DNA of 64,000 nucleotides from Weissella viridescens (GTDB taxonomy: Bacteria; Bacillota; Bacilli; Lactobacillales; Lactobacillaceae). Location: NCBI RefSeq assembly GCF_001437355.1, contig NZ_JQBM01000004.1:21108-85107 (forward strand). The letters run 5' to 3'. Below, one piece after another: positions 1-64,000 of this stretch (positions within the stretch are counted from its first letter, which is position 1; each line of letters opens with the position of its first letter). A program made the position numbers and the translations under genes. The notes beneath the pieces are model-generated. The model did not search any database, was not told where the DNA came from, and worked only from the letters and a program-made list of their open reading frames with translations.

Positions 1-74
1 TAAAATGTAGTTGCTTTAACAACAAAATCTATAATATCAGATATTGAATGCTTTGACAACTACTTTTTTAAATT
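1..74 (-). other. proC downstream region with a weak inverted repeat
   Basis: This stretch lies beyond the proC stop codon. An inverted repeat (GTAGTTG at 7-13, CAACTAC at 57-63) encloses a 43-base AT-rich loop. On the minus strand it is followed by ATTTTA. It could be a poor terminator for proC, but the stem is short and the loop long. No gene is seen. Confidence 0.25.
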
Positions 75-866
75 TTATTTTTCTGGTGTGCTTTTCTCTT
101 GCGCAACAGCGATAGCATCTTTCAAAAGTTCAACAAATCCACCTTCAGCCAAATGCTCTAATGCTGCTTCTGTTCCACCGTCAGCAGGACTGGCCGCAAC
201 TTCAATGCTATTAGGACTTTGTTGGAGTTGACGCATCGTTGTTGCTGTACCGTACAACGTTTGCTCTGCCATACTAACTGCCCGTTGCACATCAATTCCA
301 TTTTCTAGCGCAGTATTGGCTAAAATGTCTGCCAAAGCCGCGACATAGGCTGGACCGGCACTAGCAATGGCACTAACTGCTGGCAATTGTTCTTCAGTAA
401 ATTCATCGACACGACCGAGCTCCAAGAATAGCATCGCAATCGCACCCCGAATTTCTTCATCAATACCTTCTGGAAAACTCAAACCAGTGTATCCAGAACG
501 GGTACTAACATTGATGTTTGGAACAGCCCGACTAATGATTGTTTGATCGCCAAAAATATCTTGTAGTTCTGCTAAACTCACACCATCAATAAGGGACGTG
601 ACGATGACACTTGGCTTGACCATAGCGGCCATGTTCAGTTGTGCTTGAATCTCTGATAAAGCACTTTTTGGAACAGCTAATAAGACAATATCTGAATCCT
701 GCCATAGCTCAAGAATTGAAATTCGTGACGCAATCCCCAATTCTTCAGCAACTTTAGCACCATTATTTTTTGAGTACACAAGTTGGTTAATCTCATCATT
801 ACCGCGCCACCCTTTAATAATGGCTTGGGCAATGTTTCCTGATCCAATAAATCCAATTGATAACAT
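75..866 (-). CDS. proC: pyrroline-5-carboxylate reductase
   Basis: This enzyme performs the last step of proline synthesis, reducing 1-pyrroline-5-carboxylate with NAD(P)H in the cytoplasm. The 263-residue product starts MLSIGFIGSGN, with the dinucleotide-binding glycines near residues 8-10. The C-terminal dimerisation domain carries ASAGPAY and a SPADGGTEAA stretch, matching the family SPGGTT region. The start at 866 is preferred over the longer frame to 911 because AAAGGAG lies just upstream and the Rossmann strand begins there. Length is normal for ProC. It lies 63 bases after rodA with a possible terminator between, so it may be transcribed separately. No other proline genes are visible. 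Confidence 0.93.
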   Translation of the reverse strand: MLSIGFIGSGNIAQAIIKGWRGNDEINQLVYSKNNGAKVAEELGIASRISILELWQDSDIVLLAVPKSALSEIQAQLNMAAMVKPSVIVTSLIDGVSLAELQDIFGDQTIISRAVPNINVSTRSGYTGLSFPEGIDEEIRGAIAMLFLELGRVDEFTEEQLPAVSAIASAGPAYVAALADILANTALENGIDVQRAVSMAEQTLYGTATTMRQLQQSPNSIEVAASPADGGTEAALEHLAEGGFVELLKDAIAVAQEKSTPEK

Positions 867-883
867 GATTTCTCCTTTATCAT

Positions 884-920
884 AAAAAGAACAGCCTAGC
901 TTCTCGGCCAAACTGCTCTT
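884..920 (-). terminator. possible rho-independent terminator after rodA
   Basis: On the minus strand GAAGAGCAG pairs with CTGTTCTTTT, using one G-U pair, around an 18-base loop. The stem runs straight into TTTTTAT. It sits between rodA and proC. The stem is moderate, so partial readthrough into proC is likely. Confidence 0.4.
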
Positions 921-929
921 CAGTAAATT

Positions 930-2123
930 TTATGCAAATCCTTGACGGTTTGACAATGTAAATGATTGATTATGATAACGCATTGACATAATCAGTCCAA
1001 TACCAATCATGTTTCCAATGATAGCCGAACCACCTTGCGAGATAAACGGTAACGGAATCCCAGTCAATGGTACCAAACCAATGTTCATGCCAATATTTTC
1101 AAAAATGTGGAAGAGTAGCATCATCACAACACCTGCGGCAATGTACGCATAGAACTGATTTGACGTATCATAAACAACTTGGAAAATTTGATAAATCAAG
1201 AGGAAGTATAAAGCTAAGACCAATACACTTCCGATGAAACCAAAGTTTTCGCCGATTACTGAAAAAATCATATCCGATTCACGCACAGGTACATTCACGT
1301 GTGACACATCAAAGCCAGTTCCAGTTAAACCACCGGATCCAATCGCTTTAATTGACTGCCACAGCTGATATCCTGCATTCGAGGTATCCCCTTGTGGATC
1401 AAGCCATGAGTCGACACGTGAGAACTGATACGCTTGGAAACCAAATTGCTCCAAAATGTGCCGTCCCCAAGTCTGGGTCACCAATAACAACGTTACCGTT
1501 CCTATGGTTGCGGCAACCATAAAGATTGGCCCCAATATTTTCCATGAAATTCCTGAAACAATGGTCATACCAAACACGATTGCCAAGAACACTAACATTG
1601 TTCCAAAGTCATGTTGCGCCAAAACTAAAATGACAATCGGAATAGTCCAGGCAATAATCTTCAACAGCAAACGTTCGTCCGACTTAATTGTATGCTCAGG
1701 ATAATCATAATTATGTTTCGCAATTACCCGAGCCAGCATCACAATAAATGCTGGTTTCATCACTTCCGAGGGCTGGAACGTCAGCGGTCCTAATGCAAAC
1801 CATGACTTCCCACCCGTTTGCGCAGCATACGCGCGACTATAGAATATCAGCACAGTGACCATCAAGAAGACCCCAATACCAAAGATATAGGGGGCCAGAC
1901 GCCATAATTGCTCTGAGTCAAACTGCATAATGAAGATGACCACAACGACACCTAGAACATAATAGATGAATTGCATGGCAACCATGAGCTTAACATTAAT
2001 TCCAGTCGCATCGTGTGTTGCTGCAACATAGATTGAGGCCAATCCAATAATTGCTAACATCAAAACAACAAACACGATTGACCAATCAATCTCACCTTTT
2101 GCGTTAAAAAATCGTTTAAACAT
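930..2123 (-). CDS. rodA: SEDS family peptidoglycan polymerase, RodA type
   Basis: This is an integral membrane protein of the FtsW/RodA/SpoVE (SEDS) family. RodA polymerises lipid II glycan strands during lateral wall synthesis with a partner class B PBP. The 397-residue product has about ten hydrophobic segments beginning near residue 17. The signature TGIPLPFISQGGSA lies near the C-terminus, with Q where many homologues have Y, and FQPSEVMK is in the middle. The call RodA rather than FtsW rests on context: it follows mbl/mreB and DUF2969, an elongation cluster. It starts 10 bases after the DUF2969 stop, with AGAGG as ribosome site, so it is probably co-transcribed with mreB. Confidence 0.88.
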   Translation of the reverse strand: MFKRFFNAKGEIDWSIVFVVLMLAIIGLASIYVAATHDATGINVKLMVAMQFIYYVLGVVVVIFIMQFDSEQLWRLAPYIFGIGVFLMVTVLIFYSRAYAAQTGGKSWFALGPLTFQPSEVMKPAFIVMLARVIAKHNYDYPEHTIKSDERLLLKIIAWTIPIVILVLAQHDFGTMLVFLAIVFGMTIVSGISWKILGPIFMVAATIGTVTLLLVTQTWGRHILEQFGFQAYQFSRVDSWLDPQGDTSNAGYQLWQSIKAIGSGGLTGTGFDVSHVNVPVRESDMIFSVIGENFGFIGSVLVLALYFLLIYQIFQVVYDTSNQFYAYIAAGVVMMLLFHIFENIGMNIGLVPLTGIPLPFISQGGSAIIGNMIGIGLIMSMRYHNQSFTLSNRQGFA

Positions 2124-2133
2124 CTAAATACCT

Positions 2134-2343
2134 CTAATGATGTAGGTTGTATTCAGCAATCAACATAGATACCCCAGCATCAAAGTCTGGTGCTTTAACA
2201 GTGTGATTATCTGGATAGATCACTGTAATTGTATCGTCACTCTCTTTAATTTGACCTAAAACGACCTTATTAATTTTTACTTCTGACTGTCCATCAATTG
2301 CATCGCTAATTTCAACGGCAACTGGCTTATTTTTACGTGGCAT
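2134..2343 (-). CDS. DUF2969 family small protein
   Basis: This 69-residue cytoplasmic protein begins MPRKNKPVAVEI and ends AEYNLHH. It resembles DUF2969, a short family of lactic acid bacteria commonly found between mreB and rodA. Its function is unknown; position suggests a link to cell elongation, which is inference. The start at 2343 follows AGAGGGG on the minus strand; a longer in-frame reading to 2496 would run deep into mreB and is rejected. One base separates it from the mreB end, so translation is probably coupled to mreB. Confidence 0.8.
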   Translation of the reverse strand: MPRKNKPVAVEISDAIDGQSEVKINKVVLGQIKESDDTITVIYPDNHTVKAPDFDAGVSMLIAEYNLHH

Positions 2344-2344
2344 A

Positions 2345-3340
2345 TTATCCCCTCTTTGTGTCAGTTTTTGTAATGTGTTCAAGTAGTTCACCAGCACCCT
2401 TGGCAACATTGTCCAATGGGCTATCTGATACCATGACTGGAACACCAAGTTCATCAGAAAGATATTGATCAATGCCACGGAGCAAGGCTCCTCCACCGGT
2501 CAACACAATACCACGATCAATCACGTCTGCTGATAATTCTGGTTGAATTTCAGCTAAGACATGATGGGCTGCTTTAACCACTTGATTAATTGAATCGTGC
2601 ATTGCAGCTTCAACCATGTTTTCATCCAATGTAATCGTGCGTGGCATCCCCGTGAATGTATCACGTCCACGAACTTCCATTTCAGCTGGGTTTTCAACTG
2701 GCAAAGCCGTTCCAAGTTCAATTTTAACTTGTTCAGCTGTGCGTTCACCAATTTGCAAACCAAATTCATGCTTAATGTAATTTGCAATATCAGCGTTCAA
2801 GCGATCACCAGCAACGCGAATTGATTCACTTTGTACAATATCACCCAATGAGAGTACAGCGATATCAGAAGTTCCACCACCCATGTCGATAACCATTGAA
2901 GCAATTGGTGAGAAAATGTTTAATCCTGCCCCGACTGCTGCAACCTTTGGTTCGTACTCTAGATAAACTTTTCCGCCACCAGACTTTTCTGCAGCCTCAA
3001 TAATTGCTTTACGTTCGATTTCAGTAATATTTGTTGGTGCACAGACCATGATGCTAGGACGACTCATAACACCCTTAGCCTTTAGCTTTGACATGAAATA
3101 AGACAACATTGCCTCAGTCATATCAAAGTCAGAAATCACACCATCTTTAAGGGGACGTACTGCCCGGATATTTCCAGGGGTACGTCCAACCATCTTGTAT
3201 GCATCCGTTCCGACTGCTAAGACCTTATCTTTTTTTGTATCAATCGCAACGACTGAGGGTTCATTTAGGACAATCCCCTCGCCCTCTACATAAATGAGGA
3301 CATTTGCTGTACCTAAATCAATACCAATTGTTTTAGCCAT
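2345..3340 (-). CDS. mreB: MreB/Mbl actin-like cell shape protein
   Basis: This bacterial actin polymerises under the membrane and guides the elongation machinery. The 331-residue product carries the phosphate-1 motif GIDLGTANVLIY at residues 6-17, the phosphate-2 motif DMGGGTSDIAV, and the adenosine motif LTGGGALLRG. The spelling ELSADVIDRGIVLTGGG and the APTNIT segment are closest to B. subtilis Mbl, so mbl is an equally good symbol. No mreC or mreD lies nearby; here the gene is followed by DUF2969 and rodA. It is divergent from murF, with a 148-base shared upstream region. Confidence 0.93.
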   Translation of the reverse strand: MAKTIGIDLGTANVLIYVEGEGIVLNEPSVVAIDTKKDKVLAVGTDAYKMVGRTPGNIRAVRPLKDGVISDFDMTEAMLSYFMSKLKAKGVMSRPSIMVCAPTNITEIERKAIIEAAEKSGGGKVYLEYEPKVAAVGAGLNIFSPIASMVIDMGGGTSDIAVLSLGDIVQSESIRVAGDRLNADIANYIKHEFGLQIGERTAEQVKIELGTALPVENPAEMEVRGRDTFTGMPRTITLDENMVEAAMHDSINQVVKAAHHVLAEIQPELSADVIDRGIVLTGGGALLRGIDQYLSDELGVPVMVSDSPLDNVAKGAGELLEHITKTDTKRG

Positions 3341-3420
3341 GTTACCACCTCTTTTAAACAGACTACCTGTTTTAATTTTTAAAGTTCTATCATTACAGTA
3401 TACAACAATTTCGATTTAAT

Positions 3421-3450
3421 TTGCTTGTTGTTTCTATTCCAGTGTAAAAT
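3421..3450 (+). promoter_or_regulatory. candidate murF promoter
   Basis: TTGCTT at 3421-3426 and TAAAAT at 3445-3450 are separated by 18 bases, ahead of the AAAGGA ribosome site and the murF ATG at 3489. The fit is fair. The divergent mreB promoter must lie in the same gap; a TATACT is visible on the minus strand near 3400 but without a clear -35. Confidence 0.4.
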
Positions 3451-3488
3451 TAAAAGACAGAACTGACAAATAACAAAGGAAGATTAAC

Positions 3489-4856
3489 ATGAAACTCACA
3501 ATTCAAACGATTGCCCAAACGCTCTCAGCAGAAATTAAAAATGAACAACCCGTTACAGTAACAAGTACCACTTTTGATTCACGTGCTGCTAAACCAGATA
3601 GTCTTTTCATCCCGCTCGTCGCAGAAAACGATGGTCATAATTATTTAGCTAGTGCCGTTGAAAATGGTGCTACTGCCAGTCTTTGGCAAATTGACCACAC
3701 CCCCTATCCGACTGAAATCCCCTTAATTTTGGTTCCAGATACACTTGAAGCTTTCCAAAATCTGGCACAGTACTACCTAACTGTCGTACAACCAAAAATT
3801 GTTGCCATTTCTGGATCAAATGGTAAAACAACCACTAAGGATTTGATTGCGGCCATCGGGGCAACCAAGTACAACACAGTTAAGACACCCGCAAACTTTA
3901 ATAATGAAATTGGGGTGCCAACAACCATTCTTGCCATGGACGAGCAAACTGAATTACTGGTTTTGGAAATGGGAATGGATCACCCTGGTGATTTAGACAA
4001 ATTATCTAAACTTGTTCACCCCGACATTGCCGTTTTGACAATGATTGGCGAAGCACATATTGAATTCTTCAAGACTCGCGCCAATATCGCTGATGGTAAA
4101 ATGCAAATCATTGATGGATTCAAGTCTGACAGCGAACTCGTTTACAACGGTGATGAACCACTCTTAGTCGAGCGTGTTGGTGCCAATGACGGCTTAAAGA
4201 GTACTCGTTTTGGTCTTACTGCCCATAACGATCTCTTTGCTTCAAACATTTCAATGACTTCAACGCAAGCAAGTTTTACCACAAATACTTCTGGCCAAAC
4301 TTTCACAATTCCGCTAACCGGACGCTACAACGTTGCTAATGCGCTTGCCGCCATTAGCGTCGGCCACTTACTCGGTGTTGACGATACGACGATGGCACAA
4401 GCCTTAGCGACAGCACCAATTACCGCTAACCGGACGCAATGGCTTGAAGGTAACTTCGGTGGCAAGATTTTGTCAGATGTCTACAATTCAAACCCCACTG
4501 CGGCAAAGGAAGTCTTACATGCCTTTAGTGAAGTTCCAACAGATGGACGTCGCATGGCTGTTCTTGGTGATATGCTCGAATTAGGTGAAGCGGGTCCTGA
4601 ATTACATGCCAGTTTAGCTGATGCGCTCGACCCAGCAACCATTCAGGAAGTATATCTGGTGGGCGACTTAATGCAAAACTTGGTTGAGGCCTTGCAAGAC
4701 AAGTATCCCGCTGGTGCTGTTCACCATTATGCGGTTGACGAGAAACCCGCATTACTCGCTGATTTGAAAGCAACCCTAACGCCGACTGATATCTTATTAT
4801 TGAAAGGATCACACGGCATTCATCTTGAAACCATTGTCACAGACCTAGTGGATTAG
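3489..4856 (+). CDS. murF: UDP-MurNAc-tripeptide--D-Ala-D-Ala ligase
   Basis: MurF adds D-alanyl-D-alanine to UDP-MurNAc-tripeptide, the last cytoplasmic step of peptidoglycan precursor synthesis, using ATP. The 455-residue product has the N-terminal Mur ligase domain (TTFDSRAAKPDSLFIPL), the ATP loop ISGSNGKTTTKD near residues 107-118, the NFNNEIGVP segment, and the C-terminal domain around YNSNPTAAKE. Length matches the family. AAAGGA ends seven bases before the ATG. It is alone on the plus strand between mreB and dedA. The usual neighbours ddl and cshA are elsewhere; a DEAD-box gene lies at 47.9 kb. Confidence 0.95.
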   Translation: MKLTIQTIAQTLSAEIKNEQPVTVTSTTFDSRAAKPDSLFIPLVAENDGHNYLASAVENGATASLWQIDHTPYPTEIPLILVPDTLEAFQNLAQYYLTVVQPKIVAISGSNGKTTTKDLIAAIGATKYNTVKTPANFNNEIGVPTTILAMDEQTELLVLEMGMDHPGDLDKLSKLVHPDIAVLTMIGEAHIEFFKTRANIADGKMQIIDGFKSDSELVYNGDEPLLVERVGANDGLKSTRFGLTAHNDLFASNISMTSTQASFTTNTSGQTFTIPLTGRYNVANALAAISVGHLLGVDDTTMAQALATAPITANRTQWLEGNFGGKILSDVYNSNPTAAKEVLHAFSEVPTDGRRMAVLGDMLELGEAGPELHASLADALDPATIQEVYLVGDLMQNLVEALQDKYPAGAVHHYAVDEKPALLADLKATLTPTDILLLKGSHGIHLETIVTDLVD

Positions 4857-4892
4857 TTTGTTGTGACCAGCATAATCCTTATAAAGTGAACG

Positions 4893-4933
4893 TAAATAAA
4901 TAAAAAGCAAGCACCTATCAAAGGCCCTTGCTT
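4893..4933 (-). terminator. terminator of dedA
   Basis: AAGCAAG (4905-4911) pairs with CTTGCTT (4927-4933). On the minus strand the stem runs into TTTTTATTTATTT, so it serves dedA. It lacks a T run on the plus strand, so murF has no equally clear terminator. Confidence 0.7.
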
Positions 4934-4942
4934 AGATACAGG

Positions 4943-5578
4943 TTAAATCTCAGTTGATTTAGCCTGTTTTCTTTTATTTTTTTTTAGGTAATGGACACCT
5001 AGCCCAACTAAGACAGCTAATGCTAATACCACTAAAATGATAATTTTAAAGTCATCAGCGACAACCATGACTTGTTTCCAAGCTTTACCTGCATAATGTC
5101 CAAAGCCAATCAGGACAGTATTCCAAATTCCAGCACCTGCTAAGCTATACAGCATAAAGGTCCCAAATGGCATTTTGGTCATACCAGCCGGAACAGAAAT
5201 TAGACTCCGTACGACAGGCACAAACCGGCCTAAAAACACTGCTAAACGACCGTGTTTTTTAAAATGATACTCCGCCCGTTCAAAGTCTTTCAATCGCAAA
5301 TGTAAAATACGTCCAAGACGACTATCAACCAATTTCGCCAATGTCGGCATGTCCAAGAACGTTCCAATCCAATATAAGACGGCCGCTCCAAGACCAGCAC
5401 CCAGTGTTGCTGCTAAAATTGCACCTAGAATGGTTAGTTTAGAATTAGTTGTTAAGAAGCCAGCGAACGTTAAAATTAATTCCGACGGTATCGGTGGAAA
5501 GATATTTTCAATTGCGATTAAGAGTGTAATGGCCAGATAGCCAAACTGATTAATCGTCGATTCGATAAATTGTTCCAT
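4943..5578 (-). CDS. DedA family membrane protein
   Basis: DedA (VTT/SNARE-associated) proteins are polytopic membrane proteins linked to membrane potential and to flipping of lipid carriers such as undecaprenyl phosphate; the exact substrate cannot be read here. The 211-residue product has hydrophobic segments near residues 10-35, 50-75, 135-160 and 175-200. Family landmarks are ENIFPPIPSEL and GRFVPVVRSLISVPAG. The start at 5578 is chosen because MEQFIESTI matches the family N-terminus and GAGGAC lies upstream; a longer frame reaches 5620. The C-terminus is lysine-rich. It is transcribed alone and ends in a clear terminator. Confidence 0.85.
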   Translation of the reverse strand: MEQFIESTINQFGYLAITLLIAIENIFPPIPSELILTFAGFLTTNSKLTILGAILAATLGAGLGAAVLYWIGTFLDMPTLAKLVDSRLGRILHLRLKDFERAEYHFKKHGRLAVFLGRFVPVVRSLISVPAGMTKMPFGTFMLYSLAGAGIWNTVLIGFGHYAGKAWKQVMVVADDFKIIILVVLALAVLVGLGVHYLKKNKRKQAKSTEI

Positions 5579-5681
5579 CAGGTCCTCGTTTCCGTGTGAC
5601 CTGCCACAATTTACCAGCACATCACAATCCTTTGATTCATTTCTAAAAAGGAATTAAACCATATTAAACCTTAAACAAACT

Positions 5682-5712
5682 AAAAAAGAATGTCCAATGG
5701 ACATTCTTTTTA
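5682..5712 (-). terminator. terminator of the TagF-like gene
   Basis: AAAGAATGTCC and GGACATTCTTT form a perfect stem around AAT, with T runs on both strands. On the minus strand it overlaps the stop codon region of the gene ending at 5710 and ends the tagHG transcript. Confidence 0.85.
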
Positions 5713-7527
5713 AATTGAATCGAGTAGTCGTTCTACACTTTTACTATCATCAAAGTTATTTAAGTTGTTGTAGCTCTGGGCCAGATAGGGTTCAAATTCG
5801 AATTGATCCTTTAAGATTTTTAATAAATCAATCTTAGCAATTGCCAAAGTCTTAAAAGCTGGTCCACTCAACCAATAATAGGCATCATGTTTTTGAATAT
5901 TTTCATCAATCAACACCATTGGTATATGTAAAGCACTCGCTTGCAAAGCAATTTGCTCATCGTCGGTAATGACCAACGCATAATCATTTAATATCACCGG
6001 TAGTTGCGCATCCAGCGTTTCAAATGGTTGACTATCCACTGCTGTTTGCGCTGGATTATCCCAATAATGCGTCTTACCACTATCTTGCATTGCCGTTATC
6101 ATTTCGGTATGTTGGGCAACTTGACTCATTAACTCCGGAGTCATCGACCAAAGGACCTGTTGGGCTTTTTCCGTATCGGTTACCTGCTGTCGATTGCGGT
6201 CATACCACTGATCAAATATTGGTTTACCAACCTCAATGATTTTATCCGACTTTAAGCCCACCACATTTTTCGCATACTTGGTTTCAAGCGGGTTACCCGT
6301 AACGACGTTGACATCTTTGGCGGGAATGGCCTTAAACTCAGTTTCACGCATTTTTTGCTGTAAATCAAATGGCACAAAAAATTTTTGCACTTTGTTTAAT
6401 TTTTGCTGCGTCAACTCAATTCTAAAGGCATCTACGGTTTCAAGCTGGTCAGCATAGACAATCGTCTTCGCTGATAACAAGTGAGCGAGGTGCGCACCAC
6501 TTCCATAGCGCAAGACATGGTCATCTTCTATATCATCCGTCATCGACACATAGTATACATCCTGATGTTGTTGCGCTCGCAAACTAGCAAAGGCATACAT
6601 CAGCTCAGCAGGCCCTTGTTGTTTTGCGTCTACAAAAATAACATCAGTTGCTGTTGTTGGTTGCGGTGTCTTTAAAAGCGTCAACCCTTGTTGATCAACA
6701 ACCAACCCTCGCAAAATAAAATTAGCATTATTTAAGCGTGTTGGTACTAAAACATGCCAATCAAGGGCGTGGTTAACCGTTACCACATTTAACGCTTCTA
6801 ACTGATCAGGAGTTACCTTAACATTAAAATTAACAACACTACTTGCAAACCAATCATTAATCAACTGATAGGTCAAATTAAAGTTCCAATTTTCGAACGG
6901 ATTCTGCCACACCTGTTCAAAAAAGGTCACATAGTCTTCAAGTAGAATCCCCATTTTAATCGTTTGCTGATATTGATTATGGTCTAACCGTTTTTGGTCG
7001 GTGATTTCTGTCATTACCGCAACTTTTGTATCGCTGCCAGTAAAATGACCGGTCACATCCAGACGCTGAACAGGAATGAAATTAGAGATTAAATCACCTG
7101 TAATCAAAACTTGTTCCTGACTAACTGTTAGTTCCTTAACGAACATGTCTTCGATTAAGATTTTCCCGTTACCTAACCACTTAAAGCCCAGCCGTAAGTT
7201 ATCATCCGTACTTGGGTATAAACTCACCGCCTGCTGATCAACCTCAAGTGTCGACTTTCCAGCAAACGTTACTTCAAAATCATTGAAACTCAACGTGCGT
7301 TTATCAGGACCATAAAATAGCACAAATGTTCGGGCTTTCGGCATTTTAGTCATCATATACGTCAAGGTGTCCATCGCTAAGTGATAGGCATATTGATCTT
7401 CTTCTTTTGTTTCTACCCACATAAAGGTTTCACCATCAATTAAACAATGCAATTGTGGTAATTGTACATTTGTTTTAAGCGTAAATCCTTCATCATGGGT
7501 TTCAACAGTTACGCGTGCTTGTGTCAT
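5710..7527 (-). CDS. divergent CDP-glycerol glycerophosphotransferase (TagB/TagF)-like protein
   Basis: This 605-residue protein lies directly after tagG in the same transcript. Its C-terminal third resembles CDP-glycerol glycerophosphotransferases: EVGKPIFDQW where the family has GYPRND, then DYALVITDDEQIALQAS where the family has DVLITDYSS, then PMVLID, and DDSKSVERLLDSI at the end. The middle GSGAHLAHLLSAKTIVY resembles the family gS-kyl-la-Ak segment. I cannot find the catalytic HGT motif; the matching place reads PFDLQQKMR. The N-terminal 300 residues look like binding or beta-rich modules. It may be a wall polymer transferase with altered chemistry or a non-catalytic partner of TagGH. 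Family placement is my reading by eye. Confidence 0.55.
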   Translation of the reverse strand: MTQARVTVETHDEGFTLKTNVQLPQLHCLIDGETFMWVETKEEDQYAYHLAMDTLTYMMTKMPKARTFVLFYGPDKRTLSFNDFEVTFAGKSTLEVDQQAVSLYPSTDDNLRLGFKWLGNGKILIEDMFVKELTVSQEQVLITGDLISNFIPVQRLDVTGHFTGSDTKVAVMTEITDQKRLDHNQYQQTIKMGILLEDYVTFFEQVWQNPFENWNFNLTYQLINDWFASSVVNFNVKVTPDQLEALNVVTVNHALDWHVLVPTRLNNANFILRGLVVDQQGLTLLKTPQPTTATDVIFVDAKQQGPAELMYAFASLRAQQHQDVYYVSMTDDIEDDHVLRYGSGAHLAHLLSAKTIVYADQLETVDAFRIELTQQKLNKVQKFFVPFDLQQKMRETEFKAIPAKDVNVVTGNPLETKYAKNVVGLKSDKIIEVGKPIFDQWYDRNRQQVTDTEKAQQVLWSMTPELMSQVAQHTEMITAMQDSGKTHYWDNPAQTAVDSQPFETLDAQLPVILNDYALVITDDEQIALQASALHIPMVLIDENIQKHDAYYWLSGPAFKTLAIAKIDLLKILKDQFEFEPYLAQSYNNLNNFDDSKSVERLLDSI

Positions 7528-7542
7528 AAGCTTATCTCCAAC

Positions 7543-8349
7543 TTAAGTTAAATCAGTAAATTCATCTCTGAAATGAATGTGCATATATGCTCCCACAACT
7601 AGGAGCACAAAGATCAATACCCAAAAGAAAATCGTTGTATTTGCATTTTCAAAAAACCAGCGATCATACAAAAAACTATTTCTAAACATCGTTAGCACAT
7701 AATTAAAAGGTGAAAGTTCCAAAATGGCCTTAATCAAATAAGGCATTGACTTTGAATCAAAGTTTACAATAACTCCTGATGAATAAAATAGGAGTCGGAA
7801 AATAGCAGACATTGACGGTTTAAAGTCGGGAATTAGAATCGTCAAGGTAGAATTAATCAAATTAAATGCAACCAACATCATCACCATGGCAAATACTGCA
7901 TAAAACCATTGGAACCAATAGATGGTCGGGGTACGTCCATAGCAGAACATCACTAGAATAAACATACCTGTCATTACCAAAAATCGGCGCATTTCCTCTT
8001 GTAAGGGCATAACTACCGCAATACTGAGTGGGAATCTGGTTTTAGACAATTGTGGTAATTGTGATTTAACCGTCGTTAATCCACGATTAAACACACCCTG
8101 GATATAGTACCAAGGCACAATGGCGGCTAGCATCCAAAGTAAATAAGGTTGCCCAGCTACCGTGCCGTTATAAAACCCCATTCCGAAAACAAGATAATAG
8201 GTACCAATATAAAGGAGTGGCTCAATATAGTCCCAGCTTGAGCCTAGGTAATTATCAACCCATTTTGTGCGAACATTAAAATGAGCAATCCGTCGGATAA
8301 CAGGTAAATTCGCCATGATTTCACGGAAAAATTGAATTAAATCACGCAT
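7543..8349 (-). CDS. tagG: teichoic-acid-type ABC exporter permease
   Basis: This is the ABC-2 type membrane subunit that pairs with TagH to export wall teichoic acid or a similar polymer across the membrane. The 268-residue product has the amphipathic start MRDLIQFFREIMANLP and about six membrane segments. ARTKW-like NVRTKWVDNYLGSSWDY precedes the first segment, as in TagG and Wzm. It starts two bases after the tagH stop, so translation is coupled. The family also exports O-antigen-like polysaccharides, so the substrate is inferred from the company of TagH and a TagF-like protein. Confidence 0.85.
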   Translation of the reverse strand: MRDLIQFFREIMANLPVIRRIAHFNVRTKWVDNYLGSSWDYIEPLLYIGTYYLVFGMGFYNGTVAGQPYLLWMLAAIVPWYYIQGVFNRGLTTVKSQLPQLSKTRFPLSIAVVMPLQEEMRRFLVMTGMFILVMFCYGRTPTIYWFQWFYAVFAMVMMLVAFNLINSTLTILIPDFKPSMSAIFRLLFYSSGVIVNFDSKSMPYLIKAILELSPFNYVLTMFRNSFLYDRWFFENANTTIFFWVLIFVLLVVGAYMHIHFRDEFTDLT

Positions 8350-8351
8350 AA

Positions 8352-9614
8352 TTACTTCCCTTCACCTTTCGGAATTTTTAAGACTTGTTTTGGATGTATT
8401 GTTTTATTTTTTAAATCAGATTCACGCATAATTGTTTCTGGTTTAACGTGATATTTTTTTGCTACCGCATCAAGTGTGTCACCTGGTTTAACAGTGTACT
8501 TTACCACTTCAACTCCGGTCGTGGTGTAGTTTTGATGTGTTTCATTCAATTCTTTTATGCCCGAAACCGACCAAGATGTTACCAATGCCGCAGGATTTTG
8601 CATAACCTGCTTTGCGCTCATGTCTAGAATGGCTGCATCACCGACAACAAATAAGATCAGAATAAGCACAGTCAAGAACAACTTTTCCCAAATCGACATT
8701 TTTTTAGGGCCATTTAGATGGTGTGTCTCTTCATAAATGTCTGCGTACGCATCATCACTAACGTCACCTGCAGCCATGGCTTCATTCGCGTAAAGCTCAT
8801 TTAAATTAAAATTTTCTTGTTCAACACGTGCCGTGATTTGTTGATCACGCCGCTCAACTAGCGTCGCTTCTTTTGACTTTTTTACAAAGGCATCATAAGC
8901 CGCCAAAACTGGCTCAGTCTCACCATACATCTTAATTTCACCACGTTCAATCCACAACACGCGATCAGCCATTTCACGAACTTGGACTAATGAATGACTC
9001 ACGAAAAAGATCGTCTTTCCAAGTTTTTGGAATTCTTTGATTTTATCAAGAGACTTACGCGTAAAGGTTGCATCTCCAACAGAAAGTGCCTCATCGACAA
9101 TCAAAATATCAGGATCAGAGTGCACTGAGATAGAAAAACCAAGTTTCGAACGCATCCCACTTGAATAGTTCTTAACCGGTTGGTCAATAAACGCCCCCAA
9201 TTCAGAAAAATCAATAATATCTTGCATATTCGCTTCAATTTGTTTTTCAGACATGCCCATCATCAAGCCCTTAAGCCGAATGTTTTCACGACCTGACAAG
9301 CCACCACGTAATCCAGTTTGAACCGCAATTAAAGAAACCACGCCATTGACTGAAAAATCACCTGTGGTGGCAGGAATAATATTTGAAATGATGTTCATTA
9401 AGGTTGATTTACCCGAACCATTTGTTCCGATAATCGCAACACTTTCGCCTTCATAGGCTGCAAAATCAATGCCACGTAGGGCCCAAAAGTTTGCAAAATG
9501 TTGGTTCACGAATAGTGATTTCACTTTATCTGAACGATTAGGGGCCATTTCATAACGTTTCGTTAAATACTTACCCTGTACTTTAATTTCTTTATCCATG
9601 TTGTTCTCGTTCAT
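8352..9614 (-). CDS. tagH: teichoic-acid-type ABC exporter ATPase with C-terminal LysM
   Basis: This ATPase powers polymer export with TagG. In its 420 residues the ABC domain covers about 1-250, with Walker A GTNGSGKST, signature YSSGMRSKL and Walker B ILIVDEALSVGD. A charged linker follows, then one membrane segment near 312-334 (LFLTVLILILFVV), then a LysM domain near 374-415 (YTVKPGDTLDAVAKKYHV). LysM binds glycans such as peptidoglycan, so this end probably sits outside the cell. B. subtilis TagH also has an extracellular tail. The start at 9614 has a weak GAGTGAG site; a second ATG lies five codons on. Confidence 0.88.
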   Translation of the reverse strand: MNENNMDKEIKVQGKYLTKRYEMAPNRSDKVKSLFVNQHFANFWALRGIDFAAYEGESVAIIGTNGSGKSTLMNIISNIIPATTGDFSVNGVVSLIAVQTGLRGGLSGRENIRLKGLMMGMSEKQIEANMQDIIDFSELGAFIDQPVKNYSSGMRSKLGFSISVHSDPDILIVDEALSVGDATFTRKSLDKIKEFQKLGKTIFFVSHSLVQVREMADRVLWIERGEIKMYGETEPVLAAYDAFVKKSKEATLVERRDQQITARVEQENFNLNELYANEAMAAGDVSDDAYADIYEETHHLNGPKKMSIWEKLFLTVLILILFVVGDAAILDMSAKQVMQNPAALVTSWSVSGIKELNETHQNYTTTGVEVVKYTVKPGDTLDAVAKKYHVKPETIMRESDLKNKTIHPKQVLKIPKGEGK

Positions 9615-9658
9615 GTTTTAAGCTCACTCGATTTTGGATTTATTTTTACATATGTTCC

Positions 9659-9667
9659 ATTTTATCA
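9659..9667 (-). promoter_or_regulatory. candidate extended -10 for tagH
   Basis: TGATAAAAT on the minus strand fits an extended -10 (TG-N-TAAAAT) about 45 bases before the tagH start. No convincing -35 is seen. The 103-base gap to wzb has no strong terminator, so readthrough from wzb is also possible. Confidence 0.35.
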
Positions 9668-9717
9668 AATTTCTCACTAAACTTCGAAAAACTTGATATT
9701 TTCATAATCTTTTAACA

Positions 9718-10485
9718 TTAGTATTTAGCAAAAAAGCGCTTCTTTTTGATTGGTTGCATCGCCAAACGTTGAATATAATCACCATTAATGGCTGCTTTAG
9801 CATTTTCATCAAAGATATCCGCCGCATTTTGGCCTTGCTCATGCGCCAATTGTGCAAAAGCTTGTCCCATCACGTAATCTCGGTTTTCCATGTAGTGAGC
9901 ATCTGAAGCCAAGAATTGGGCCAATCCATTATCAATAATGTCTTGTGCAAATGCTTGTACTTTTTTACCAAAAACACCCACATATGAACTGGCTGTAACC
10001 TGTGCTAACGCACCACGTTTCCCAAACTCATACAATAATTCTGGCTTATCCATGAAGCCTTGATTTCGTTCTGGATGCACAATAATAGGCGTAATCCCAC
10101 GTTGTTGGATATCAAAAATCATTTTTTCACTATAGGCTGGGACTTCTTCTGATGGAAATTCTAACAGCATGTATTTCCCTTCTGGATCGGTCGCTAGAAT
10201 ATCGCCTGCATCTAAGGCGGCTAATAAACCGCCATTAATACGGACTTCTTGACTAGCAAAAACAACTAGCGGAATTTGCGCATCATCTAAAGCAGTCTGA
10301 AATTGTTCAGTTGCTAGTGTAACTTCGGGAGCATGATTAACATACCGCCCATTCATATGGTGTGGCGTCATCAATGCATGGGTAATGCCGTCCGAAACTG
10401 CGGCTTGCGCTAAGTCTAATGAATGTTCAAGTGTAGGAGATCCATCATCCAATCCAGGTAGAAGATGACAATGTATATCAATCAT
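9718..10485 (-). CDS. wzb: CpsB/YwqE-type protein-tyrosine-phosphatase (PHP domain)
   Basis: This metal-dependent phosphatase removes phosphate from the tyrosine tail of the bacterial kinase Wze/CpsD. The 255-residue product has PHP motifs: MIDIHCHLLPGLDDG at 1-15, TPHHM in the first third, HPERN in the middle and SDAHYM near residue 195. It lies downstream of wze, separated by a strong hairpin. Length and motifs match CpsB of Streptococcus and YwqE of Bacillus. It is normally part of an exopolysaccharide operon, but glycosyltransferase, wzx and wzy genes do not follow here. Confidence 0.92.
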   Translation of the reverse strand: MIDIHCHLLPGLDDGSPTLEHSLDLAQAAVSDGITHALMTPHHMNGRYVNHAPEVTLATEQFQTALDDAQIPLVVFASQEVRINGGLLAALDAGDILATDPEGKYMLLEFPSEEVPAYSEKMIFDIQQRGITPIIVHPERNQGFMDKPELLYEFGKRGALAQVTASSYVGVFGKKVQAFAQDIIDNGLAQFLASDAHYMENRDYVMGQAFAQLAHEQGQNAADIFDENAKAAINGDYIQRLAMQPIKKKRFFAKY

Positions 10486-10511
10486 TTTAAATTCCTCATT
10501 ATTTCTTTCAT

Positions 10512-10546
10512 AAAAAAGGTAGTAAACATGTTGTCTACTACCTTTT
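10512..10546 (-). terminator. hairpin with T run between wze and wzb
   Basis: AAAAGGTAGTA and TACTACCTTTT pair around an 11-base loop, then TTTTTTATG on the minus strand. The stem stands 27 bases upstream of the wzb start, so it should lower wzb expression relative to wzd-wze. Confidence 0.8.
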
Positions 10547-10559
10547 GTTTATTAACTAT

Positions 10560-11297
10560 TTAATCTTGAGTTGAACCATAGCCGTAACCATAGCCGTAAC
10601 CATAGCCAGAATCTCCATCGTTGCGCTTAGCACGTGAAACCACACCAAGCACTTTAGTTGACGTCAAATTCAATAGTTCAACGGCACGTTCCAAGTTCAC
10701 TTTTTGTGTTTGATTTAATGTAATCAATAAGACAACACCATCCGCAAGTGGTAGCATAACTTGGGCGTCAGTAACTAAGTTCAATGGAGGCACATCCAAA
10801 ACGACGATGTCATAGTTATTACGCATCCATTCTACCAAGGCAGCCATGCGTGGTGAACCAAGCAATTCAGCTGGGTTCGGTGGCACAGGACCAGAAGTTA
10901 GCGCTGACAAACCCGGTACCATGGTTTCATGAACCAAATCCTTAGGTTGTAAATCACTAGCCAAAATCGTAGTCAATCCTTGACGATTGTCTAATCTGAA
11001 AGTCGTATGGACAGTCGGACGACGCAAATCAGCGTCGACAATCAATGCCTTTTTACCGGCTTGCGCCCATGTCACGGCCACGTTTGAAGAAACCGTTGAC
11101 TTACCGTCTGACATTTGTGATGACGTAAACATCACAACTTGAAGTTTATCCAGCGCCGCTCCAGCATATTCAATATTTGTACGTACTGTACGTAATTGTT
11201 CTGAAATCACATTTTTGGGTTCAGTAAAAGTAATTAACCGAGCACCATTTGTTTGTGTTTCAACATCTTCTTTATAGTGTCTTTTAAATAATGACAT
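10560..11297 (-). CDS. wze: CpsD/Wze-type bacterial tyrosine kinase
   Basis: This cytoplasmic BY-kinase works with the membrane adaptor Wzd to control polysaccharide synthesis. The 245-residue product has Walker A SDGKSTVSSN, Walker A' ALIVDADLRRP and Walker B IVVLDVPP. The C-terminus is a tyrosine cluster, five Tyr alternating with Gly, which is the autophosphorylation tail. It starts 12 bases after wzd. The cluster is encoded by a short tandem DNA repeat, so its Tyr number could vary between strains. Confidence 0.93.
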   Translation of the reverse strand: MSLFKRHYKEDVETQTNGARLITFTEPKNVISEQLRTVRTNIEYAGAALDKLQVVMFTSSQMSDGKSTVSSNVAVTWAQAGKKALIVDADLRRPTVHTTFRLDNRQGLTTILASDLQPKDLVHETMVPGLSALTSGPVPPNPAELLGSPRMAALVEWMRNNYDIVVLDVPPLNLVTDAQVMLPLADGVVLLITLNQTQKVNLERAVELLNLTSTKVLGVVSRAKRNDGDSGYGYGYGYGYGSTQD

Positions 11298-11309
11298 GCG
11301 TATACTCCC

Positions 11310-12131
11310 TTAAATTCGACGATTACGGTCAGAACGTTGCTCTGATGTCTTACCATTATTTTGTCGACTAATGGCCTCATCAATTGAACGCATCTTCCCA
11401 ATATAACCGACCACACCTAGATTTGTTAATCCAAGGTCGTCTGTTAAGAAACTGATACTCTTAACGGTACGATCTGTTAAGTCACGAACCCAAGCCCAAG
11501 CAAATCCGAACAATAATCCAACAAAGAAGCTGATCAATGTAATTAATGGGACCTTTGGTGAAACTGGTTTTGAATTTGCGACTGCCTTTGAAACAATTGA
11601 CACATCTGAGGCGCTGCTCATGATGTTTCCAACTTTCTTTTGAAAGACCTTAGCTACCTCATTGGCAACATCTTTAGATAGATCTGGATCTTCTGTCTTA
11701 ACATTCACAGAGAAGACCTGTGAATTTTGTTGGTTGGAAATCGAAATCATGTCACTCAAGTTATTTGCGTTTACTTCAGACTTAGTATACTTAGCTGGAA
11801 CTGTTTTCTTGGTACCATCTGATTGTTTCTCAGTATGCTTTTCTGTTAAATCATCGACCACTTGATTCAAAATAACTGGTCGCGTAATAATATCTTTATA
11901 TGTACTAATCAATTGTACGTCAGCTTGCTGATTTTGGAACTGGGCGCCAGCATTATTGTCATTTTGCTTACGATTAACTAATACAGCTGTTGATGAACTG
12001 TACTCAGGATGAATCACAAACTTTGAAACAGTAAAGCCAACTACCGCAAAGATAACTCCCATTGCTAAAATCAAGCCCAAATTTCGGCGAACTACCTGCC
12101 AAAGATGGCTCAAATCAATTACATTATCCAT
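11310..12131 (-). CDS. wzd: Wzz-family polysaccharide co-polymerase, CpsC/Wzd type
   Basis: This membrane adaptor activates the kinase Wze and influences polymer chain length. The 273-residue product has a first membrane segment near 19-37 (LGLILAMGVIFAVVGF), an extracellular domain, and a second near 200-220 (VPLITLISFFVGLLFGFAW) preceded by the proline-rich KPVSPKVP. The C-terminal cytoplasmic tail is about 50 residues and arginine-rich. It is first of the wzd-wze-wzb genes. The 319-base upstream gap holds its promoter. Confidence 0.9.
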   Translation of the reverse strand: MDNVIDLSHLWQVVRRNLGLILAMGVIFAVVGFTVSKFVIHPEYSSSTAVLVNRKQNDNNAGAQFQNQQADVQLISTYKDIITRPVILNQVVDDLTEKHTEKQSDGTKKTVPAKYTKSEVNANNLSDMISISNQQNSQVFSVNVKTEDPDLSKDVANEVAKVFQKKVGNIMSSASDVSIVSKAVANSKPVSPKVPLITLISFFVGLLFGFAWAWVRDLTDRTVKSISFLTDDLGLTNLGVVGYIGKMRSIDEAISRQNNGKTSEQRSDRNRRI

Positions 12132-12157
12132 AGAAATACTTTCACTCCCTAAATGTG

Positions 12158-12221
12158 ATTTAAAATAACAAACGCAGATATGTCAATTATCCAACGTACT
12201 ATATTCTCTTTTGTTATTATA
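12158..12221 (-). promoter_or_regulatory. candidate wzd promoters
   Basis: Two signals lie on the minus strand. TTGACA (12181-12186) and TTAAAT (12158-12163) are 17 bases apart. Further upstream TATAAT (12216-12221) has no good -35. The first has the better -35 and the second the better -10, so the start site is uncertain. Confidence 0.4.
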
Positions 12222-12300
12222 CACTATTTATATCTTTTAGCGATGTAAACATTAAAAATCAACGCAACTATTTTACCATCAAAATTTGGTTAACGTTTCG

Positions 12301-12349
12301 CACTCCGGTGTTTCGGGTTAAGCTACGTTACTTGACACCTCGGTGTTTA
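12301..12349 (+). repeat. two imperfect direct repeats in the wzd-gpmA gap
   Basis: CACTCCGGTGTTTC at 12301-12314 and CACCTCGGTGTTTA at 12336-12349 differ at a few positions and are 35 bases apart. Each holds a small inverted repeat. They lie between the gpmA terminator and the wzd promoter. The 12132-12450 gap otherwise shows only these promoters and that terminator. Confidence 0.3.
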
Positions 12350-12354
12350 TCAGC

Positions 12355-12407
12355 AAAAAAAATAGTCCGAAAGGTTTCGAACATTTCGAAATCTTCCCGA
12401 CTATTTT
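12355..12407 (-). terminator. terminator of gpmA
   Basis: AAAATAGTC (12359-12367) pairs with GACTATTTT (12399-12407); inner arms CGAAAGG/TTTCGAAC also pair partly. On the minus strand the stem is followed by eight T residues. Confidence 0.75.
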
Positions 12408-12450
12408 CGTGGCTAGTCATAAAACTAAACCATCTATCATGTATGTGTGA

Positions 12451-13167
12451 TTACTCACCTGACAAAACTGTCTTTGAAACAACATCCAAGTTATCATCCA
12501 AATCATAAACGATAGGTTGTCCGTTGGCGATTTCAAGACCTGTGATATCATCATCAGAAATCTTTTCAATGTGCTTAGCTAAGGCACGCAATGAGTTACC
12601 GTGAGCGGCGATAATAACATTCTTACCAGCCTTCAAGTCCTTTGAAATCTTTTCATCCCAGTAAGGCATAACACGTTCCAAAGTAACCTTTAGGTTTTCA
12701 CCTAGTGGCAATTCATCCTTTGGTACATCAGCGTAACGACGGTCAAATGAAGCATATGTTTCACCATCAACTGTAACAGTTTCTTCGTAGTCATCCAACA
12801 TTGGTGGCAAAACGTCATATGAACGACGCCATTGGTGAACTTGATCGTCACCCCACTTTTCAGCGGCGTCGGCCTTGTTCAAACCTTGCAAAGCACCATA
12901 GTTACGCTCGTTCAAGCGCCATGACTTTTCTTCAGGAATCCAAAGTTGTCCATCTTCTTCCAAAACCAAGTGCAAAGTTTGGATGGCACGAGTCAAAACT
13001 GACGTGTAGGCTTGATCAAATTCAATCCCTGTTTCAGCCAACAAGTTTCCCGCATCACGCGCTTGTTGAATACCAACTGGGCTCAACTTTGTATCAATCC
13101 AACCATTAAACAAGTTCTTTGCGTTCCATTCACTTTGTCCGTGACGAACCATAACTAATTTTGACAT
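12451..13167 (-). CDS. gpmA: 2,3-bisphosphoglycerate-dependent phosphoglycerate mutase
   Basis: GpmA interconverts 3- and 2-phosphoglycerate in lower glycolysis through a phosphohistidine. The 238-residue product has the catalytic RHG at residues 8-10 ([10 protein letters not shown]), the NGW segment, ERNYGALQG in the middle, and [11 protein letters not shown] near 180 with the second histidine. Length is right for the dimeric or tetrameric bacterial form. It stands alone between its promoter and terminator. All catalytic motifs are intact. Confidence 0.97.
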
Positions 13168-13202
13168 TACGATACCTCTTTTATAATTTTTTCTACCTTT
13201 TT

Positions 13203-13211
13203 AGTATACCA
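13203..13211 (-). promoter_or_regulatory. gpmA extended -10
   Basis: TGGTATACT on the minus strand is an extended -10 (TG-N-TATACT) 36 bases upstream of the gpmA ATG. The -35 is weak, as expected with an extended -10. Confidence 0.5.
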
Positions 13212-13253
13212 AATATTTCACAATTGCGCATTCTTGTCTCAGAATTTCCTTTT

Positions 13254-14270
13254 TTATTGCAAGGGATCTACTTGACCATCTTGAATAATATAGCCCGACG
13301 AATGTAATGGCCCCGCTAAAGCTGGTTCCAAATCTTGTAGGATGCCATTAACGGCGATTGTTCCTTCACCAAAACCAGTGGCAATCAAATCAGTTTTATT
13401 CGCATACCCCGCAATATCCCCCACGGCATACAAGCCAGGCACTGATGATTGCATATTTTGTTGAACAACACAGCGTTGGCGTGCCACGGTCGGTTGGCAA
13501 CGCCACTGTTCAAACAGTTGGCTGTCTGACTTAAAACCATAATTCACGACGACTGAATCAACCATCAGTTGTTGCGCCACTTCCGTGGTTGACGTGTTCA
13601 AAGTCACCTCAAGCTCACCGTCTGCTATTTTTGATATTGCCGTAATATTGTAGGGTGTCACCCGTTCAATCGATGATACCGCTAATTGATCTAAGGTATA
13701 GGCCATAGCGCGAAAACGATCGCGTCGATGCGTTAGATAAACCTTTTTGGCAACTTTAGCTATCGCTAGGGCCTGATCAACCGCAGTATCACCACCTCCA
13801 GCAACTAAAACAATTTGATCCTTAAATTTATTCAAATCATCCACCACATAGTAAACGCCTTCACCTTCCAAATCAGCGCCAATCCCATCAGGCAGACGTT
13901 TTGGTTCAAACGCACCATGACCAATCGCCAAGATGACCCGGTCAGCTTGTAATGCTTCATGGTTTGTTTGAAGCACAAATGTCTGACCAACAGCATCATA
14001 GGCCACATCAGTTACTGTGGTTTCTAACATATAATTAGGATTTAATTGTTGGGTCTGTTCAGCGAGTTGGCGAATCAAAGCTTCACCTTCAATTTTGACA
14101 TAACCCGGTACATCTAAAATATCCTTTTGGGGATATAAATGATTCACTTGCCCCCCGACATTTTCCAAACTATCAATTAATGTAACATCTAGGCCCCGTA
14201 GACGTGCATAAAAGGCCGTAAAGAGCCCAACGGGCCCTGCTCCAATAATGGCAACTTGCGTATGTTTCAT
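13254..14270 (-). CDS. type 2 ferredoxin--NADP(+) reductase (YumC-like)
   Basis: This thioredoxin-reductase-like flavoprotein moves electrons between NADPH and ferredoxin or flavodoxin. The 338-residue product has FAD motif GAGPVG at 10-15, NADPH motif GGGDTAVDQA near 158-167, and the C-terminal FAD motif YAVGDIAGY. It lacks the CxxC redox pair of true thioredoxin reductases, which supports the type 2 reductase call over trxB. GGGGGAG precedes the ATG. A hairpin stands just upstream of that site, so expression may depend on readthrough from sseB. Confidence 0.87.
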   Translation of the reverse strand: MKHTQVAIIGAGPVGLFTAFYARLRGLDVTLIDSLENVGGQVNHLYPQKDILDVPGYVKIEGEALIRQLAEQTQQLNPNYMLETTVTDVAYDAVGQTFVLQTNHEALQADRVILAIGHGAFEPKRLPDGIGADLEGEGVYYVVDDLNKFKDQIVLVAGGGDTAVDQALAIAKVAKKVYLTHRRDRFRAMAYTLDQLAVSSIERVTPYNITAISKIADGELEVTLNTSTTEVAQQLMVDSVVVNYGFKSDSQLFEQWRCQPTVARQRCVVQQNMQSSVPGLYAVGDIAGYANKTDLIATGFGEGTIAVNGILQDLEPALAGPLHSSGYIIQDGQVDPLQ

Positions 14271-14284
14271 GCTCCCCCCTTATT

Positions 14285-14310
14285 AAAAAACCACTCTATC
14301 ACTAGAGTGG
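14285..14310 (-). terminator. terminator of the ispE-sseB transcript
   Basis: CCACTCT (14291-14297) and AGAGTGG (14304-14310) form the stem, followed on the minus strand by TTTTTT. It lies only 15 bases from the start of the reductase gene, so it could also act as an attenuator of that gene. Confidence 0.75.
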
Positions 14311-14317
14311 CTTAGCT

Positions 14318-15097
14318 TTAAATTTCGCTATCGTAAATTGGTGTGAATTCTGAAAGATCTGCGCCAAAATCATCACTCATAATTAAGTTAAATTCTGAAC
14401 CTTCATCCCCAGCATTAACATTGAAGACTTTTTCAAAATCTGAACCCAAAGCCAAAGCAGCTTCACGATCAGGGCCATCAATCACAACTAAGTAGCTACC
14501 TTCTTCACCTTGCGTTAAACGTAGCAAGTATAGGTGCTTAATGAGATCACTATGGTCATCAGCTAATGCCACCAAGTCATACTTTAGCGGACCGGGCACA
14601 ATATCATCGGCCGCACTGACTTGAACTTCGCCATCACCATGCACGGCTTCCAAAACGCTTGCCAAGAAAGCCAAATTATCCATTGTAATTGGCATACCAT
14701 CTTCTGAAAATGGGTTCAAAACCAATCCGCCCATGTTTGGCACTTCTTCGTCAAAGACCATTGGCAAGTATTGTTCGATAGTCATTGGGTATGGGTATAC
14801 GGTATCTTCAACATCCCAATCACCCATATCAGCTTGTGCATCATCTGAAAATACTGGGAAAATCATATTCTCATTTTCATCCGCAAATGTAACAAAACGG
14901 ACTTCTGAACCTTCTGGCAAAACAACTGAGCCATCTGCTTGTTCAATTGGTGCTTGCGTAAAACCAACTGGTGCCAATAATTGCGCTTGCAAAAGTGCTT
15001 GCGTATAATTATTTTCCGTTGTTTCGTTTTGGTCGTCACGCATGGCATGCAACGCATCCATTAGCGCGTCATTCTTAATCCCTGTTTTAATCATCAT
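14318..15097 (-). CDS. SseB family protein
   Basis: This 259-residue acidic protein resembles the SseB family (enhanced serine sensitivity). The N-terminal domain (about 5-130) contains the FVTFADENENMIFPVFSDD type segment; the C-terminal domain (about 150-255) contains LYLLRLTQGEEGSYLVVIDG. No catalytic motif is visible and the molecular role is not established. It starts 14 bases after ispE with GGAG before a double ATG, so it is co-transcribed with ispE. Either ATG could be used. Confidence 0.75.
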   Translation of the reverse strand: MMIKTGIKNDALMDALHAMRDDQNETTENNYTQALLQAQLLAPVGFTQAPIEQADGSVVLPEGSEVRFVTFADENENMIFPVFSDDAQADMGDWDVEDTVYPYPMTIEQYLPMVFDEEVPNMGGLVLNPFSEDGMPITMDNLAFLASVLEAVHGDGEVQVSAADDIVPGPLKYDLVALADDHSDLIKHLYLLRLTQGEEGSYLVVIDGPDREAALALGSDFEKVFNVNAGDEGSEFNLIMSDDFGADLSEFTPIYDSEI

Positions 15098-15111
15098 AAA
15101 TCTCCTTTTTT

Positions 15112-15972
15112 CTACTGAATAATATGAACAATATATGTTTCTTGCACAAACCCACGCACGGCATTATAAATGCGTTTTGCTCGCGATTCCTTATTGGATA
15201 GAGCAAAAACGGTTGGTCCAGAACCAGACATTTGAACGGCATCTGCCCCGAACTTTTGCATTTTTTCACGCAATTTAATGATTTCAGGATACCGACCAGC
15301 CGTGACCGGTTCTAACACATTAAACATCTGGATACAAACTTCAGCCAAGTCACCCTGTTCGAGGGCATCCATCAGCGCAGGCATATCTCCATGTTCTAGT
15401 TTATCATAGTCAATTTGCCTTAAGATTTTGGGTGTGGAAACACTGATGGCCGGTTTTGAAACCACCAGCCACAATGGTGGCAACTTAGTTTGGATGGGCG
15501 TGACGATTTCACCTCGCCCTGTCACTCGGGCTGGACGACTATACACACAAAACGGTACATCCGCATCAATTTGTAACCCAATTCGGGCTAATTCGGTTTC
15601 AGAAAGTTCTAAATGCCATATCCGATTTAAACCACGAATCACTGCTGCTGCATCAGCAGAACCCCCCCCTAAACCAGCCGCTACAGGAATCTTTTTATCG
15701 ATATAAATATCCACCCCATCTTGGCGATTAGCTCGCTGCCGCATGAGGTTGGCTGCTTGATAGGCTAAATTTTTCTCATTCAAGGGTAAAACACCACTTG
15801 TTGAATCGACATGAATTGCCTGATGCTCATCAGTGGTCCGAATAGTTACCGAGTCTGCCAAATCAATTGGGACCATAAACATATCCCATTCTTGTTGCCC
15901 ATCTTGGTGAAGATAAGGGGTATCCAAGCTGAGATTGAGTTTGGCGTATGCACGTTCCAAAATTTCCATCAC
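15112..15972 (-). CDS. ispE: IspE-like GHMP kinase (4-diphosphocytidyl-2-C-methyl-D-erythritol kinase family)
   Basis: The 286-residue product has the GHMP kinase hallmarks: KLNLSLD near residues 11-17, the ATP loop PVAAGLGGGSADAA at 96-109, and MSGSGPTVFAL near the C-terminus. IspE phosphorylates CDP-methylerythritol in the MEP pathway. Lactobacillales mostly make isoprenoids by the mevalonate route and often keep this gene without other MEP genes; none is seen nearby. Its true substrate here is therefore open. It heads a two-gene unit with sseB and is divergent from the DUF454 gene. Confidence 0.85.
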   Translation of the reverse strand: MMEILERAYAKLNLSLDTPYLHQDGQQEWDMFMVPIDLADSVTIRTTDEHQAIHVDSTSGVLPLNEKNLAYQAANLMRQRANRQDGVDIYIDKKIPVAAGLGGGSADAAAVIRGLNRIWHLELSETELARIGLQIDADVPFCVYSRPARVTGRGEIVTPIQTKLPPLWLVVSKPAISVSTPKILRQIDYDKLEHGDMPALMDALEQGDLAEVCIQMFNVLEPVTAGRYPEIIKLREKMQKFGADAVQMSGSGPTVFALSNKESRAKRIYNAVRGFVQETYIVHIIQ

Positions 15973-16005
15973 CGTTGCCCCCCTCTCTGTTTTTCTATTA
16001 TGAAC

Positions 16006-16015
16006 ATTATAACAA
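16006..16015 (-). promoter_or_regulatory. ispE extended -10
   Basis: The minus strand reads TTGTTATAAT (TG-N-TATAAT), 34 bases before the ispE start. The divergent gene uses an identical ten-base element at 16060. Confidence 0.5.
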
Positions 16016-16059
16016 ATCTAAAACAAAATAGGGGATTCCATAGGCGTTACCGTAAATTC

Positions 16060-16069
16060 TTGTTATAAT
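16060..16069 (+). promoter_or_regulatory. extended -10 for the DUF454 gene
   Basis: TTGTTATAAT on the plus strand, about 60 bases before the ATG at 16131. The transcript leader would hold the tandem duplication at 16086-16113. Confidence 0.5.
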
Positions 16070-16085
16070 GATGCCAGCAAATATA

Positions 16086-16113
16086 ACAAAGTAAATTTCA
16101 CAAAGTAAATTTC
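16086..16113 (+). repeat. exact 14-bp tandem duplication in a 5' leader
   Basis: ACAAAGTAAATTTC occurs twice in a row (16086-16099 and 16100-16113), 18 bases before the start of the DUF454 gene. Confidence 0.85.
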
Positions 16114-16130
16114 ACAGAGGACACTTTCAC

Positions 16131-16553
16131 ATGCGCTATTTATACATTCTTCTCGGGCTAATCCTATTTTCAATCGGAACGGTTGCTATCTGGATCCCCG
16201 GATTACCCACTACCGGTTTCTACTTCTTCGCTGCGTTTTGTTGGGCGCGTTCATCTCCGCGTTTACACGCTTGGTTGATTCGCAATAAATACTACCAACG
16301 TTATGTTGAAGAAGGCGTCTACCAACGTAAACTCAGCCAAAAGCAACGTATCGCAATTTACGCCATGTCAGCTGGTTTTATGGCAATCCCATTCTTTACC
16401 GTTGGCAAATTATGGTTACAATTGACTTTGATTGGTTGTTCTGCCGCACAAATCATTTCCATGGAAGCCTTTTATCGTGGCTACTGCTTCAAATCATGGT
16501 TTAAAGGCCACCAAGCAACTTCACAACTAGAAGAATCGGTTGATTCTGAATAA
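16131..16553 (+). CDS. DUF454 (YbaN-like) inner membrane protein
   Basis: This 140-residue membrane protein begins with a long hydrophobic stretch (LYILLGLILFSIGTVAIWIP) followed by GLPTTGFYFFAAFCWARSSPR, the DUF454 signature, and HAWLIRNKYY. Two further hydrophobic segments lie at about 75-110. The family has no settled function. GAGG precedes the ATG. Its last 27 bases overlap the end of the convergent oxidoreductase gene. Confidence 0.82.
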   Translation: MRYLYILLGLILFSIGTVAIWIPGLPTTGFYFFAAFCWARSSPRLHAWLIRNKYYQRYVEEGVYQRKLSQKQRIAIYAMSAGFMAIPFFTVGKLWLQLTLIGCSAAQIISMEAFYRGYCFKSWFKGHQATSQLEESVDSE

Positions 16554-17516
16554 ACAAAACGTAATCACCGCACGTGGATTATTCGGAGCCGTCCACGCCG
16601 TTGCAATGTCACTAAGTTCAAAAGCTTGTGTTGGCACCTGCCAACCATACCGACCCGCTAACTGATAGGTTTGCTCCACGGCTGTCTGCAAATCAACCGT
16701 ATCAACTGCTTGCAAACCTGAACCCATGATACTCAACTTTGAAGATCGTAATAAGCTTGCTGGTAAATTCAGCGTTGCCCCGGCCATAGCCCCCACTTCA
16801 ACATACCGTACCGGATGACTTCCTGCGGTTGTTTGCGCTAATGCTGTGAGTAGCACCTCAGCACTTGGCCCATAGAGATAGTCTAAGACGACATCAACTT
16901 CACCAGCAACCGTGGCCAAACTAGCGCCGTAGGCCGCCCGACTATCTGCATCTGTTAAATCTAATTGATTCGACGCAATTGTGATATCTGCACCAGTTGC
17001 ATTTAATGCCTCAGCACGACGCCCCGTTGCTATGACTTTCTTGGCGCCAAGTGCATAAGCCATCTTAACTGCTAATTGACCAGCCACACCGGTTGCACCA
17101 TTAATTAACACCGTTTCGCCCGCTTGTAGTTGTGCCCGGTACGTTAGCGCGGCGTATGAACTCATCCCTGGGTTGGGTAACGCAGCAGCATTAACCGGAT
17201 CTAAGCTAGCCGGAATTTCCATCACATGCGCAATGGGCACAATCACTTCTTCGGCTAAGGCCCCACCTAGTGGATGGTCAAAATAGACATATGTCCCATC
17301 ATCCAAGGTTCCCACACCATCGAGACCAACGGTTTTAGGATAAACATCATCAGCTGAATAATGGGCACCCATTGCAACGCGCTTTGCTAAATTAGATAAA
17401 GCAGAAGCTGCTACGTGTACCCGTACTTGATCAGCAGCAACTTCAGTTGGTGCTGGTATTTCTGTCACCGTTGGTTTTGCACCAGCAGCTTGAATTTGAA
17501 TCGCTCGCATATTCAT
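16527..17516 (-). CDS. zinc-independent MDR oxidoreductase (quinone reductase-like)
   Basis: This 329-residue member of the medium-chain dehydrogenase/reductase superfamily resembles NADPH:quinone oxidoreductases. It has a GroES-like N-terminal domain and a Rossmann fold with NGATGVAGQLAVKMA near residue 140, followed by the NADPH-type ATGRR. Zinc-binding Cys clusters are absent. The substrate cannot be told. The product begins MNMRAIQIQ, and the second Met is an alternative start. The end overlaps the DUF454 gene by 27 bases, tail to tail, and the final FCLFRINRFF is encoded in that overlap. Confidence 0.8.
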   Translation of the reverse strand: MNMRAIQIQAAGAKPTVTEIPAPTEVAADQVRVHVAASALSNLAKRVAMGAHYSADDVYPKTVGLDGVGTLDDGTYVYFDHPLGGALAEEVIVPIAHVMEIPASLDPVNAAALPNPGMSSYAALTYRAQLQAGETVLINGATGVAGQLAVKMAYALGAKKVIATGRRAEALNATGADITIASNQLDLTDADSRAAYGASLATVAGEVDVVLDYLYGPSAEVLLTALAQTTAGSHPVRYVEVGAMAGATLNLPASLLRSSKLSIMGSGLQAVDTVDLQTAVEQTYQLAGRYGWQVPTQAFELSDIATAWTAPNNPRAVITFCLFRINRFF

Positions 17517-17600
17517 GTACCTGCTTTCATTGTTTAATTCTCTTAATGCCCCTAATCTAACATATTTCTATCTTCGTGACAGCCTTTTTAGAATCAAACT

Positions 17601-17632
17601 AAAAACGCAATCCTTCAACGAAAGGATTGCGT
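17601..17632 (-). terminator. terminator of the MFS/ArAE transcript
   Basis: ACGCAATCCTT and AAGGATTGCGT form a perfect 11-bp stem with a six-base loop, followed by TTTTTAG on the minus strand. Confidence 0.85.
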
Positions 17633-17636
17633 CATA

Positions 17637-18203
17637 TTAATAGTGTGATTTGTGTTCAACTTCTTCAATGATATGTTCATGAAGTTGTTGGACATCTTTT
17701 TTTAGTGGTTCATCAAATTTGATTGGATGCACGCCAATATTCATAATAATAGCAACCGCTGTTCCAATAAACGTATCGATGACACGGGCAATGGCGTACC
17801 AGTAATCTCCATCACTCGGAATTGTAAAACTAATCATCAAAAAGGCAGCTGAGGCGCCAATGATACCGCGATTATTATTAATACCATCATTCACCACGAT
17901 GACCATCATCATTAAGAGTGGCAAAATAATCACTTGTACCCAATCGGCATGGTGAAATTGCATTAACGCCAATGAGTAAATCATGGCAAACGTTCCACCA
18001 ATGGCATTCGCCAATACTCGCGACTCACCAAATTGAATCGTCGTCTCAAAGTCATTCCGGAGTGAAAAAACCGCCGATAAACATGCAATCATCGGATTAC
18101 CACGGTGTAACACCAAAAAAATAATAACTAAGACCATTACTGAAATACCGGTTTTAACGGTTCTTAAGCCAACTCTAAATTTTAAATGGTGCATCTGCAT
18201 CAC
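17637..18203 (-). CDS. aromatic acid exporter (ArAE) family membrane protein
   Basis: This 188-residue protein has about five hydrophobic segments and the FUSC/ArAE-type segment FSLRNDFETTIQFGESR near residues 46-62, then NAIGGT. The family (PF06081-like) is annotated as aromatic acid exporters, mostly without direct proof. It lacks the soluble C-terminal domain of longer relatives. The gene starts two bases after the MFS transporter stop, so the two are probably translated together. It ends in a clear terminator. Confidence 0.72.
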   Translation of the reverse strand: MMQMHHLKFRVGLRTVKTGISVMVLVIIFLVLHRGNPMIACLSAVFSLRNDFETTIQFGESRVLANAIGGTFAMIYSLALMQFHHADWVQVIILPLLMMMVIVVNDGINNNRGIIGASAAFLMISFTIPSDGDYWYAIARVIDTFIGTAVAIIMNIGVHPIKFDEPLKKDVQQLHEHIIEEVEHKSHY

Positions 18204-18205
18204 TG

Positions 18206-19402
18206 CTAATCTCCTTCAGTAAATTGTTGTGTATGTCGATAGCCTTTCAACATCAAAAGCGCTAATACCGCAAAAGTGATAAAGACTAATAAGGCACCAC
18301 CATTAAACAAGGCCGAATAGCCATCACGCTCAATGACCAATCCCCCGACTAACGGTCCAATTGCACGGCCTACCGATGGTGCCGCAGCCACTAGACCTTG
18401 ATAGCGTCCCTTTAATGCTGCTGGCGTCAGCTCGTTTACTAATGCCGGGATCATTGGGAAGGCCGTTACCTCACCAAAAGTTGTAATCACCATCGCAATC
18501 GCAAATCCAGTAAAGTCATGGGCGAACGGCAAAATCAAAAAGGCTAAGCCGAACATGAAAATGCCCCCGAAAATTTGAATCCACATCGCTTTAGGGCTTG
18601 TTACCAAATGGAAAGCATTTAATCCAACCTGAATAATCGCAATCAAAAGTCCATTAATCGTCCACAGCAATGAATACTGCCAAAGTGGTAAATGCAAATC
18701 AGTTGTCATGTATACGGAGAGATTCCCTTGCCATTGCGCATACGCAATCCAAAGTACAATCAAGCCAATAATGACGCCATAGACCAATTTTAAATTCCAG
18801 CGTGGTAACTTTGGCATAGCGCTTTGCTGATGTGCATCATCCACCGTAATGTCAATTTTAAAGGCATGCCGGACAATTCCTAATAGGACAAAATACAAAC
18901 CTAACGATAGAATAAAGAGCCAGACGATGCCGAAAGGATAAATAAGACCCAATAAGGCTGTTGCAAAAACCATACCAAAATTATTCGTAAAGTACAACAT
19001 ATTAAAAACGAACCGACCGTCGTGATTTTTAACCAACGTGCCGTAAGCGTTGATAACGGCCATTATCCACCCATTTAGTAATGCTGCAACAATTAAATTC
19101 ACCGCATAAAATGGCCAACCATGGAAGAAAACCAGTAGAAATTGAATACATATCATCCCTAAAGTGCCTATTAGAATCAGCTTATATGGCGCGAAACGGT
19201 CAAATAGACGTCCACTGATAATTGAGCCAAACGCTTGACCAGATGCAACCAGCAGCATCACCCAACCAACCACCACTAAGGACTGGTGCAATGGCCCATT
19301 TAAATACACTGTGGTGACTGGCCAAATAAACCCAAATGCGAAATTATTAATTAATGACGCAAGCAGTAACCACTTGAGCGTCATCCCCGTTTTTTGTTGC
19401 AT
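18206..19402 (-). CDS. MFS transporter, drug/sugar-efflux type
   Basis: This is a 398-residue, twelve-segment major facilitator. The loop 2-3 motif appears as SGRLFDRFAPYK, and the second half has NELTPAALKGRYQG with PLVGG, as in DHA1 multidrug exporters (YttB/YfkF type). Substrate is unknown. The start at 19402 (MQQKTGM) is chosen because GGGGAAAG lies just before it; a longer frame reaches 19456 but runs through the preceding hairpin. It lies after dnaB and before the ArAE gene. Confidence 0.82.
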   Translation of the reverse strand: MQQKTGMTLKWLLLASLINNFAFGFIWPVTTVYLNGPLHQSLVVVGWVMLLVASGQAFGSIISGRLFDRFAPYKLILIGTLGMICIQFLLVFFHGWPFYAVNLIVAALLNGWIMAVINAYGTLVKNHDGRFVFNMLYFTNNFGMVFATALLGLIYPFGIVWLFILSLGLYFVLLGIVRHAFKIDITVDDAHQQSAMPKLPRWNLKLVYGVIIGLIVLWIAYAQWQGNLSVYMTTDLHLPLWQYSLLWTINGLLIAIIQVGLNAFHLVTSPKAMWIQIFGGIFMFGLAFLILPFAHDFTGFAIAMVITTFGEVTAFPMIPALVNELTPAALKGRYQGLVAAAPSVGRAIGPLVGGLVIERDGYSALFNGGALLVFITFAVLALLMLKGYRHTQQFTEGD

Positions 19403-19420
19403 ATCTTTCCCCCTTACAAC

Positions 19421-19454
19421 GAAAGAATCAGCCAACCGGATGATTGACTGATTC
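19421..19454 (-). terminator. terminator-like hairpin after dnaB
   Basis: GAATCAGTCAA pairs with TTGGCTGATTC on the minus strand (one G-U pair) around an eight-base loop, then TTTCGTTGT. The T run is short, so some readthrough into the MFS gene is likely. Confidence 0.55.
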
Positions 19455-19460
19455 ATCTAT

Positions 19461-20870
19461 TTATCCAAAGCCATTTCCATCATCACGATACTCAATATTT
19501 GAGAACTTATTATATGATTTCACAAATAATAGATGCGCCGTTCCTCGAGCTCCAGAACGGTTCTTTTCAATAATGACTTCAATTTCACCCACGTCTTGTT
19601 CCTCTTCTTCACGTGGATCTTGTGGACTATCGTCATCTTCATTGTCGCGATAATAATCATCACGATACAAAAAGGCAACGATGTCCGCGTCCTGCTCGAT
19701 TGATCCAGATTCACGAATATCCGATAGCATTGGCCGCTTATCTTGACGCTGTTCCACACTACGTGACAACTGCGACAGCGCAATAACTGGCGTATCTAGC
19801 TCCATCGCCATTTTCTTAATCGAACGCGAAATAGCTGACACTTCTTGCTGACGACCTTCCGAACCACTGCCTTCAATTAGTTGTAGGTAATCGATAATCA
19901 CAAGGCCAATTTGCCCTTCCTTCTTTTGCAAACGACGGAGCTTTGACCGAATTTCATTTACCTTAATCCCTGGCGTATCATCAATAAAGATTTTCGTCTT
20001 TGATAATGATCCCATTGCTACGGCTAAACTATTCCATTCCTCTGGATCCAATGTTCCGGTCCGCATGTGTTGTGAATTAATGTTTCCTTCAGCAGCTAAC
20101 ATTCGATTAACCAAAGCCGTGTCCGGCATTTCCAAAGAAAAAATAACAACTGGCAAACTAGGGTCAGCCACAGCCACGCGTTGCGCGATGTTCAAAACAA
20201 AAGCAGTTTTACCAACGGCCGGCCGCGCTGCCACGATAATCATTTCACCGCCATGAAAGCCGGTCGTTAAATTATCAAGCGCTGGATATCCCGTAGCTAA
20301 ACCGGTCACTTGATCATCAGTGCCTGAATTGGCCTCAATTTGTTCGAATGAACGATTAACCACCTCAGCGATATCTTTAAAGTCGGTCGTTTTTTCACCG
20401 GCATTAATCGTATCCAACTTGGCGCTAACATCAGCAACCAATTCTTCAACATTTTCAGCACCGGTATATGACCCTTGCGTTCCCTCTTGCAGCGTATCAA
20501 TCAATTCACGACGTAATGACTTATCTTTAACAATGCGTGCGTAGTACATCGCATTTCCCGCCACTGGGACACTAGCCGCTAATTCAGTTAGATACGCCAT
20601 GCCTCCGACGTTTTCAACTTGATTTTCTTTCTCAAGTTCGTCCGTAATCGTCAATACGTCAATCGCGCGTTGTTCATTATCCAAGCTTAACATCGCTTGG
20701 AAAATCAACTGATGTGCGGTTCTAAAGAAATCACCTGGCGTTAAAATTGAAGAGACTTGCGCTAACAAGTCAGTCGGATCGGTTGAAAGTAAAATTGACC
20801 CCAATACCGCTTGTTCCGCTTTAATATCTTGTGGTGCACTTAAAGCAACATTTTGATTATTTTCTGGCAT
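19461..20870 (-). CDS. dnaB: replicative DNA helicase DnaB
   Basis: This hexameric helicase unwinds DNA at the replication fork (named dnaC in B. subtilis). The 469-residue product has the N-terminal collar domain (about 15-115), then the RecA-like domain with Walker A ARPAVGKTAF at 215-224, Walker B VIIDYLQLI and the LSQLSRSVEQR segment. The acidic insert REEEEQDVGE near the end is typical of the family's variable loop. It closes the gdpP-rplI-dnaB cluster, a common Firmicutes order. Confidence 0.96.
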   Translation of the reverse strand: MPENNQNVALSAPQDIKAEQAVLGSILLSTDPTDLLAQVSSILTPGDFFRTAHQLIFQAMLSLDNEQRAIDVLTITDELEKENQVENVGGMAYLTELAASVPVAGNAMYYARIVKDKSLRRELIDTLQEGTQGSYTGAENVEELVADVSAKLDTINAGEKTTDFKDIAEVVNRSFEQIEANSGTDDQVTGLATGYPALDNLTTGFHGGEMIIVAARPAVGKTAFVLNIAQRVAVADPSLPVVIFSLEMPDTALVNRMLAAEGNINSQHMRTGTLDPEEWNSLAVAMGSLSKTKIFIDDTPGIKVNEIRSKLRRLQKKEGQIGLVIIDYLQLIEGSGSEGRQQEVSAISRSIKKMAMELDTPVIALSQLSRSVEQRQDKRPMLSDIRESGSIEQDADIVAFLYRDDYYRDNEDDDSPQDPREEEEQDVGEIEVIIEKNRSGARGTAHLLFVKSYNKFSNIEYRDDGNGFG

Positions 20871-20930
20871 GTGCCCACCTCATCTATAATTTGTTTTGTC
20901 TTCATTATTTTAACAGATTCATACAAAATA

Positions 20931-20960
20931 AAAAGCAACGTTATCACTAACGTTGCTTTT
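20931..20960 (-). terminator. terminator between rplI and dnaB
   Basis: AAAAGCAACGTTA and TAACGTTGCTTTT form a 13-bp stem with a four-base loop (TCAC). It ends the gdpP-rplI transcript; dnaB then needs readthrough or its own promoter in the 60-base gap. Confidence 0.85.
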
Positions 20961-20971
20961 ATAAAAACACT

Positions 20972-21424
20972 TTATTGTTCAACCACGTGTACACGCACAG
21001 TTGCTTCAACTTGCTTGTGTAATTTGATTTTGATATTTGAAAAGCCAAGTGCACGGATTGGTTCTTTCATATCCATCTTGTGCTTATCAAGTTTAATCCC
21101 CAGTTGCTTGTCTGCTGCTTCAACAACTTGCTTAGATGAAACTGCGCCGAACAAACGTCCGTCGCTTCCCGCCTTAGCTTTCACTTCGACGACAGAATCA
21201 TCAGCTTCAAGCTTTGCCTTCAACGCTTCTGCAGCTGCTTTTTCTTCAGCAGCATCACGTTCTTCAGCCTTTTTCTTGGCATTGTTAACTGACACATTCT
21301 TCTTAGTTGCTGGTTCAGCTTTCTTATTCTTGATTAAGAAGTTATTAGCGTATCCATCAGGGACATCTTTAATGTCACCCTTCTTACCACGACCTTTAAC
21401 GTCTTCTAAAAAGATTACTTTCAT
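20972..21424 (-). CDS. rplI: 50S ribosomal protein L9
   Basis: L9 binds 23S rRNA near the L1 stalk and helps keep the reading frame. The 150-residue product has the N-terminal rRNA-binding domain ([21 protein letters not shown], then GYANNFLI), a long lysine/glutamate helix near 45-75, and the C-terminal domain with SVSSKQ-like [11 protein letters not shown]. It starts 15 bases after the gdpP stop with GGAG upstream. Confidence 0.97.
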
Positions 21425-21439
21425 GAGTTTATCTCCTTT

Positions 21440-23494
21440 TTATTCTTCATTTTCAGCTAATTCGGTCAACGTCTGTTTGAGCATTTCCGCAGCGTCTTGG
21501 GTGGTTGTATCATGTAACTGCGTTGCCGCATTACTTAGATGGCCACCACCACCCAATTGTTCCATCACAATCTGGACATTTTCCGTTCCATCGGAACGGG
21601 CTGAAATAGCAATTGTTTCATCATCACGTTGGGTAATGACAAACGAACGTTTAACGCCAATTAATTGTAACAAACTATCCGCTGCTTGCGCAGCAACGAC
21701 AGAATCGTATTGAATATTGTCATCTGCCACGACGACCGCGACATCATCATACACTTGGACTTGTTCAATCAAACGTGAACGATCACGATATGAATCAACT
21801 GATTCTTTCATAAAGTCTTGAATCAAGGTCCCATCGGCACCAACTGAGCGCAAATAGCTCGCGGCATCAAATGTACGTGTCCCTGTACGTAAGGTAAATG
21901 ACTTAGTATCAATTTGAATTCCTGCCAACATGGCTGAGGCTTCCACACGGGTTAACCCTCGGCCTTGTTTGTTGGGCTGGTATTCAAAGAGTTCTGAAAC
22001 CAGTTCAGAACTTGATGAGGCGTAAGACTCGACATAAACCAATTGTGGTTCTGCTGGGAACTCCTCACCACGACGATGATGGTCAATAATAACAACATGA
22101 TCACTCAAACGGTCATAGACATCACGCGATTCCGTGATAGATGGCTTTGAGTGGTCCACCATAATTAACAAGCTATGTTCAGTCGCCTGATTCAAGACAT
22201 CGCTTGGTTCAATCAGCGCATTTTCGTTACGTGGCTCTTCAGCTAAATCTGCCAACAAGCGTTCGATATCTGAATGCGCCGTTTGACTACGATCATAGAC
22301 GACCCAAGATGGTTTGTCATGCATTTGTGCAATTCGACGCACCCCTAAAGCTGCCCCAAATGAATCCATGTCTGGATTAGCATGTCCCATGATAAAGACT
22401 TGATCCGCTTGCATAATCAAATCACTTAGAGCTTGTGAAATAACACGTGCTCGGACTCGTGTTCGCTTCACCATCGGATTTGTATTTCCGCCATAGAAGC
22501 GTGCTTCGCCATCTTCGGCACGAACCACAACTTGATCACCACCTCGACCTAACGCTAAATCAAGGTTAGATTGTGCATTTTCAGCCAAACGATTAATCGA
22601 AGCCTCATGGTACGCAATTCCAATACTTAACGTCAACGGCATATTTTGTGCTGACGTTGCCTCGCGGACATCATCTAAAATACTAAAGCGATCAGCCTCA
22701 GCCTGCTCTAAGCCAGCATCGTAACCAATTAACATAAATCGGTCCACAGCAATGCGGCGCGTATAAACTTCATGCGCATCCATCCAATTCGTTAATGAAC
22801 GCGTTAAGAAGGTACGTAAAGCTGAGGCATTTGCATCACTCATACTTTCAGTAATTTCATCATAATTATCCACTGATACTAACCCAATAAATAACCGATG
22901 GTCTTCATAGGTTTGCTTGATAGTCGCATTCTCAGTGACATCATAAAAATAGATGACTTGAATGTCAGTTTGCACCGAAACTTCAAATATCCGACCCAAC
23001 CATTCTAACCGCGTCCGTTTTGGACTATCAGCTTGGTCATCTTCATCAGTATGATTTTCGGAATCCGCTTGAGATGCTTGTTCAACAATATTTTCAAGTG
23101 CTTCAGAAAGATCTGATAATTGGCTTCCGATAATAATCTCTGAACCCAATAAATCTTGCAAATAAGGGTTAACCCAATTTACGGTATGCGTCTCATTGTA
23201 AAGGAGCAACCCAACTGGCATCTGGAGAGCCGATTCTTCACCACTACGCTTAATGCGGTATGACAAATTTGTCAAATATTGTGCGGTATCATCACTGATG
23301 TCACGCAATGTTCGGAAAATAATCGTTAAAGCAATTAAGACCAAAATTAACCAAACAACACCAATCAACCAATTGACATTGAAAGCTAGAATTAGACCCA
23401 AGAGCGCAATCAGCGAGACAAGAATGACAATCCAACCAATCGAACGATTCTGAAATAACCGTGGAATTTTAATTTTGTTTTGCCATTGTTTCAC
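21440..23494 (-). CDS. gdpP: cyclic-di-AMP phosphodiesterase GdpP
   Basis: GdpP degrades c-di-AMP, a messenger for osmolyte transport and wall stress. The 684-residue product has two N-terminal membrane segments (about 17-60), a PAS-like domain, a degenerate GGDEF domain (about 175-310, lacking GGDEF itself), a DHH domain with GHANPDMDSFG, MVDHSK and IIDHHRR, and a DHHA1 domain with GGGGHLSNAA. All metal-binding motifs are present, so activity is expected. It leads the gdpP-rplI-dnaB group. Confidence 0.95.
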   Translation of the reverse strand: MKQWQNKIKIPRLFQNRSIGWIVILVSLIALLGLILAFNVNWLIGVVWLILVLIALTIIFRTLRDISDDTAQYLTNLSYRIKRSGEESALQMPVGLLLYNETHTVNWVNPYLQDLLGSEIIIGSQLSDLSEALENIVEQASQADSENHTDEDDQADSPKRTRLEWLGRIFEVSVQTDIQVIYFYDVTENATIKQTYEDHRLFIGLVSVDNYDEITESMSDANASALRTFLTRSLTNWMDAHEVYTRRIAVDRFMLIGYDAGLEQAEADRFSILDDVREATSAQNMPLTLSIGIAYHEASINRLAENAQSNLDLALGRGGDQVVVRAEDGEARFYGGNTNPMVKRTRVRARVISQALSDLIMQADQVFIMGHANPDMDSFGAALGVRRIAQMHDKPSWVVYDRSQTAHSDIERLLADLAEEPRNENALIEPSDVLNQATEHSLLIMVDHSKPSITESRDVYDRLSDHVVIIDHHRRGEEFPAEPQLVYVESYASSSSELVSELFEYQPNKQGRGLTRVEASAMLAGIQIDTKSFTLRTGTRTFDAASYLRSVGADGTLIQDFMKESVDSYRDRSRLIEQVQVYDDVAVVVADDNIQYDSVVAAQAADSLLQLIGVKRSFVITQRDDETIAISARSDGTENVQIVMEQLGGGGHLSNAATQLHDTTTQDAAEMLKQTLTELAENEE

Positions 23495-23582
23495 GAAATA
23501 ATTCTCCTACTCTTTTTTTGTATTGTCTTCCATTATACCATGAATTACTTTAAAACATCACACTCCACCAACGTTGCCATAT

Positions 23583-23614
23583 AAAAAAGACAGAAATAAA
23601 TTTCTGTCTTTTTT
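23583..23614 (-). terminator. terminator of the opp operon
   Basis: AAAAAAGACAGAAA and TTTCTGTCTTTTTT form a 14-bp stem with a four-base loop six bases after the oppF stop. It has T runs on both strands. Confidence 0.88.
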
Positions 23615-23620
23615 AAGGTT

Positions 23621-24571
23621 TTAAATGAGTCCAAATTCACGAGCACGCTCTTGATACATTGGAATCTCATCTTGTGTTGCCCAAACATAATGTTCTGGGG
23701 CGATTTCAATCATTGTTCGATCTTGTCCGTCCATTTCACGAGTTGGGTCATAAACAATTGGTTTACGATTAAGCTCTACCTCTGGATCAGGCTCAGGAAT
23801 TGAACTCAACAATGAACGCGTGTAATCGTGCAAAGGATGATCATACACTTCATCAGCTGGTCCGATTTCAACCATCTTACCCCAGTGCAGCACACCAATA
23901 CGGTCAGAAATATACTTAACCATTGAAAGGTCGTGCGCAATGAAAAGATACGTCAAATTGCGTTCCTTTTGCAATTTTTGCAATAGGTTAACGACTTGCG
24001 CTTGAATTGAAACGTCCAGCGCTGAAATCGGTTCGTCAGCAACAATGAAGCGTGGTGACATCGCCAAAGCACGGGCAATTCCGATACGCTGACGTTGTCC
24101 ACCCGAGAATTCATGGGGATAACGATTAGCATGTTCTTTCTTAAGCCCAACCGTTTCTAGCATGTCATCAACAACTTTTGTTCGTTCATCAGCGCTGCTA
24201 ACGAGACCATTCGCATCAAGTCCTTCAGCAATAATATCCTTGACCTTCATTCGCATATCTAATGATGCTTGTGGGTCTTGGAAAATCATTTGAACTTCTT
24301 GGTGGAACTGTTTTAAATCAGCCTTCTTTTTAATCTTGGTCACATCGGTACCATCATAGCGAACCTCACCAGCAGTTGGCGCATTCAACTTCATGATTGT
24401 ACGTCCAATGGTGGTTTTTCCAGAACCAGACTCACCAACTAAACCAAAAGTTTCACCTTCATAAATGTCAAATGAGGCATTTTGAACCGCTAAAGTTTGG
24501 TTTTTACGTCCCTTGTTAAAGGTAATGTCTAGGTTCTTAATTTCAACCAGTTTCTTACGATCTTCTACCAT
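23621..24571 (-). CDS. oppF: oligopeptide ABC transporter ATPase OppF
   Basis: This is one of two ATPases driving oligopeptide import. The 316-residue product has Walker [10 protein letters not shown], signature [15 protein letters not shown], Walker [13 protein letters not shown] and the C-terminal oligopeptide/dipeptide extension ([13 protein letters not shown]). The start at 24571 is set by TAGGAG; an ATG three bases upstream is an alternative, and a longer frame reaches 24607 inside oppD. It is last in oppABCDF, ten bases after the oppD stop. Confidence 0.93.
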
Positions 24572-24581
24572 CATCAAACTC

Positions 24582-25673
24582 CTATCTAGACAAAATTGCG
24601 GATGCATCTACTGGCTTAGCCTGTTTTTTATCCGCTTCAGGATGAGCTTGCTTGTACTTGGCCCAACGTTGTTGCACTGTCAAAGGTGGTACAACTTCAG
24701 GTGCATGTTCATCCAATAACCATGTCGCTGCAAAATGGGTTGGTGACAATTGGAAATAAGGTGGTTGCTTTTTTTCGTCAATTGCCAAGGCATACTTATT
24801 ACGTGGTGCAAAAGCATCCCCAACTGGTGGGTTCAACAAATCAGGCGGTGTTCCTGGAATAGCTTCCAAGCTTCCCTTGTTGGTTTGTGTTGTTGGCATT
24901 GAGTTCAACAATCCCCATGTATATGGATGTTGTGGGAAACCATAAATTTCATCAATTGTTCCGACTTCGACAATTTGTCCAGCATACATAACTGCCACAC
25001 GGTCTGCCATTCCAGCCACCACACCTAAATCATGGGTAATAAAGATAATTGAAGTCCCTAACTCACGTTGGATTTTTTTCATCAAGTCCAAAATTTGGGC
25101 TTGAATCGTCACATCCAAAGCGGTGGTTGGTTCATCAGCAATCAAAACCTCAGGGTTATCAATCAACGCAATCGCAATGACGATACGTTGACGCATTCCA
25201 CCTGAAAATTGGTGTGGGTAATCATTAATATGAGCTTTTGCATTTGGAATACCAACTAGATTCATCATGTCTAGCGCTTTATCCCAAGCTTCTTTTTTAC
25301 CCATACCTTGGTGCTTAATCAGTGGTTCTGCAATTTGTTGTCCAATTTTCATCGTTGGATCTAATGAAGTCATTGGATCTTGGAAAATCATCGCAATTTC
25401 AGAACCACGAATTGAGCGGAATTCATTTTCAGGTAAGTCAATGAGTTCCTTACCCTTAAATTGAATTGAGCCTCGTTCAATTTCCGCATTTTTAGCCAAC
25501 AAGCCCATAATGGTACGCGTTGTCACTGACTTTCCGGATCCAGATTCACCAACTAAGGCTAATGTTTCGCCTTTTTCTAGATTAAAGTAGATATCACGAA
25601 TCGCTTGCACGGCTCCGTTGTCAGTGTGGAAATTGATTTTTAAATCATTTACTTCAAGGATGTTTTCTGTCAT
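24582..25673 (-). CDS. oppD: oligopeptide ABC transporter ATPase OppD
   Basis: This second ATPase of the Opp importer has 363 residues. Walker A is GESGSGKSVTTR, the signature FSGGMRQRIVIAIAL and Walker B VLIADEPTTALD. The C-terminal extension contains IPGTPPDLLNPPVG, typical of OppD. Beyond that it has about 35 extra lysine/alanine-rich residues ending DASAILSR. It starts 14 bases after oppC. Confidence 0.94.
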   Translation of the reverse strand: MTENILEVNDLKINFHTDNGAVQAIRDIYFNLEKGETLALVGESGSGKSVTTRTIMGLLAKNAEIERGSIQFKGKELIDLPENEFRSIRGSEIAMIFQDPMTSLDPTMKIGQQIAEPLIKHQGMGKKEAWDKALDMMNLVGIPNAKAHINDYPHQFSGGMRQRIVIAIALIDNPEVLIADEPTTALDVTIQAQILDLMKKIQRELGTSIIFITHDLGVVAGMADRVAVMYAGQIVEVGTIDEIYGFPQHPYTWGLLNSMPTTQTNKGSLEAIPGTPPDLLNPPVGDAFAPRNKYALAIDEKKQPPYFQLSPTHFAATWLLDEHAPEVVPPLTVQQRWAKYKQAHPEADKKQAKPVDASAILSR

Positions 25674-25687
25674 TTCCCCTCTACTCC

Positions 25688-26710
25688 TTAATCACGTGTT
25701 CGTGGATCAAAGGCATCACGCAATCCATCCGCCAACAAGTTAAAGGCAATCATCAAAACTGACATCACGATTGCTGGGAATACTAGTTGATATGGATAGA
25801 ATTGGAAGGCCGTTTGTCCATCATTCAGTAACGTTCCAAGTGACGCCATTGGCACGGGGATTCCGATTCCAATAAATGAAAGCAAGGCTTCAAAGAAGAT
25901 TGCCGATGGAATCGTGAACATCAACTGCACAATAATGGTTGATGAAACGTTAGGTACTAAGTGGCGGAGCCCAGTTTTAATTGGAGAGGTTCCCAATGTG
26001 CGGGCAGCGGAAATAAAGTCTTGTTCTTTCAAAGACAAGACATCCGCTCGCACAAGTCGGGCCATCGACGTCCATGATGTTAATGAAATACCCAAGGCAA
26101 TTGAGAATAGCCCCGGCTTCATAATCAAAATCAACAAAACAAAGACAACCAAATTTGGCACTGATGACACAATTTCAACAATTCGTTGCATCACCATGTC
26201 GACGCGGCCACCCTTCCAACCAGAAATCAAACCATATGAAACACCAAAGACTAAGTCAATTAGTGCCGCAATCAAGGCAACTTCTAGTGAGATACGTGTT
26301 CCATAAAGGACTCGCTTGAAAATATCACGTCCGAATTGATCCGTTCCAAAGATATGGGTTTCACCCTTCTTCACATTGGCGCGTTCGTACGCATTAAACT
26401 TTTCACCATCAATTTTTTGTTCTCCACGGAAACCAGGAATATTACCTGGAATACGTGGTGGCAAGTTTTGTTGCATCACATTTTGCTTAGATGTCGTCGT
26501 TGTATTGGCATACGGTACAGAAAGGAAAGCTCCTAGGAAAATCGCAATGATAATCCATAATGACACAAATGCTCCCTTATTCTTTTTCAAACGACGCCAT
26601 GCATCCTGGGCAAAGCTCAATGATGGCTTTTCAATTGTTTCATCATTACGTTTACGGTCATTAGGCAGCAACTCGAAATCAGCTGCTGACACTTGATTTA
26701 ATTCAGCCAT
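25688..26710 (-). CDS. oppC: oligopeptide ABC transporter permease OppC
   Basis: This 340-residue membrane subunit has a cytoplasmic N-terminal tail of about 45 residues, one membrane segment, a periplasm-facing loop with HIFGTDQFGRD, and five more segments. The permease motif SAARTLGTSPIKTGLRHLVPN lies near residue 225. GGGAGG precedes the ATG. It lies 13 bases after oppB. Confidence 0.93.
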   Translation of the reverse strand: MAELNQVSAADFELLPNDRKRNDETIEKPSLSFAQDAWRRLKKNKGAFVSLWIIIAIFLGAFLSVPYANTTTTSKQNVMQQNLPPRIPGNIPGFRGEQKIDGEKFNAYERANVKKGETHIFGTDQFGRDIFKRVLYGTRISLEVALIAALIDLVFGVSYGLISGWKGGRVDMVMQRIVEIVSSVPNLVVFVLLILIMKPGLFSIALGISLTSWTSMARLVRADVLSLKEQDFISAARTLGTSPIKTGLRHLVPNVSSTIIVQLMFTIPSAIFFEALLSFIGIGIPVPMASLGTLLNDGQTAFQFYPYQLVFPAIVMSVLMIAFNLLADGLRDAFDPRTRD

Positions 26711-26723
26711 TTTTCGTTCCTCC

Positions 26724-27653
26724 CTAATTTGCTAAACGAATTCGTGGATCAATCAATCCATACAAAATATCAGTAATCAATAGCACTACCATCAACATCA
26801 TTGAGTAAACAATGGTAGTTCCCATAATTAATGGGTAGTCATTCGTCAAAATTGATGAGACGAATTGTCCCCCAATTCCAGGAATGGCGAAAATCTTTTC
26901 AATAACAACTGATCCAGTCATCAAGTTGACGGCCATTGGCCCAATCAATGTAACCAAAGGAATCAATGAGTTACGCAACGTGTGACGCCACACAATATCA
27001 TTACTTGAAAGTCCCTTGGCACGGGCTAATTCAATATAATCCGATCCCATAACATCAACCATTTCAGTTCGAATGAAGCGGGCGGCTGTGGCCATTGGCT
27101 GCATCCCTAAGGCAATCGTTGGTAGGATTGTAAATTTAAACCCTTCCCAGCCCGCAATTGGCAACCAGTTTAACTTCAAACCGACGTAGTATTGCAAAAG
27201 AGCGGCGAAGACGAATGATGGAATTGAAACACCTAACACAGCTAAAATTGATAAAAATGTATCTGTCTTAGTATTACGATGCACAGCTGCAGCTGCTCCA
27301 AGTCCAATTCCGGCTACAATTCCAAACACTAGGGCTTGAATCCCCAATTGTGCTGAAGGCCCGATACGTTGGGCAATTAGCGTTGACACTGGTTGATTTT
27401 GGAATTGGAATGAATTTCCAAAGTTAAATTGGAGCGCATTCACTAAGTAATTCCAGTACTGCACAATTAAAGGCTTATCCAGTCCATATTGCGCTTCAAT
27501 TACCTGACGTTGCGTATCTGACAAACGCTCAGCGTTTGCCAATGGTGACCCAGGCATTAATTTCATTAAGAAGAACGTTATTGAAATAATAATGATCAAC
27601 GTTAACAAGATAATGCCTAGTCGCTTTAAAACATATTTAACCATTCCCGACAT
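26724..27653 (-). CDS. oppB: oligopeptide ABC transporter permease OppB
   Basis: This is the other membrane subunit of Opp, about 309 residues. It begins with a hydrophobic segment (LKRLGIILLTLIIIISI), contains the LMPGSPLAN and QYGLDKP landmarks, and has the permease motif ELARAKGLSSNDIVWRHTLRN. The start is uncertain: a TTG at 27662 sits too close to AAAGG, so the ATG at 27653 is preferred; another ATG at 27644 is possible. It lies about 64 bases after oppA with only a weak hairpin between. Confidence 0.9.
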   Translation of the reverse strand: MSGMVKYVLKRLGIILLTLIIIISITFFLMKLMPGSPLANAERLSDTQRQVIEAQYGLDKPLIVQYWNYLVNALQFNFGNSFQFQNQPVSTLIAQRIGPSAQLGIQALVFGIVAGIGLGAAAAVHRNTKTDTFLSILAVLGVSIPSFVFAALLQYYVGLKLNWLPIAGWEGFKFTILPTIALGMQPMATAARFIRTEMVDVMGSDYIELARAKGLSSNDIVWRHTLRNSLIPLVTLIGPMAVNLMTGSVVIEKIFAIPGIGGQFVSSILTNDYPLIMGTTIVYSMMLMVVLLITDILYGLIDPRIRLAN

Positions 27654-27717
27654 ATCTGACAAACCTTTCTATCCTAATTAATCAGCAACCAAAGTACTTG
27701 ATTGATGAAACAATATA

Positions 27718-29346
27718 CTATTCCTTATAAGCCCACTTGAAATCATATGGTGCTCCAGATGGATGTGTTACCATCCCCTTTACACTTGGACGAACAAACG
27801 CAGCCTGTGAACGATAGTAAAGTGGGACAACTCCCATTTCCTTACTCATAATATGTTCGGCTTGCTTATAATCATTAAAACGCGCCTTAGGGTTATTCAC
27901 ATCAGGTCCATTCGCCTTATCAATCAAATCTGTATATTCCTTGTTGTTCCATGAACCTTCATTAAATGAGGCTCCTGCTTTATACAAATCTGAGAAGGTT
28001 GAAGGATCAGGGTAATCAGCACCCCAAAGTGAAATAACTGCTTGGAATTGCTTTTCACCAGAAAGTTGAATACGTTGCTTTGCTGGTACCGTTTTAATCG
28101 TTACTTTCAGTCCTTTAATATGTTGCAACTGATCTTGTAAGTATTGTGACGTCCGCTTTGCAGCATCACTATCATCTACCAACAACTGAACCGTCAACGA
28201 TTTCTTACCAGTCTCTTTCAAGCCTTCATCGAACAACTTTTGTGCCTTAGGTAGGTCATAGCTTACAGCATCCTTAAGCGTAACTGACTTCGAGAAGTCT
28301 TCGCCGTTATTTGGGTCTTTAACCAACTTTGTTGCAGAAAAAGTTGTGGCTGGTGTCGCACTACCCGTTAGTACCTTATCCGTTAGGACATCACGGTCAA
28401 TTCCGTAAGAAATTGCTCGACGAATATTTGTATTTTTAAATTCAGGAACAGTCTTTTCATTTAACTGCAAGTAGGCAGTTGTTGCTGAAGGGATTGTTGT
28501 GTATGCCTTATTGTGTCGAGAGGCTGTTACTTGTTGTGGTGACAAGGTGGTGAAATCAATGGTATTAGACTTATATAAATTATATCCAGTATTTTGATCA
28601 GCAATCGTCTTAATCACTAATTTCTTTGTTTTCACAGCATCTTTGTCATAATACTTAGGATTTTTTTCATAAGTTACGACATCGTTAGAGCCGTTCCAAT
28701 CCTTTTGAACATATGGTCCAGATGAAAGTAAGTACTTTGATTGCGTCCCATAATTATTACCAGTCTTCTTAACAAAGGCTTCATTCTGTGGGAAGAAAGG
28801 TGCCATTGGTAACATTCCTACCAATTGTGGCAAAGGACGTTCCAAATCAACCTGCAAGGTGTTATCGTCAACGGCCTTAACCCCTAGTTTAGAAAGATCC
28901 TTTTCTTTACCTGCTTGAATGGCATCAGCATTCTTGATTCCTGAGTACAAGTAGGCGTACTGTGATCCTGTCTTTGGATCATTGGTACGTTGCCAACCAT
29001 AAACAAAATCCTTAGCAGTCAACGGGTCACCGTTCGACCACTTTAGATTGTGGCGAAGCTTGAATGTATAATGTAGGCCATCCGCGCTCTTTGTGTATGA
29101 TTCCGCCAAAGCTGGCTGTGGATCATCATTTTTATCTGCTCGAAAGAGACCATCATTTGTTGCAGTCAATCCATCAAAGTCAATTGCTGCTGTTACTTTT
29201 GAGGGGTCCATCGTACTTAATGGTGCCATCTCCGTCCAATTAATTGTTTTGTACTTATCAGCACTTACTGTCGTTTGTGACAGCACCGTCCCTGCTAAGA
29301 CAAAACCAGCCGCAACGACTAGCGGCTTTTTAATACCTTTTTTCAT
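27718..29346 (-). CDS. oppA: oligopeptide ABC transporter substrate-binding protein OppA
   Basis: OppA captures extracellular peptides and delivers them to OppBC. The 542-residue product belongs to SBP family 5, with the LKWSNGDPLTAKDFVYGWQR signature near residue 90. The start at 29346 is set by GGGGGAAGG; the longer frame reaches 29412. The signal peptide (MKKGIKKPLVVAAGFVLAG) is followed by TVLSQTTVSADK: there is no lipobox cysteine, LAGT standing where LAGC would be expected. SPase I cleavage after VSA looks possible. First gene of oppABCDF, it has a strong promoter. Confidence 0.93.
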   Translation of the reverse strand: MKKGIKKPLVVAAGFVLAGTVLSQTTVSADKYKTINWTEMAPLSTMDPSKVTAAIDFDGLTATNDGLFRADKNDDPQPALAESYTKSADGLHYTFKLRHNLKWSNGDPLTAKDFVYGWQRTNDPKTGSQYAYLYSGIKNADAIQAGKEKDLSKLGVKAVDDNTLQVDLERPLPQLVGMLPMAPFFPQNEAFVKKTGNNYGTQSKYLLSSGPYVQKDWNGSNDVVTYEKNPKYYDKDAVKTKKLVIKTIADQNTGYNLYKSNTIDFTTLSPQQVTASRHNKAYTTIPSATTAYLQLNEKTVPEFKNTNIRRAISYGIDRDVLTDKVLTGSATPATTFSATKLVKDPNNGEDFSKSVTLKDAVSYDLPKAQKLFDEGLKETGKKSLTVQLLVDDSDAAKRTSQYLQDQLQHIKGLKVTIKTVPAKQRIQLSGEKQFQAVISLWGADYPDPSTFSDLYKAGASFNEGSWNNKEYTDLIDKANGPDVNNPKARFNDYKQAEHIMSKEMGVVPLYYRSQAAFVRPSVKGMVTHPSGAPYDFKWAYKE

Positions 29347-29396
29347 AATCCTTCCCCCAACCATATCTTTATGAGAGTACTTTTCGCTATTCGTCA

Positions 29397-29425
29397 AATA
29401 TACCGTTAACATTCGGGGTTGTCAA
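29397..29425 (-). promoter_or_regulatory. opp operon promoter
   Basis: On the minus strand a perfect -35 TTGACA (29420-29425) and -10 TATATT (29397-29402) are 17 bases apart, giving a leader of about 45 bases before oppA. It is the best-matched promoter in this part of the window. Confidence 0.75.
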
Positions 29426-29481
29426 TGGAAAAAAATCTCATTTAACTTTACTTTAGTCGCTTTACAATCACGTTTTGATTT

Positions 29482-29500
29482 TTAGAATCTCTCATTCTAA
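29482..29500. promoter_or_regulatory. inverted repeat between opp and the YczE-like gene
   Basis: TTAGAAT and ATTCTAA flank CTCTC. It lies about 57 bases upstream of the opp -35 and 112 bases before the divergent promoter. It may be a regulator site. The rest of the 29347-29665 gap holds just the two promoters. Confidence 0.3.
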
Positions 29501-29611
29501 TTTCAAAACATGCTCACTTAATGCTTTCTGTGTCACTTGTTAATAAAAGATGAATTTATCTACTATTGTATGTCCCCTACATACTTTAGCCAGGTATTTG
29601 AATTTGATTCA

Positions 29612-29640
29612 TTGCGTGTCCCCCAGCTTTGTTTTATAAT
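29612..29640 (+). promoter_or_regulatory. promoter of the YczE-like gene
   Basis: TTGCGT (29612-29617) and TATAAT (29635-29640) are 17 bases apart, followed by GGAGGAGG and the ATG at 29666. Confidence 0.62.
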
Positions 29641-29665
29641 GATTACTAATATGGAGGAGGTATTT

Positions 29666-30292
29666 ATGAAAAAGGTTTTTCAGTTTGGTTATATTTTAAT
29701 GGGACTCTTAATTATCGGAGTTGGTGCGTCACTACTTAGTGTTGGTGGTCTTGGGGTTGACCCATTTACTGCCTTCAACATGAGTTTGGCTGATCGCTTA
29801 CACCTTACACTTGGTGTAACGCAATTGTGCATGAACTTGGTACTTTTTGTTTATGTCTTCCTTAATGACAAAACAAGCATTGGTTGGGGAACAATTATGA
29901 ACATGACCCTTGTTGGTGTGTTCATTCAATATATCTCAGACTTTTTGCAACAATACAACCTTGGTTCAGTTGGCTTTTGGGGAAAGTTATTGATTCTAGT
30001 TATTGGAATCGTATTCTTTACGCTTGGAGCTGCTATCTACATGTCAGGAGACATGGGAGCTGCCCCATACGACTCAATCGCACCAATTTTAACAAAGCAA
30101 CTACACGGTGAATACAATATCATCCGTAGTTGGCAAGATATTACTTTCGTTGTGCTAGCCTTTGTACTTGCTGGTATGCACCACGTTGGTTTAGGTACGA
30201 TTGTGGCTGCCTTTGGTTCAGGTTCTTTGATTGCTGTTTGGACAAAATTGCTACCAAAGTTCCCCGCACAAAGCTTCTTCAAGAACAAGTAA
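29666..30292 (+). CDS. YczE/YyaS/YitT-like integral membrane protein
   Basis: This 208-residue protein has about five membrane segments. It opens with a segment containing LLIIGVGASLLSVGGLGVDPFTAFN and later has SGDMGAAPYDSIAPIL, both typical of the YczE-like family. In Bacillus YczE is linked to surfactin and bacillaene production, but most relatives have no known role. The start at 29666 is fixed by GGAGGAGG. It has its own promoter and is followed by a hairpin that precedes the lactonase gene. Confidence 0.72.
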   Translation: MKKVFQFGYILMGLLIIGVGASLLSVGGLGVDPFTAFNMSLADRLHLTLGVTQLCMNLVLFVYVFLNDKTSIGWGTIMNMTLVGVFIQYISDFLQQYNLGSVGFWGKLLILVIGIVFFTLGAAIYMSGDMGAAPYDSIAPILTKQLHGEYNIIRSWQDITFVVLAFVLAGMHHVGLGTIVAAFGSGSLIAVWTKLLPKFPAQSFFKNK

Positions 30293-30293
30293 T

Positions 30294-30322
30294 TTGATAT
30301 AGGACATTTTCAATATTAATAT
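30294..30322 (+). promoter_or_regulatory. candidate lactonase promoter inside an AT palindrome
   Basis: TTGATA (30294-30299) and TAATAT (30317-30322) are 17 bases apart. The -10 lies inside the palindrome CAATATTAA/TTAATATTG (30311-30336), which could be a repressor site. Confidence 0.4.
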
Positions 30323-30345
30323 TAAATTTAATATTGGTATGACGT

Positions 30346-30395
30346 GAGCAAAGCCCTGCCATTATTAAATGGTTTTGGCTTTGCTCTTTTATTTT
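30346..30395 (+). terminator. terminator hairpin just upstream of the lactonase start
   Basis: GAGCAAAGCC (30346-30355) and GGCTTTGCTC (30377-30386) form a perfect ten-bp stem, then TTTTATTTT. GGAGGTG follows within 15 bases. It ends the YczE-like transcript and, if the 30294 promoter is used, it lies in the lactonase leader. Confidence 0.8.
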
Positions 30396-30412
30396 ACACG
30401 GAGGTGAAAATC

Positions 30413-31441
30413 ATGATTGAACCATTCCTACTTGGAACTTATACAAAGAAAGATAGCGAAGGTATCTACCGCGTTGAGCTTGATACTGAAGCAAAAAAAC
30501 TGCAAAACCTCACACTTCTCGCTAAAGAAAGCAATCCAACTTATGTGGCTGAATCAAAAGATGGTATTATTTATGCCGTTTATGATCAAGAACGCATGGG
30601 TGGTATTGCTGCCTACCGTCCCGATGGTGATGGTAAGTACAAGCTTATCAACAAGGTCCTTGAGACAGGCGCACCTGTTTGTTATGTTGGGTTCGATGAA
30701 GATCGCCAACTCATTTACGGTGCTAACTACCATAAGGGTGAGTTAAATACCTATACTGTACTCGAGGATAAAGGGGTCGGACCTGCAACGTCATTCTACC
30801 ACCATGACAAGACTGGGCCACACCCTAACCAAGACGCACCACATATCCACTATACGAACTTGACACCAGATGGTCGGTTAATCGTTTGTGATTTAGGAAC
30901 TGACCAAGTCTATATTTATGATGTTGAACCAAATGGTTTACTCTCAACTCGTTCAATTTATAAAGCCCAACCTGGGACAGGCCCTCGTCACGTTGTCTTC
31001 AATCCAAATGGTAAATATGTTTACCTAGTCGGAGAACTTGACTGTAGTGTTTCAGTCCTTGAATATAAGGATACTGGTGATTTGGTCTTCGTCGATAAGT
31101 ATTACACTAAGCCAGATGATTGGCATGAATTCAATAGTGCTGCCGCTATTCGTTTCAATGAAAAAACCAACACACTTTATGTTTCAAATCGTGGACACGA
31201 TTCAATCGCAGTCTTCAAGGTGACTGAAGATGGTCGTAAGCTTGAATTAATTCAACGTATTCACACAGAAGGGCATTTCCCACGTGACTTCAATATTGAT
31301 CCTTCTGGTCAATTCCTTGTCGTTGGTCACCAATTCTCAGACAACCTCTCATTGTTTGAAATTAGTGAAGACGATGGTACGCTGACACTTTTGGACGATA
31401 CATTCTACGGTCCTGAAACGGTCTGTGTTTATTTCGAATAA
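30413..31441 (+). CDS. pgl: 6-phosphogluconolactonase, seven-bladed beta-propeller type
   Basis: This enzyme hydrolyses 6-phosphogluconolactone in the oxidative pentose phosphate route, the entry to heterolactic fermentation by phosphoketolase. The 342-residue product has propeller landmarks: LLGTYTKKDSEGIY at the start, PHPNQDAPHIHYT with the conserved histidines, DLGTDQVYIY, GPRHVVFNPNGK and EGHFPRDFNIDPSGQ. It is of the YbhE/YkgB class. The start at 30413 follows GGAGGTG; the ORF extends upstream to 30344 only through the hairpin. It fits a heterofermenter. Confidence 0.88.
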   Translation: MIEPFLLGTYTKKDSEGIYRVELDTEAKKLQNLTLLAKESNPTYVAESKDGIIYAVYDQERMGGIAAYRPDGDGKYKLINKVLETGAPVCYVGFDEDRQLIYGANYHKGELNTYTVLEDKGVGPATSFYHHDKTGPHPNQDAPHIHYTNLTPDGRLIVCDLGTDQVYIYDVEPNGLLSTRSIYKAQPGTGPRHVVFNPNGKYVYLVGELDCSVSVLEYKDTGDLVFVDKYYTKPDDWHEFNSAAAIRFNEKTNTLYVSNRGHDSIAVFKVTEDGRKLELIQRIHTEGHFPRDFNIDPSGQFLVVGHQFSDNLSLFEISEDDGTLTLLDDTFYGPETVCVYFE

Positions 31442-31448
31442 AGTACGC

Positions 31449-31488
31449 AAAAAAAGCTGATCTGTTAATAAACAGATCAGCTTTTTTT
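31449..31488. terminator. bidirectional terminator between pgl and the amino acid ABC operon
   Basis: AAAAGCTGATCTGTT and AACAGATCAGCTTTT pair around AATA, with seven-base A and T runs on either side. It serves both convergent transcripts. Confidence 0.9.
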
Positions 31489-31499
31489 GTGTCTTTATA

Positions 31500-32156
31500 T
31501 TATGAAACCATTCGACGATCGATATAACTACCAATTTGGGAAATCGTAAAGTTCAAGATAAAGTACAGAATTGCCAACATCAAGAACATCGGAATAATTT
31601 CCATTGGCTTTTGGGCATAGATTGTTTGTGCTCGGAAAGTCACTTCTGGCAACATAATAATTGTTGCCAATGACGTATCTTTAATCAACGAAACAAATTG
31701 TGACACGATTGGTGGAATCATTTTCTTATACGCTTGTGGTAAGAGAATATGCCACAGAGCCTGGTAAAAGTTCAACCCGTTTGAGAGTGCCCCTTCAAGT
31801 TGCCCCTTTGGAACAGCCTTAATACCAGAACGCACAATTTCAGCCAACATTGCCGATTCGAAAATCGTCATCGCAACAATTGTCGAAACCGTCACATTAA
31901 AGTGAACACCAATTCGTGGTAACGCAAAGTACGTGAAGAAAATAATCAACAAGAGTGGCAAATTACGAATCATATCAATGATAAATCCCACGATTGCTGA
32001 AAGATATTTCACCTTCATATAGCGAATCACGCCCAGAATTGATCCAATAATGAAACTAAAAATAATTGAGATTACTGAAACTTCAATCGTTACCCACAAT
32101 CCAGTTAGAAGGAAACGCATATTAATCCATGAGTATGCTTGTAAAAAGTCTTGCAT
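31500..32156 (-). CDS. polar amino acid ABC transporter permease (GlnP type)
   Basis: This 218-residue membrane subunit belongs to the His/Glu/Gln/Arg permease family. The motif EGALSNGLNFYQALWHILLPQA lies around residues 118-139 in the family position, and five membrane segments are visible. It lies 13 bases after the second permease and is last in the four-gene unit, before a bidirectional terminator. Two permeases per transporter fits the glutamine/glutamate class. The specificity is not readable from sequence. Confidence 0.88.
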   Translation of the reverse strand: MQDFLQAYSWINMRFLLTGLWVTIEVSVISIIFSFIIGSILGVIRYMKVKYLSAIVGFIIDMIRNLPLLLIIFFTYFALPRIGVHFNVTVSTIVAMTIFESAMLAEIVRSGIKAVPKGQLEGALSNGLNFYQALWHILLPQAYKKMIPPIVSQFVSLIKDTSLATIIMLPEVTFRAQTIYAQKPMEIIPMFLMLAILYFILNFTISQIGSYIDRRMVS

Positions 32157-32169
32157 TTATCTTCTCCTC

Positions 32170-32808
32170 CTAACGGTCTGTTTTATTCTCAAGATAACGC
32201 ATGTAATAGCTCAAAGGCAACGTTAGAATGAGATAGAAAATAGCAACGATAATATATGGTCCAAATGTATCAAACGTTAGTTGCGAAATCATATTGGCTT
32301 GATACATCAAATCCAACCCCGCTACGAAAGCCAATACCGATGAATTCTTAATCAAATTCACAAACTGGTTTCCCAACGGTGGAATCACCAAACGAATTGC
32401 TTGTGGCAGCACCACATAACGCATTGCTTGCCACCAACTTAATCCATTCGAACGCGCGCCTTCATATTGCCCAGAATCAACTGAGTTAATTCCAGCACGA
32501 ATCGTTTCGGCAATAAAGGCTGACGTATACAAAGTCAATCCAATCGTTCCAGAAACAAAGCCGTTTAAGTTCAACACTTTCGCCACAACAACGTAAAAGA
32601 ACATTGTGATAACCAACAGTGGAATATTACGGACGACTTCAATATAAATTTTACCTACAATATTAGCAAAGCGGTTCGGTACAATTTGCAAAAGGGCAAA
32701 CCCTAAACCTAAAATAGTTGATCCGATTAAAGCAATGACACTTGATAAAATCGTCCAACCAAAACCAGTAAAGAACTCACTGGCGTGACTTGTAAATAGT
32801 GTCCACAT
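32170..32808 (-). CDS. polar amino acid ABC transporter permease (GlnM type)
   Basis: This 212-residue membrane subunit is the partner of the one ending at 31500. It carries EGARSNGLSWWQAMRYVVLPQ in the family position and PPLGNQFVNLIKNSS. Its ATG overlaps the TAA of the binding protein gene by one base (TAATG), so translation is coupled. Confidence 0.88.
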   Translation of the reverse strand: MWTLFTSHASEFFTGFGWTILSSVIALIGSTILGLGFALLQIVPNRFANIVGKIYIEVVRNIPLLVITMFFYVVVAKVLNLNGFVSGTIGLTLYTSAFIAETIRAGINSVDSGQYEGARSNGLSWWQAMRYVVLPQAIRLVIPPLGNQFVNLIKNSSVLAFVAGLDLMYQANMISQLTFDTFGPYIIVAIFYLILTLPLSYYMRYLENKTDR

Positions 32809-33650
32809 TACTCAGTGACCTCCTTCCAGTTCATACCTGGAACATCGTTAAACCATTTCTTGGCCAACTTATCATATGAACCATCCGCCTTCATCTCGTC
32901 AATCGCCTTATTAATTGCTTTGGTCAATTTTGGATCAGCCTTATCTACAGCAACACCATAAGGTTCAGTCGTAAAGTTACCACCAACGACTTTGACATTA
33001 TGATTATCAACAGCCATTCCATAGAGAATACTGTTATCTGTTGTTAGGGCGTCCCCCTGGCCTGATTCAAGCGCAGTTAATGCCGTTGCGTAATCAGGCA
33101 ATGCCACGACCTTGGCCTTGGGAGCGAACTTTTTCACATTTTCAATTGAATTAGACCCTTGGACACCCAATATGCGGGCGCCCTTATGATTCAAATCTTT
33201 GATTGATTTCACATCACTCTTCTTCATTACCATCAAAGCTTGACCCGCATTGAAGTATGGTTCTGAAAAATCAACAACCTTTTTACGTTCAGGTGTAATC
33301 GTCATTGTCGCGATAATCGCGTCAATGTTACCATTCAAAAGCATTGGGACACGTGTTCCAGAAGTGATTTGCGTTAATTCAGGTTTAGCTTTCGGATCAA
33401 TGCGCTTCGTAATCGCTTTTGCCATATCAATATCGAAACCTTCTAATTTTCCAGTTCGGATATTAGTCAATCCCATTAACTTAGTATCACCCTTAACACC
33501 CCAATTCATGGTATGTGTTTTTTTAATTCGGTCATACGTTTGGTTCTTCGCTGCCGTCTCCGCTTGTACAGGGCTTGTTGCAACCCCACTCACAAACAGA
33601 CCAGCTGCCAAGAAACCTAACGTAAGGCCGGCTACTTTCTTAATCTGCAT
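32808..33650 (-). CDS. polar amino acid ABC transporter substrate-binding protein
   Basis: This 280-residue SBP family 3 protein probably binds glutamine, glutamate or aspartate. LEGFDIDMAKAI, ATMTITPERKKVVDFSEPYF and the closing DGSYDKLAKKWF mark the family. The signal peptide (MQIKKVAGLTLGFLAAGLFVSG) ends with TSPVQAET, a SPase I-type site. There is no lipobox cysteine, which is unusual for a Gram-positive binding protein. It sits between the ATPase and the permeases. Confidence 0.88.
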   Translation of the reverse strand: MQIKKVAGLTLGFLAAGLFVSGVATSPVQAETAAKNQTYDRIKKTHTMNWGVKGDTKLMGLTNIRTGKLEGFDIDMAKAITKRIDPKAKPELTQITSGTRVPMLLNGNIDAIIATMTITPERKKVVDFSEPYFNAGQALMVMKKSDVKSIKDLNHKGARILGVQGSNSIENVKKFAPKAKVVALPDYATALTALESGQGDALTTDNSILYGMAVDNHNVKVVGGNFTTEPYGVAVDKADPKLTKAINKAIDEMKADGSYDKLAKKWFNDVPGMNWKEVTE

Positions 33651-33662
33651 GGTCGCTCCTCC

Positions 33663-34397
33663 TTAATGCACAATTTGTGATAGGAAATGACGAGCCCGTG
33701 GTTCCTTAGGATTTTCAAAGAATTCAGCAGTTGGTGAATCTTCAAGAATCTTTCCATCGGCCATGAAAATAACACGGTCCGCCACTTGCTTTGCAAATCC
33801 CATTTCGTGTGTCACAACCAACATGGTCATAGATGAATCTTGCGCAATTTCACGCATAATCTTCAAAACACCATTAACCATTTCAGGGTCAAGTGCAGAT
33901 GTTGGTTCATCAAACAAAAGCGCCTTAGGCTTCATGGCAAGTGAACGTGCAATCGCAATTCGTTGTTGTTGTCCACCTGACAATTGCGCTGGGTATTTAT
34001 TAGCTTGATCAGCAAGGCCCACGCGATCCAACAAGCCCATGGCAATTTTTTTATTTTCGTCTTCATCACGGTGCAAGACTAAACGTGGTGCTAGCATAAT
34101 ATTTTCGAGAATTGTCTTATTTTCATATAAATTAAAGTGTTGGAAGACCATCCCAACGTCTTTACGAAGACGGTTTAAATCAGTCTTTGGGTCAGCCAAG
34201 TCCTGATTATTGACGATTAATTGTCCCCCTTCAATTGACTCTAAACCATTTACAGTTCGAATTAATGTCGACTTTCCTGAACCAGAAGGTCCAAGCAAAA
34301 CCACCGTTTCACCGGCTTCAACTTCTAAATTGATATCGTGCAAAGCATGGAAATCTCCATAATACTTTTCGACATCCTTAAACTCGATCATTGACAT
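33663..34397 (-). CDS. glnQ: polar amino acid ABC transporter ATPase (GlnQ type)
   Basis: This 244-residue ATPase has Walker A GPSGSGKST at about 33-41, the Q-loop FQHFNLYENKT, signature LSGGQQQRIAIARSL and Walker B ALLFDEPTSALD. The segment FNLYENKTILEN is typical of polar amino acid importers. GGAGG precedes the ATG at 34397, and a second ATG lies two codons on. First gene of the four-gene unit. Confidence 0.93.
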   Translation of the reverse strand: MSMIEFKDVEKYYGDFHALHDINLEVEAGETVVLLGPSGSGKSTLIRTVNGLESIEGGQLIVNNQDLADPKTDLNRLRKDVGMVFQHFNLYENKTILENIMLAPRLVLHRDEDENKKIAMGLLDRVGLADQANKYPAQLSGGQQQRIAIARSLAMKPKALLFDEPTSALDPEMVNGVLKIMREIAQDSSMTMLVVTHEMGFAKQVADRVIFMADGKILEDSPTAEFFENPKEPRARHFLSQIVH

Positions 34398-34477
34398 CGG
34401 GGTGTCCTCCTAAAAATAAACTTACTTAACTTAAAATTTGCTAAGTAATTACAAAGCAACCTGATATAACCACACAG

Positions 34478-34483
34478 ATTATA
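34478..34483 (-). promoter_or_regulatory. candidate -10 of the amino acid ABC operon
   Basis: TATAAT on the minus strand, about 80 bases before glnQ, without a clear -35. A TTGACA on the same strand near 34545-34550 has no good -10 at the right distance. Confidence 0.3.
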
Positions 34484-34553
34484 CCGGGAAACGTACTCGC
34501 ATATATTGTTGTACTATCATCATCTTAATCTCAAATACTACAATTTGTCAAAC

Positions 34554-34580
34554 AAAAAAATCTGTCTAACGACAGATTTT
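34554..34580 (-). terminator. terminator of the birA-bioY operon
   Basis: AAAATCTGTC pairs with GACAGATTTT around GTTA, then TTTTTTT on the minus strand. It ends the five-gene unit that starts at birA. Confidence 0.85.
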
Positions 34581-34615
34581 CTCATCTTAAATTCACTTTT
34601 TAATTAAATTCAGAT

Positions 34616-35422
34616 TTACGACTTCTTTTTATAAGCTAGCTCGACCTTTAAATCATAAGGGTCTTGAATTTCAGTTAAGCCGGAACGACCTTTGACATGC
34701 GCTGGTCCCCCTTGCAAGAGTGCCGTCGCAATATACAAATCATATTTTTCTAGAGCGGCTTCAATCGGCTGGAGACCAACTTCCTTCACGACACCTAAAC
34801 GTTTGGCCGACATTTCATTCAAACCACCGTAAACGGCAAGTCCATCTGGTTCCTGCTCAAGACGATAATATGGCAATGGAATTCCATCGCCATTGGCATA
34901 GATTTTTGATTGTCCTTGTTCAAGCAAAGCCTGTTGCTGTGCCTCGGATAACCCTTTATAGTCCGCCTGCACTAACTGATTAGCTTGCAATGCTTGTGCC
35001 ATCTCATTTAAAGTTGCCTTCGTTTCATTGTCTAGTTCAACAGTTGCAGGTAAAACATCCTTTTGATTATAGATACCATTAGATGGGACAAACTGCACAT
35101 TTGCTTCAGCCATATTCTGCTCAGCTTCTGCTTCTTCACGCTCGCCTAGCACTTTTGCAATATAAGGCGAAACATCGAATTTCATATGTTTATTTGTGAA
35201 ATAGTAATAAAAATTAACAATCGCAAAATACAAAATTCCGATAAAGGCAGCTCCAAGCAACGCACTTCGTAAGTAGGCATGGTTTTTGAAGTATGAAAAG
35301 GCTAGATACAAAATATAGGTATCTCCCACAAATGCTAGAACTGTATAAATACGACCTTTTAATTTAGCATTCACATTCAAATAGCCTAGGTAGTGATTAA
35401 TTAAGTCTAAAGTTGATAGCAT
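34616..35422 (-). CDS. DUF6681-like membrane protein
   Basis: This 268-residue protein begins MLSTLDLINHYLGYLN and has two membrane segments near residues 27-43 and 52-72, followed by a soluble domain of about 190 residues rich in Gln and Ala. It resembles the lactobacillar family DUF6681, which I recall but cannot check; no function is known. The soluble part holds PLPYYRLEQEPDGLAVYGGLNE. The start overlaps the preceding gene's region closely (TAAGGATG), so translation is coupled to the Ser-rich protein. Confidence 0.6.
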   Translation of the reverse strand: MLSTLDLINHYLGYLNVNAKLKGRIYTVLAFVGDTYILYLAFSYFKNHAYLRSALLGAAFIGILYFAIVNFYYYFTNKHMKFDVSPYIAKVLGEREEAEAEQNMAEANVQFVPSNGIYNQKDVLPATVELDNETKATLNEMAQALQANQLVQADYKGLSEAQQQALLEQGQSKIYANGDGIPLPYYRLEQEPDGLAVYGGLNEMSAKRLGVVKEVGLQPIEAALEKYDLYIATALLQGGPAHVKGRSGLTEIQDPYDLKVELAYKKKS

Positions 35423-35424
35423 CC

Positions 35425-35871
35425 TTAATTCCCCCTTTGTCCATTGCTAGTCGATGTTGCAGAGGCTTCAGATGGCGTGGTATTTGATGTTGACCCAGAA
35501 GACGTATCTGCGGTTGATGAACTAGTTTCAGAAGAAGTGTCTGATGTTGAGTCAGAATTTTCTGTTACGGAACTAGATGCCGACGACGTTGACTCTCGTT
35601 TGGTCTCATCAGCATTTGTCGCACTCGTGTCCCCTGCTTGTTCAGTCGTTGCTTTATCTTCACTGGCCGATGCTTCACTAGCTTTCTTTTTTGACTCACT
35701 GACCTTTTCACGTGACTCACTCACTTTTTTACTTGAAGCGACTTGCACACGTGTTGGTCCCCCATTATGTGTATTCGTCGTCACATTAACAACAGCATTT
35801 CCGGCACTTAACGCTAGGATAATCGACACTAATGCCACTGGTGTGACAAAAGGTGGTGTTCGATAAGTCAT
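35425..35871 (-). CDS. Ser/Thr-rich membrane-anchored protein of unknown function
   Basis: This 148-residue protein has one hydrophobic segment near residues 9-26 (VTPVALVSIILALSAG), then a stretch made almost only of Ser, Thr, Glu, Asp, Ala and Lys to the end. The first part after the membrane (about 47-70) is Lys/Glu-rich, the rest Ser/Thr-rich. It has no LPXTG or cell wall repeat. It is probably anchored by its N-terminus with a disordered outside tail, possibly a glycosylation target. I do not recognise it. It lies between a guanylate-kinase-like gene and the DUF6681-like gene. Confidence 0.65.
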   Translation of the reverse strand: MTYRTPPFVTPVALVSIILALSAGNAVVNVTTNTHNGGPTRVQVASSKKVSESREKVSESKKKASEASASEDKATTEQAGDTSATNADETKRESTSSASSSVTENSDSTSDTSSETSSSTADTSSGSTSNTTPSEASATSTSNGQRGN

Positions 35872-35898
35872 GTTAACTCCCCCAAAATTACTTAATCT

Positions 35899-36465
35899 TT
35901 AATCATTTTGGATGGATGCTTGCACAATGGCATCAATCTTGTTTTTGGTTTCTTCCCAGTCATCATTTTCAACAACATGGGCCTGTGCTTGTAAATTCTC
36001 TGGAATCTGTGTATCTCGTACGTATTCTTCACTCGATAGACGTTCATGAATTTTTTGAACATCATCTCCACGTTTAACCAGACGTTGATAGAGATCATGT
36101 TCTTTTGAAACAGTTAAATAAATAACAACGACTTCATCGGCCGGTAATTCCTCTAGATATGTGGCTGCCCCTTGTGTGTCTAGGACAATCGTAATCAATG
36201 GATTTTTCTCGAACGCACGTTCTAACCCCTCTCTAGAAGACCCATATTGATTTCCGTCATAGGTCACCTGTTCAAGATAATGGTTTTGGGCGAAAGTATC
36301 ATGTGATTCAAAATAATAATCAACCTGATCCATTTCACCTGCACGTGGTTGACGCGTTGTATGCGTCACTACTTTGGGCATTTCATAGAATTCATTTAAG
36401 TATTTTGTCACAGACGTTTTACCTGTTCCAGTATTTCCTGTGACAACAAAGACTTTACGTTTCAA
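35899..36465 (-). CDS. guanylate kinase-like protein
   Basis: This 188-residue protein has the guanylate kinase fold: P-loop GNTGTGKTS at 10-18, the GMP-binding TTRQPRAGEMDQVDYYF near 36-52, and QVTYDGNQYGSS. The P-loop and lid differ from canonical Gmk (GPSGVGKGT), and it is a possible paralogue of an essential gmk elsewhere. The start codon is TTG, preceded by GAGGAG. It lies 31 bases after bioY in the birA operon, an unusual place for a guanylate kinase. Confidence 0.72.
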   Translation of the reverse strand: MKRKVFVVTGNTGTGKTSVTKYLNEFYEMPKVVTHTTRQPRAGEMDQVDYYFESHDTFAQNHYLEQVTYDGNQYGSSREGLERAFEKNPLITIVLDTQGAATYLEELPADEVVVIYLTVSKEHDLYQRLVKRGDDVQKIHERLSSEEYVRDTQIPENLQAQAHVVENDDWEETKNKIDAIVQASIQND

Positions 36466-36496
36466 AATAGTTTCTCCTCAATCTCACTGGCCAGTA

Positions 36497-37021
36497 TTAG
36501 CCGATTGGCAGATGCACCAAGTGCTTCACACCTAGAGCTAAAAGAACGACCAAAATCAATTTAATCACGAGTGGCATAAGAAAGGCTAAAAATCCTGTCG
36601 ATAAAGCCACTGACATTGATAAATGTGCCGCAAACCCTAACCAAATCGTCCCCAAAGCCAGTTGAAGCACGGCTGCAAGCCCATTACTAAGGACCAACAT
36701 TGTCGTCGTTTGATATCGCATCATCAGCGGACTAATCACTAATGGAAATACGAGCATTGCCAACAAATACCCCCCGGTAGGTGCTACAAAACTCGCTAAG
36801 CCGCCATGAAATCCTGCAAAAACAGGTAATCCCATTAAGCCAATCGCTAGATACCCACCGACTGAAAGGAGCGCAATTCGAGTCGTTGTAATACTGGCAA
36901 TTAGTGGCACAATTAATGTTTGCATGCTAATTGGGACCATCCCCATTGGAATTGAGAATGGGGCAATGATACTGATAATGGCGGCAAACATCGCCGCTAA
37001 TGTGAGTTCTCGAACTTTCAT
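36497..37021 (-). CDS. bioY: biotin transporter BioY
   Basis: BioY is the substrate-binding S component of ECF biotin importers. The 174-residue product has six membrane segments, the start ELTLAAMFAAIISIIAPF, PISMQTLIVPL, GLPVFAGFHGG and TGGYLLAM, all family landmarks. It uses the shared energising module (EcfA/T) encoded elsewhere. It lies 13 bases after birA, so biotin uptake and attachment are co-transcribed. Confidence 0.93.
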   Translation of the reverse strand: MKVRELTLAAMFAAIISIIAPFSIPMGMVPISMQTLIVPLIASITTTRIALLSVGGYLAIGLMGLPVFAGFHGGLASFVAPTGGYLLAMLVFPLVISPLMMRYQTTTMLVLSNGLAAVLQLALGTIWLGFAAHLSMSVALSTGFLAFLMPLVIKLILVVLLALGVKHLVHLPIG

Positions 37022-37034
37022 GTTTTTCTCTCCG

Positions 37035-37808
37035 TTAGCTTAAATTGACCTTGGTGATTTCACCTGCGTTATATGCCTGACGACCGTACTGCGTCGCTAG
37101 GACAATCCGTCCATAATCATCGACATCCACGACTTTTCCTATGATCGAATCATGTCCATGTTGAAGCGTGACCTCTTCTTGTGAAATGAAACAATTTTGC
37201 AAGTACTGTTGGCGTAATTGCGAAAAGTCTATTTGAATCGCAGCCAGACATGCCTGACTCAGTTGACTGATGAGGCGTTCACGATCAACTGAGTCCGTTG
37301 TTAACCCACCCATTTTTGTTTGCAGTTGCGCTGGAATATCACGTGCTTGTAAGTTGATACCCATACCAATCACGACAAACCCTAGATTTCCGTTAGTTGG
37401 GGGTTGCACTGTTTCCACCAAAATACCAACTACCTTACGCTCATGCAAATAAAGATCATTTACCCACTTAATGCCCAATGAAATCCCGAGCTCGGACTGG
37501 ATAACTTTTTGAATTGCAACCGCGGTGTTTAAGGTTAAGGTTTCTGGATGTTGCCACTGCTGCGTCGTTACTTGTGTCATTACCGTCATGTAGATACCAA
37601 CATCAGCTGGAGAATAGAAGGCACGATCTTGTCGTCCATAACCTGCCGTTTGTTCATTTGCAACAACTAAGCCTGGCACAAGTTGTTGTTTATCTGAAGC
37701 CTGCTGTATTTGTTGTTTGGCGATGGTATTCGTTGATGAAATAACATCGAATACATTGACATTGAAGTCAGGTAATTCCGCTTCAATTTTTTCTGCATCT
37801 AGTTTCAA
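37035..37808 (-). CDS. birA: biotin--[acetyl-CoA-carboxylase] ligase, without HTH domain
   Basis: This enzyme joins biotin to acceptor lysines such as the acetyl-CoA carboxylase carrier protein. The 257-residue product has VISSTNT at the ligase start (residue 23), TAGYGRQDRAFYSP where the family has GRGRxGRxW, KWVNDLY near residue 118 and a C-terminal SH3-like domain. It lacks the N-terminal helix-turn-helix of bifunctional BirA, so it should not repress DNA. It heads the birA-bioY operon. Confidence 0.9.
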   Translation of the reverse strand: MKLDAEKIEAELPDFNVNVFDVISSTNTIAKQQIQQASDKQQLVPGLVVANEQTAGYGRQDRAFYSPADVGIYMTVMTQVTTQQWQHPETLTLNTAVAIQKVIQSELGISLGIKWVNDLYLHERKVVGILVETVQPPTNGNLGFVVIGMGINLQARDIPAQLQTKMGGLTTDSVDRERLISQLSQACLAAIQIDFSQLRQQYLQNCFISQEEVTLQHGHDSIIGKVVDVDDYGRIVLATQYGRQAYNAGEITKVNLS

Positions 37809-37839
37809 AACCGTGCCCCCTCATACCTGCTCGAAGTCT

Positions 37840-38814
37840 TTAATTGCCACGCAAAAATTGAATCAATGGATTCCAAATATTTGAAACAAACCAGTTTGAG
37901 GCATTATGCGCATCGTCTTCATTTTTAAAATCACTCGCACCAGCCATCTTGTTATTTGTTGTTTTAGTTAATTTATCAGACAGCGCACTTGTACGTGAAA
38001 CAATTGATTTTGCCCCTGAAATTGGTGCCTGGTTATATTGTTGCAAAGCCATTGATAGTTGGTTCATTTGATCATCTGAAACGTCATTACGAATATCACG
38101 TTGTTCTAAATTAACCGTTAGTTGATTATAGACAACATTAATATCAATCGTATCGCCCGTTTGTCGGCGTTTAGCCAATTCTCCCGCAGTCATGGTAATC
38201 GCTGACGTCAATTTACCAATATAGCGATCATTCATATTGTTCGGCGCAATCCCATTGATTGTCGCCTCCATCACCCGATTAGCTGCTGCCGTATTCGTTG
38301 GGTCCAGTGGTGCGCCATCATCAGCTAGCGCCTGATAAACACCCACCAAACCATCGGTACCGAGAACACGCTTATCGGAAGTAAACGTCATAATCAAGTC
38401 CTTAGCCCCACCTAGGGTTGCTGCCATGGCGTACTCTTGCGCAAAGACATGCGTAATATTTTTATCACCTTCAAAATTTTCAATATTAACCAAGTTACCA
38501 GTATTATCTTTAGCTGGGGCAACTGAGACCGAAGCCACCATATCGGATTTTTTCAATTGAGTTAGTCCCAGATACTTAGCATCGCTCACTTGTGTGACAA
38601 GCTTTTGATAGTTGTCATTAATACCTAAAGTCTGAGCTACTTGGGTTTTTTGAACCGCTCCCGCCCCGTATACGACATAAGGTTTCGATAAAGCTTTTTC
38701 TTGGATGATGCCCTGATTTTGATCTGCCTGCGTGCGTGAGCCGATCATCAGAACACCGAGCATGAGGGCACCCATGGTCAAACTTAATTTGGCAAACTTT
38801 GTGTCTATTTTCAT
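37840..38814 (-). CDS. DUF1002 family secreted protein
   Basis: This 324-residue protein has a signal peptide (MKIDTKFAKLSLTMGALMLGVLMIG, then SRTQADQ with a possible SPase I site). The mature part has the DUF1002 hallmarks: KPYVVYGAGAV, then YAMAATLGGAKDLIMTF and ANRVMEATI. The function of the family is unknown; homologues occur near spore and wall genes in Firmicutes. It lies about 30 bases after birA on the opposite side and has its own promoter region. Confidence 0.82.
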   Translation of the reverse strand: MKIDTKFAKLSLTMGALMLGVLMIGSRTQADQNQGIIQEKALSKPYVVYGAGAVQKTQVAQTLGINDNYQKLVTQVSDAKYLGLTQLKKSDMVASVSVAPAKDNTGNLVNIENFEGDKNITHVFAQEYAMAATLGGAKDLIMTFTSDKRVLGTDGLVGVYQALADDGAPLDPTNTAAANRVMEATINGIAPNNMNDRYIGKLTSAITMTAGELAKRRQTGDTIDINVVYNQLTVNLEQRDIRNDVSDDQMNQLSMALQQYNQAPISGAKSIVSRTSALSDKLTKTTNNKMAGASDFKNEDDAHNASNWFVSNIWNPLIQFLRGN

Positions 38815-38873
38815 GGTTACTCCTTTATTTCGGAATCATTTTTATTCGTGATTATCAATTTGACATACTTTAT

Positions 38874-38882
38874 ATTTTAGCA
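38874..38882 (-). promoter_or_regulatory. candidate extended -10 of the DUF1002 gene
   Basis: TGCTAAAAT on the minus strand is an extended -10, about 60 bases before the start. The -35 is weak. Confidence 0.38.
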
Positions 38883-38970
38883 TTATTTGGACGAGCTGCG
38901 TCTAGCAACCGCAATCCTAACTAAAATTATAACATTATCCCCTCTCACGAACTCGCCATCTCAAGCGCAA

Positions 38971-39028
38971 AATAAAAATTGGTCTGGAAAACTTTTCGGA
39001 ATTTCCAAAAAAGTCTGCCAGACCAATT
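38971..39028 (-). terminator. terminator of pepV
   Basis: AATTGGTCTGG (38977-38987) pairs with CCAGACCAATT (39018-39028), with more pairing inside. On the minus strand it runs into TTTTTATTTT. Confidence 0.82.
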
Positions 39029-39042
39029 CATTTAAAAGGTGT

Positions 39043-40464
39043 TTAGTTGTTTGCTAATTCGTACATAGCATTGGCAAAAATAGCCATGGCACGTGTCAAA
39101 TCAGCGACTGGGAAGAATTCGTCAGCTTGGTGCATTGTATCAGGAACACCTTCAAACATAGCACCAAAGGCAACGCCACGCTTCAACAAGCGACCAAATG
39201 TTCCCCCACCGATAACACGTTCACCCGCAGGTAAACCAGTGTGATCACGGTAAACATCAAGCAATGTTGAGACAAGTGGATCATCACCAGGTACGTAGTG
39301 CGGTACCATGGCGTGACCTTCATTAGCAGCAGTAGCGGCAAAGTTCGTTGGAATAGCTGCACTGATCTTTGCTTCAATATCATCAGCTGTAATGTTCTGT
39401 GGGTAACGGATGTTGATGTCAACAAAGCCATCTTCACCGTCGGTAAAGCGTTGGATACCCACGTTCATTGATAGATCACCCATCAAATCATCGTGCGTTG
39501 CAATACCAACCTTAGTTCCAGTTGTATCATCATGCAATGTACCACCAAGGAAATCTAGGAATCCTTGCGCATTGCCACCAAAATCAGCTTCCTTCAAGAA
39601 GTTAGCTAAATAAGTTCCCGCGTTTTCACCAGTTTCCGGTGACGCACCGTGAACTTGGTGTCCGAAGAAAGTAAAGTCAACACGGTTATCATTCACTTCT
39701 GCTTCACCCTTAACACGTGATTCTTGTGCAAGATACTTGTCCATTTGAGCAACAAGCGCTTCAGGATCTTCAGTTTCAACAACCGCCTTAGCAACACCAG
39801 GAACCATGTTTGGTCGTTCACCAGCAGAGAATGAAATTAGACGTGTTGTTCCTTCGTTATTTCCAGCAAAACGAACAACAGTAGATCCGTTACCCTTTTC
39901 ACCGTTAATAATTGGGAATTCTGCATCCGGTGAGAATCCCATTGTAGGTTCACCGTAGGCTTCAAAGAAATCATCCATACCAGTCCAGTCAGATTCTTCG
40001 TCAATTCCAACGATGAAGACCAACTTACGCTTCAAAGGCACTTCCATATCTTTAAGCATCTTTAGAGCATAGTATCCAGCAAATGAAGGTCCCTTATCAT
40101 CAGAAGAACCACGTCCATATAGACGACCATCTTCAATAACGGGTGTCCATGGATCCTTAGTCCAACCATCACCGGCTGGCATGACGTCCAAGTGACCAAT
40201 GATGGCAACTGATTCTTCTGCATCCTCAGGTCCCAATTCAGCATAGGCAACTAAATTGTGGTAGTTACCTGTACGGAAACCGTCGCGTTCAGCAATTTCC
40301 AAGAACTTTTCCAAAGCTGCTTTTGGTCCAGGTCCCAAAGGCGCATCTTCAGTTGCTGCCGCATCGTCACGGACAGACTTAATCATCATCATATCTTCCA
40401 AATCAGCCAATAAGTCATTTTCGTACGTTAATGACTTTGCTAACCATTCTGTTGCTTTAACCAT
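39043..40464 (-). CDS. pepV: dipeptidase PepV
   Basis: PepV is a cytosolic dinuclear zinc dipeptidase of family M20, which releases amino acids from dipeptides imported by Opp or similar systems. The 473-residue product has the metal ligands in GHLDVMP, SSDDKGP (bridging Asp), GIDEESDWTG and SPDAEFP, and HQADEFF near the end. The start at 40464 is fixed by GGAGG; an in-frame extension to 40590 runs into the next gene and is rejected. It ends in a strong terminator. Confidence 0.95.
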   Translation of the reverse strand: MVKATEWLAKSLTYENDLLADLEDMMMIKSVRDDAAATEDAPLGPGPKAALEKFLEIAERDGFRTGNYHNLVAYAELGPEDAEESVAIIGHLDVMPAGDGWTKDPWTPVIEDGRLYGRGSSDDKGPSFAGYYALKMLKDMEVPLKRKLVFIVGIDEESDWTGMDDFFEAYGEPTMGFSPDAEFPIINGEKGNGSTVVRFAGNNEGTTRLISFSAGERPNMVPGVAKAVVETEDPEALVAQMDKYLAQESRVKGEAEVNDNRVDFTFFGHQVHGASPETGENAGTYLANFLKEADFGGNAQGFLDFLGGTLHDDTTGTKVGIATHDDLMGDLSMNVGIQRFTDGEDGFVDINIRYPQNITADDIEAKISAAIPTNFAATAANEGHAMVPHYVPGDDPLVSTLLDVYRDHTGLPAGERVIGGGTFGRLLKRGVAFGAMFEGVPDTMHQADEFFPVADLTRAMAIFANAMYELANN

Positions 40465-40543
40465 TATTCTCAGTCCTCCATTTTTCACATCTTGCTCACT
40501 ATTATACGCTATTTTTTTAATTTGCGCGCTGGGTAGCGCCTGA

Positions 40544-41392
40544 TTAATCAAGATTACTTTGATAACGTCCCATGAAGTTCGCCATACCATCAGCTAACAG
40601 TGATGGTCGGACAACATAGTTGTAACCTGCCATTTGCTCAGCCAAAGCTGAGTGCGCATAAACCGCGGCTTGCACCGTGTGTGATAGACTTAGCTTAAAT
40701 TGGCCAACAAAAGCGGCAACAATTCCTGCCAAAACGTCACCCATACCACCGATTGACTGATATGGTCCGCCAACCATGATTTGTTGTTGTCCCTCGTTAT
40801 TATAAATCATGGTGTGATGTTGCTTAAGGACCAGAACATCGACATTTAACATCGATCGCTGGACATCATTCAATTCAATTTCATCTTGATAGTTCAATTG
40901 AATATTACTGAGACGTGCCCATTCCATTTGATGGGGCGTAATTACAGTATATGTGTCCCGCGGAAAACTCAAGTGTTCATTTGCCACAATCGTCAAGGCT
41001 GACCCATCAGCAACTAATACCTGTTTGGCGTTCATCTGCATTAAAACGCGCTTGACCAAAGAAACCGCATAGTCTGTTAACCCCATGCCCGATCCCATTA
41101 AAACAACGTCACTTTTATCTATTTGTTCCATTAAGACGTCCAAATCAGTCCAGTCGACAAACATCGCCTCAGGGACACGACTATGCAATGCTGTTCGATT
41201 AACGGCATCAGAGGCTACTGTCACCAATCCAGCGCCTGAAGATACAGCAGCTTGAGCAGCCATGGTAATCGCCCCACCATATTGTTTGTCACCACCAATT
41301 AAAAGAACTCGACCAAAATCGCCCTTATAACTATCAGCCGGCCGTTTAACAATGACCTCATTTAAAATGTCCTCAGTAATTTGTTTGACCAT
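40544..41392 (-). CDS. nnrD: ADP/ATP-dependent NAD(P)H-hydrate dehydratase
   Basis: This repair enzyme restores NADH and NADPH from their hydrates. The 282-residue product has the ribokinase-like fold: RPADSYKGDFGRVLLIGG, TPHQMEWARL, LKQHHTMIYN and GGMGDVLAGIVAAFVGQ. It lacks the epimerase (NnrE) domain found in fused forms. It has its own promoter and terminates just before the pepV promoter region. Confidence 0.9.
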   Translation of the reverse strand: MVKQITEDILNEVIVKRPADSYKGDFGRVLLIGGDKQYGGAITMAAQAAVSSGAGLVTVASDAVNRTALHSRVPEAMFVDWTDLDVLMEQIDKSDVVLMGSGMGLTDYAVSLVKRVLMQMNAKQVLVADGSALTIVANEHLSFPRDTYTVITPHQMEWARLSNIQLNYQDEIELNDVQRSMLNVDVLVLKQHHTMIYNNEGQQQIMVGGPYQSIGGMGDVLAGIVAAFVGQFKLSLSHTVQAAVYAHSALAEQMAGYNYVVRPSLLADGMANFMGRYQSNLD

Positions 41393-41428
41393 GGTGTTAT
41401 CTCCAAATTCTCTATTCTATATAATTTC

Positions 41429-41437
41429 ATTATACCA
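41429..41437 (-). promoter_or_regulatory. nnrD extended -10
   Basis: TGGTATAAT on the minus strand is an extended -10 (TG-N-TATAAT), 37 bases before the nnrD ATG. Confidence 0.52.
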
Positions 41438-41472
41438 TTTTAAGGCGATAAAATTAGTTTCCTTTGCAAATC

Positions 41473-41507
41473 AAAAAGCGTGATGACCTGATAGTCATCA
41501 CGCTTTT
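41473..41507 (-). terminator. terminator of trpS-ppx
   Basis: AAAAGCGTGATGAC and GTCATCACGCTTTT form a perfect 14-bp stem around a six-base loop, followed by T residues, two bases after the ppx stop. Confidence 0.88.
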
Positions 41508-41509
41508 GG

Positions 41510-42448
41510 TTAGTTCAAAGACATCCGATATTCCTGTAACAGTCCTTCACGAACACCAGAAGCAGAGAAAATCACCTCTTTGGCTCCAGTTTCCTGAATC
41601 AACGTCACTAAGGGCAATAACCCACTGACGATAATGTCCGCCCGATTCGCTTCTGCGCCTAGGGCTGCTTCTCGCTCAGAACGCGTCGCATGCACCAGTT
41701 CAGTAAATGTTTCCAATACCTCCGCTGTTGACATGCGATAACCATGGAAATCTTTTTTGACATCAAAGCCTTTACGCATTTGATTCAAACGTGCCAATGA
41801 ACGATTTGCACCGCCCAATAAAATAATCGGCAGAGCATCCGTACTATCAGCTTCAGCAATCCAAGGTAACCGCTCATATTGGTCAGTCACATAATCAGAA
41901 GCTGCTACTAAATTTTGGTCACTAATCATTGGATCATTAAGATGAAACTTTTCAGCTAAATTGACGGCACCAAAAGGCAAACTAATAAAGTTAGCTGCCA
42001 TGCGTTCTTCAATGCCAACTAATTCAACACTCGCACCACCTGTATCAAGAAGCCAAGCATTATCAACATCTAACGCACACATTGCACCCAAATAATCATA
42101 ATAGGCTTCTTGATCACCTGATAGAACTCGCACATCAATTCCTGTCACATCGTACACCCGTTGCAAAAAATCATCTTGATTGGTTGCTTCACGAACAGCG
42201 GCAGTGGCAATTCCTTCTAATTCAATGTCAGGATAACGTTCATACTCCTGCTTAAAAATCGTCAAAGCTTCTAAGACACGGTCCATAGCTGCTTCAGTTA
42301 AGGCACCACCGTTTTGGTCCATTCCCTGTGCTAAACGCGTATCTAACTTACGTCGCTTAATTTCAGTGAATTGCCCATCTTCATTCAATTCCTCAACCAC
42401 TAATCGTGTTGAGTTTGATCCTAAATCAATGACCGCTAAGTAACTCAT
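41510..42448 (-). CDS. ppx: Ppx/GppA family exopolyphosphatase
   Basis: This enzyme family hydrolyses terminal phosphates of polyphosphate or (p)ppGpp. The 312-residue product has the actin-like phosphate loops DLGSNSTRLVV near residues 8-18 and LLDTGGASVELVGI near 130-143, and ATAAVREATN. It has one Ppx/GppA domain, shorter than E. coli Ppx (about 510). It lies 13 bases after trpS and is co-transcribed with it. Confidence 0.88.
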   Translation of the reverse strand: MSYLAVIDLGSNSTRLVVEELNEDGQFTEIKRRKLDTRLAQGMDQNGGALTEAAMDRVLEALTIFKQEYERYPDIELEGIATAAVREATNQDDFLQRVYDVTGIDVRVLSGDQEAYYDYLGAMCALDVDNAWLLDTGGASVELVGIEERMAANFISLPFGAVNLAEKFHLNDPMISDQNLVAASDYVTDQYERLPWIAEADSTDALPIILLGGANRSLARLNQMRKGFDVKKDFHGYRMSTAEVLETFTELVHATRSEREAALGAEANRADIIVSGLLPLVTLIQETGAKEVIFSASGVREGLLQEYRMSLN

Positions 42449-42461
42449 CTTTTACCTCTTT

Positions 42462-43481
42462 TTAGCCCCAGTAATTAATGCCCATGGCATCACGCACTTC
42501 ATGCATGGTTTGATCTGCCTTAATTCGCGCTTGTTCTGAACCTTCAGCAAGCATTTGCAAAACGGCTGGTCGATCTTGCGCAAACATTTCACGTCGATCA
42601 CGAATTGGTGCTAGTTCGGCGTTTAATACTTCAAATAGATACTTTTTAATCTTCATATCACCCAAACCACCAGCGCGATATTGATCCTTTAATGTTTCAA
42701 CTTGAGCCTTATCTGGATCAAAGACGTCTAGATAAGTAAAGACCATGTTCCCCTCAACGTGACCTGGATCAGCCACTTGAATATGCTCTGGATCAGTGTA
42801 CATTGAACGGACACGATTCCATAATGTTTCTTCATCATCACTCAAGTAGATGCAGTTATCCAATGACTTAGACATCTTGGCATTACCATCTAATCCTGGC
42901 AAACGTCCTTGACCCTTAGGCGGAAAGACCCCCTCTGGTTCAACTAAGATATCTGCACCATACGCATTGTTAAATGAACGGACAATCTCACGCGTTTGTT
43001 CCAACATTGGTTCTTGATCATCACCAACTGGAACAACTTGACCCTTAAACATCGCAATATCTGCTGCTTGAGAAACAGGATAGTTAAAGAATCCCGCTGG
43101 GATACTTTCACCAAATCCTTTTTGTTGGATTTCAGACTTAACGGTTGGGTTACGTTGCAAACGTGCCACTGAAACCAAATTCATAAAATATTCTGTTAAT
43201 TCTGACAATTCTGGTACGGCTGTTTGTACAAAAATCGTTGATTTCTTAGGATCTAGCCCAACTGCCAAGTAATCCAAGGCCACTTCAAGCAATGAATTTT
43301 GAATCTTTTCAGGATCCCGTGCATTATCAGTAAAGGCTTGTTTATCGGCAATCATAATGTATGGATCATACTCACCGGAATTTTGCATTTCTACACGGGT
43401 CTTTAACGAACCGACATAGTGCCCAATGTGTAATTTACCAGTGGGGCGATCACCTGTAATTAGTACTTTTTTTTCTGCCAT
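42462..43481 (-). CDS. trpS: tryptophanyl-tRNA synthetase
   Basis: TrpS charges tRNA-Trp. The 339-residue class I synthetase has the HIGH-like [12 protein letters not shown] near residues 14-25 and the KMSKS-like [10 protein letters not shown] near 195-204, with [17 protein letters not shown] between. All key motifs are intact. No T-box leader is seen; a 95-base gap upstream holds a promoter with an inverted repeat across it. Confidence 0.95.
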
Positions 43482-43533
43482 GTTTTCATCCCTTATGCTT
43501 TATTTTCTAATACGTAACTGTTATGTCTTATCC

Positions 43534-43562
43534 ATTGTAAAATTATTTTGTATGGATAACAA
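43534..43562 (-). promoter_or_regulatory. trpS promoter with inverted repeat
   Basis: TTGTTA (43557-43562) and TACAAT (43534-43539) on the minus strand are 17 bases apart. The inverted repeat TTATCCAT (43528-43535) / ATGGATAA (43552-43559) covers both elements. Confidence 0.5.
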
Positions 43563-43575
43563 CCATCGTCCAACC

Positions 43576-45882
43576 TTATTCAAGAAAAGTTAGCGTATCT
43601 GCCACTTTTGTAATCAGTTGCGTAACCGGACCCACACTTATTAAAGCTAATTCGTGCATGGCTCGTGAGGCCAATGTATAAAGTAGGCCGGTTGACGTTT
43701 CATCAGGGTAGTTTTCTTGCGACACATCATAACCAATCACCGCATCAAATTCCAACCCCTTCGCTAAGTATATTGGCAACACTAAGACATTTGACGTCCA
43801 ATTACGATCATCAGCATTTAATAACTGGTGTGGTCGATTATTTTGGTCTAAGAAAGCACTCACAACTTCTGCTTGGTCCTGCGTCTTGGTCAAGATTGCG
43901 ACCGTTTGCTGTGTATTAAGGAGCCGATCCAAAGTTTGCGTCAAAGCATCAGCTACCTCAACAGACGTCGTTTGCTTTAATGTTGGTTTTTCACCTAGCC
44001 GTTGGAACGTTTGAATACTATCTCCATCAGGTAGGAGTGCTTTAGCAAAGTTCATGATTTGTTGCGTTGATCGATATGATTTATTTAATTTAATCAACCG
44101 GCGTTGCTTCACTTGAAAAGCATCAGCATAGGCTTGCATAAGTTCCTCAGGCGTTTGTACGGCTCTAAAGAGCGCTTGTTCAGCATCTCCTAGTAATGTG
44201 AATTTGGCATTTGGAAAGGCGTGTTTCAGGTAGAGCATTTGAATCATCGCATAGTCTTGCATTTCATCAACGAAAACATATTGCATGAATTGATTCGTCC
44301 CACTTCCAGTCATCAAATCTCGCAAAAATAGTAGTGGCACGGCATCTTCATAATCGATTTGATGTTGCTCAACTTGATTTTCAAAGCGTTGTTGCTTGGT
44401 TAACCACCATTTTCCATCAATTCCGGCGAAGGCTGTTTCTGCTAAATACGCTAAGAAATCAGAGAATTGCCGATAGACATCAATAAACTGTGTATTATAT
44501 AGCGCATCATCCAGTGGCTGCAGCGTCTGTGTTAGATAGGCCCCAGCAACTTGGTCTAGGGTTGCATCTAAATCAACATCTGCTTCACTGAAAGCCTCAA
44601 CATCATCGTCCTCATTCAATAACTGGTGATATTGCGTGTCATCTAACTGATTCAGTGCATCCAATACCCAATCGGCTTGGCGGAGTTCAACCATTTGATT
44701 TTGCAACAGTTCCATAAAATGTTTTTTGGTTTGCTGCATCCGACCCATAACTGAATAGGCAGCTGGTAATTGAGCAAAATAGTCCGCAAATTCAGTTTGC
44801 GTGAACCATTTTTCACCATTAAAATAAACATCTGTAAATTGCACTTGATCAGGTGCTAATTGTGCCAAGTAGGCCTGCAAGGCATCTTTGAGTTCAGCGC
44901 TTTCCATAGCCGTTTGCAACTGTTGTCGAATTGCTTGAGGCTGATGTTGATCTTGTTCGTATTGATTAAACAGAGTCTGCACCGTTAACCCTTGCAAACG
45001 GGCACTCAAGAACTCACTCATCGTCACCTGACGCATATTACGCTCACCTAAGGAAGGCAAAACATCCGCAATATAACTTGAGAAAAGACGGTTCGGAGAA
45101 AACAGCACAATTTGATCGGAATTTAAGTTTTCGCGGGCGTGGAACAATAGAAAAGCAATTCGTTGCAGAATTGCTGACGTTTTCCCTGACCCAGCAACCC
45201 CTTGAACTACCATCAAATCGCTAGTGGTGTCACGAATAATTTGGTTTTGCTCTTGTTGAATCGTTGCCACAATATTGTGCATTGTTTGGTCATTTTGTTG
45301 GCCTAACGCATATTGCAACATCTCATCCCCAATCGTGACATCGGTATCAAACATATTAATAATGTCACGACCTTCAATGGTATATTGACGCTTTTTAGTT
45401 AATTCAGCTTGCTGGTCACCCATCGGCGTTGGGTAAGTCACTGGACCTAGTGATCCGTTGTAGTATACCCCGCTAATCGGCGCCCGCCAATCATTAATCA
45501 AAAAATCGTTGTCACTATCCTGCAGTGAAGCTAAACCAATGTACAACGTTTCAGGATCACCGTCTTCAATAATGTCAACACGACCAAAATAAGGGCTCGC
45601 CTCCAACGTATGCAGGGTTGTCACAATCTTTTCCATGATTTGTTCTGTTTCAGTCACCCGCGCCACAATGTTTCGTTGTTGCTGGATTTCTGCGTTGGTC
45701 TCCATGGTGTCATCTTCTTCAATGGTATTAATTGAGGTGTTAGCGCCATAATTTGATTCCACTGCAAATGTTTCAGCATGGGCTTGTTCATAGTCAGCTT
45801 GTGCCCCGACTAATTGTGTCTCAATTTCATCAACAACCCGATTTAACCGATCTGATTCAATCTGCCACTCTTTTTCTTCCAT
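43576..45882 (-). CDS. helD: HelD-like superfamily 1 helicase (RNA polymerase recycling)
   Basis: HelD binds stalled RNA polymerase and releases nucleic acid from it. The 768-residue product has an N-terminal arm with coiled-coil character (about 1-95), Walker A VQGVAGSGKTS at about 226-236, Walker B VFVDEMQDYAM and TLLGDAEQALFRA, and motif VI near the end. A large insert between the RecA halves is the second arm. The start at 45882 follows GTGAGGG. It is transcribed alone after the mazF terminator. Confidence 0.88.
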   Translation of the reverse strand: MEEKEWQIESDRLNRVVDEIETQLVGAQADYEQAHAETFAVESNYGANTSINTIEEDDTMETNAEIQQQRNIVARVTETEQIMEKIVTTLHTLEASPYFGRVDIIEDGDPETLYIGLASLQDSDNDFLINDWRAPISGVYYNGSLGPVTYPTPMGDQQAELTKKRQYTIEGRDIINMFDTDVTIGDEMLQYALGQQNDQTMHNIVATIQQEQNQIIRDTTSDLMVVQGVAGSGKTSAILQRIAFLLFHARENLNSDQIVLFSPNRLFSSYIADVLPSLGERNMRQVTMSEFLSARLQGLTVQTLFNQYEQDQHQPQAIRQQLQTAMESAELKDALQAYLAQLAPDQVQFTDVYFNGEKWFTQTEFADYFAQLPAAYSVMGRMQQTKKHFMELLQNQMVELRQADWVLDALNQLDDTQYHQLLNEDDDVEAFSEADVDLDATLDQVAGAYLTQTLQPLDDALYNTQFIDVYRQFSDFLAYLAETAFAGIDGKWWLTKQQRFENQVEQHQIDYEDAVPLLFLRDLMTGSGTNQFMQYVFVDEMQDYAMIQMLYLKHAFPNAKFTLLGDAEQALFRAVQTPEELMQAYADAFQVKQRRLIKLNKSYRSTQQIMNFAKALLPDGDSIQTFQRLGEKPTLKQTTSVEVADALTQTLDRLLNTQQTVAILTKTQDQAEVVSAFLDQNNRPHQLLNADDRNWTSNVLVLPIYLAKGLEFDAVIGYDVSQENYPDETSTGLLYTLASRAMHELALISVGPVTQLITKVADTLTFLE

Positions 45883-45905
45883 GTTTACCCTCACTTTTTA
45901 AGACG

Positions 45906-45940
45906 AAAAGGCATTGGATAACTCACCCAATGCCTTTTTT
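45906..45940 (-). terminator. terminator after mazF
   Basis: AAAAGGCATTGG pairs with CCAATGCCTTTT around a nine-base loop. The plus strand has the longer T run, the minus strand four. It ends the acpS-alr-mazF unit. Confidence 0.7.
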
Positions 45941-45942
45941 AT

Positions 45943-46305
45943 TTACGCTAATCCCAAACTAATTTGCAAAGCTTGATCAAGTTGCGCAACAACTTCGCTT
46001 GGAATTTCACCAATTCTATCTTGCAAACGCCGCTTATCAATCGTGCGGACTTGTTCGCCTAATATGACCGAATCTCGATTGATACCAGTATTTGAAATTT
46101 CTGATGGCAATCCAACATGAGTCGGTAATTTTGGCTTATCAATTTGTGCTGTAATCGGTACCATAATCACCGTTGGTGCATGGTGGTTACCAACATCATT
46201 TTGAACAATCACAACGGGGCGTTGTCCCCCCTGTTCAGATCCGACTACTGGTGATAACTCTGCAAAAAAAATATCACCACGTTTAATCTCAACTTGCTTT
46301 CCCAT
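45943..46305 (-). CDS. mazF: MazF/PemK family endoribonuclease
   Basis: This 120-residue protein matches MazF (B. subtilis EndoA): KRGDIFFAELSPVVGSEQGGQRPVVIVQND, with the catalytic Arg in GGQRPV and Thr near TVIMVPIT, then KLPTHVGLP, and RDSVILGEQVRTIDKRRL. It cuts single-stranded RNA at short motifs in relatives. AGGAG precedes the ATG, eight bases after the alr stop. No antitoxin gene lies on either side, so it is solitary here. Confidence 0.9.
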   Translation of the reverse strand: MGKQVEIKRGDIFFAELSPVVGSEQGGQRPVVIVQNDVGNHHAPTVIMVPITAQIDKPKLPTHVGLPSEISNTGINRDSVILGEQVRTIDKRRLQDRIGEIPSEVVAQLDQALQISLGLA

Positions 46306-46313
46306 CTCTACTC

Positions 46314-47807
46314 CTAATCAACAATTTGGCGTGGCAACCGTGGTGCCATACTGGTCGCAATTTCATATGGAATGGTTTGCGCTTGTTGTGCCAAGTCATC
46401 TAACGTAATTTCACAATCACCGACTCGACCAAGCAAGGTCACTACCGTCCCAACCGGCAATGCCTCTGGCAAACGTACCATACACTGATCCATTGCAATT
46501 CGTCCGACAATTTCAATCTCGCGTCCATCTGGTAGCAAAGCTGTCATCCCTTGCATCGAACGTGGATAACCATCAGCATAACCAATTGGCAAAGTTCCAA
46601 TCCACTCATCAGTGCTCGTCGTATACGTTGCCCCATACGAAATACTATTTCCCGCTGGCACTTGTTTAACATAAACTAATTCTGCCTTTAGTTGCATCAC
46701 TGGTCGTAAGTCGCGATTTGGCAAAGTCCCTTGTGAGGAATCAAAGCCGTACATCCCTGCACCAACTCGAATCATGTCATGGCTTGGTAACGCGTGCCAC
46801 AAGGAAGTTCCTGAGTTCGCTAAATGACGGATGTTGGTTTCTGGAATAGCTTGGTCATCAATTAATTCATGCCACTTCGTCAACTGTTGGTCAAAATACG
46901 CCGTATTTGTTGTATCGGCAGTTGAAAAATGCGTCCAAATCGAATCGAAGATAATATTAGTATTCGCATTAATAAGTTGAATCACCTCAGTTAATTCTTT
47001 TCGATCTCGAATACCAATCCGTCCCATACCAGTGTCAACAGGTACGGAAACATGTAATTGGGCCCCTTGTGGCAGTAAGCGCAAGGCTTCTTTCAGCCAG
47101 GCAACACTACTAACAGGTACCGTCAACTGATTATCCACGATTTCCGCAACATACTGCACAGGCGTCAATCCCAAAACCATCACTGGCTCAGTTACCCCAA
47201 ATTGACGTAACCAGATGCCTTCATCCATCACCGCAACCGCAAACTGATCAACGTTGGCAGCCTGCATGATTGGTACAACCTGTTCTAGACCATGACCATA
47301 TGCATTAGCTTTTACAACTGCACAAAATCGTTTGGTTCCTGTTAATTCACGAATATAGTCAATATTATGTTTTAAGGCTTCCCCTGAAATTTCAAGCCAA
47401 GCTGGTCGATGACGTGCGACCGGTAAAGCTGTTTGTGTATCTGACATTTTTTGCTCCAATATAACTAAACTATGTACTAAATCACCAGTATGCGAAATTG
47501 AAATATGTACGGATAATTGATCATGTTGGGGACCTTTCGTAACGATCGGTTCGCCATGCTCCCCAACTAAAACTTCAATATCTTGAAAGCCAACACCTTG
47601 GCTAATACCTGTACCTAAGGCTTTGCTATACGCTTCTTTAACTGAAAAGCGTCCCGCTAGAAACGCAGTCTGTCGTTTACCACGACGTTGATTATAAATT
47701 TCGCGTTCACGTTCAGTTAAGATAGCGTTCACGGTGCGTGGTGTGCGTTCAACCATTTTGGCAACGGCACTTATCGTTTGAATATCTGTCCCCGTACCAA
47801 CAATCAT
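46314..47807 (-). CDS. holo-ACP synthase-alanine racemase fusion
   Basis: This 497-residue reading frame joins AcpS and Alr. Residues 1-120 are a full AcpS, with GTGTDI (Asp8), the catalytic KEAYSKALG (Glu58) and HISISHTGD. Residues 121-497 are a full alanine racemase: VVKANAYGHG (PLP lysine near 166), SISYGATYTT (catalytic Tyr) and LPIGYADGYPR. AcpS transfers phosphopantetheine to acyl carrier protein, Alr makes D-alanine for the wall. Gene order acpS-alr-mazF is common in lactic acid bacteria, normally as separate genes. At the join the DNA retains GGAG, a six-base spacer and ATG at 47447, so Alr could also be made alone. Confidence 0.9.
   Translation of the reverse strand: MIVGTGTDIQTISAVAKMVERTPRTVNAILTEREREIYNQRRGKRQTAFLAGRFSVKEAYSKALGTGISQGVGFQDIEVLVGEHGEPIVTKGPQHDQLSVHISISHTGDLVHSLVILEQKMSDTQTALPVARHRPAWLEISGEALKHNIDYIRELTGTKRFCAVVKANAYGHGLEQVVPIMQAANVDQFAVAVMDEGIWLRQFGVTEPVMVLGLTPVQYVAEIVDNQLTVPVSSVAWLKEALRLLPQGAQLHVSVPVDTGMGRIGIRDRKELTEVIQLINANTNIIFDSIWTHFSTADTTNTAYFDQQLTKWHELIDDQAIPETNIRHLANSGTSLWHALPSHDMIRVGAGMYGFDSSQGTLPNRDLRPVMQLKAELVYVKQVPAGNSISYGATYTTSTDEWIGTLPIGYADGYPRSMQGMTALLPDGREIEIVGRIAMDQCMVRLPEALPVGTVVTLLGRVGDCEITLDDLAQQAQTIPYEIATSMAPRLPRQIVD
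47447..47457 (-). promoter_or_regulatory. internal ribosome site and ATG at the AcpS-Alr junction
   Basis: The minus strand reads GGAG (47457-47454), CAAAAA, ATG (47447-47445). This ATG encodes Met121 of the fusion, which is where standalone Alr proteins begin. The codons also read through as LEQKM in the AcpS frame. Confidence 0.65.
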
Positions 47808-47877
47808 ACATCTTCCCCCCCTTATTTTTTACCATTATACGCTATTTTAGGGTCTGACAACTAGCCCCTCTATCGAC

Positions 47878-47922
47878 AAAAAAAGAAGTAGCACAATAGC
47901 TAAAGCTATCATACTACTTCTT
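47878..47922 (-). terminator. terminator of the DEAD-box gene
   Basis: AAGAAGTAG and CTACTTCTT enclose a second stem AGCTAT/ATAGCT. On the minus strand seven T residues follow. Confidence 0.82.
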
Positions 47923-47934
47923 CCAATTTAAATA

Positions 47935-49524
47935 TTAATCGTTGTTCTTAATTACGAAATCACGTGAACGGCGTGATTGTCCGCCACCGTTACCGTTTGA
48001 GCGGCGATCGCCACCATTTCCGTTACCACGACGTTCGCCACCATTTGAGCGACGACCATCACGGTCTCCTGAACGACGGTTTCCACCATCACGGCTTCCG
48101 CCACGAGAACCACCACGGTATCCACCGCGTGATCCGCCGCCACCGTTACCATTACGACGGTTTCCACCACGTGATCCGCCACCACCATTACCATAACGCT
48201 TACGTGGCAATGGACGCTCACGTGAAAGTGAGAATGGGGCATCCATATCAGTGATATCAGCCACTGAACCTAACAAAGCTGCTGCCAAAGTCTTTGCATC
48301 ATACTTTTCAGCCAATGCATCCACTTCGTTTTCAGCTAATTCTGGGTTAGCTTGCTTGATTAACTTATCAACCTTATCACTTGCTTGTGAAAGACGACCA
48401 GCAATGGCTTCTTCCTTTGTAGCAGGCTTTAATGGTTGCATACGCTTCTTAGTTAACTTTTCAATATCCTTCAAGTAATCCATTTCGGCACTTGTAACGA
48501 ATGTGACTGAAGTACCTTCATGTCCGGCACGACCAGTACGACCGATACGGTGAACATAAGATTCTGAATCTTGTGGAATATCAAAGTTATATACGTAATC
48601 CACACCAGAAACGTCCAATCCACGCGCTGCAACATCAGTTGCAACAAGGATGCTGATTTCACCATTCTTGAATTGCTTCAAAACTTGTGAACGCTTTTGT
48701 TGTGTAAGATCACCGTGAATTCCGGCAGCATTATATCCGCGTAATTCAAGCCCACGTGTCAATTCATCAACACGACGCTTTGTACGACCGAACATAATCG
48801 CCAATTGTGGATTTTGAACATCCAAAATACGTGTTAATGTATCAAATTTTTCGTTTTCGCGAACCTTAACGTAGTATTGTTCAACTAAATCAGTTGTCAA
48901 TTCCTTCGCTTCGATTTGTACGTGAACTGGATCCTTCATGAACTGAACACCAATCCGCTTGATTGCAGGTGGCATTGTTGCTGAGAAGAGCAAAGTCTGA
49001 CGTTGGTCAGGCACTGCCTTAAGGATAGATTCAATATCTTCCAAGAATCCCATGTTCAACATTTCATCAGCTTCATCCAAAACCAGTGTCTTGACGTTAG
49101 ACAAATCAACGGTTCCACGCTTAATGTGATCAAGCAAACGTCCTGGTGTTCCAACAACGACTTGAGCGCCGTGCTTTAGACCATTAATTTGACGACGAAT
49201 GTCGGCACCACCGAAAACGGCTTGTACACGAACATGCTTGTCACGTCCCAATTTGAAAATTTCATCTTGGGTTTGAATCGCCAACTCACGAGTTGGTGAC
49301 ACAATCAATGCTTGAGGCTTTGAGTTATTCTCATCAAGCATTTCAAGGATTGGCAAACCAAATGCTGCGGTTTTACCAGTTCCAGTTTGAGCTTGACCAA
49401 TCACATCTTTACCTTCCAAAATTAATGGAATAGTCTTTTCTTGGATTGGGGTAGCTTCTTCATAGCCTTGTTTTGTAATGGCTGTTAACAGGTCTTCAGA
49501 TAGACCTAATTCTGCAAACTTCAA
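47935..49524 (-). CDS. cshA: CshA-like DEAD-box RNA helicase with RGG tail
   Basis: This ATP-dependent RNA helicase acts in ribosome assembly, mRNA decay or cold adaptation. The 529-residue product has Q motif TPIQEKTIPL, Walker A AQTGTGKT, DEAD (VLDEADEM), SAT (FSATMPP) and HRIGRTGRAG. Residues 446-529 are an RGG/NGG-rich, mostly Gly, Arg, Asn and Ser tail, which in other helicases binds RNA non-specifically. The long, structured leader upstream suggests control of the mRNA. It is a single-gene unit. Confidence 0.92.
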   Translation of the reverse strand: MKFAELGLSEDLLTAITKQGYEEATPIQEKTIPLILEGKDVIGQAQTGTGKTAAFGLPILEMLDENNSKPQALIVSPTRELAIQTQDEIFKLGRDKHVRVQAVFGGADIRRQINGLKHGAQVVVGTPGRLLDHIKRGTVDLSNVKTLVLDEADEMLNMGFLEDIESILKAVPDQRQTLLFSATMPPAIKRIGVQFMKDPVHVQIEAKELTTDLVEQYYVKVRENEKFDTLTRILDVQNPQLAIMFGRTKRRVDELTRGLELRGYNAAGIHGDLTQQKRSQVLKQFKNGEISILVATDVAARGLDVSGVDYVYNFDIPQDSESYVHRIGRTGRAGHEGTSVTFVTSAEMDYLKDIEKLTKKRMQPLKPATKEEAIAGRLSQASDKVDKLIKQANPELAENEVDALAEKYDAKTLAAALLGSVADITDMDAPFSLSRERPLPRKRYGNGGGGSRGGNRRNGNGGGGSRGGYRGGSRGGSRDGGNRRSGDRDGRRSNGGERRGNGNGGDRRSNGNGGGQSRRSRDFVIKNND

Positions 49525-49661
49525 AATATATCCTCCAGGGATGATAGCTTTGAACTATCACCATCTAATTGTCTCGTAGCCAATTGATCAATTACCCTGC
49601 TAAACACAATCCGGTGTCCGTACTGCGCCCGATAATCGGCAATTGGCTTTCTAAATGTAAC
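49525..49661 (-). promoter_or_regulatory. structured 5' leader of cshA
   Basis: About 137 bases separate the likely start site from the ATG. GCCAATTG (49640-49647) pairs with CAATTGGC (49579-49586) over a 53-base loop. A second hairpin GATAG/CTATC (49543-49559) stands seven bases from the ribosome site at 49532-49536. Known DEAD-box mRNAs are often autoregulated through such leaders. Confidence 0.45.
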
Positions 49662-49667
49662 TTGTCT

Positions 49668-49696
49668 ATTCTATCCTGTTTTTAATTTTTTTTCAA
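49668..49696 (-). promoter_or_regulatory. cshA promoter
   Basis: TTGAAA (49691-49696) and TAGAAT (49668-49673) on the minus strand with a 17-base spacer, giving a leader of about 137 bases. Confidence 0.5.
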
Positions 49697-49714
49697 GGGA
49701 AACATTATTTTAAA

Positions 49715-49749
49715 TAAAAAACAACGTCACACTAAAACTGTGACGTTGT
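49715..49749 (-). terminator. terminator of murA
   Basis: ACAACGTCACA and TGTGACGTTGT form an 11-bp stem around a seven-base loop, then TTTTTATTTA on the minus strand. Confidence 0.85.
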
Positions 49750-49765
49750 CTGATTTATTTCAGAT

Positions 49766-51031
49766 TTAGAAATCATCTTCGATTTGAATATCCGCATTTA
49801 GCATAGTCAACTTATGAACCAAGCGATCATAACCACGAAGGACGTGTTCGGCATTGGTAACTTCTGTCACACCATCGGCCATTAAGCCAGCAATCATAAG
49901 CGCTGCCCCTGCACGAATTTCTTCGGCAGCAACAGTCGTCCCATGCAATTCACCACTCTTATGAACTGCAATTTCGCCATACGTATCAGCATCAATATTC
50001 ATTCCTAGTTTGTTCAACTCAGGTACGTGACGTGTACGTTCTGGATAGATTGTTTCATAAATCATGCTTGTTCCATCAATCATCCCCAACAAAGGTGTGA
50101 TTGGTTGTTGCAAATCAGTCGCAAAACTTGGATATGGCGCAGTCTTAATATTGACTGGTGACAACTTACCTGTCTTTGGCACATAGATACTGTCTTCTCG
50201 GACATCCAGTTCCACACCCATTTCAAGCATCTTGGCAATAAACGCTTCCAAGTGTTCAGGAATCACGTTCTTAATCAAAACACCTTCACCTTGTGCAGCT
50301 GCTAGGGCCAAATAAGTTCCGGCTTCGATTCGGTCAGGGATAGCTGTGTGCGTCGTTTCTGAACCCAAGTGCTCAACACCAGTAATCCGGATTGTATCTG
50401 TTCCTGCACCACGAATATTAGCACCCATGTTGTTCAAGAACGTTGCCAAATCAATGATTTCTGGTTCCTTGGCAGCATTTTCAAGCGTTGTTACACCTTG
50501 AGCATGTACCGCAGCTAAGATAATATTCATTGTAGCTCCAACTGAAACCATATCCAAAAAGATATGTGCACCCTTCAAACCATTTTCAGCAACAATATGA
50601 ATCGTGTCGTTTTCCTCAGATACAGTCGCACCTAAGGCTTCAAACCCTTTAATATGTTGATCAATTGGACGTGGTCCAATGTTATCACCACCTGGGAAGG
50701 TTACAGTTGCACGCCCAAAACGGCCAAGCAAAGAACCCATAAAGTAATATGAGGCACGTAAGCTCTTAATTGCAGTTGATGGTAAATCAGCTTCCACAAT
50801 TTGTGTTGGGTCAATCATCAACTTACCATCTTCAAAAGTTGAACTAACGTTCATTGATTCCAAAATTAATTGTAAGTTGTAAACGTCTAAAATATCAGGC
50901 ATTCCATCAAAATGAACGGGGTCTTCTGAAAGAATAGCTGCCGGAATTAACGCAACGGTTGAATTCTTTGCGCCTCCAATTGTCACTTCACCACTAAGTG
51001 GACGCCCACCATGAATGACTAATTTCTTCAT
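49766..51031 (-). CDS. murA: UDP-GlcNAc 1-carboxyvinyltransferase with Asp at the Cys115 position
   Basis: MurA transfers enolpyruvate to UDP-GlcNAc, the first committed step of peptidoglycan synthesis. The 421-residue product has GGAKNS (Lys22), PGGDNIGPRPIDQHIKGFEALGA near 113-135, and FATDLQQP with the catalytic Asp. Where most MurA enzymes have the reactive Cys115 (PGGC), this one has Asp116, codon GAT at 50684-50686. The same Cys-to-Asp change in Mycobacterium, Chlamydia and Borrelia keeps activity but gives insensitivity to fosfomycin. Paralogues MurA and MurZ both exist in Firmicutes; this one's segment resembles MurAA. The start at 51031 follows AAGGAG. Confidence 0.94.
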   Translation of the reverse strand: MKKLVIHGGRPLSGEVTIGGAKNSTVALIPAAILSEDPVHFDGMPDILDVYNLQLILESMNVSSTFEDGKLMIDPTQIVEADLPSTAIKSLRASYYFMGSLLGRFGRATVTFPGGDNIGPRPIDQHIKGFEALGATVSEENDTIHIVAENGLKGAHIFLDMVSVGATMNIILAAVHAQGVTTLENAAKEPEIIDLATFLNNMGANIRGAGTDTIRITGVEHLGSETTHTAIPDRIEAGTYLALAAAQGEGVLIKNVIPEHLEAFIAKMLEMGVELDVREDSIYVPKTGKLSPVNIKTAPYPSFATDLQQPITPLLGMIDGTSMIYETIYPERTRHVPELNKLGMNIDADTYGEIAVHKSGELHGTTVAAEEIRAGAALMIAGLMADGVTEVTNAEHVLRGYDRLVHKLTMLNADIQIEDDF

Positions 51032-51185
51032 ATTATTTCTCCTTGTTTGCAAAGTTAAATATCTTTGCATTACACTTTGGTATCGCCTTAGCTCCGACTA
51101 TCGCCGGGCTAATCCCACTATCAGGAATCTGAATTCATGATAGCGGTCCTGCGTTCGCTTCTTAAAACGAATTTTTACTCTTTAT
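51032..51185 (-). promoter_or_regulatory. structured 5' leader of murA
   Basis: The gap upstream of murA holds two hairpins on the minus strand: CTATCA/TGATAG (51118-51143) and TTAGC/GCTAA with an inner CCG/CGG (51088-51112). No T run follows either, so they are not terminators. A TATAAA lies near 51180. The remainder of the 51032-51346 gap holds only the pyrG terminator. Confidence 0.42.
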
Positions 51186-51274
51186 AGTTTAACGCATATC
51201 CTGCAATTGTAACACCATTTTAGTCAGGCTTAAACATCTCATAAACAATCAACGCAATCATACTATGTATAATA

Positions 51275-51308
51275 AAAAGTCGGCCATACATACTGTAGGT
51301 CGGCTTTT
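51275..51308 (-). terminator. terminator of pyrG
   Basis: AAAAG-CGG-CC arms enclose CATACATACTGTA. On the minus strand the stem has two mismatches but is followed by TTTTTATTATA; the plus strand pairs better through G-U. Confidence 0.5.
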
Positions 51309-51346
51309 ATTTAAATTTTAAACTTATGTGTTGTCATCCAACCGCT

Positions 51347-53072
<1,726 letters not shown>

Positions 53073-53080
53073 GGAACTTA

Positions 53081-53109
53081 ATAATACAGAATTATTGAAC
53101 AGCTGTCAA
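53081..53109 (-). promoter_or_regulatory. pyrG promoter
   Basis: On the minus strand TTGACA (53104-53109) and TATTAT (53081-53086) are 17 bases apart. The GGGCTC start is eight bases beyond the -10. The -35 lies three bases after the rpoE stop. Confidence 0.78.
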
Positions 53110-53112
53110 TAA

Positions 53113-53679
53113 TTATTCTGCATCACCTGAACCGTAATCGTCATCGACAGGCTTAATGCCGCCAATTTCATCACCGATACCACTTGATACTTCATCAATT
53201 TCTTCTTCAGCAGCATCGTCATCGTCGTCGGCATCTTCAGCATCTTCAGCCGTTTCGGCTGCTGCTTCACCAAAATCATCATCTTCAGGATCATCGTCAT
53301 TGTAGTCAATCACATCATCGTCATCATCTACATCTGCCAAGAAGGCGTTAATCTTCTTACGCTTCTTCTTTGGCTTGTTTTCCTTTTCTTCTTCAAGATC
53401 CAAGTGAACCGCTTCATCAATAGAATCAATTGGGTACCATGAACGAAGTCCCCACATGTTATCTCCCAATGAGATAAATGATCCATCAATATTTAAGTCC
53501 GTATAAAACTGAGCTAAGCGCGCACGAATTTCTTCGTCCGACTTACCTGTAAATGTTTGAACCTCATTCAATAAATCAGAAAACGCCATGGTTTCATGAC
53601 GGTCAGACAAAATCGCACGAGCTACCTCAATCATTGAGAGCTCTGATCGGTTTTGGCCATCAAATTGTGTTATTGCCAA
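53113..53679 (-). CDS. rpoE: RNA polymerase delta subunit
   Basis: Delta helps RNA polymerase recycle and increases initiation specificity in Gram-positives. The product (about 188 residues) has the N-terminal HARE-HTH domain ([13 protein letters not shown], then [12 protein letters not shown]) and an acidic, low-complexity tail from about residue 115 ([22 protein letters not shown]). Starts are uncertain: GTG at 53688 is one base from AAAGGA, so TTG at 53679 (AITQFDGQ) fits the family N-terminus and spacing better. pyrG follows, the usual rpoE-pyrG order. Confidence 0.93.
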
Positions 53680-53772
53680 ATCACGCACGTCCTTTCACAG
53701 TCTTATTTATTTGCTAATTTTACAATACTTAACGGTGATGAGCAACTCATTTTGCTCAAAAACACTAACTTA

Positions 53773-54585
53773 TTAATTATCTAACACATACTTGTCGATT
53801 GCAACCCCAACCCCATCTTCATCTTGGGTGGTTGTGACTGCATCGGCAATTTGTTTCAATTCAGGAATACCATTTCCCATTGAAACACCGAAACCAGCGA
53901 CTTCGACCATTGACATATCGTTTTGTTGATCACCAATAGCCATCGTCTCATCCATGCTAATACCAAGGTGCTTGGCCAATGTTGTTAATCCATTCCCCTT
54001 GCTAGCTTCTTTATTAATGACTTCCAAGAAGTATTGATCAGAACGAACAACCGTATAGTTATCTGTAATGTCAGCTGGCAACTTCTTTTGCACTGCATCA
54101 ATTTCATCTGATTCAGCAATAACCATCACCTTAACATACTCACCATCGGCTGGCATTTCAGTTAGTTCACGGACCTTAATTGGCATCCCCATAAAGTAAC
54201 TTTCACGACTAGCCATTGGGTTAATGTCGTGTGCAGTCGTATAAATATCTTCGAGCATTTCAGTTTGTACCAATACGCCCCATTCATTTCCTAACTCCGT
54301 CATACGAGCGTAAGCGGGATAGCCAACTTCTTGAGCGGCAATCAACTTACCTGATGTCGTTTCAACAACACTCCCATTATATGAAATGACATATTGATCA
54401 TCCATATCATCAAGGCCAAGTGTCTTCAAATAAGATTTAACCCCCATAATAGGGCGTCCAGTCGTTAAAACAATTTTAATGCCAGCTGCGCTAGCTTTTT
54501 GTACGGATTCTTTAACATGTTCCGTAATTTCTTTTTTTGTATTTACTAAAGTATCGTCGATATCAATTGCGATTAGTTTAATCAT
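53773..54585 (-). CDS. Cof-type HAD-IIB family phosphatase
   Basis: This 270-residue haloacid dehalogenase superfamily enzyme has motif I DIDDTLVN near residues 8-15, motif II TTGRP, motif III lysine in KEASKGNGL and motif IV GDQQNDMSM. The C2B cap lies between. Cof proteins hydrolyse various sugar phosphates and FMN; the substrate cannot be told. The start at 54585 follows GAGGAGG, replacing a longer frame to 54603. Confidence 0.87.
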   Translation of the reverse strand: MIKLIAIDIDDTLVNTKKEITEHVKESVQKASAAGIKIVLTTGRPIMGVKSYLKTLGLDDMDDQYVISYNGSVVETTSGKLIAAQEVGYPAYARMTELGNEWGVLVQTEMLEDIYTTAHDINPMASRESYFMGMPIKVRELTEMPADGEYVKVMVIAESDEIDAVQKKLPADITDNYTVVRSDQYFLEVINKEASKGNGLTTLAKHLGISMDETMAIGDQQNDMSMVEVAGFGVSMGNGIPELKQIADAVTTTQDEDGVGVAIDKYVLDN

Positions 54586-54632
54586 AGTGCCTCCTCTACA
54601 CATTACGTGTCCCTGTCTCTATTCTATATTAT

Positions 54633-55973
54633 CTACTTTGGTTCAATCAACTGCCCATTCTCAATATACTGCTGAAAATCGGCGTAAACCGGGGCCATCA
54701 TGTCCTCTACAGGATGTTCTTGCAACATTTCACTCGGGAAGAAGAAACGTGCGTCACCAAAAACACGTCCTGTCAGCGCTTGAACTAGGGCGCTTTTTTG
54801 CGATAGCTCAATTAAATCGCCATTTTGCTGTCGAAGTTCAATCTGCGTCCGGGGCTTACGTGCCTTTGGATCATATGCATCGTATGGTAAATCAAAACTG
54901 TCGTTCTCAGCAGTGTAATACTGTGTATCAAAGCCAGCCGTTTCAACAAGTTCCCGTAATTGCGGCAAAAGTGATCGCGTTTGCTCGTCAATCACAATTG
55001 ATTTAAGGGGCACACGGTTCAAAAAACGCCGTGATAAATCAGCTAAAACACTATCATCACTGTTTCGCCATTCACTGATTGCTGCTAACATCACCGAGTC
55101 ATCAATCATCAGGTATTCATCAAGCGTAATATCCCCTTCAAAAAGCGGCATCAACGCCTTGGGCATAAAGCCATTCGACAATCCACGCTCAGCATGATTT
55201 TCAAACACTGATTTTGCACGCTCCAATAAATGTTGTAACAAGACCTCCATTGCTCGTGAAACTGGATGGAAATACACCTGTACATACATTTGGTACCGCG
55301 AAACCACATAATCTTCAATCGCATTCATTCCCTTATCAGCAAAGGCAATTCCCCCTGCATAAGGATGAATGGTTTGGATAATCCGCGCTAAATCAAATTC
55401 ACCATACGTGGCTCCAGTGAAGTAGGCATCTCGCAAAAGATAATCCATACGATCCGCATCAATTTGACTTGAAATCAACTGGACAACTTGTGGATTAGGA
55501 TATGTTTTAGCGATGACTTGTGCGACCTTCTCTGGGAAATCCGATGCTACTTGCTTAAGCACCGCATTAATTTGCGTGGTTGGCGATAAAATAATTTCTT
55601 GTGTGTACGCCTCATGGTCTGTATTGAAAATGTGCTCAAACGTATGAGAATATGCGCCATGCCCCAGATCATGCAAAAGCGCCGCACATAACAGCACTAA
55701 TCGTTCCTCAGGATTCCACAAACCATCAGTGTTCGTTTGCGTTGGATAAAATTGTGCCAGATGTCGTTCAATTCTTCGCGCAATTTCATACACACCTAAA
55801 GAATGCGAAAAACGCGAGTGTTCAGCCCCGTGGAATACTTCACTTGTCACGCCTAGCTGCTTTACCCGTCGTAACCGTTGAAACTCTGGTGTCGCAATCA
55901 AATCAAGAATCACTTGATCGTAGACATGAATTTCATTTAAGACAGGATCTCGCAACACTTTTTCTTTTCGCAT
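54633..55973 (-). CDS. HD domain phosphohydrolase (YwfO-like)
   Basis: This 446-residue protein has the HD metal motif AALLHDLGHGAYSHTFEH near residues 93-110, the upstream RRVKQLGVTSEVFHGAEHSRFSHSLG, and SSQIDADRMDYLLRD near 166. It resembles dNTP triphosphohydrolases and B. subtilis YwfO, which is not fully characterised. It is divergent from a DUF1934 gene, sharing a palindromic promoter region. Confidence 0.85.
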   Translation of the reverse strand: MRKEKVLRDPVLNEIHVYDQVILDLIATPEFQRLRRVKQLGVTSEVFHGAEHSRFSHSLGVYEIARRIERHLAQFYPTQTNTDGLWNPEERLVLLCAALLHDLGHGAYSHTFEHIFNTDHEAYTQEIILSPTTQINAVLKQVASDFPEKVAQVIAKTYPNPQVVQLISSQIDADRMDYLLRDAYFTGATYGEFDLARIIQTIHPYAGGIAFADKGMNAIEDYVVSRYQMYVQVYFHPVSRAMEVLLQHLLERAKSVFENHAERGLSNGFMPKALMPLFEGDITLDEYLMIDDSVMLAAISEWRNSDDSVLADLSRRFLNRVPLKSIVIDEQTRSLLPQLRELVETAGFDTQYYTAENDSFDLPYDAYDPKARKPRTQIELRQQNGDLIELSQKSALVQALTGRVFGDARFFFPSEMLQEHPVEDMMAPVYADFQQYIENGQLIEPK

Positions 55974-56004
55974 AATCCGCTCCCCAAAATCATTGTTTAT
56001 GATT

Positions 56005-56038
56005 ATTATACCCTAGATTACCGTAATAACGGTATAAT
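56005..56038. promoter_or_regulatory. palindromic divergent promoter region
   Basis: ATTATACC (56005-56012) and GGTATAAT (56031-56038) are mirror -10 boxes, TATAAT facing each way. Inside, TACCGT-AATA-ACGGTA (56020-56035) is a perfect inverted repeat, a good operator candidate for both genes. Confidence 0.5.
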
Positions 56039-56068
56039 AGAATGATTAACCTATGTTGGAGGCGCATC

Positions 56069-56530
56069 ATGCAAAATAAAACCACCCCTGTTCAATTAGA
56101 CTTAACCAGTCAAATTGAGCGTGAAACAGAAATCGAATCATATACCGTTCATGAAACGGCTGAATTTACACAAACTGAAAACGCACAGTATCTCCGTTAC
56201 ACGGAGACCCCTGAAGTAACAGCCGAGGATGAAAATGACTCTGCATTACCACTAGAATCTAAGGTCGCTTTGAAACTTGAATCGGATGGTTCAATCAAAA
56301 TGCGCCGAACTGGCGTTTTAAACAGCCAGCTTCATTTTGATATGAATCGTACAACGACAACAAATTATCGGACACCTGCCGGTATTATTGTCCTTGATGT
56401 CATCACCGAACAAATCCAAGTCGAGCAGGATGCTGAAACAATGAGTGGTGCCATCCACATCGTTTATACATTAAATGAACAAGATACTAGCTTAGGTAAT
56501 TATCAGATTGATATTCGTTACCATGCCTAA
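56069..56530 (+). CDS. DUF1934 (YwiB-like) beta-barrel protein
   Basis: This 153-residue protein has DUF1934 traits: YLRYTETP, then SDGSIKMRRTGVLNSQLHFD, TTTTNYRTPAG and the lipocalin-like closing DIRYHA. The B. subtilis homologue YwiB has a calycin-like fold of unknown role. The start at 56069 follows GGAGG; a longer frame begins at 56042. It is followed by a strong terminator. Confidence 0.8.
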   Translation: MQNKTTPVQLDLTSQIERETEIESYTVHETAEFTQTENAQYLRYTETPEVTAEDENDSALPLESKVALKLESDGSIKMRRTGVLNSQLHFDMNRTTTTNYRTPAGIIVLDVITEQIQVEQDAETMSGAIHIVYTLNEQDTSLGNYQIDIRYHA

Positions 56531-56532
56531 AT

Positions 56533-56575
56533 AAAAAGTCGTTCCATCCTATTTATAGGACAGAACGACTTTTTT
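56533..56575 (+). terminator. terminator of the DUF1934 gene
   Basis: AAAAAGTCGTTC and GAACGACTTTTT form a 12-bp stem, with an inner CCTAT/ATAGG stem, then TTTTT. It also has an A run on the left, so it may work both ways. Confidence 0.88.
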
Positions 56576-56580
56576 GATAC

Positions 56581-56740
56581 AAAAAAACCACTACTGTAAG
56601 AGGGGAGAATACAGTAGTGGCCTAATGACTATTAACATAATCATTATCAGTTTGACACAATGGGGGCTGTGTCAAACTCACTTGTTACTTTGGGGAGTAA
56701 TGAGACCCGCTTTTAATAGCAGGTAAATCAAGTATACATG
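56581..56740 (-). ncRNA. possible small RNA with three hairpins downstream of htrA
   Basis: The 295-base gap between the DUF1934 gene and htrA has no ORF. On the minus strand it reads, in order: TTACT/AGTAA (56685-56700), an 11-bp stem AGTTTGACACA/TGTGTCAAACT (56649-56678), and a terminator CCACTACTGTA/TACAGTAGTGG (56581-56619) with TTTTTT. A TATACT near 56730 could be a -10. It may be an independent RNA or simply a structured htrA 3' end. Confidence 0.35.
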
Positions 56741-56825
56741 GATAGGCGATTTTTTTTCATTACAAAAAAATTACATTTCGCCAGTTTTTCCAATTTATTT
56801 TCATTATCTAATATATTGAAACGTT

Positions 56826-58013
56826 TTACTGCGTCTTCGTTAAATGCACGGTCGTTGTCTGCATCTTACCGTCACGATAGTAAGATACTTGAACTTTATC
56901 CCCCACCTTATGCTGATATAACGCATCTCTTAATGAACTTGCATCCGTGACATTCGTCTTATCCAACTTTGTAATCACGTCATATTGCTTCAATCCTGCG
57001 GCAGCGGCAGCAGAACCATTTGAAACCTTCATAACCACGACTCCACTCGCATCAGCAGGTAATTTTAATGTGTCCTTTTGATCTTGCGCCGACACATTGT
57101 CCAAATCAACTAATGAAATCCCTAGACTTGGTCGAGTTACCTTACCATTTTGCTCTAACTCAGAGATGACCTTAGTCACAGTGTTTGCTGGAATGGCAAA
57201 GCCCATCCCTTCAACTGATGTACCGTCGCCCGAACCAGACAGCTTCATCGAATTAATACCAACAACCTGTCCTGCTAAATTAATCAATGGCCCACCAGAA
57301 TTACCTGGATTGATGGCAGCATCCGTTTGAATAACCGTCGCCTTTCCTAGTGACTTACCATCCTCATTTTCAGCGGAAATTTCACGCTTAGGTGCTGAAA
57401 TAATTCCTTCAGTCACCGAAGTAGCATATTCAGATCCCAAGGGAGAACCGATGGCTAAAGCAGTTTGCCCAGGCTCCAATTGACTTGAATCAGCGAAGCT
57501 AGCGACTTCCTTCACATCACTTGCATCGATTTTCAAGACTGCCAAATCAGTCATTTCATCAGTACCAACTAATTTTGCTGAGACTTTTGTGCCGTCACTC
57601 ATCAAAATTTGTAGTTTTTTGGCACCTGAAACAACGTGGTTATTTGTCACAATATAGGCTTCATTGCCTGACTTCTTGTAAATAACCCCAGAACCTTCAG
57701 AGGCCGTCTTATCACTACTTTTACCACTATCATCATCAGCAACCCCAAATAGATCACTCACTGAACGTCCTTGGGATTGAATATTCAACACCGAAACAAC
57801 AGCGCCAGACACTTTATTGAATGCTTTGGTGGCTGAGGCTTCTCCTTTTACTTTTGAATCCTCAACTTTCACATTACTCGTTTGCTGCACTTGTTGATTA
57901 TTATTCGCAAAGAACGCAACGGTTCCAGCTGAAATCCCACCACCAACTAATCCAGCTACAAGCGCAGTAATTAGAACCTTCTTACTTCCAGTTGTATGTC
58001 GATTTTTAACCAT
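56826..58013 (-). CDS. htrA: HtrA/DegP-like serine protease
   Basis: This membrane-anchored protease degrades or refolds misfolded surface and secreted proteins. The 395-residue product has an N-terminal membrane segment (about 13-35), the trypsin-like domain with His126 (IVTNNHVV), Asp156 (DLAVLKID) and Ser239 (GNSGGPL), and one PDZ domain near 295-390. All catalytic residues are intact. GAAGGAG precedes the ATG. It is last of the walRK group, its usual place in lactic acid bacteria. Confidence 0.95.
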   Translation of the reverse strand: MVKNRHTTGSKKVLITALVAGLVGGGISAGTVAFFANNNQQVQQTSNVKVEDSKVKGEASATKAFNKVSGAVVSVLNIQSQGRSVSDLFGVADDDSGKSSDKTASEGSGVIYKKSGNEAYIVTNNHVVSGAKKLQILMSDGTKVSAKLVGTDEMTDLAVLKIDASDVKEVASFADSSQLEPGQTALAIGSPLGSEYATSVTEGIISAPKREISAENEDGKSLGKATVIQTDAAINPGNSGGPLINLAGQVVGINSMKLSGSGDGTSVEGMGFAIPANTVTKVISELEQNGKVTRPSLGISLVDLDNVSAQDQKDTLKLPADASGVVVMKVSNGSAAAAAGLKQYDVITKLDKTNVTDASSLRDALYQHKVGDKVQVSYYRDGKMQTTTVHLTKTQ

Positions 58014-58069
58014 GGTTTTCTCCTTCTCATCTTGATAGGCATATTATAGCAGGCTAACTTTGATAAAAA

Positions 58070-58870
58070 TTAAATACTCTGTAACTTTGTTGCGGTTAGC
58101 GGATTAGTATCATGTAAGAAAAAATCATGATCCACACCCAAATCATGCGCTTGTAACACATCACTAACCGTTAAATGTGCCAACGCTTTCTCATTATTCT
58201 CAGGACTCAAGTGACCTAAATAGACATTTTTGGTTTTTTCACCAATCACATCAGCAATCGCTAACCCGCCATCTTCATTGGATAGGTGACCTTTATCACC
58301 TAAAATGCGTTGCTTCAATGGCCAAGCATAGCTTCCCATGCGCAACATATCATAGTCATGATTTGCCTCCATCAAAATCGTGTCAGCATTTGCTAGCATG
58401 CTACGACTACGGTCGTTCATATATCCCGTATCCGTTAACATGGCAAATGTTTTATTGTCATGATGAAAAGCATAAAATTGTGGATCCACTGCATCATGTG
58501 ATACAGCAAAACTTTCAACGTCCAAATCTCCCATTAATTTAGTTTGATTGGGTTCAAAGACATGAATTTGATCCGGTTTGACTTTACCTATTTTACCAGC
58601 CATCGCAGTCCATGTTTGTTCATTTGCGTAAACATCCATACCGTATTTACGCGCCAAAACACCCACACCTGCAATATGATCTGAATGTTCGTGCGTCACA
58701 AAAATGGCATCAACATCCGCAAGCGAACGATTAATTTGTCCCATTAAATCAGCAATCTTTTTTCCTGATAAACCGGCGTCCACTAACACTTTGTGTTCCG
58801 GCGTCTCAATATAGGTGGTATTACCTGAACTACTTGAGGCGAGCATAGAAACTTTGAAATCACTTGCCAT
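58070..58870 (-). CDS. walJ: YycJ/WalJ metallo-beta-lactamase-fold exonuclease
   Basis: This 266-residue metal-dependent hydrolase has the HxHxDH motif as THEHSDHIAGV near residues 58-68, plus SHDAVDPQFY, TDTGYM and HLSPENN. Homologues have nuclease activity and affect coordination of wall and DNA metabolism. It lies 28 bases after yycI. All metal ligands appear present. Confidence 0.9.
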   Translation of the reverse strand: MASDFKVSMLASSSSGNTTYIETPEHKVLVDAGLSGKKIADLMGQINRSLADVDAIFVTHEHSDHIAGVGVLARKYGMDVYANEQTWTAMAGKIGKVKPDQIHVFEPNQTKLMGDLDVESFAVSHDAVDPQFYAFHHDNKTFAMLTDTGYMNDRSRSMLANADTILMEANHDYDMLRMGSYAWPLKQRILGDKGHLSNEDGGLAIADVIGEKTKNVYLGHLSPENNEKALAHLTVSDVLQAHDLGVDHDFFLHDTNPLTATKLQSI

Positions 58871-58898
58871 AATGCCTCTCTTTTCTATCTGTCATTTT

Positions 58899-59747
58899 TT
58901 AATGGATTAACGTTCCATTAATCGCATTAATTGAAATAATACTTGTATCGCCTGCATTATCCTTAATCACAATCGACCAAACTGGACTAAATATCGTATC
59001 GCCACGCACTACAGTCATTAAACGATAACTCAATCGGCAAGCCATAATCCGGCTATTATTTGGAATTGCATTATATTGATAAGCATTCACGACTGCGTCT
59101 TGTTCCGTGATCAATGTTGAAATGTCCCGCAATTTTTCAACATTTGAAATATGCGTTTGCGTGTAGTTCTTAACATTGAAATCACGGTCTAAATTCACTT
59201 GGATGCGTCCGCGTTGTGTTGAAAACAGCGGCGTACCACTCAGCGACTCCGCTTTTTGACTAAAAACGATTGTATAACCGTTCGACGACTTATTCTCACT
59301 CTCAGAACTAGTCGTTCGACCACCCGTTCCATATTGCGTCAAAAAGGCATCGTAGAGATAATCCTGACCACTCACAACTTGCTTGCTATCAGCCAGCATC
59401 TTTTGTGCATTATGAATAGCATCCTGCCGCGACTTACCCAAATTCATGGTTGTCTTAGGCGTCATAACTAAAGAATTTCCCGATTGATTAATATCACAAC
59501 GCCCAGATAATTTCTTTCGCACAATTCCACTATTTTTATCGTCATCTCCAGATAAATAGGCGCCCGAAACGGGTCTGTTATTTAATTTACCGTATTCAAT
59601 GCCATCCATCTTCATTTCCTGTTGTACACTACGATTCGAACCAGGATTTGTTAGTGGTTGGCTAACCTCAAACCATTGAAACAACAGTACTGCATCTAAA
59701 ATCAAAAATGTATACAAAAATGCCCATAAAAGCTTTCTTAGGTTCAT
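58899..59747 (-). CDS. yycI: WalRK regulator YycI
   Basis: YycI has one N-terminal membrane segment (about 6-27, LLWAFLYTFLILDAVLLFQWF) and an extracellular domain. With YycH it modulates WalK activity; in B. subtilis it restrains it. The 282-residue product keeps the family fold traits (SLVMTPKTTMNLGK, then SGTPLFSTQRGRIQVNL). Its ATG overlaps the end of yycH by four bases, so translation is coupled. Confidence 0.88.
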   Translation of the reverse strand: MNLRKLLWAFLYTFLILDAVLLFQWFEVSQPLTNPGSNRSVQQEMKMDGIEYGKLNNRPVSGAYLSGDDDKNSGIVRKKLSGRCDINQSGNSLVMTPKTTMNLGKSRQDAIHNAQKMLADSKQVVSGQDYLYDAFLTQYGTGGRTTSSESENKSSNGYTIVFSQKAESLSGTPLFSTQRGRIQVNLDRDFNVKNYTQTHISNVEKLRDISTLITEQDAVVNAYQYNAIPNNSRIMACRLSYRLMTVVRGDTIFSPVWSIVIKDNAGDTSIISINAINGTLIH

Positions 59748-61078
59748 GATGGTTCACCTGCTTCCACCGTCGTTCCCTGCTTATTGATAGGTTCCCAATT
59801 CCCGTTAACCTTCATAAACCATTTTGGAACTAGTCGGACAAACTCAGAGTTCGAATCAACAACCCAATCATAGCCAACTCGGAGCTCCTCAATATCATCT
59901 GTTGGCACCCCGGTTGCTTTAGCTTGTTGCAACGCCACTGTTTCCTTTGGTAACGTGACATTGACATCATTATGCCGTGGCAGTGGCACTTGAATGGAAT
60001 ATTTTGAAAACTTAACTTGTGTTTGTTCATCACCCTTAAAATCAACTTCGATGCTACTTGAGCGATTAGCATTAAAAATAGGCAATCCATCTGAGTACAA
60101 GCGATAATTAATCTTTTGAGCGTTCTGACTTTGTTCAAAATAATACAGATTTTCCGGAACAGAAGTGCGTGTCGTCAACCAAGCATAACCACTTTTAAAG
60201 CGATTATTCATCGTATTAACCTTTTGTTTATCACTAAAGGCATTCAACGTGAGTTCTCCGGTTTTCTCATCCGAAATTAACTGATAGTCCGACCCTTCAC
60301 TGTAAACTGTTTCTGATCCACGCTTCGTCACTTTCGGTGCAGAACCATTTTGACTAAATGCTTTTTTAGTGATATCGCTCACCTTATTTTCATCCAATAA
60401 GAAACTTCGTTCTTTCAAATTCACATCTGAATTCACTAACACTTGAAATTGCTTATTTTTCCAAAAAAGATTCACATTAATCTTGTTATTGCCCCAATTA
60501 ACTTTAATCGGCTTCACGTCCGCTGCAATCTGAGACTCATAAATTTGATGCCGTTTATCATCAGCAAAAAGAATCTCACCTTTTGCGTTTAGTGGAATTA
60601 GGATTCGATTAATATGCGCTTTAGAAGTTAGTCCAGTCTTACTTTCAAAATCACGATCAACAATATCTCCAGTGACAACATCAGGATAAGCTAACATGAC
60701 GTAATTTGGTTGCTTAAGCTTTTTAAGGTAGTCCTTTTCAGAGTAAACTTTGCGTCGCGCTTCATAGAGTGGCCACGCATAGACTTTTTCCGAAATTTCA
60801 TTCGTTGAACCCCGGTAATTCACAATCAGCTTTTGATCATCTTTTGTATTTAAAATAACTTTATCAGTATCATACAAGGCTTGGATTGGCTTATTGCCAA
60901 CTAGTGTTTTAGCACTATCTTGTTTGTCCTGAAGACTATCAACCCGGCCCGGATTACTAACGTTATACCATAAGCTTAATGACAATATAATACTAATAAT
61001 AATCAGCGCCGTCACAACAAAGCCAAGTCCAAAGCGGTGAAAGAAAACTTTAAAACGTAACCATTCTTTTCTAATCAT
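59744..61078 (-). CDS. yycH: WalRK regulator YycH
   Basis: YycH is the second membrane-anchored extracellular modulator of WalK. The 444-residue product has a short cytoplasmic tail, one membrane segment (about 14-38) and a large outside domain. The start at 61078 overlaps the walK stop (ATGATTAG) and is preceded by GAGG. Order walK-yycH-yycI is the standard Firmicutes layout. Confidence 0.9.
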   Translation of the reverse strand: MIRKEWLRFKVFFHRFGLGFVVTALIIISIILSLSLWYNVSNPGRVDSLQDKQDSAKTLVGNKPIQALYDTDKVILNTKDDQKLIVNYRGSTNEISEKVYAWPLYEARRKVYSEKDYLKKLKQPNYVMLAYPDVVTGDIVDRDFESKTGLTSKAHINRILIPLNAKGEILFADDKRHQIYESQIAADVKPIKVNWGNNKINVNLFWKNKQFQVLVNSDVNLKERSFLLDENKVSDITKKAFSQNGSAPKVTKRGSETVYSEGSDYQLISDEKTGELTLNAFSDKQKVNTMNNRFKSGYAWLTTRTSVPENLYYFEQSQNAQKINYRLYSDGLPIFNANRSSSIEVDFKGDEQTQVKFSKYSIQVPLPRHNDVNVTLPKETVALQQAKATGVPTDDIEELRVGYDWVVDSNSEFVRLVPKWFMKVNGNWEPINKQGTTVEAGEPS

Positions 61079-62948
61079 CCCACACATCCTCATCATCTAA
61101 TTCGTATGGTTCATATGGAAGGGCAATGAAGAAGGTTGATCCTTGTCCTTCTACCGATTCAACCCAAATGCGGCCGTCAAAACGCTCCACAATTTCCTTA
61201 GAAATCGCAAGTCCCAAACCGGAACCACCTTGTGCTCTTGAACGCGCCTTATCCACACGGAAGAAACGATCAAAGACGTGGTTTACATCAGCGGCTGGAA
61301 TTCCCAAACCTTGATCGGAAATACTCAAAACCACCTCTGTTTGCTTATCATCCAGACGCGCCGTAATGACACCACCATCTGGTGAATACTTAATCGCATT
61401 ATTCATCAGATTATCAATGACTTGCGTAAACTTCGACGTATCTAGTTCTACCCAAATTTGACTCTGTGGAATTTCTCGGCGGATTGTATAGCGCTTTTTC
61501 GGTTCGTCATCATTGGCAATAATCATGTCGAAACGATCCAAAATATAATTGAACAATTCGGCAATATTAACATATTCGCTTTCAATCGCCATCGTGCCAG
61601 AATCCATGCGTGACAATTCCAATAGATCATTAATCATGCTAATCATGCGAGACGTTTCGTCCTGAATCACATTTAAGAAATTGCGTGCCAATTCTGGCTC
61701 GTCAATCGCGCCATCTTGCAAGGCATCAGCGTATGACTTAACAGAGGTTAATGGTGTTCGCAACTCATGCGAAACGTTTGACACGAACTGGCGACGCTCT
61801 GCATCGATACGATATTGTTCTGTAACGTCATGCAACACCACAACAATTCCCGAGACGAATCCGGATGAACGTTGAATCAAACTGAAGTATGCTTGCAAAA
61901 ACAATTCGTGATCAGGCGTACTGAAATCCAAAAAGAGTTCTTGTGATCCTTCTAATAGGTCACGTAACGTCTGTTGGCCACTAATATGTAAAACATCTAA
62001 GATTGATTTACCAATCGTGCTGTCCCCATCAGTTAAATCCAAATCACGTACAGCTGTTGAATTAATCATATTAATGTTACCGCGTCGATCTGTCGCAATA
62101 ACGCCATCCGTCATATACTCCAACACTGAATCTAAACGTCGCTTTTCAAAATCAATCGAATTCGTTGTCTCTTCAATTCGTAATGCTAGAATATTAACGT
62201 TTTCTGCCAATTGACCAATTTCATCATTAGACTGGACTCGAATTTCACCCGTATAATCACCTTGCGCAATCCGGAGCGTTCGATCATTAATTTCCGTAAT
62301 CGGCTTAGCCAAACTTTGCGAAATGATAATCGACATGATTACCCCTAACAAAATCGCCAAAAAGGCCGCAGAAAAGAAAATCAGCGAAATATTATTCAAG
62401 CTTTTGTATGTTGGCTCCAAATTAGCCCGAACGACAACGACGCCGACAATATGGTTATCTGTTGACCGCGCGTTCACGAGTGGTCGAATCACGACTTGGT
62501 AACGTTTGCCATCACTTTCTTCAATTGGGCTTTTGTTAAACTTTGCACCTGAAAGCGCTGCTTTAACATTAGGATCGGTCGTTTTACGGTTAATACTATC
62601 TTGACCACTCACATCATTCGTTCCACGCACAATTCCATTTGCATCAACGACTGAAATTTCACTAATGGCTGGGTTGTTAATTGAATTGAGCACCTTATAA
62701 ATTTCGGCATTAACATGATCGTAATCATCAGAACTAACCAATTGCTCTGTTAGTGTATCTGTTGCGTACGGCTTAAGCGTGATTTGGTTCTTAACTGAAT
62801 CCAAACTTTCACGTTCAAGTTGCTTCACAAAAAACGCACCAACAACCTCCAGCGTCACCAATAAAGTCAGCGTAAAAACCAAAGCCACTTTAAAATGAAT
62901 TGACGAAAAGGCACTCCGTAATTTATGTTTTTTTGTCGTCTCATACAT
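61071..62948 (-). CDS. walK: cell wall sensor histidine kinase WalK
   Basis: WalK senses cell wall status and phosphorylates WalR. The 625-residue product has two membrane segments (about 20-40 and 188-210) flanking an extracellular Cache-like domain, then HAMP (about 210-262), PAS (about 272-375, YMTDGVIATDRRG), HisKA with His394 in SHELRTP, and HATPase with NNAIKYSPDGG and GSGLGLAI. The start at 62948 follows AAGGAAG; a longer frame reaches 62984. Streptococcal WalK lacks the outside domain; this one has it. Confidence 0.96.
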   Translation of the reverse strand: MYETTKKHKLRSAFSSIHFKVALVFTLTLLVTLEVVGAFFVKQLERESLDSVKNQITLKPYATDTLTEQLVSSDDYDHVNAEIYKVLNSINNPAISEISVVDANGIVRGTNDVSGQDSINRKTTDPNVKAALSGAKFNKSPIEESDGKRYQVVIRPLVNARSTDNHIVGVVVVRANLEPTYKSLNNISLIFFSAAFLAILLGVIMSIIISQSLAKPITEINDRTLRIAQGDYTGEIRVQSNDEIGQLAENVNILALRIEETTNSIDFEKRRLDSVLEYMTDGVIATDRRGNINMINSTAVRDLDLTDGDSTIGKSILDVLHISGQQTLRDLLEGSQELFLDFSTPDHELFLQAYFSLIQRSSGFVSGIVVVLHDVTEQYRIDAERRQFVSNVSHELRTPLTSVKSYADALQDGAIDEPELARNFLNVIQDETSRMISMINDLLELSRMDSGTMAIESEYVNIAELFNYILDRFDMIIANDDEPKKRYTIRREIPQSQIWVELDTSKFTQVIDNLMNNAIKYSPDGGVITARLDDKQTEVVLSISDQGLGIPAADVNHVFDRFFRVDKARSRAQGGSGLGLAISKEIVERFDGRIWVESVEGQGSTFFIALPYEPYELDDEDVWDD

Positions 62949-63030
62949 CTGGCTTCCTTTTTCTAAATTCCAAAAAAATAGCAAGTACCCTGTATTTTAC
63001 ACAAAGCACCCGCTACACATTATCTACTCT

Positions 63031-63741
63031 TTATGATTGGGCTTCTTCAGCTTGCTTCAAATAGTAACCAACACTACGCCGCGTCATCAAGATTTGTGGA
63101 TGACTTGGTGTCTCTTCAATCTTTTCACGAATTCGTCGAACCGTTACATCGACTGTACGTACATCACCAAAGTAATCATAACCCCAAACTGTCTGTAAGA
63201 GATCATCACGTGTCATAACTTGCCCAATATGCTTTGCCAAATGATAAAGTAGTTCGAATTCACGATGTGTTAATTCGATATCTTCTCCATCTTTAGAAAC
63301 CATGTATGCATCCGGATGGATGACTAGCGGTCCAATTTTAATATCACTGCTGTCGCTTTCATCTACAGTCGTATTAGTTGGCGCTTGGCGACGCAGATTT
63401 GCTTTAACACGTGCCAAAAGCTCACGATTAGAAAAAGGCTTTGTGACATAATCATCAGCACCCATCTCAAGGCCTAATACCTTATCAATTTCTGAATCTT
63501 TGGCTGTCACCATGATGACTGGCGTCTGTGACTTCGTCCGAATTTGGCGTAGGACTTCAGTCCCTTCAACTTCAGGCAACATTTGGTCAAGCAAAACTAA
63601 ATCTGGTTCTTCCTCGTCAAACTTATCCAATGCCTCTTGGCCATCCATGGCCGTTACGACATCGTACCCATCCTTAGTCAAATTGAACTTGATAATATCT
63701 GAGATTGGCTTTTCATCATCTACTACTAAAATTTTTGTCAT
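63031..63741 (-). CDS. walR: cell wall response regulator WalR
   Basis: WalR is an essential OmpR-family regulator of autolysins and wall genes. The 236-residue product has the receiver domain with DDE (8-10) and phospho-accepting Asp52 (LLDQMLP, where most have DIMLP), Lys near 102 ([13 protein letters not shown]), and a winged helix with [24 protein letters not shown]. The start at 63741 follows GGGGGGA; a longer frame to 63816 is rejected. It heads the walR-K-yycHIJ-htrA operon. Confidence 0.97.
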
Positions 63742-63871
63742 TTTTAATTCCCCCCTGTAAGGTGGTTTCATTGTGTTCGTGAATCCTTTTATTCCTTGCA
63801 CAAATTCACATATCACTTAAGTACTAGTTTAACAAATATCACACCATTTTGCCACTCTCGCAACACCATCG

Positions 63872-63889
63872 TTGCATTAGTTAATGCAA
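63872..63889. promoter_or_regulatory. 18-bp palindrome between walR and the tRNA
   Basis: TTGCATTA, two bases, TAATGCAA: a perfect inverted repeat in the divergent gap. It lies 131 bases upstream of walR and 31 bases before the tRNA promoter. The rest of 63742-63982 shows that promoter and AT-rich DNA. Confidence 0.5.
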
Positions 63890-63919
63890 ACATTCACAAA
63901 AATAAATTTCAAAAAAGGC

Positions 63920-63948
63920 TTGCATTCATTTTTATGAGATGGTATATT
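63920..63948 (+). promoter_or_regulatory. tRNA promoter
   Basis: TTGCAT (63920-63925) and TATATT (63943-63948) are 17 bases apart, 35 bases before the tRNA 5' end. Confidence 0.7.
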
Positions 63949-63982
63949 ATTATCTGTTGTTGAGATAGCAACGAAACGTTTT

Positions 63983-64000
63983 GGACAAGTAGCTCAGTTG
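63983..64000 (+). tRNA. tRNA gene, 5' end only (cut by window edge)
   Basis: GGACAAG-TA-GCTC-AGTTG matches a tRNA acceptor strand, the conserved U8, and the start of the D arm (TAGCTCAGTTG). The anticodon is outside the window, so the amino acid is unknown. Confidence 0.75.

Follow-up and report, generated by a model that had tools for sequence, protein, structure and literature searches.

In known MurA enzymes, the cysteine of the active-site loop is the residue that fosfomycin alkylates. The parallel with Mycobacterium, Chlamydia and Borrelia that was drawn in an earlier note on this DNA is supported by PMC4790336: in these bacteria, as in Weissella, Asp in the catalytic site of MurA goes together with intrinsic fosfomycin resistance, and as they belong to phyla distant from Weissella, the changes presumably occurred independently. 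Outside Lactobacillaceae, the C119D mutation of Enterococcus faecium MurA, found in four clinical isolates, is the same TGT-to-GAT change as that seen in the MurA described here (PMC5652432). When tested on a plasmid and as an enzyme, the mutant had an IC50 of over 100 uM (wild type, 177 nM), with kcat unchanged and the efficiency for UDP-GlcNAc about half (PMC5652432). Accounts of the catalytic cost of the Asp residue differ: for C115D of Escherichia coli MurA a more than tenfold drop in catalytic efficiency is cited in PMC5652432, whereas PMC4790336 calls the same mutant fully active.

Among the closest described systems are those of the leuconostocs, which are intrinsically fosfomycin-resistant and in which Asp115 of MurA has been linked to resistance (PMC9733070). 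Leuconostoc and related lactic acid bacteria share with Weissella the residue at this position of MurA, and the resistant genotype is apparently present in Weissella, Fructobacillus, Oenococcus, Pediococcus and lactobacilli (PMC9733070). As that paper both ties Asp115 to resistance and names Weissella, Asp MurA as the basis of fosfomycin insensitivity in Weissella is already known. The sections of the paper concerned (10 and 11) do not separate the two MurA paralogues, do not place the change on a tree and say nothing of the Cys-type copy kept by many lactobacilli. Weissella has been described as intrinsically fosfomycin-resistant (PMC4621295), and an MIC of over 256 mg/L was reported for all tested strains of Lactobacillus delbrueckii (PMC12077209), the MurA sequence of which lies outside the set compared here. 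Fosfomycin resistance in Weissella has been credited to FosB-like or transporter genes (PMC4621295; PMC4687380), and a 2023 survey gave a HAD hydrolase as the fosfomycin gene of three Periweissella strains, MurA going unmentioned in its main text (PMC10100829). Among the top 9 to 20 open-licence papers listed for each literature search, judged mainly by titles and abstract openings, there was none on a single MurZ change, repeated MurA1 loss or dead MurA1, and none of those listed for a dead MurA paralogue or for MurA1/MurA2 of lactobacilli dealt with the topic. What is added here is the history of the paralogues and the description of degenerate MurA1 copies.

The murA gene and its active site

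The DNA analysed (the window) is a stretch of 64,000 nucleotides from a contig of Weissella viridescens. It contains a murA gene with the following features:

49766..51031, minus strand: murA (MurZ/MurAB paralogue, UDP-N-acetylglucosamine 1-carboxyvinyltransferase), 421 aa, stop codon included; from model scores, translation and trees
50684..50695, minus strand: PGGD, active-site loop residues 113-116; the 3zh4 chain has PGGC in the alignment
50684-50686, minus strand: codon GAT of Asp116, replacing the catalytic Cys; read from the sequence
50963..50968, minus strand: Lys22-Asn23, active site; alignment and sequence
50669..50671, minus strand: Arg121; alignment and sequence
50114..50116, minus strand: Asp306 in FATD, presumably the catalytic base; alignment and sequence
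49835..49837, minus strand: Arg399, which we take to be the conserved active-site arginine; alignment and sequence

The start was assigned to the ATG at 51031, which is preceded by AAGGAG and the Met of which aligns with residue 1 of 3zh4, the closest solved chain; a longer frame starting 13 codons upstream was rejected on these two grounds. The protein passed the curated cut-off in three MurA models, with 472.2 bits for TIGR01072 (cut-off 392.7), 624.1 bits for NF009470 (cut-off 552) and 500.9 bits for NF006873 (cut-off 297). Asp, encoded by GAT, occupies the position of the catalytic Cys115 (E. coli numbering), giving PGGD where 3zh4 has PGGC, and none of the 421 residues is Cys. Lys22, Asn23, Arg121, Asp306 and Arg399 are all kept. 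The earlier note had reported PGGD in place of PGGC at residues 113-116, a GAT codon separated from TGT by two base changes, and intact Lys22, Arg121 and Asp of the ATD motif; each of these readings holds, the span then given (50675-50695) corresponding to PGGDNIG, and Asn23 and Arg399 can be added to the intact residues. It is confirmed that the gene encodes a complete Asp-type MurA.

Copy number and distribution of the Asp residue

The W. viridescens genome (1.54 Mb in 8 contigs, rated 100% complete) gave a single MurA match, the window gene, in a protein search with E up to 10. Two members of PF00275 were present, the window MurA and an AroA (TIGR01356, 403.8 bits, cut-off 287.25), the gene of which sits among apparent shikimate-pathway genes (named by eye). 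Neither the protein search (E up to 10) nor the PF00275 search found a second, Cys-type MurA in the assembly, so that the Asp-type enzyme has no Cys-type MurA alongside it. The earlier note had pointed out that a second murA with Cys, carrying the essential role, would speak against insensitivity; with AroA as the sole relative of MurA in this genome, that route of refutation is closed. An extra match of about 42 bits obtained in three Weissella genomes was considered as a possible second MurA and rejected, being a second AroA in the two genomes checked. Loci L283 and L284, from two Weissella genomes, hold a second AroA-like gene besides the usual one (TIGR01356, 296-297 bits, cut-off 287.25).

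Among named relatives, Weissella uvarum comes closest, at 90% identity. In a motif search that admitted Cys, Asp, Gly or Tyr at the catalytic position, an Asp codon (GAT or GAC) was found in all 28 genomes of the genus, 26 with GAT and 2 with GAC among the matches listed, which shows that the Asp in the window is no sequencing slip. Within the family sample, none of 26 genus genomes carried the Cys motif. MurA was present in 396 of the 397 family genomes (E up to 1e-60), the one genome without a match (G089) being 65% complete. The Cys motif was found in 231 of the 397, of which 2 or 3 represent matches outside MurA (G028, G149 and probably G131, each of which has one MurA); other motif hits outside MurA include the second match in G006 and in G007, and G375 carries PSGC, which is invisible to the Cys-motif pattern. 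The reason for the Cys-motif count is apparent among the matches listed: many genera possess two MurA copies, of which one reads PGGCAIGxRP and the other PGGD, in most cases PGGD[ND]IGPRP. Going by motif, 22 of the 40 genera sampled, roughly half, had a Cys-type MurA beside the Asp-type; in two of these 22, g2 and g12, the only Cys-motif matches apparently lie outside MurA.

At the level of the order, the Asp motif was present in 19 of 19 Lactobacillaceae genomes and in none of 129 genomes from eight other families, the wider motif having matched in all 148; outside Lactobacillaceae the matches carried Cys, except for a third match with Gly in G465, among the matches listed. The Asp counts rest on the genus set (28 genomes), the order sample and the family matches listed. 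Asp in MurA is an ordinary family trait, and nothing special to this strain. In one genome of genus g28 (G054, locus L209, 91% complete), the only MurA found was a Cys-type MurA1, with no Asp-type copy; this counts against Asp as an exceptionless trait of the family, and MurZ may be missing from the assembly.

Paralogue identity, MurZ history and degenerate MurA1 copies

Two trees were built from 225 different frames: one quick, with 146 rows, and one careful, with 84 rows and no loop columns; fragments, split genes, four catalytically dead copies and many near-duplicates were left out. In both trees, the Asp MurZ proteins of Lactobacillaceae formed one clade in the MurZ half, beside the Cys-type MurZ of other Lactobacillales and apart from MurA1. 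In the careful tree, the 59 Asp rows lay on one side of a branch with support 100/100 (200/200 bootstrap trees; the bootstrap was slightly short of settled, with a correlation of 0.988), and the branch separating the MurZ half from the MurA1 half was likewise supported 100/100. On the quick tree the Asp label takes two changes, the second on account of three extra copies, strongly divergent, in genus g19. These extra MurA genes, found in three of the five sampled g19 genomes (loci L217, L218 and L219 of G111, G081 and G160, at about 2980-4275), encode PGGDDFGSRP and keep the catalytic residues; they are remote from both MurA1 and MurZ on the quick tree, and their neighbours, named by eye, include no pyrG or atp genes.

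The position of the gene in the chromosome agrees with the trees. Upstream of murA in the window lie:

51347..52981, minus strand: pyrG (CTP synthase), the neighbour that marks the MurZ locus; TIGR00337, 787.9 bits, and conserved order
53113..53688, minus strand: rpoE (RNA polymerase delta subunit), next in the conserved order; TIGR04567, 118.6 bits

The window gene stands beside pyrG and rpoE, not beside atpC and mreB. For the order rpoE-pyrG-murZ, a pyrG match was obtained in 36 of 43 named Lactobacillaceae loci (L099-L141), the seven loci without one belonging to Leuconostoc and Fructobacillus. The window protein is the pyrG-linked paralogue MurZ, not MurA1. By tree, other Lactobacillales and Bacillaceae have the same paralogue as a Cys-type MurZ, and pyrG is close by in some of the loci examined; this MurZ differs in the loop, having PGGC[FYDNHP]LGPRP where the MurZ of Lactobacillaceae has mostly PGGD[ND]IGPRP. 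The single Asp clade points to a single origin of the residue, and the best reading of trees and gene order is that Cys gave way to Asp in MurZ ahead of the family's diversification and that MurA1 was lost later from the Weissella line.

MurA1 was present in 25 of 50 genomes and absent from the other 25, degenerate copies being scored as present. On the 50-tip gene tree this distribution takes at least 9 changes, a figure that serves as a guide only because several branches of that tree are weak. In genus g6, MurA1 has mreB, yidD and rodA on one flank and, on the opposite flank, a small protein and ATP synthase genes (named by eye), and several copies have departed from the active-site pattern. 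The MurA1 of G369 (locus L216, 3001-4281) reads PAGG where PGGC is expected, with Gly replacing Cys, has His at position 92 in place of Arg, and retains Lys22, Asp306 and Arg399; judged by these residues, it likely represents an early stage of the decay seen in other g6 copies.

In four further g6 copies, at about 2980-4250 of loci L212 (G326), L213 (G153), L214 (G234) and L215 (G344), the frame is open over about 405-421 residues, and Lys22, the PGGC motif, Arg121 and Asp306 are all missing. The degenerate gene adjoins mreB in L212, L213 and L215, the three loci with listed neighbours, with ATP synthase genes on the opposite side in L212 and L213. All four proteins matched NF006873 near full length and below the cut-off, and the outcome was the same for the two that were scanned against all NCBIfam models. 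From their residues, the four are predicted to be dead enzymes. They nevertheless look constrained, since dN/dS was about 0.13-0.16 among three copies (two of their three pairwise comparisons having dS above 1, and the pairs with the G344 copy being near or past saturation), against 0.03 for mreB from the one computable pair of the g6 comparison; the four are thus possibly conserved as dead enzymes.

One history that would connect these observations, which we put forward tentatively and as somewhat less probable than its negation, is that MurZ underwent its Cys-to-Asp change long ago, at the root of Lactobacillaceae, while the Cys-type MurA1 carried the load, and that this change then freed MurA1, which would have been lost repeatedly and would have left in one genus a dead yet constrained protein beside mreB, perhaps a regulator of the Asp enzyme. 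The paralogue history suggests a model, open to test, in which cover from a duplicate gene allows a two-step change in an active site to become fixed.

Predicted fosfomycin insensitivity and alternative explanations

We consider it very probable that the sole MurA of this organism is an Asp-type MurZ derived from one change on the family stem, that MurA1 is absent, and that the enzyme is insensitive to fosfomycin and the cell intrinsically resistant. Asp would have replaced the catalytic Cys, residue 115 in E. coli, a single time, in MurZ, on the stem of Lactobacillaceae, and the Asp carboxylate would take over the function of the Cys thiol, with UDP-GlcNAc-enolpyruvate still being made. Lacking the thiol, the enzyme would present fosfomycin with nothing to alkylate; by analogy with the Asp enzymes of other bacteria, the predicted insensitivity of the window MurA is well founded. 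Because MurA1 is absent from the lineage, the Asp enzyme would be the sole support of peptidoglycan synthesis, and intrinsic resistance of the cell would be expected. This would provide a simple target-based cause for the natural fosfomycin resistance reported in Weissella and some lactobacilli, in which case there would be no need to appeal to annotated FosB-like genes, and resistance would be chromosomal rather than acquired, which is of use in the safety review of food strains and in the design of selective media.

It is improbable that the main source of resistance in Weissella lies elsewhere, whether in a FosB/FosX-type enzyme, in efflux or in missing uptake, with Asp adding little. The genome encodes a single protein of PF00903, presumably the family with the FosA/B/X enzymes, and this protein matched no fosfomycin-resistance model (in a scan run without a positive control), its only match being a weak one to methylmalonyl-CoA epimerase, far below the cut-off. 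FosB-annotated genes and transporters do appear in Weissella surveys (PMC4621295; PMC4687380), but Asp alone was sufficient in vitro in E. faecium (PMC5652432). Still less probable is an independent, recent Cys-to-Asp change in Weissella as an adaptation of that lineage: two-step codon changes do occur, TGT to GAT in E. faecium being an example (PMC5652432), but such an origin is contradicted by the single clade, in which the 59 Asp rows fall together even with the loop columns removed, and by the order-wide distribution of the Asp motif. The chance that a sequencing error or a decayed gene underlies the Asp residue is negligible, given that the codon agrees in 28 of 28 genus genomes and that the window frame is intact with family scores above cut-off. 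One member of the genus, G009 (L282, a one-contig genome), does have a murA split by a frame change, but its pyrG is split as well, for which reason the split is most likely an assembly error.

Of a different kind is the proposal that something other than fosfomycin drove the fixation of Asp, for instance the chemistry of the enzyme or regulation in a cell that produces acid, with insensitivity as a by-product. It concerns the origin of the residue and not its present effect, and is compatible with the explanation preferred above; we regard the chances for and against it as evenly balanced. A change on the stem of the whole family, with a Cys-type MurA kept alongside in about half of the sampled genera, is unlike what recent drug selection would leave, but early exposure to phosphonate producers is a possible alternative cause.

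Elsewhere in the window, positions 46314-47807 form one frame of 497 aa that joins holo-ACP synthase (AcpS) to alanine racemase, and the fused frame was open in all four of the other loci checked (W. uvarum, W. hellenica, W. confusa and W. sagaensis).
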